In this document: positions 1-13,105 of the stretch, piece by piece
Layout: each line of letters starts with the position of its first letter
Numbering within the stretch: position 1 is the stretch's first letter
Origin: a bacterium
Lineage (GTDB): Bacteria; AUK180
Direction of reading: 5' to 3'
Length of the DNA stretch: 13,105 nucleotides
Assembly: GCA_030622125.1 (NCBI GenBank)
Contig: JAUXGM010000057.1
Coordinates: 1 to 13,105, forward strand
Notes under the pieces: model-generated
Seen by the model: the letters and a program-made list of their open reading frames with translations, nothing else
Databases searched by the model: none
Told to the model about the DNA's origin: nothing
Translations under genes and position numbers: made by a program

Positions 1-23
1 AAAAATTCCTTAATTCACCGACA

Positions 24-51
24 TTGACCTCCAACCTCTAACCTCTTGTTG
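24..51. repeat. Degenerate heptamer block, left copy
   Basis: Three consecutive 7-base units, TTGACCT, CCAACCT and CTAACCT, share the core ACCT with a period of exactly seven. A degraded CTTGTTG follows. The last unit also forms a small hairpin with ACCTC (41-45) and GAGGT (51-55). No open reading frame covers it. A related block lies at 162-189. Function is unknown; it resembles short tandem heptamers scattered in intergenic DNA of some bacteria. Confidence 0.5.
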
Positions 52-114
52 AGGTATGTCCCTCTTTTATGGCTTTTCGGAGTTTAATATTGTTTTACTT
101 ATTCCCTTATCAAT

Positions 115-136
115 GGGTAGACACACGGGTCTACCC
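115..136. repeat. REP-like palindrome (perfect 8-bp stem, 6-base loop)
   Basis: GGGTAGAC (115-122) is the exact reverse complement of GTCTACCC (129-136), separated by ACACGG. It is far more GC-rich than the surrounding DNA and lies outside any gene. No T-tract follows on the plus strand and no matching A-tract precedes it, so an intrinsic terminator is unlikely. The form is that of a repetitive extragenic palindrome. Only one copy is in the window, so its repetitive nature cannot be shown here. Confidence 0.6.
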
Positions 137-161
137 CTACGGCTTTTACCATTTACATCTT

Positions 162-189
162 TTGACCTGCGACCTTTGACTTGACTTGA
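162..189. repeat. Degenerate heptamer block, right copy
   Basis: TTGACCT, GCGACCT, TTGACTT and GACTTGA follow one another with a period of seven, in the same orientation and with the same RACCT-like core as the block at 24-51. The block runs directly into the promoter at 192, where TTGACT forms the -35 hexamer, so the promoter may have arisen in repeat-derived sequence. That last point is inference. Confidence 0.45.
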
Positions 190-191
190 TA

Positions 192-220
192 TTGACTTAA
201 TTATTTATTTTTGATATAAT
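192..220 (+). promoter_or_regulatory. Strong sigma70 promoter of the plus-strand operon
   Basis: The -35 box TTGACT (192-197), a 17-bp spacer and a perfect -10 box TATAAT (215-220) are seen, with a TG at 212-213 that makes an extended -10. The expected transcript start is near 227, leaving a leader of about 14 bases that holds the ribosome site CGGAGG (230-235) ahead of the ATG at 241. This is the only clear promoter ahead of the seven plus-strand genes. Confidence 0.8.
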
Positions 221-240
221 GAAGCCAATCGGAGGCAATT

Positions 241-1518
241 ATGCATAAGAAGATGTTTTTACTTATCCTTGTTATCGTTGTTCTATTTATCGGATGCAAA
301 AAAGAAAAATCGAAATTAGAAGAAAAAGTAGTCGGTATTAAATTCTACACCTCTCTTGCCCAAGCTAAAAAAATCGCAAAAAAGCAGCAAAAACCAATTA
401 TGATCGATCTCTATACCGATTGGTGTAGTTGGTGTAAGGTTCTTGATGAAAAAACATATTCAGATCCCAAAGTTGGAGAGTATGTTAGTAAAAAACTTGT
501 TGCATTAAAAATTGACTCAGATAAAGAGCCGTATCTTGCAAAAAAATTTAATATTACCGGTTATCCAACGATTTTATTTATTGATAGTGATGAAAATGAA
601 GTAGACAGATTGGTAGGATTTTACAAACCGGAACAATATCTTGAAAAATTAAAGGATTTTTTTGATAAAGGTAATACATTTAAAAATTTAGAAGAAACAT
701 ATCAAGCAAAAAAAGATATTGAAAGTGCAAAAAAATATATAGATGCATTGGACAAAAGAGGAATGTACGATGAAGTGTTGGAAATAAGTAGTTTCATACT
801 GCAAAACGATCCAAATGATACTGCAACGATCACAATAAGATTTCAAACACTATTCGGCAGCGGAAAAATTAAGGAAGAAAAATATAAAAATGAATTTTTA
901 GCTCTTTCAAAAACCATTGAAAAAGAGGCGGATACAAGATATAAAAAATACAAGATATCATATTTTTACATAATGTTCTCTTACCATCTCCAGGAAAAGG
1001 ATACTCAAACAGCGTTAAAAATAGGAAATGATATGCTTTCAATGAAAGAAGTAAAAGAAAATCCCCGTCTTACTTTAAGACTAAAACTTTCCATACTAAA
1101 CACTTATATCGAAATTGGTAATCTAAAGATGACAAAAAAATGGACAGGGGAAATAGATGAAAAATATCTTATTAAAAATTTTAAACCATGGTTGAAAACC
1201 ATTACAGACAAGAATTATCTCAACAATTTGAACAAATTTGAAAGATCAGCGGGTGATTTTTTGCGTGAGATTGAAAAAGCATATAATGAAAAGAAAGATA
1301 TCGCTTCGGATACGACAAAAATTGAAATACCTAATGATCCCATAACAGATAAAAAATTACTTTATACCTGTAAACTTAATGAAAAAAAACAGCCGGCAAT
1401 TTTGATAATTGAGACACCGAATCCGGAAAAATATAAGGCTAAAAGATTGTATTTTGATATTACAAAGAATAATTTTATCCTGAATATTGAGGAAGAAAAA
1501 ACAACTGAAACAAAATAA
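241..1518 (+). CDS. Thioredoxin-like lipoprotein with long C-terminal extension
   Basis: This is a predicted envelope-anchored thiol-disulfide protein of the thioredoxin_7/DUF255-like group. Residues 1-19 form a lipoprotein signal (KK, a hydrophobic core, then FIGC), with Cys19 as the lipidation site. The thioredoxin domain spans about 35-140: the active-site motif WCSWCK has Cys62 and Cys65, and the cis-proline loop GYPT has Pro109. Residues 145-370 are charged and helical, TPR-like in places (for example 164-195), and the last 40 residues look beta-rich. Known thioredoxins are about 105 residues, so two thirds of this protein is extension. The ATG at 241 is preceded by a good CGGAGG ribosome site. 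It is first in the operon, 15 bp ahead of maf. Its redox partner is not evident; reduction of periplasmic disulfides is inferred from the CxxC motif. Confidence 0.85.
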   Translation: MHKKMFLLILVIVVLFIGCKKEKSKLEEKVVGIKFYTSLAQAKKIAKKQQKPIMIDLYTDWCSWCKVLDEKTYSDPKVGEYVSKKLVALKIDSDKEPYLAKKFNITGYPTILFIDSDENEVDRLVGFYKPEQYLEKLKDFFDKGNTFKNLEETYQAKKDIESAKKYIDALDKRGMYDEVLEISSFILQNDPNDTATITIRFQTLFGSGKIKEEKYKNEFLALSKTIEKEADTRYKKYKISYFYIMFSYHLQEKDTQTALKIGNDMLSMKEVKENPRLTLRLKLSILNTYIEIGNLKMTKKWTGEIDEKYLIKNFKPWLKTITDKNYLNNLNKFERSAGDFLREIEKAYNEKKDIASDTTKIEIPNDPITDKKLLYTCKLNEKKQPAILIIETPNPEKYKAKRLYFDITKNNFILNIEEEKTTETK

Positions 1519-1533
1519 GGTCTACGGCAGCAG

Positions 1534-2094
1534 ATGAAAAAGGTTGTACTTGTTTCCACATCACCGAGAAGAATAGGGCTATTAGAAAAGCACAATTTCT
1601 TAAGTTCACAGATAGATCCGGAGTTTGATGATTCAAATATTACTCTGAAAAACGATAATGACATTAAAAAAATCGCAAAAAAGAAACTTGATTCCGTAAA
1701 AAGATATTTTAAAAATGAGATTCTGATCGCCTGTGACACGGTTGTTAAGATCAATGATATGTATATTGGCAAACCAAGGAATCGAAAAGATGCAAAAAAA
1801 ATGCTCGAAATGCTCTCCGACTCTGTTCATTTTGTAGTAAGTTATCTTGTTATGTATGATGGAATTCATAAAAAATATCACTATAAAAAGGTTTCTACAA
1901 GGGTCTTTTTTGATAAATTGACAGATAAGGAAATGGAAAATTATCTCGATACGAATGAGTACCTTGATAAAGCAGGCGGTTATGCGGTTCAAGGAAAAGC
2001 CGCACCTTTTATTTCAAAGATAGAAGGTGATTATTATAATATCGTCGGTTTTCCTTTAAACGGTTTTTATAGATTGCTGAAAGAGATAGTATGA
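1534..2094 (+). CDS. maf: Maf-family nucleoside triphosphate pyrophosphatase
   Basis: Maf proteins hydrolyse (often modified or non-canonical) nucleoside triphosphates to the monophosphate and pyrophosphate in the cytoplasm. The signatures are in order: STSPRR at 8-13, ACDTVV at 66-71 with the catalytic-type Asp68, GKP at 79-81, the DKAGGYAVQG block at 145-154 and the EGDYYNIVGFPL block at 164-175. The length of 186 residues is normal. The usual D-E-S segment after the first strand reads FDDSN here (31-35), so one acidic residue is changed. The ATG has no convincing ribosome site: only AAGG overlapping the upstream stop codon, 13 bases away. Translation may therefore depend on coupling to the lipoprotein gene. 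The stop overlaps the next start as ATGA (2091-2094). Which subfamily substrate (dTTP/UTP or m7GTP) applies cannot be told from sequence alone. Confidence 0.92.
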   Translation: MKKVVLVSTSPRRIGLLEKHNFLSSQIDPEFDDSNITLKNDNDIKKIAKKKLDSVKRYFKNEILIACDTVVKINDMYIGKPRNRKDAKKMLEMLSDSVHFVVSYLVMYDGIHKKYHYKKVSTRVFFDKLTDKEMENYLDTNEYLDKAGGYAVQGKAAPFISKIEGDYYNIVGFPLNGFYRLLKEIV

Positions 2095-2867
2095 ATGATA
2101 AAATATTTACAAAAATATTAAGCCTGACAATTGAAGCTGGAAAGATATTAAGGAAAAATTTTTATCTCAAAAAAAGTATCAAAATGAAAAATGAGAGAGA
2201 GATCGTTACAAATACCGATTATGAAATAGAAAAATTTATCATTGAAAATTTAAAAGCTGAATTCCCCGAACTTAAATTCTTAGCGGAAGAAAAACATATA
2301 GATGAAAACATAAATAGTGATAAATTGATAGTGTTGGATCCTGTGGATGGGACAAATAATTTTTTTTACAAACTCCCATACCTTGCAATTTCAATTGCAT
2401 ATTATGAAAATGGAATCGGTAGATTCGGAATTGTGTTCAATCCGATATTAGACGAGATGTTCGTTGGAATAAAAGGTGAAGGTGCGTACCTGAATAATAA
2501 AATGATCAATGTTTCAAAAACCTCAAAAATAAAAGATGCACTTTTAGCAACAGGATTACCATACAATAGGGATAAAGAAAATAACTTGAATAATATCAAA
2601 AAATTCGGACTAATTTGTAGGGATATAAGACGGTTTGGATCTGCTGCACTTGATATTTGTTATACCGCAAAAGGAACCTTTGACGGTTATTGGGAACTTG
2701 GATTAAAACCATGGGATGTTGCTGCCGGGCTAATAATATTAAGAGAAGCCGGCGGCAAAATGACTAATTTTTATAATGATGAACTTGATTTAAGCGATAG
2801 CCATTTTCTTGCTACAAATGGCTTATTACATAGTAAAATGCAAAAAATATTAAAGGAGGAAGTATGA
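2091..2867 (+). CDS. Inositol monophosphatase-family phosphatase
   Basis: This is a Mg2+- and Li+-sensitive type sugar or inositol monophosphatase (SuhB/IMPase fold). Visible metal and catalytic residues are Glu66/Glu67 (LAEEK), the first signature LDPVDGTNNF (82-91) with Asp83, Asp86, Gly87 and Thr88, and the second signature PWDVAAGLIILREAGG (207-222) with Asp209. The segment RRFGSAALDICYTAKG (180-195), typical of the family, is also present. The 258-residue length is normal. Members of this family act on inositol-1-phosphate, fructose-1,6-bisphosphate, PAP or histidinol phosphate, and the sequence does not separate these. The start overlaps the maf stop (ATGA) and the stop overlaps the next start (ATGA), so translation is probably coupled. 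Confidence 0.9.
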   Translation: MNDKIFTKILSLTIEAGKILRKNFYLKKSIKMKNEREIVTNTDYEIEKFIIENLKAEFPELKFLAEEKHIDENINSDKLIVLDPVDGTNNFFYKLPYLAISIAYYENGIGRFGIVFNPILDEMFVGIKGEGAYLNNKMINVSKTSKIKDALLATGLPYNRDKENNLNNIKKFGLICRDIRRFGSAALDICYTAKGTFDGYWELGLKPWDVAAGLIILREAGGKMTNFYNDELDLSDSHFLATNGLLHSKMQKILKEEV

Positions 2868-3508
2868 ATATTTTTTCTTCGGGAAAAATGGAAAAAGAGG
2901 TAAAAGTGATGATTCAAAATCATTTTAATCTTGTTTCCGATTGTTTGGAAAATACGATCAAAATGCTTGTCGCAATAAAAGAAAAAAAGGGGAATCCTAC
3001 TGATTCCACTTTCATTATTCACAAAAAAGAGAAGGAAGCGGACATAATAAGAAGGGAGATACTTAAAAAAATTGAAACGGGAGCCTTTATGCCTTCTATG
3101 CGCAGTGAACTCTTGAATTTAATAGAAAGGGTGGATAGTGTTGCGAATAAATGTGAATGCGTCGGCGATTATTATAGCCTATTCAGACCTGATTTTTCCG
3201 ATAATGAACTCTCTCAACTTATTGAGATCGCTGAGATGTCAAAAGAAGCCTTTCGGGTATTACATGAAGCATATAATGACCTTTTTGATGATTTCTCGCT
3301 GGTCATTCCACTCTGTCAAAAGATAGAGTATCTGGAAGAAAAGATAGACAGGATCGAGTGGAAATTGCAAACAGAGGTGTTTAAAGATAAAGATATTGCA
3401 ATGAATATCTTGAAAAAAGATTTCATAATGTCACTTTGTAATATTTCGGATAGAATTGAAGATGCAAGTGATATGCTTGAGGTAATGGTTGTAAGGAGAA
3501 AGATCTAA
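2864..3508 (+). CDS. DUF47 (PhoU-like) phosphate transport regulator
   Basis: This 214-residue, all-helical protein matches the DUF47/TIGR00153 group of PhoU-like proteins, whose genes usually sit directly beside a Pit-type phosphate permease, as here. Features consistent with the family are the N-terminal MEKEVKVMIQNHFNLV helix, the EKEADIIRREILKKIETGAFMP segment around 56-77, the MRSELLNLIERVDSVANKCE helix (79-98) and a C-terminal ISDRIEDASDMLEVM helix that mirrors it. Acidic clusters of this kind bind metals in PhoU proteins. The ATG overlaps the phosphatase stop (ATGA) and has its own strong AAAGGAGG site (2852-2859). The permease starts one base after its stop. The proposed role is to modulate the permease, by family association rather than direct proof. 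Confidence 0.88.
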   Translation: MNIFSSGKMEKEVKVMIQNHFNLVSDCLENTIKMLVAIKEKKGNPTDSTFIIHKKEKEADIIRREILKKIETGAFMPSMRSELLNLIERVDSVANKCECVGDYYSLFRPDFSDNELSQLIEIAEMSKEAFRVLHEAYNDLFDDFSLVIPLCQKIEYLEEKIDRIEWKLQTEVFKDKDIAMNILKKDFIMSLCNISDRIEDASDMLEVMVVRRKI

Positions 3509-3509
3509 A

Positions 3510-4442
3510 TTGTTCAGAATAATTCCCGGTGCTTTACTCGGTTGGGGACTTGGGGCTAATGATACCTCCAACATATTTGGAACTGCTGTTTCAAATAATA
3601 TTATAAAGTTTACTCATGCCGCAATCATTACATCTGTTTTTGTTCTTATCGGTTCATACCTGGAAGGTCCCAAAACATTTGATACTATCGGAAATCTGTT
3701 TGGACAGCTAACAAAAAACGATATCTTTGCAATTGCTTTGGGTGCCGCATTAGCAGTTGCTTTCTTTACTTATCTAAGTTTGCCGATCTCAACATCACAA
3801 GCGGTCGTAGGCTCCATTTTAGGCGTAGGATTCATTAATGGTCAGCAATTGGATCCATACCGTCTTATCAAGATAGTTCTCTGCTGGATAACAACCCCTA
3901 TCGGGGCTTTCATTATCGCTTTTATCCTTTATACTCTTTTGGAATGGGTTTTTACAAAGATAAAATATGGAATTACTTTCTACAATAATTTTATAAAGAT
4001 CGGTATAATCATCTCAGGTATTTTTGGAGCTTATGCGCTTGGTGCGAACAATGTTGGAAATATAACCGGTATTTACGCCGTGCAAATGGATATGGGATTA
4101 TCTCCAAAACTCTGGGCACTTATCGGCGGTGTATCTATCACAATAGGTGTAATTACCTATTCAAAAAAAGTTATGGTAACGGTAGGCAAAAAAATTACTC
4201 AGATGGTGCCTTTAATGACCCTTGTTGCTGTTATGGCGGAAAGTATAACGATGATTATCTATACACAGATCGGTGTTCCCGTATCTACATCGCAAGCGAT
4301 TGTCGGTGCAGTAGCCGGTGTCGGGGCGGTAAAAGGATTTAGTAATGTAAACTTTAAATCACTTGGGCGAATCGGTATCGGATGGATAATGACCCCGATC
4401 TCTGCCGGAATAGTTTCAATTTTAGTAAAGGTAATTCTATGA
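3510..4442 (+). CDS. pit: PiT-family inorganic phosphate permease, TTG start
   Basis: This is an inner-membrane low-affinity phosphate/cation symporter (PF01384). The two inverted halves are clear: GANDTSNIFGTAV (about 15-27) pairs with GANNVGNITGIYAV, and PISTSQAVVGSILGVG pairs with PVSTSQAIVGAVAGVG. Some ten hydrophobic segments lie in between. At 310 residues it is on the short side. The start must be TTG at 3510: an in-frame stop lies at 3492-3494, there is no ATG or GTG between it and the first signature, and the next in-frame ATG lies deep inside the protein. A ribosome site AAGGAG (3493-3498) supports it at 11 bases. The weak start codon probably lowers output relative to the DUF47 partner. 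The stop overlaps folE2 as ATGA. Confidence 0.93.
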   Translation: MFRIIPGALLGWGLGANDTSNIFGTAVSNNIIKFTHAAIITSVFVLIGSYLEGPKTFDTIGNLFGQLTKNDIFAIALGAALAVAFFTYLSLPISTSQAVVGSILGVGFINGQQLDPYRLIKIVLCWITTPIGAFIIAFILYTLLEWVFTKIKYGITFYNNFIKIGIIISGIFGAYALGANNVGNITGIYAVQMDMGLSPKLWALIGGVSITIGVITYSKKVMVTVGKKITQMVPLMTLVAVMAESITMIIYTQIGVPVSTSQAIVGAVAGVGAVKGFSNVNFKSLGRIGIGWIMTPISAGIVSILVKVIL

Positions 4443-5230
4443 ATTTAAAAGATGTTCAAAATGGCAAACCGCGTTTTGAGGAAAAGATAGATAAGGTTGG
4501 TGTAAAAGGCATAAATATCCCGATAAAGATCAGGGATAGAACAAATAATATTCAAAATACGGTTGCAAAAGTTGAGATGTCCGTTTGTCTTCCTCATTAC
4601 CAAAGAGGAACTCACATGAGCAGATTTACGGAAACCCTCCATATTAGCCGCAATGTACTATCATTGGATTCAATAAAAACAACATTGGCAAAGTTAAAGG
4701 AAGTATTGAAAGCAGACACAGCCTATATCAAGATTAGCTTTCCTTATTTTATTGAAAAGGTATCTCCCGTATCAAAATTGAAAAGTTTGATGAACTATGA
4801 TATAAAATTTGTTGGCAACCTTAATAATAAAAGATTTACTTTTATCCTGATCGTAAGGGTTCCGATAATGACTTTATGTCCATGTTCGAAGGAAATAAGT
4901 GAAAAAAATGCTCATAATCAAAGAGCCTATGCTACCATTGAGATTGAAACAAATAGTTTCGTATGGATAGAGGATATTGTTGTAATTGCTGAGAATGCAG
5001 CAAGTTCACCCATTTATACAATACTTAAAAGATCTGATGAAAAATATGTTACCGAACATTCGTATGAAAATCCAAAATTTGTAGAGGATGTTGTCAGAGA
5101 GATCTCTGATAAATTGAAAAAGCAACAAAAAGTAAAAAGATTTAAGGTGGAGGTTGAATCAATTGAATCCATTCATAACCATTCCGCCTACGCAATGATA
5201 GAATATGAAAAGAAAAGCAATAGGAATTGA
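4439..5230 (+). CDS. folE2: GTP cyclohydrolase IB (FolE2)
   Basis: FolE2 converts GTP to 7,8-dihydroneopterin triphosphate, the first step of folate (and often queuosine) synthesis, using a metal site that need not contain zinc. The protein has 263 residues. Visible motifs are LPHYQRGTHMSRF (51-63), TLCPCSKEIS (145-154) with Cys147, NAHNQRAYA (158-166) with His159, the SDEKYVTEHSYENPKFVEDV region (199-218) with Glu201 and Glu216, and His246 in the C-terminal IHNHSAYA segment. These fit the Cys/His/Glu/His metal and catalytic set of the family. The chosen ATG overlaps the permease stop (ATGA) and has AAAGG (4427-4431) seven bases upstream. A longer in-frame start at 4382 lies inside the permease gene and adds no family sequence, so it is rejected. 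The nucleotidase gene overlaps its 3' end by 26 bp. Confidence 0.95.
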   Translation: MNLKDVQNGKPRFEEKIDKVGVKGINIPIKIRDRTNNIQNTVAKVEMSVCLPHYQRGTHMSRFTETLHISRNVLSLDSIKTTLAKLKEVLKADTAYIKISFPYFIEKVSPVSKLKSLMNYDIKFVGNLNNKRFTFILIVRVPIMTLCPCSKEISEKNAHNQRAYATIEIETNSFVWIEDIVVIAENAASSPIYTILKRSDEKYVTEHSYENPKFVEDVVREISDKLKKQQKVKRFKVEVESIESIHNHSAYAMIEYEKKSNRN

Positions 5231-5783
5231 TATTGATGCTGTCTTAGCAAACTCTGATCCTCTTTTCATAAGAGAATTATCTAATATTGTAAAAAGACCG
5301 TTGAAAAGAAGAGATAATTCTTCATTTAAGTACGAAGAAGCATTTGGCATATCAGATAAGGAAATGGACATATTTTGGAAAGAGTTCACTAAAAAAAAAC
5401 TGTGGCTTAAGATACCACCTCTTGAAAATGCTGTCGAGACAGTTCGCGAACTAAATGAAACTTATCATATTGCTATTGTTTCCGCCCGCCCGGAAAGTGT
5501 AAAAGAACAGACAATGGAATGGTTAAAAATAAATCGTATAGATTATGATGAGATCCATTTTACAAACTTCGGCGATAAAGCGAAAAAATTAGAACATCTA
5601 AAAAAATTGGATTATTTTCTTGAAGATAATCCTTCTTTTGTAGAAAATTTGATCAGTAGAAATGTAAAGATAATCCTATTTAATTACCCATGGAATAGAG
5701 ATTATAAGAATAAAAATATTATCAGAGTCAATTCCTGGCTTGATGTTCAAAAGATACTTTTCAAATCCAATCTGAATAAATAA
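5205..5783 (+). CDS. HAD-superfamily 5'(3')-nucleotidase-like phosphatase (NT5C type)
   Basis: This cytosolic phosphatase of 192 residues carries the complete HAD set: motif I DIDAVLANS (9-17) with nucleophile Asp9 and acid/base Asp11, motif II IVSARP (91-96) with Ser93, a motif III lysine near 125-128, and motif IV FLEDNP (138-143) with Asp141. The overall arrangement resembles the 5'(3')-deoxyribonucleotidase family (PF06941). Motif I has Ala where most members have Gly after the second Asp. The ATG lies inside folE2 (26-bp overlap) with only a weak purine stretch upstream, suggesting coupled translation. The substrate is not settled by sequence; deoxynucleotides are the family default, and a pterin phosphate is a context-based alternative. 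Its 3' end overlaps the convergent pgsA by 37 bp. Confidence 0.82.
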   Translation: MKRKAIGIDIDAVLANSDPLFIRELSNIVKRPLKRRDNSSFKYEEAFGISDKEMDIFWKEFTKKKLWLKIPPLENAVETVRELNETYHIAIVSARPESVKEQTMEWLKINRIDYDEIHFTNFGDKAKKLEHLKKLDYFLEDNPSFVENLISRNVKIILFNYPWNRDYKNKNIIRVNSWLDVQKILFKSNLNK

Positions 5784-6301
5784 TCAATAAAGGAATATAA
5801 TGTGACAAAAAATAAGAGCCAATTTCCGACTTTCAATGAGATAGTTAGGGGATTATTTAAGCTCCAAATTGCACCTTTTGATAAAACAAATAAAAATAAG
5901 ATAAATATGATAACAACCACCTGAACCGTTGTTTTTAGCTTGCCGGAGAACATTGCCGGAATTACCGTTCCCTTAGAAGAAAAAACAAGCCGCAGGCCGG
6001 TTATTGTAAGTTCGCGGAACAGAATAAATATAACGATCCAGGCAGGCGTAAAATTGTACTTTACAAATAGAATTAGAGCGGAAAAAACAAGTATCTTATC
6101 TGCAAGCGGGTCTGCGAATTTACCGAAATCACTTACCATATTATATTTTCTTGCAATTTGGCCATCCAAAAAATCAGTAACAGATGAGAAAATATAGACA
6201 ATAAATGCCGCTAAAAAGAATTTGAGCTCGAACAAACAAACGAATATTCCTGCAAATATAATCCGAGTGATCGTTAAGATATTTGGTATGTTCTTTTTCA
6301 T
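5747..6301 (-). CDS. pgsA: CDP-diacylglycerol-glycerol-3-phosphate 3-phosphatidyltransferase
   Basis: PgsA makes phosphatidylglycerol phosphate from CDP-diacylglycerol and glycerol-3-phosphate in the inner membrane. The full CDP-alcohol phosphotransferase signature D-G-x2-A-R-x8-G-x3-D-x3-D is present with exact spacing: Asp46, Gly47, Ala50, Arg51, Gly60, Asp64 and Asp68, plus Asp43 just ahead. The start MKKNIPNILTITRI and the later FRELTITGLR (95-104) are typical of PgsA rather than other family members. About five or six hydrophobic segments are seen in 184 residues, a normal length. The ATG at 6301 overlaps the rimO stop (ATGA) and has GGGGG upstream; a start 16 codons earlier would lie inside rimO and is not preferred. 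The last 12 codons overlap the opposing nucleotidase gene. Confidence 0.93.
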   Translation of the reverse strand: MKKNIPNILTITRIIFAGIFVCLFELKFFLAAFIVYIFSSVTDFLDGQIARKYNMVSDFGKFADPLADKILVFSALILFVKYNFTPAWIVIFILFRELTITGLRLVFSSKGTVIPAMFSGKLKTTVQVVVIIFILFLFVLSKGAIWSLNNPLTISLKVGNWLLFFVTLYSFIDYLFRLDLKSIF

Positions 6302-7584
6302 ACTGCCCCCATAAAATTGCCGTTTTTTATATATAATTTCGCCTTGCAAAAATCACCGGTTTTAATTCCTTTACCTCTTATTTTAATTGTAAGGTCAATG
6401 TTTGGAGAATCTCGAAAGGTTCGCCCGATAAAGTACCCGTTTTTATGATCATCAATTACAACTGTTTCTTTTTTTCCAATCGGAAATGCCTTGTAGATAT
6501 TATCGGTTACAATATTTTCCAATTTTTCCATTCTTTCTTTTACAATGTTTTCTTGAATTGGAAATAATGACAATGATTTGATGATATTCCTTTCATCTGA
6601 GTATGGGAAAAAAACTGCCCGTTCAACCTGGTATTCTTGTAAAAAATCTATGATCATATTGAGATCGTTCTCTGTTTCAGATGGAAAACCAATGATAAAA
6701 TTTGTTCTTAGAATTCCACCTGCTGCCTTTATTTGCCTTAATCCTTTGTAAAAATTGGTAAGATCACTTTTTCTGTGCATCAATTTTAATATTCTTGGAG
6801 AAACATGCTGAACCGGAACATCAAAGTAAGCAATAACACTATTAAAACTGAGAAATCTCTCAACAAAATTTTCATCAACGGTCTCGGGATTAAGATAATG
6901 GACTCTGATCCATTTAAATCCCAATTGATCAAGTTTGGAAAGGAGTTCAAGTAAATGTGATCTGCCATCCCAATCCTTGCCGTAATCGGTTGTATCCTGA
7001 GCAATAACGATCAATTCTTTAACCCCGGATTGCAACAATTTTTCCGCTTCACATAAAACATCTTTGATCTTTTTACTTCTGAGTTTCCCTTTTATATCGG
7101 GAATTAAACAAAATGAACAGCGGTGTGAACATCCCTCTGCAATCTTAATATACTCGTAATGATTGCCGACAATAAGAGCTCTTTCGCTTTTTTCATAAAG
7201 TTTATCTCTATTTCCGAACAAGATTTTTTTTCTTTCATTATAGAATAGATCGGGATTATCGTATAGATCAATCCCTCTTATAAGATCAATATCTTCTATA
7301 TCTTTTATCTCTTGCTGAAACCGCTCGGGAAGACAGCCACAGACAATTATTTTTTTTACATATCCTTTTTTTTTATAAGCAATTGCTTTTTTCATTTCAT
7401 CGTAACTTTCTTTTACAGCAGAATTAAGAAAAGCACAGGTATTTATAATAACAATATCACTGTTTTCTATATCATAGGAAAGTTCGTATTTGCCGCTTAA
7501 TACTGAGTTTGCGATCAAAACCTCTGAATCTACGATATTTCTCGGACAGCCCAAAGAAATAATAAATATCTTCTTTTTTTTCAT
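6298..7584 (-). CDS. rimO: Ribosomal protein S12 methylthiotransferase RimO
   Basis: RimO is a radical-SAM enzyme that adds a methylthio group to a conserved aspartate of ribosomal protein S12. The N-terminal UPF0004 domain has SLGCPRNIVDSE (10-21) and cysteines 13, 50 and 84 for the auxiliary 4Fe-4S cluster. The radical SAM motif EGCSHRCSFC has Cys152, Cys156 and Cys159. PVQHVSPRILKLMHR and the C-terminal TRAM domain, introduced by GRTFRDSPNIDL, separate RimO from the tRNA enzyme MiaB. The 428-residue length is normal. The gene begins ATG AAA AAA AAG AAG, an A-rich start. Its ATG overlaps the stop of the LolA-like gene (ATGA at 7581-7584) and its stop overlaps pgsA. Confidence 0.96.
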   Translation of the reverse strand: MKKKKIFIISLGCPRNIVDSEVLIANSVLSGKYELSYDIENSDIVIINTCAFLNSAVKESYDEMKKAIAYKKKGYVKKIIVCGCLPERFQQEIKDIEDIDLIRGIDLYDNPDLFYNERKKILFGNRDKLYEKSERALIVGNHYEYIKIAEGCSHRCSFCLIPDIKGKLRSKKIKDVLCEAEKLLQSGVKELIVIAQDTTDYGKDWDGRSHLLELLSKLDQLGFKWIRVHYLNPETVDENFVERFLSFNSVIAYFDVPVQHVSPRILKLMHRKSDLTNFYKGLRQIKAAGGILRTNFIIGFPSETENDLNMIIDFLQEYQVERAVFFPYSDERNIIKSLSLFPIQENIVKERMEKLENIVTDNIYKAFPIGKKETVVIDDHKNGYFIGRTFRDSPNIDLTIKIRGKGIKTGDFCKAKLYIKNGNFMGAV

Positions 7585-8225
7585 AAACGGAAAAGTTTTT
7601 TAATCTCTTTTTCAGTTATTTTAGGATATGTAACATTTTTTATTTTAAAGTAAAGTATTCGATCATCTCTCCCTATGAAAGAGACCTCTTTTAATTTTAA
7701 ATTTTTTGAGTTCAGGATAAATTCTACTCTTTTAAATTCAAATTCCTTTTCTTTTGGAATAAGCACTATCAATATCTCTCTATCGCTATTTTTATAGATT
7801 TTTTTATCGAAAAATTCCCATTTTTTTTTGGAAGGGATCAAATAAAATAATGAATCTTCCTTAAACGGAAATGTTTGTGTTTCTCTTTTTCCCTCTATTG
7901 TTGATTCAACAAAGAGTAATTTTCCATTTGAAATATAGAGATCCCTGGTTTTGTTCTCTATATTGATATTGAAGTAATAGGTTGCCATTTTGTAAATACC
8001 TGTTCCGGTAAATTCACTCCACTTTTCAAGAAATGGAATATAGACCCTTTCTTTAAAATCTATTTTTACAAGATCTATCTTGTTGTAAACATTATAGATA
8101 GAATTTAGAATGATCGTAGAATCATCTTTTTTTGTTTCCTTAAATCGATCATCAAGGAGCGTGAATGACGATAAAAGCAAAAAAGCGATCGGGATCAGTA
8201 AAATGTTTGTTTTATTTCTTCCCAT
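7581..8225 (-). CDS. lolA: LolA-like periplasmic lipoprotein carrier
   Basis: Predicted periplasmic chaperone that shuttles lipoproteins from the inner membrane to the outer membrane. Residues 1-24 form a Sec signal (RNK followed by a leucine-rich core) without a lipobox cysteine. The mature part has the LolA pattern: IDFKERVYIPFLEKW (55-69), FTGTGIYKMATYYFNINIE (72-90) and DLYISNGKLLFV (95-106), which match the strand series dF.Q...G.l....p..f......vsdG..l. Sequence identity to classical LolA would be low, so the call rests on pattern, length (214) and the position directly after ftsK, an arrangement also found in Proteobacteria. The ATG lies inside ftsK (31-bp overlap) with AAGGGA a few bases upstream. 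Confidence 0.78.
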   Translation of the reverse strand: MGRNKTNILLIPIAFLLLSSFTLLDDRFKETKKDDSTIILNSIYNVYNKIDLVKIDFKERVYIPFLEKWSEFTGTGIYKMATYYFNINIENKTRDLYISNGKLLFVESTIEGKRETQTFPFKEDSLFYLIPSKKKWEFFDKKIYKNSDREILIVLIPKEKEFEFKRVEFILNSKNLKLKEVSFIGRDDRILYFKIKNVTYPKITEKEIKKLFRL

Positions 8226-10339
8226 TTTTCCCTTGTTATTAGTAGAGCCCGTTTCCCCGACCTATCTTTCGGGGAGATAATATCCATCTCCTCCATTGTA
8301 TAGATCAATCTGGATGCACGATTAAAACCAATTGAAAGAACTGTTTGCAAATAAGAGGTAGAGACCTTATTTACGGTTAGAAGTGCTTCAACGGCATCAA
8401 TAAAAAGATCATCATCAACTTTAACTTTTTTCTCGCCATTTGATGTCTTTCCCTCCGTGAAATATTCTTCTTCCCAATCCTCATATTCCATTCCCTCTAA
8501 ATTATTCCAATAATCAACAATTTTTTTTGTCTCATTATCCGGTGAAAAAGGTGACTGTGCCCGTATAAGATCACTGCTTCCCGGAGGTAAGTAAAGTAAG
8601 TCGCCTTTCCCCAGTAATGCCTCTGCACCATTTTTATCAAATATTGTTCTTGAGTCAACCTTTTGTGCCACCCTAAAAGCAATTCGGACAGGAAAATTAC
8701 TTTTAATAACCCCCGTAATAACATCAACCGACGGTCTTTGGGTTGCAAGAATAAGATGGATACCAACTGCGCGTGCAAGTTGGGCAAGTCGAGCGATTGA
8801 TGTCTCTACTTCATTTTTTGCTACTAACATTAGATCTGCAAGCTCATCAATAATAACAATGATATAGGGGAATTTTCTAAGTTCGGGATTTTCTTTTTTA
8901 TGTTCTTCAACATAATGATTGTATTTGGTTATATGATTTAATCCGTAATTTGCCATTTCTCTGTATCGAAATTCCATCCGTGTCACTATTTCAGCAAGTT
9001 TTTTTGCCGCTGCTTTCGGCTCAACTACAATATCTGTTAAAAGATGCGGGAGTTTCCTATATTTTGTCATCTCTACTCGCTTCGGATCAATTAAAAGCAT
9101 TCTTAAATAGTCCGGTGTGAATTGCATCAAAAGTGAATTTACGATCGTCTTTATCATTACCGATTTACCGGATCCGGTAGAACCTGCGATCAAAAGGTGG
9201 GGCATCTCGTCAAGTCCGCCTATAATATATGAACCATCAATACAACAACCGATACCAAATTTTAAGTTTGACTTCTTTTTTAAAAAATTTGTAGATAAAA
9301 GGACCTCCCTTAATGAGATCATCTTCTTGTTCTCATTTGGGATTTCAACACCAATTGCCTGTTTGCCGGGAATAGGAGCAATAATCCTGACCGGCGATTT
9401 TGCAAGTGTATATGCAATATCTTTTTCCAGAGAAGTTATTTGATTTATCCTTTGCCCGGGTGCTATACTGAATTCATATCTTGTTACGGTCGGTCCCTGA
9501 ATATAAGTTAACAAGGAGGCATCAACTCCAAGCTCTTTCAGGGTCGAGATCAATTTTTCTCCGATTTTTTCAAGGGCTGAGGCATCCGTTTTTAGATTTC
9601 CTCTTGATCCCTTATCAAGAATATCAAAGGACGGTGGTTTTATATCGGTAATATTTATAGTTGGTTCAATAATCGGAACTTCCTTTTTGTTTTCTTTTAC
9701 CTTGATTTGTTTAATCTTTTTTTCTTTAAATTTAATTCTTTTTTCTCTTGACCGCTCCTTTTTTGCATTTTCTTTTTTTCTTTTTCGTTCTTTTTTAACA
9801 GTGAGTATATTGAAAAGTCTATTCTTGATATTGAGAACGAATCTTTTGAAAAGAAAATTAGTCATAGCAAAAACGCTGACAAAAAAAAGTAAGGCGGCAA
9901 AAATAATAGTCCCCAATTTACCAACGACCTTTGAAAGGATACTGACAAGAAAATAACCTACATAACCAACAATATATAAATATGAATGGTTTAATTTCCC
10001 GTCCGACGGAAGTTGTTTTATAATACCGAGGATAATGGAAAAGGCAATCATAAAAATAGGTAAACCATACCAACTGTTAAGGCTATTTTCTTTTGAAAGA
10101 AAAAGTTTTACCGCAATAATGATCAATAAGATCGGAAGGGCGAAACTGCTCCATCCAAAAGCAACCTTAAAACCGAAAGCAATAACCATTCCAATCTGCC
10201 CGATAACAGGATATTCTTTACCCGTAGTTGATAAAAGTGGGTTTTTACTGCCATTATAAGTAATTAAACTTATCCCAATGTAAAGTGATAGAAGAAATAA
10301 AATAATACCAATAAGTTCTAATTTCTGTTCTTTTTTCAT
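8195..10339 (-). CDS. ftsK: DNA translocase FtsK/SpoIIIE
   Basis: FtsK is a septum-anchored hexameric ATPase that pumps chromosomal DNA during division and aids dimer resolution. Residues 1-165 hold about four membrane segments. Residues 181-222 are a short, very lysine/arginine-rich linker. The motor follows: Walker A GSTGSGKS (386-393), Walker B IIVIIDE (493-499) and the ATQRPSVDVITGVIKSNFP block (532-550). The C-terminal winged-helix gamma domain (about 642-705, DAVEALLTVNKVSTSYLQ onward) reads polar DNA motifs. At 714 residues it has the compact SpoIIIE-like layout, without the long E. coli linker. The ATG is 3 bp after the uppP stop, with the GGGG at the uppP end as a likely ribosome site. 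The 3' end is shared with lolA. Confidence 0.97.
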   Translation of the reverse strand: MKKEQKLELIGIILFLLSLYIGISLITYNGSKNPLLSTTGKEYPVIGQIGMVIAFGFKVAFGWSSFALPILLIIIAVKLFLSKENSLNSWYGLPIFMIAFSIILGIIKQLPSDGKLNHSYLYIVGYVGYFLVSILSKVVGKLGTIIFAALLFFVSVFAMTNFLFKRFVLNIKNRLFNILTVKKERKRKKENAKKERSREKRIKFKEKKIKQIKVKENKKEVPIIEPTINITDIKPPSFDILDKGSRGNLKTDASALEKIGEKLISTLKELGVDASLLTYIQGPTVTRYEFSIAPGQRINQITSLEKDIAYTLAKSPVRIIAPIPGKQAIGVEIPNENKKMISLREVLLSTNFLKKKSNLKFGIGCCIDGSYIIGGLDEMPHLLIAGSTGSGKSVMIKTIVNSLLMQFTPDYLRMLLIDPKRVEMTKYRKLPHLLTDIVVEPKAAAKKLAEIVTRMEFRYREMANYGLNHITKYNHYVEEHKKENPELRKFPYIIVIIDELADLMLVAKNEVETSIARLAQLARAVGIHLILATQRPSVDVITGVIKSNFPVRIAFRVAQKVDSRTIFDKNGAEALLGKGDLLYLPPGSSDLIRAQSPFSPDNETKKIVDYWNNLEGMEYEDWEEEYFTEGKTSNGEKKVKVDDDLFIDAVEALLTVNKVSTSYLQTVLSIGFNRASRLIYTMEEMDIISPKDRSGKRALLITREKWEEIKQTFY

Positions 10340-10342
10340 AAT

Positions 10343-11137
10343 TTACCCCAGAACTAATATCAAAATACCGATTACCATTGTATAAACTCCAAAAAGGTAA
10401 TAATTTTTGGATCTAATTATTTTTTTTAACAATTTCAAAGCAAAATAACCCGATATAAATGCAATTACGAACCCTGCGGCATAGGAAAATATAGATAGAT
10501 CCGTTGCTGCACCTGCTCCTTTAACGGTTTCATATAAAAATGCACCGATAATAACAGGAATAGAAAGCAAAAATGAAAAACTAAATGCGTAATCGGGAGA
10601 ATTACCTGAGACAACTCCTGCCATTATGGTAGAGCCTGATCTTGATATGCCGGGGATTGATGCCACTCCCTGCATAAATCCTATAAAAATTGAATCCAAA
10701 ATTCCACCTTTTCTTGTGCTTTCAAAATGTTTTTTTATAAATATCTGTGAAGTTATGTTCACTACCCCTGTAAATATAAATGCGAAAGCGACTAATTTCA
10801 GATTTTTCGGATCAAAGATATTTTCAATTTGATTTTGAAAAAACAATACAAAAATCACCGTTATAATTGTTCCGAAAACAAGGTTTTGTAGTAATTTTGA
10901 TTCCTTTTTAAAAGGTGTCTTGACCATTCTTAGGATATTTATTATCTCGCTTCTAAAAAATATTATAACCGCCAAAAGGGTTGCTATGTGCAAAACAAGA
11001 TCAAAGTATAATCCACCTTTAAACTTATCGTCTAAAAAATATTGGGTAACGGTAAGATGACCGGAAGAAGAGATCGGCAAAAATTCCGTTAATCCCTGCT
11101 CAAGTCCAAGCAGCAAAGAGTAAATTATTTCTTTCAC
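10343..11137 (-). CDS. uppP: Undecaprenyl-diphosphatase UppP (BacA), GTG start
   Basis: This integral membrane phosphatase recycles undecaprenyl pyrophosphate to the monophosphate carrier used for peptidoglycan and other envelope polymers. The first active-site motif is EQGLTEFLPISSSGH (13-27) and the second is ASIPGISRSGST (159-170) with Arg166. About eight hydrophobic segments fill the 264 residues, the usual length. The start codon is GTG (11135-11137), and the family N-terminus fits it exactly. It shares one base with the TAG stop of the TPR gene (TAGTG), so initiation is probably coupled to termination upstream; no good ribosome site is present. Confidence 0.95.
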   Translation of the reverse strand: MKEIIYSLLLGLEQGLTEFLPISSSGHLTVTQYFLDDKFKGGLYFDLVLHIATLLAVIIFFRSEIINILRMVKTPFKKESKLLQNLVFGTIITVIFVLFFQNQIENIFDPKNLKLVAFAFIFTGVVNITSQIFIKKHFESTRKGGILDSIFIGFMQGVASIPGISRSGSTIMAGVVSGNSPDYAFSFSFLLSIPVIIGAFLYETVKGAGAATDLSIFSYAAGFVIAFISGYFALKLLKKIIRSKNYYLFGVYTMVIGILILVLG

Positions 11138-12453
11138 TATTTTTTAAGAACTCCGGATTTTTCAATATTTGTAACGATATTTTTTATAGCATCCATTTTT
11201 TTTCTTTTCAGAACTTTTTTACCCCAGTAATATGCTTTTTTATGCTGCTTATTCATATAATACGCATAAGTAAGTCCAATCATTGATGCTAAAAAATTGG
11301 GTTTTGCAACAAGTGCTTTTTTATAATAGCCAATTGCTTTTTGACAATTTGGCGGTTTTTTGCTAAAATAACATTTTCCAAGATTGTGATATACTGAGTA
11401 ATCTGCTTTTTTCAATACTATCAATCTTGAGTAATAATTGATGGCTGAACCATAGTTCTCAAGTTCCATATATGCATCACCAATATTTATAATGACAACA
11501 GGATCACTTCCGCCATGCTCTTCCGCCTTTTTAAATTGTTCCATTGCTTCGTTCTTTTTCCCAAGCCTAAAAAACGATTTTCCCGATCCAAGATAAGCGA
11601 TTGCATTATCATCTTCTTTTGCAATTGCTTTATTAAAAAGTCCTAATGCTTTTTCATAGTCTTTATTATTAATTGCATCCTGTCCAAGCCATAGGAGTAC
11701 CTGCATATCTCCTTCACCAAGATTTTCAAGTTTAGCCATTTCTTTTAAAACACCTTTCTTATCACCTTTGGTGTTCAATATATTTATCTTTAATTTGATA
11801 AAGTTAAGATTATCGGGGTTTTCCTTCAATTTTTCATCTATTGCTTGCAGTGCTTTATCATATCTTTCGGTTTTTGTATAGATATTGATCAATTGTTTTG
11901 ACATTGCCTCTTCATAGGCGGGGTTTACCATTGCATTCAATGCCGCTTCCTCTGCTTTGTCCCACATTCCTTTTTCGGAAAAGATAATATAAAGATTGTA
12001 ATAGGCGGTTGCCTGATTGTTCTTGATACTTTTCTCACTTTCAACATCTGTATTTTCAATTGTTAGTGCTTTTTCAAAATAGATTTGAGCAGTATCGGAT
12101 GACTTGGATTGTTCTTCTGCTGTTGTCCCCTTTTTCCCCTTTTCTAAATAGTATGTTCCCAATTGCAGATAAGCATAAGTGGTTTTATTATGTTCCAATG
12201 ATTTTTTATACCACTCAATAGCACCGTCAATATCGCCTCTTTTGTAAGCAATATTACCTAAACAATAGTAGGCATTAACAAATTCGGGAGCTCCCTTGAT
12301 CACCTTGGTATAATATTTAACGGCTTCATCCAGGTTGCCTGCCTTTTCCGCTTTTTGTCCATGTTTCCAATAATTTTTGGAAAGTTCACCGAAACTGTAA
12401 GTCAAACTTACGCACATTGCAAAAATAAAAATAAATGCAAATAACTTCTTCAT
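11137..12453 (-). CDS. Secreted TPR-repeat protein
   Basis: A 438-residue protein with a Sec signal peptide (residues 1-20, KK then a hydrophobic core ending TYS) followed almost entirely by tetratricopeptide repeats. Clear units begin near residues 26 (YWKHGQKAEKAGNLDEAVKY), 60 (AYYCLGNIAYKRGDIDGAIE), 94 (AYLQLGTYYLEKG) and in the second half around DNAIAYLGSGKSFFRLGKKN and VIINIGDAYMELENYGSAIN. At least eight repeats are likely. TPR proteins act as scaffolds, so the partner and exact role are unknown. Location in the periplasm, and linkage to uppP and ftsK, suggest an envelope or division role (inference). The ATG at 12453 has a near-perfect AAGGAGG (12467-12461) seven bases upstream. Confidence 0.88.
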   Translation of the reverse strand: MKKLFAFIFIFAMCVSLTYSFGELSKNYWKHGQKAEKAGNLDEAVKYYTKVIKGAPEFVNAYYCLGNIAYKRGDIDGAIEWYKKSLEHNKTTYAYLQLGTYYLEKGKKGTTAEEQSKSSDTAQIYFEKALTIENTDVESEKSIKNNQATAYYNLYIIFSEKGMWDKAEEAALNAMVNPAYEEAMSKQLINIYTKTERYDKALQAIDEKLKENPDNLNFIKLKINILNTKGDKKGVLKEMAKLENLGEGDMQVLLWLGQDAINNKDYEKALGLFNKAIAKEDDNAIAYLGSGKSFFRLGKKNEAMEQFKKAEEHGGSDPVVIINIGDAYMELENYGSAINYYSRLIVLKKADYSVYHNLGKCYFSKKPPNCQKAIGYYKKALVAKPNFLASMIGLTYAYYMNKQHKKAYYWGKKVLKRKKMDAIKNIVTNIEKSGVLKK

Positions 12454-12638
12454 AAGAATACCTCCTTATAATATACATTTTTAGAATTAAGATATAAAGT
12501 CATCATTCTATGAGACCATCCATCTTTTTTTAACATTATATAGTATATCATATTTTTTATATATTTTTCAAATTTATAAGCAAATTTTTTTTTCTTTGTT
12601 TTTAGAATTTGTCTCTTTTTTTCTTTTTCAGTCATCAT
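12450..12638 (-). CDS. Small lysine-rich ORF at the head of the minus operon
   Basis: A 62-codon ORF starting with tandem ATG ATG, preceded by GAGG (12647-12644) at good spacing, and ending in an ATGA overlap with the TPR gene. It is immediately downstream of a sigma54-type promoter whose expected start falls near 12650. The product is strongly basic (about a quarter lysine), with no signal peptide and no family I recognise; the stretch FEKYIKNMIYYIMLKK could be an amphipathic helix. Its final codons (KEV) carry the ribosome site of the TPR gene, so translation of this ORF would reach and affect that start. It may be a small protein, a leader ORF or simply an open leader sequence. Confidence 0.5.
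   Translation of the reverse strand: MMTEKEKKRQILKTKKKKFAYKFEKYIKNMIYYIMLKKDGWSHRMMTLYLNSKNVYYKEVFL
12461..12467 (-). promoter_or_regulatory. Strong ribosome binding site of the TPR gene
   Basis: AAGGAGG on the minus strand, seven bases before the ATG at 12453, fixes the start of the TPR protein. It is embedded in the last codons of the upstream small ORF. Confidence 0.85.
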
Positions 12639-12659
12639 TTTAACCTCATTTCATAAATA

Positions 12660-12675
12660 TGCAAAACTTGTGCCA
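12660..12675 (-). promoter_or_regulatory. Sigma54 (RpoN) -24/-12 promoter element
   Basis: Read on the minus strand, TGGCAC (12675-12670), five bases (AAGTT) and TTGCA (12664-12660) reproduce the sigma54 consensus TGGCAC-N5-TTGCW with no mismatch and the required GG-N10-GC spacing. The predicted transcript start is near 12650, just ahead of the ribosome site and the tandem ATG at 12638. The element points into the small ORF, TPR, uppP, ftsK, lolA, rimO and pgsA genes. Sigma54 promoters need an enhancer-binding activator; no activator gene or obvious upstream palindrome is in the window. Confidence 0.7.
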
Positions 12676-12681
12676 AAAAAA

Positions 12682-12710
12682 TTGACTTATAAGAAAAAAA
12701 ATTATACAAT
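12682..12710 (+). promoter_or_regulatory. Divergent sigma70-type promoter
   Basis: TTGACT (12682-12687), a 17-bp spacer and TACAAT (12705-12710, one mismatch from consensus) form a good housekeeping promoter on the plus strand. It is back to back with the sigma54 element, with only six bases between them. The predicted start near 12717 almost coincides with the ATG at 12718. Confidence 0.6.
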
Positions 12711-12717
12711 AAAGCAA

Positions 12718-12969
12718 ATGAAAACAATGGAAGATTATAACAAAATTTTAGTAATTTTCGTGTTTTTTATATTTATGTCCAATGAGAATATAATTTATGC
12801 AAACGGAGGAGAAATGAAGATTAATAAAATTGACATTAGTTCATTCATATACCGTTCAGATCATATATTTGTCGGTAAAGTGATTGATTTAATGGAAATC
12901 GAGAATATACCAGATGATTGGCGTTCATCATTTGCGCTTTCCGAAATAATGTTGTTTCATAACCGATGA
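12718..12969 (+). CDS. Short secreted protein ORF, probably truncated
   Basis: An 83-codon ORF that begins like a signal peptide: a short n-region (MKTMEDYNK), a hydrophobic core ILVIFVFFIFM and a polar c-region ending near YANGG. The mature part has a recognisable beta-like start (SDHIFVGKVIDLMEIE), as in secreted proteins of unknown function whose domains run much longer, and it stops after about 50 residues with no obvious fold completed. I do not recognise the family. With the promoter at 12682-12710 the mRNA would be essentially leaderless at ATG 12718; ATG 12727 is an alternative. An internal ATG at 12814 has a far better ribosome site but would remove the signal peptide. The ORF may be the 5' remnant of a longer gene. 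Confidence 0.5.
   Translation: MKTMEDYNKILVIFVFFIFMSNENIIYANGGEMKINKIDISSFIYRSDHIFVGKVIDLMEIENIPDDWRSSFALSEIMLFHNR
12805..12809 (+). promoter_or_regulatory. Internal Shine-Dalgarno ahead of ATG 12814
   Basis: GGAGG lies four bases before an in-frame ATG, the best ribosome site in this neighbourhood. It would yield a 51-residue cytoplasmic form of the downstream ORF. It may instead be chance, because it encodes the plausible Gly-Gly-Glu just after the signal peptide. Confidence 0.35.
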
Positions 12970-13000
12970 AGAGACTGAGAGTGTAAAGGCAAAAAATAAA

Positions 13001-13105
13001 ATGCAATTAGAAGAAATAAAGATCGTAATAATCTCAATCCTTAAAAAAAAACTCAAAAAACTCAAAAAAAGAGAAAAAAATATTGAGAATGATATTGAAA
13101 AGTTT
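13001..13105 (+). CDS. Partial coiled-coil ORF cut by the window edge
   Basis: A reading frame, one register away from the secreted-protein ORF, is open from 12950 to the last base. It has one ATG at 13001 with no clear ribosome site. It encodes a charged, helical sequence (QLEEIKIVIISILKKKLKKL, then more Lys/Glu) that would form a coiled coil. The residues before the ATG (FITDEETESVKAKNK) also look protein-like, so the true gene may start further upstream or may have lost its 5' part. The pattern recalls the coiled-coil arm of NFACT/RqcH-type proteins, but this is a weak resemblance in a low-complexity segment. Confidence 0.35.
   Translation, partial: MQLEEIKIVIISILKKKLKKLKKREKNIENDIEKF

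Follow-up and report, generated by a model that had tools for sequence, protein, structure and literature searches.

Control of the bacterial exterior by sigma54, through lipid, LPS, lipoprotein and peptidoglycan functions, has been described before (Francke et al., 2011, PMC3162934), and the operon considered here fits the same envelope functions; a search of the text of that paper for lpxC, ftsK and undecaprenyl found no mention of them. Predicted sigma54 regulons across phyla include LpxC (COG0774) in Myxococcia and heat-shock chaperones (PMC12316311, where uppP is not mentioned), and lpxC, dnaK and hsp20 bear sigma54 boxes in the family of the present genome too. In E. coli, conserved intragenic sigma54 promoters with long 5' UTRs have been reported (Bonocora et al., 2015, PMC4591121). 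The boxes that we predict in relatives of our genome are similar in this respect, lying within the final part of the upstream gene some 120 nt ahead of the first ORF of the operon, but they have TTGT instead of TTGC as their -12 element, and the box of the locus under study is intergenic. Compared with sigma54 -24/-12 promoters in general, this locus has the same consensus bases without exception, the same spacing, RpoN and activators in the genome and a short distance to the start codon; it differs in that no activator site was recognised at the box, that the target is a housekeeping-type operon and that the promoter is predicted from sequence. Envelope control by sigma54 is an already known theme, for which a core-envelope operon is a less usual target. 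The remark in the preliminary description that RpoN control of such housekeeping genes would be unusual is weakened by this literature and by lpxC.

The window, by which we mean the whole stretch of 13,105 nt analysed, carries on its minus strand, from 12675 to 12660, the sequence TGGCACAAGTTTTGCA, which a pattern scan found to hold all specified bases of TGGCAC-N5-TTGCA at the right spacing, with GG and GC ten bases apart as in sigma54 -24/-12 promoters (Table 1). It is the only match in the window with no or one mismatch to the consensus; with two mismatches allowed there are two matches, against 1.89 expected. Its PSSM score of 21.2 is the maximum of the window, the runner-up scoring 13.5. 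The box is noncoding, the longest frame across it having 30 codons, and it is oriented towards the operon, 21 nt from an ATG provided with a GAGG resembling a Shine-Dalgarno sequence. From base composition the exact word is expected 0.002 times per window and 0.34 times per 2.08-Mb genome, and Markov models and word counts give 0.32–0.79 per genome. The consensus, spacing and direction claimed in the preliminary description are all borne out, as is its statement that a chance match in 13 kb is unlikely. Its claim of a right distance to the first ORF holds for the 21 nt to the ATG; the first gene, however, is not uppP, since orf62 and a gene for a TPR-repeat protein, which the ATGA overlap would couple to orf62 in translation, intervene.

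Table 1. Features of the window, with the loci of two genes followed across the genomes
Feature	Position or locus	Strand	Basis
pgsA (CDP-alcohol phosphatidyltransferase), ATG inside a longer listed ORF	5747..6301	-	PF01066 2.6e-42; synteny
rimO	6298..7584	-	radical SAM, UPF0004 and TRAM domains; synteny
Probable lolA (weak profile match)	7581..8225	-	NCBIfam LolA1_Flavo 19.8 bits, cut-off 100; synteny
ftsK DNA translocase	8195..10339	-	PF01580, PF17854, PF09397, PF13491; synteny
uppP (BacA family undecaprenyl-diphosphatase)	10343..11137	-	PF02673 7e-67; synteny
TPR-repeat protein, 438 aa, signal-peptide-like start, first conserved operon gene	11137..12453	-	Pfam TPR; orthologues
orf62, 62 codons, stop overlaps TPR start (ATGA)	12450..12638	-	ORF list; exceeds 99.9% of shuffles of the region in length
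P2 candidate, sigma70-like TTGAAA-N18-TATACT, TG before second hexamer	12542..12571	-	10/12 matches
GAGG, Shine-Dalgarno-like, of orf62	12644..12647	-	read from sequence
Predicted transcription start +1 (A12649, +/-1)	12649	-	usual sigma54 geometry
Sigma54 -24/-12 promoter box (P1) TGGCACAAGTTTTGCA	12660..12675	-	exact consensus, PSSM 21.2, noncoding
80-codon ORF in divergent orientation, probably what is left of a secreted-protein gene that lacks its middle part	12727..12969	+	comparison with G003
lpxC loci	L155, L152, L153, L154, L156 (five); also L150, L151
31-aa protein loci	L032, L033, L034, L035, L074, L077, L078

The machinery for such a promoter is encoded in the genome. One RpoN was found by profile search (PF04552, E 6.9e-52), full-length and with an intact RpoN box, ARRTTAKYRE, and RpoN is also present in all six nearest relatives. 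There are ten strong PF00158 matches to the activator domain, and the exact GAFTGA loop is seen in seven of the nine activators whose sequence was read. Both rpoN and activator genes, which the preliminary description had suggested looking for, are therefore at hand. A palindrome search upstream of the window box gave nothing convincing as an activator site; one AT-rich palindrome with 6-bp arms lies 83 nt away.

A scan for the same element elsewhere, also suggested there, was clear in its outcome: the genome holds three exact matches and none to the pattern read backwards, 39 matches with one mismatch against 2 for the reversed control, and 15 matches to the relaxed pattern TGGCRYN5TTGCW against 3 for the control. 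One of the two other exact sites lies directly upstream of lpxC, and a sigma54-like box was found at the corresponding position in each of the seven genomes compared (G000, to which the window belongs; the family relatives G001 to G004; the class-level outgroups G005 and G006). It is exact in G000, has one mismatch in G001, G002 and G004 and two in G003 and G005, and is weak, with three, in G006. In the five genomes of the family only 11–12 nt separate its end from the start codon, which implies a nearly leaderless lpxC mRNA there. The third exact site is situated after an activator gene and before a conserved hairpin RNA. Taken together, exact and near-exact boxes are far above the controls, mostly intergenic and ahead of secreted or envelope genes, the near-exact ones being upstream of signal-peptide proteins, dnaK or hsp20, DegP-like proteases and a sugar transferase (all named by eye from translations). 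With a matrix of the family boxes, 1.18 Mb of three genomes gave 14 matches of at least 16 bits, 10 of them within the roughly 7% of the DNA that is noncoding, and the reversed matrix gave none; part of the training set of the matrix came from these genomes, and its scores and the consensus counts are not independent evidence. A box of such quality in a spacer, facing a gene, is usually real here, and we regard the one in the window as very probably a real sigma54 promoter.

The activator-linked RNA was seen at L018:1112-1269, L135:890-995 and L197:14636-14742 on the minus strand and at L116:1029-1200 on the plus strand, the activator gene standing directly before the box in G000, G001 and G002. 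Downstream of the sigma54 box this RNA-like element has a terminator stem that is conserved, GGGAAGGTGC/GCACCTTCCC, together with a loop, or two, bearing CCCCTCCTT(TC), resembling the anti-Shine-Dalgarno tail of 16S rRNA; a search of Rfam with the L018 copy gave no match. It is probably a sigma54-dependent small RNA pairing with Shine-Dalgarno sites.

On the downstream side of the window box, TPR-uppP-ftsK-lolA-rimO-pgsA are collinear on a single strand, each gene overlapping the next or lying a short gap away from it, as is typical of an operon, and the TPR protein has orthologues, 44–58% identical, in four family genomes. In G001, about 430 nt (L105:10417-10842) that are absent in its near relative G004 lie between TPR and uppP. 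The length of orf62 is not matched by any support from codon usage, and no convincing homologue was found in the seven genomes; its assignment to a known family was rejected, the TaqI_C match being weak and below cut-off and NCBIfam giving none. Since no terminator-like site was found on the minus strand between the box and the TPR gene, read-through from the one into the other is expected. A similar arrangement occurs in G002, where an exact box precedes, likewise at a distance of 21 nt, a short ORF overlapping the next gene, hsp20. This leader ORF has no likeness by eye to orf62, and in an alignment of the two DNAs the box region alone is clearly common.

The upstream side of the operon has changed in this genome. 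G001, G003 and G004 share the gene order suhB...nuc53 / pgsA-rimO-lolA-ftsK-uppP-TPR, as does G002 over the part present, and in G001 to G004 a 31-aa basic ORF and a peptidase gene of M14 type (named by eye) stand ahead of the TPR gene. In G000 the peptidase gene and the 31-aa ORF sit together, whole, on contig C67, followed there by unrelated sequence; the upstream DNA of the window is therefore new, and by this comparison of gene order the box is at a rearranged junction, as given by one draft genome of 192 contigs in which the box is 430 bases from the end of its contig. No relative was found to have the window box at the orthologous position, since the DNA upstream has been rearranged in G000; as to the conservation for which the preliminary description had looked, four relatives have weaker sigma54-like boxes, placed within the upstream gene. 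Over 30 residues, the divergent ORF next to the box is 63% identical to the C-terminus encoded by a G003 frame of 427 codons; its N- and C-terminal ends align to this longer secreted protein, and the centre is missing in frame. The 31-aa, very basic protein (MPSGRRRKLLKVKKHKRRKKRRANRHKKKAY) is itself present and conserved in each of the seven genomes, and six of them have it immediately ahead of the TPR gene. Pfam and NCBIfam have no match to it; the idea that it is a protein of the AURKAIP1/COX24 type was accordingly dropped and the ORF left unnamed.

Promoters of the sigma70 type need to be considered as well. The region has 19 sigma70-like sites against 14.7 expected, and in this AT-rich DNA the candidate at 12571-12542, which we call P2, is not significant alone. 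Upstream of the 31-aa ORF there is a sigma70-like promoter ending TATAAT in four relatives and before the C67 copy, and the same promoter is readable by eye in G005 and G006. Because of this class-wide promoter in the relatives and of the sigma70-like site that the window itself has downstream of the box, it is unlikely that RpoN controls the operon alone, and P2 probably supplies its basal transcription. Transcript starts explained by a sigma70 promoter elsewhere had been named in the preliminary description as a finding that could refute it; sigma70-like sites do appear, as read from sequence, at P2 and in the relatives.

The explanation that we favour, and consider rather likely, is that P1 is a genuine sigma54 promoter at a rearranged junction which gives signal-dependent expression of the operon atop basal transcription from P2. 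RNA polymerase with sigma54 would bind 12675-12660 as a closed complex, and one of the enhancer-binding proteins, activated by its signal, would then bring about a start near 12649, a position set by the usual -24/-12 numbering with the last base of the box at -11, close to the 12650 of the preliminary description and 11 nt before the first ATG (12638). The mRNA from P1 would comprise orf62, as a short and possibly translated leader, TPR and uppP-ftsK-lolA-rimO-pgsA; transcription from P2, starting perhaps around 12535, would provide the basal expression to which P1 adds. The box, RpoN, the activators, the synteny and the altered neighbourhood are established by the sequence comparisons, whereas the activity of P1, read-through into the operon, the part played by P2 and the choice of activator are inferred. 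RpoN control of the operon, as put forward in the preliminary description, is partly supported: on its side are the box, RpoN, the activators, the excess of boxes over the controls and the lpxC box in seven of seven genomes, and against it a box that is not orthologous and the presence of sigma70-like promoters.

Let us suppose, alternatively, that the box is real and serves orf62 alone, as a leftover leader or the remnant of a lost gene, adding little to the TPR-uppP operon, which would be driven by P2. The rearranged junction, an orf62 without homologues, the adjoining divergent ORF as a deletion remnant and the class-wide conservation of the operon's sigma70-like promoters would agree with this, but between box and TPR gene the minus strand is free of terminator-like sites, and with orf62 linked to the TPR gene by the ATGA overlap read-through would be expected all the same; we hold this arrangement to be unlikely. 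The draft state of the genome, the nearness of the contig end and the different genes preceding TPR in the relatives also raise the thought that the assembly has joined the operon to an unrelated piece containing the box. A true rearrangement, however, predicts just what is found on C67, that is, the ancestral upstream genes whole and with different sequence downstream of them, and an overlap as neat as that of orf62 and TPR would be rare in a random join, which makes such an artefact quite improbable.

That the box is a functionless sigma54-like word arisen by chance in an AT-rich spacer is, in our estimation, highly improbable. The 0.3–0.8 exact words expected genome-wide and the lack of an orthologously placed box in the relatives favour it, but this word falls within the roughly 8% of the DNA that is noncoding, in the right direction and 21 nt from a start codon with a Shine-Dalgarno sequence; the reversed matrix is without any match, and the support by conservation for the other two exact sites, at lpxC and at the activator-linked RNA, speaks against chance. 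Beyond its role in these comparisons, the rearrangement in the family is a natural experiment on the ways in which an operon can hold on to its promoter or regain one.

The relatives have candidate boxes of their own. In four of them the top sigma54 score upstream of the operon belongs to a box within the final codons of the gene for the peptidase, at -132 to -139 from the 31-aa ORF, with 15.1, 15.1, 15.1 and 18.5 bits; that of G002 (L035) reads TGGCACATATATTGTA. The homologous peptidase codons of G000, no longer facing the operon, score 1.7 bits. Codon mimicry by the C-terminal SGxYxV motif was considered at first as an origin of these boxes: among 1.18 Mb of sequence there are 26 further motifs of the SGxYx type, just 10 of them C-terminal, none of which scored at least 15, and mimicry alone looks insufficient to account for the boxes on this count. 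Codons are identical in G004, G003 and G002 at 3 of 3 conserved-residue positions of the box, against 35 of 145 over the gene, in a post hoc analysis with just three independent lineages. The class-level outgroups have no box ahead of the operon in the 642 nt available for G005 or the 246 nt for G006. These weaker in-gene boxes, lost where the operon departed, are suggestive, though not proof, of ancestral sigma54 control. A fuller scenario, in which the family's operon was under sigma54 control ancestrally and regained an exact box after the rearrangement while the orphaned box decayed, is one that we offer tentatively and would call possible, not probable.

If P1 is active, uppP (lipid-carrier recycling) and ftsK (chromosome segregation at division) would be raised jointly by one signal, with pgsA (phospholipid synthesis) and the probable lolA (lipoprotein transport) in the same response, alongside lpxC (LPS), and the idea that sigma54 controls the exterior would reach beyond surface decoration to take in the growth of the core envelope, here in an uncultured lineage. 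Should the ancestral reading be true as well, this lineage would run core envelope growth via activator signals, and the operon would be grouped with lpxC, dnaK/hsp20, secreted-protein genes and the RNA with the anti-Shine-Dalgarno-like loops.

Two observations concern the heat-shock genes. Upstream of dnaK in G000 (L028, about 1500-1740, plus strand) there is, after a sigma54 box, an ORF of 40 aa which resembles, in a weak match, both ends of the hsp20 that occupies the same place in G002, and which is a possible further in-frame deletion remnant. The sigma54 promoters of hsp20 in the relatives (L110, L138, L145) have clear upstream palindromes, two TGTCA-N7-TGACA in G002 and CTGTAAAG-N3-CTTTACAG in G001 and G004, which are likely to be activator sites.
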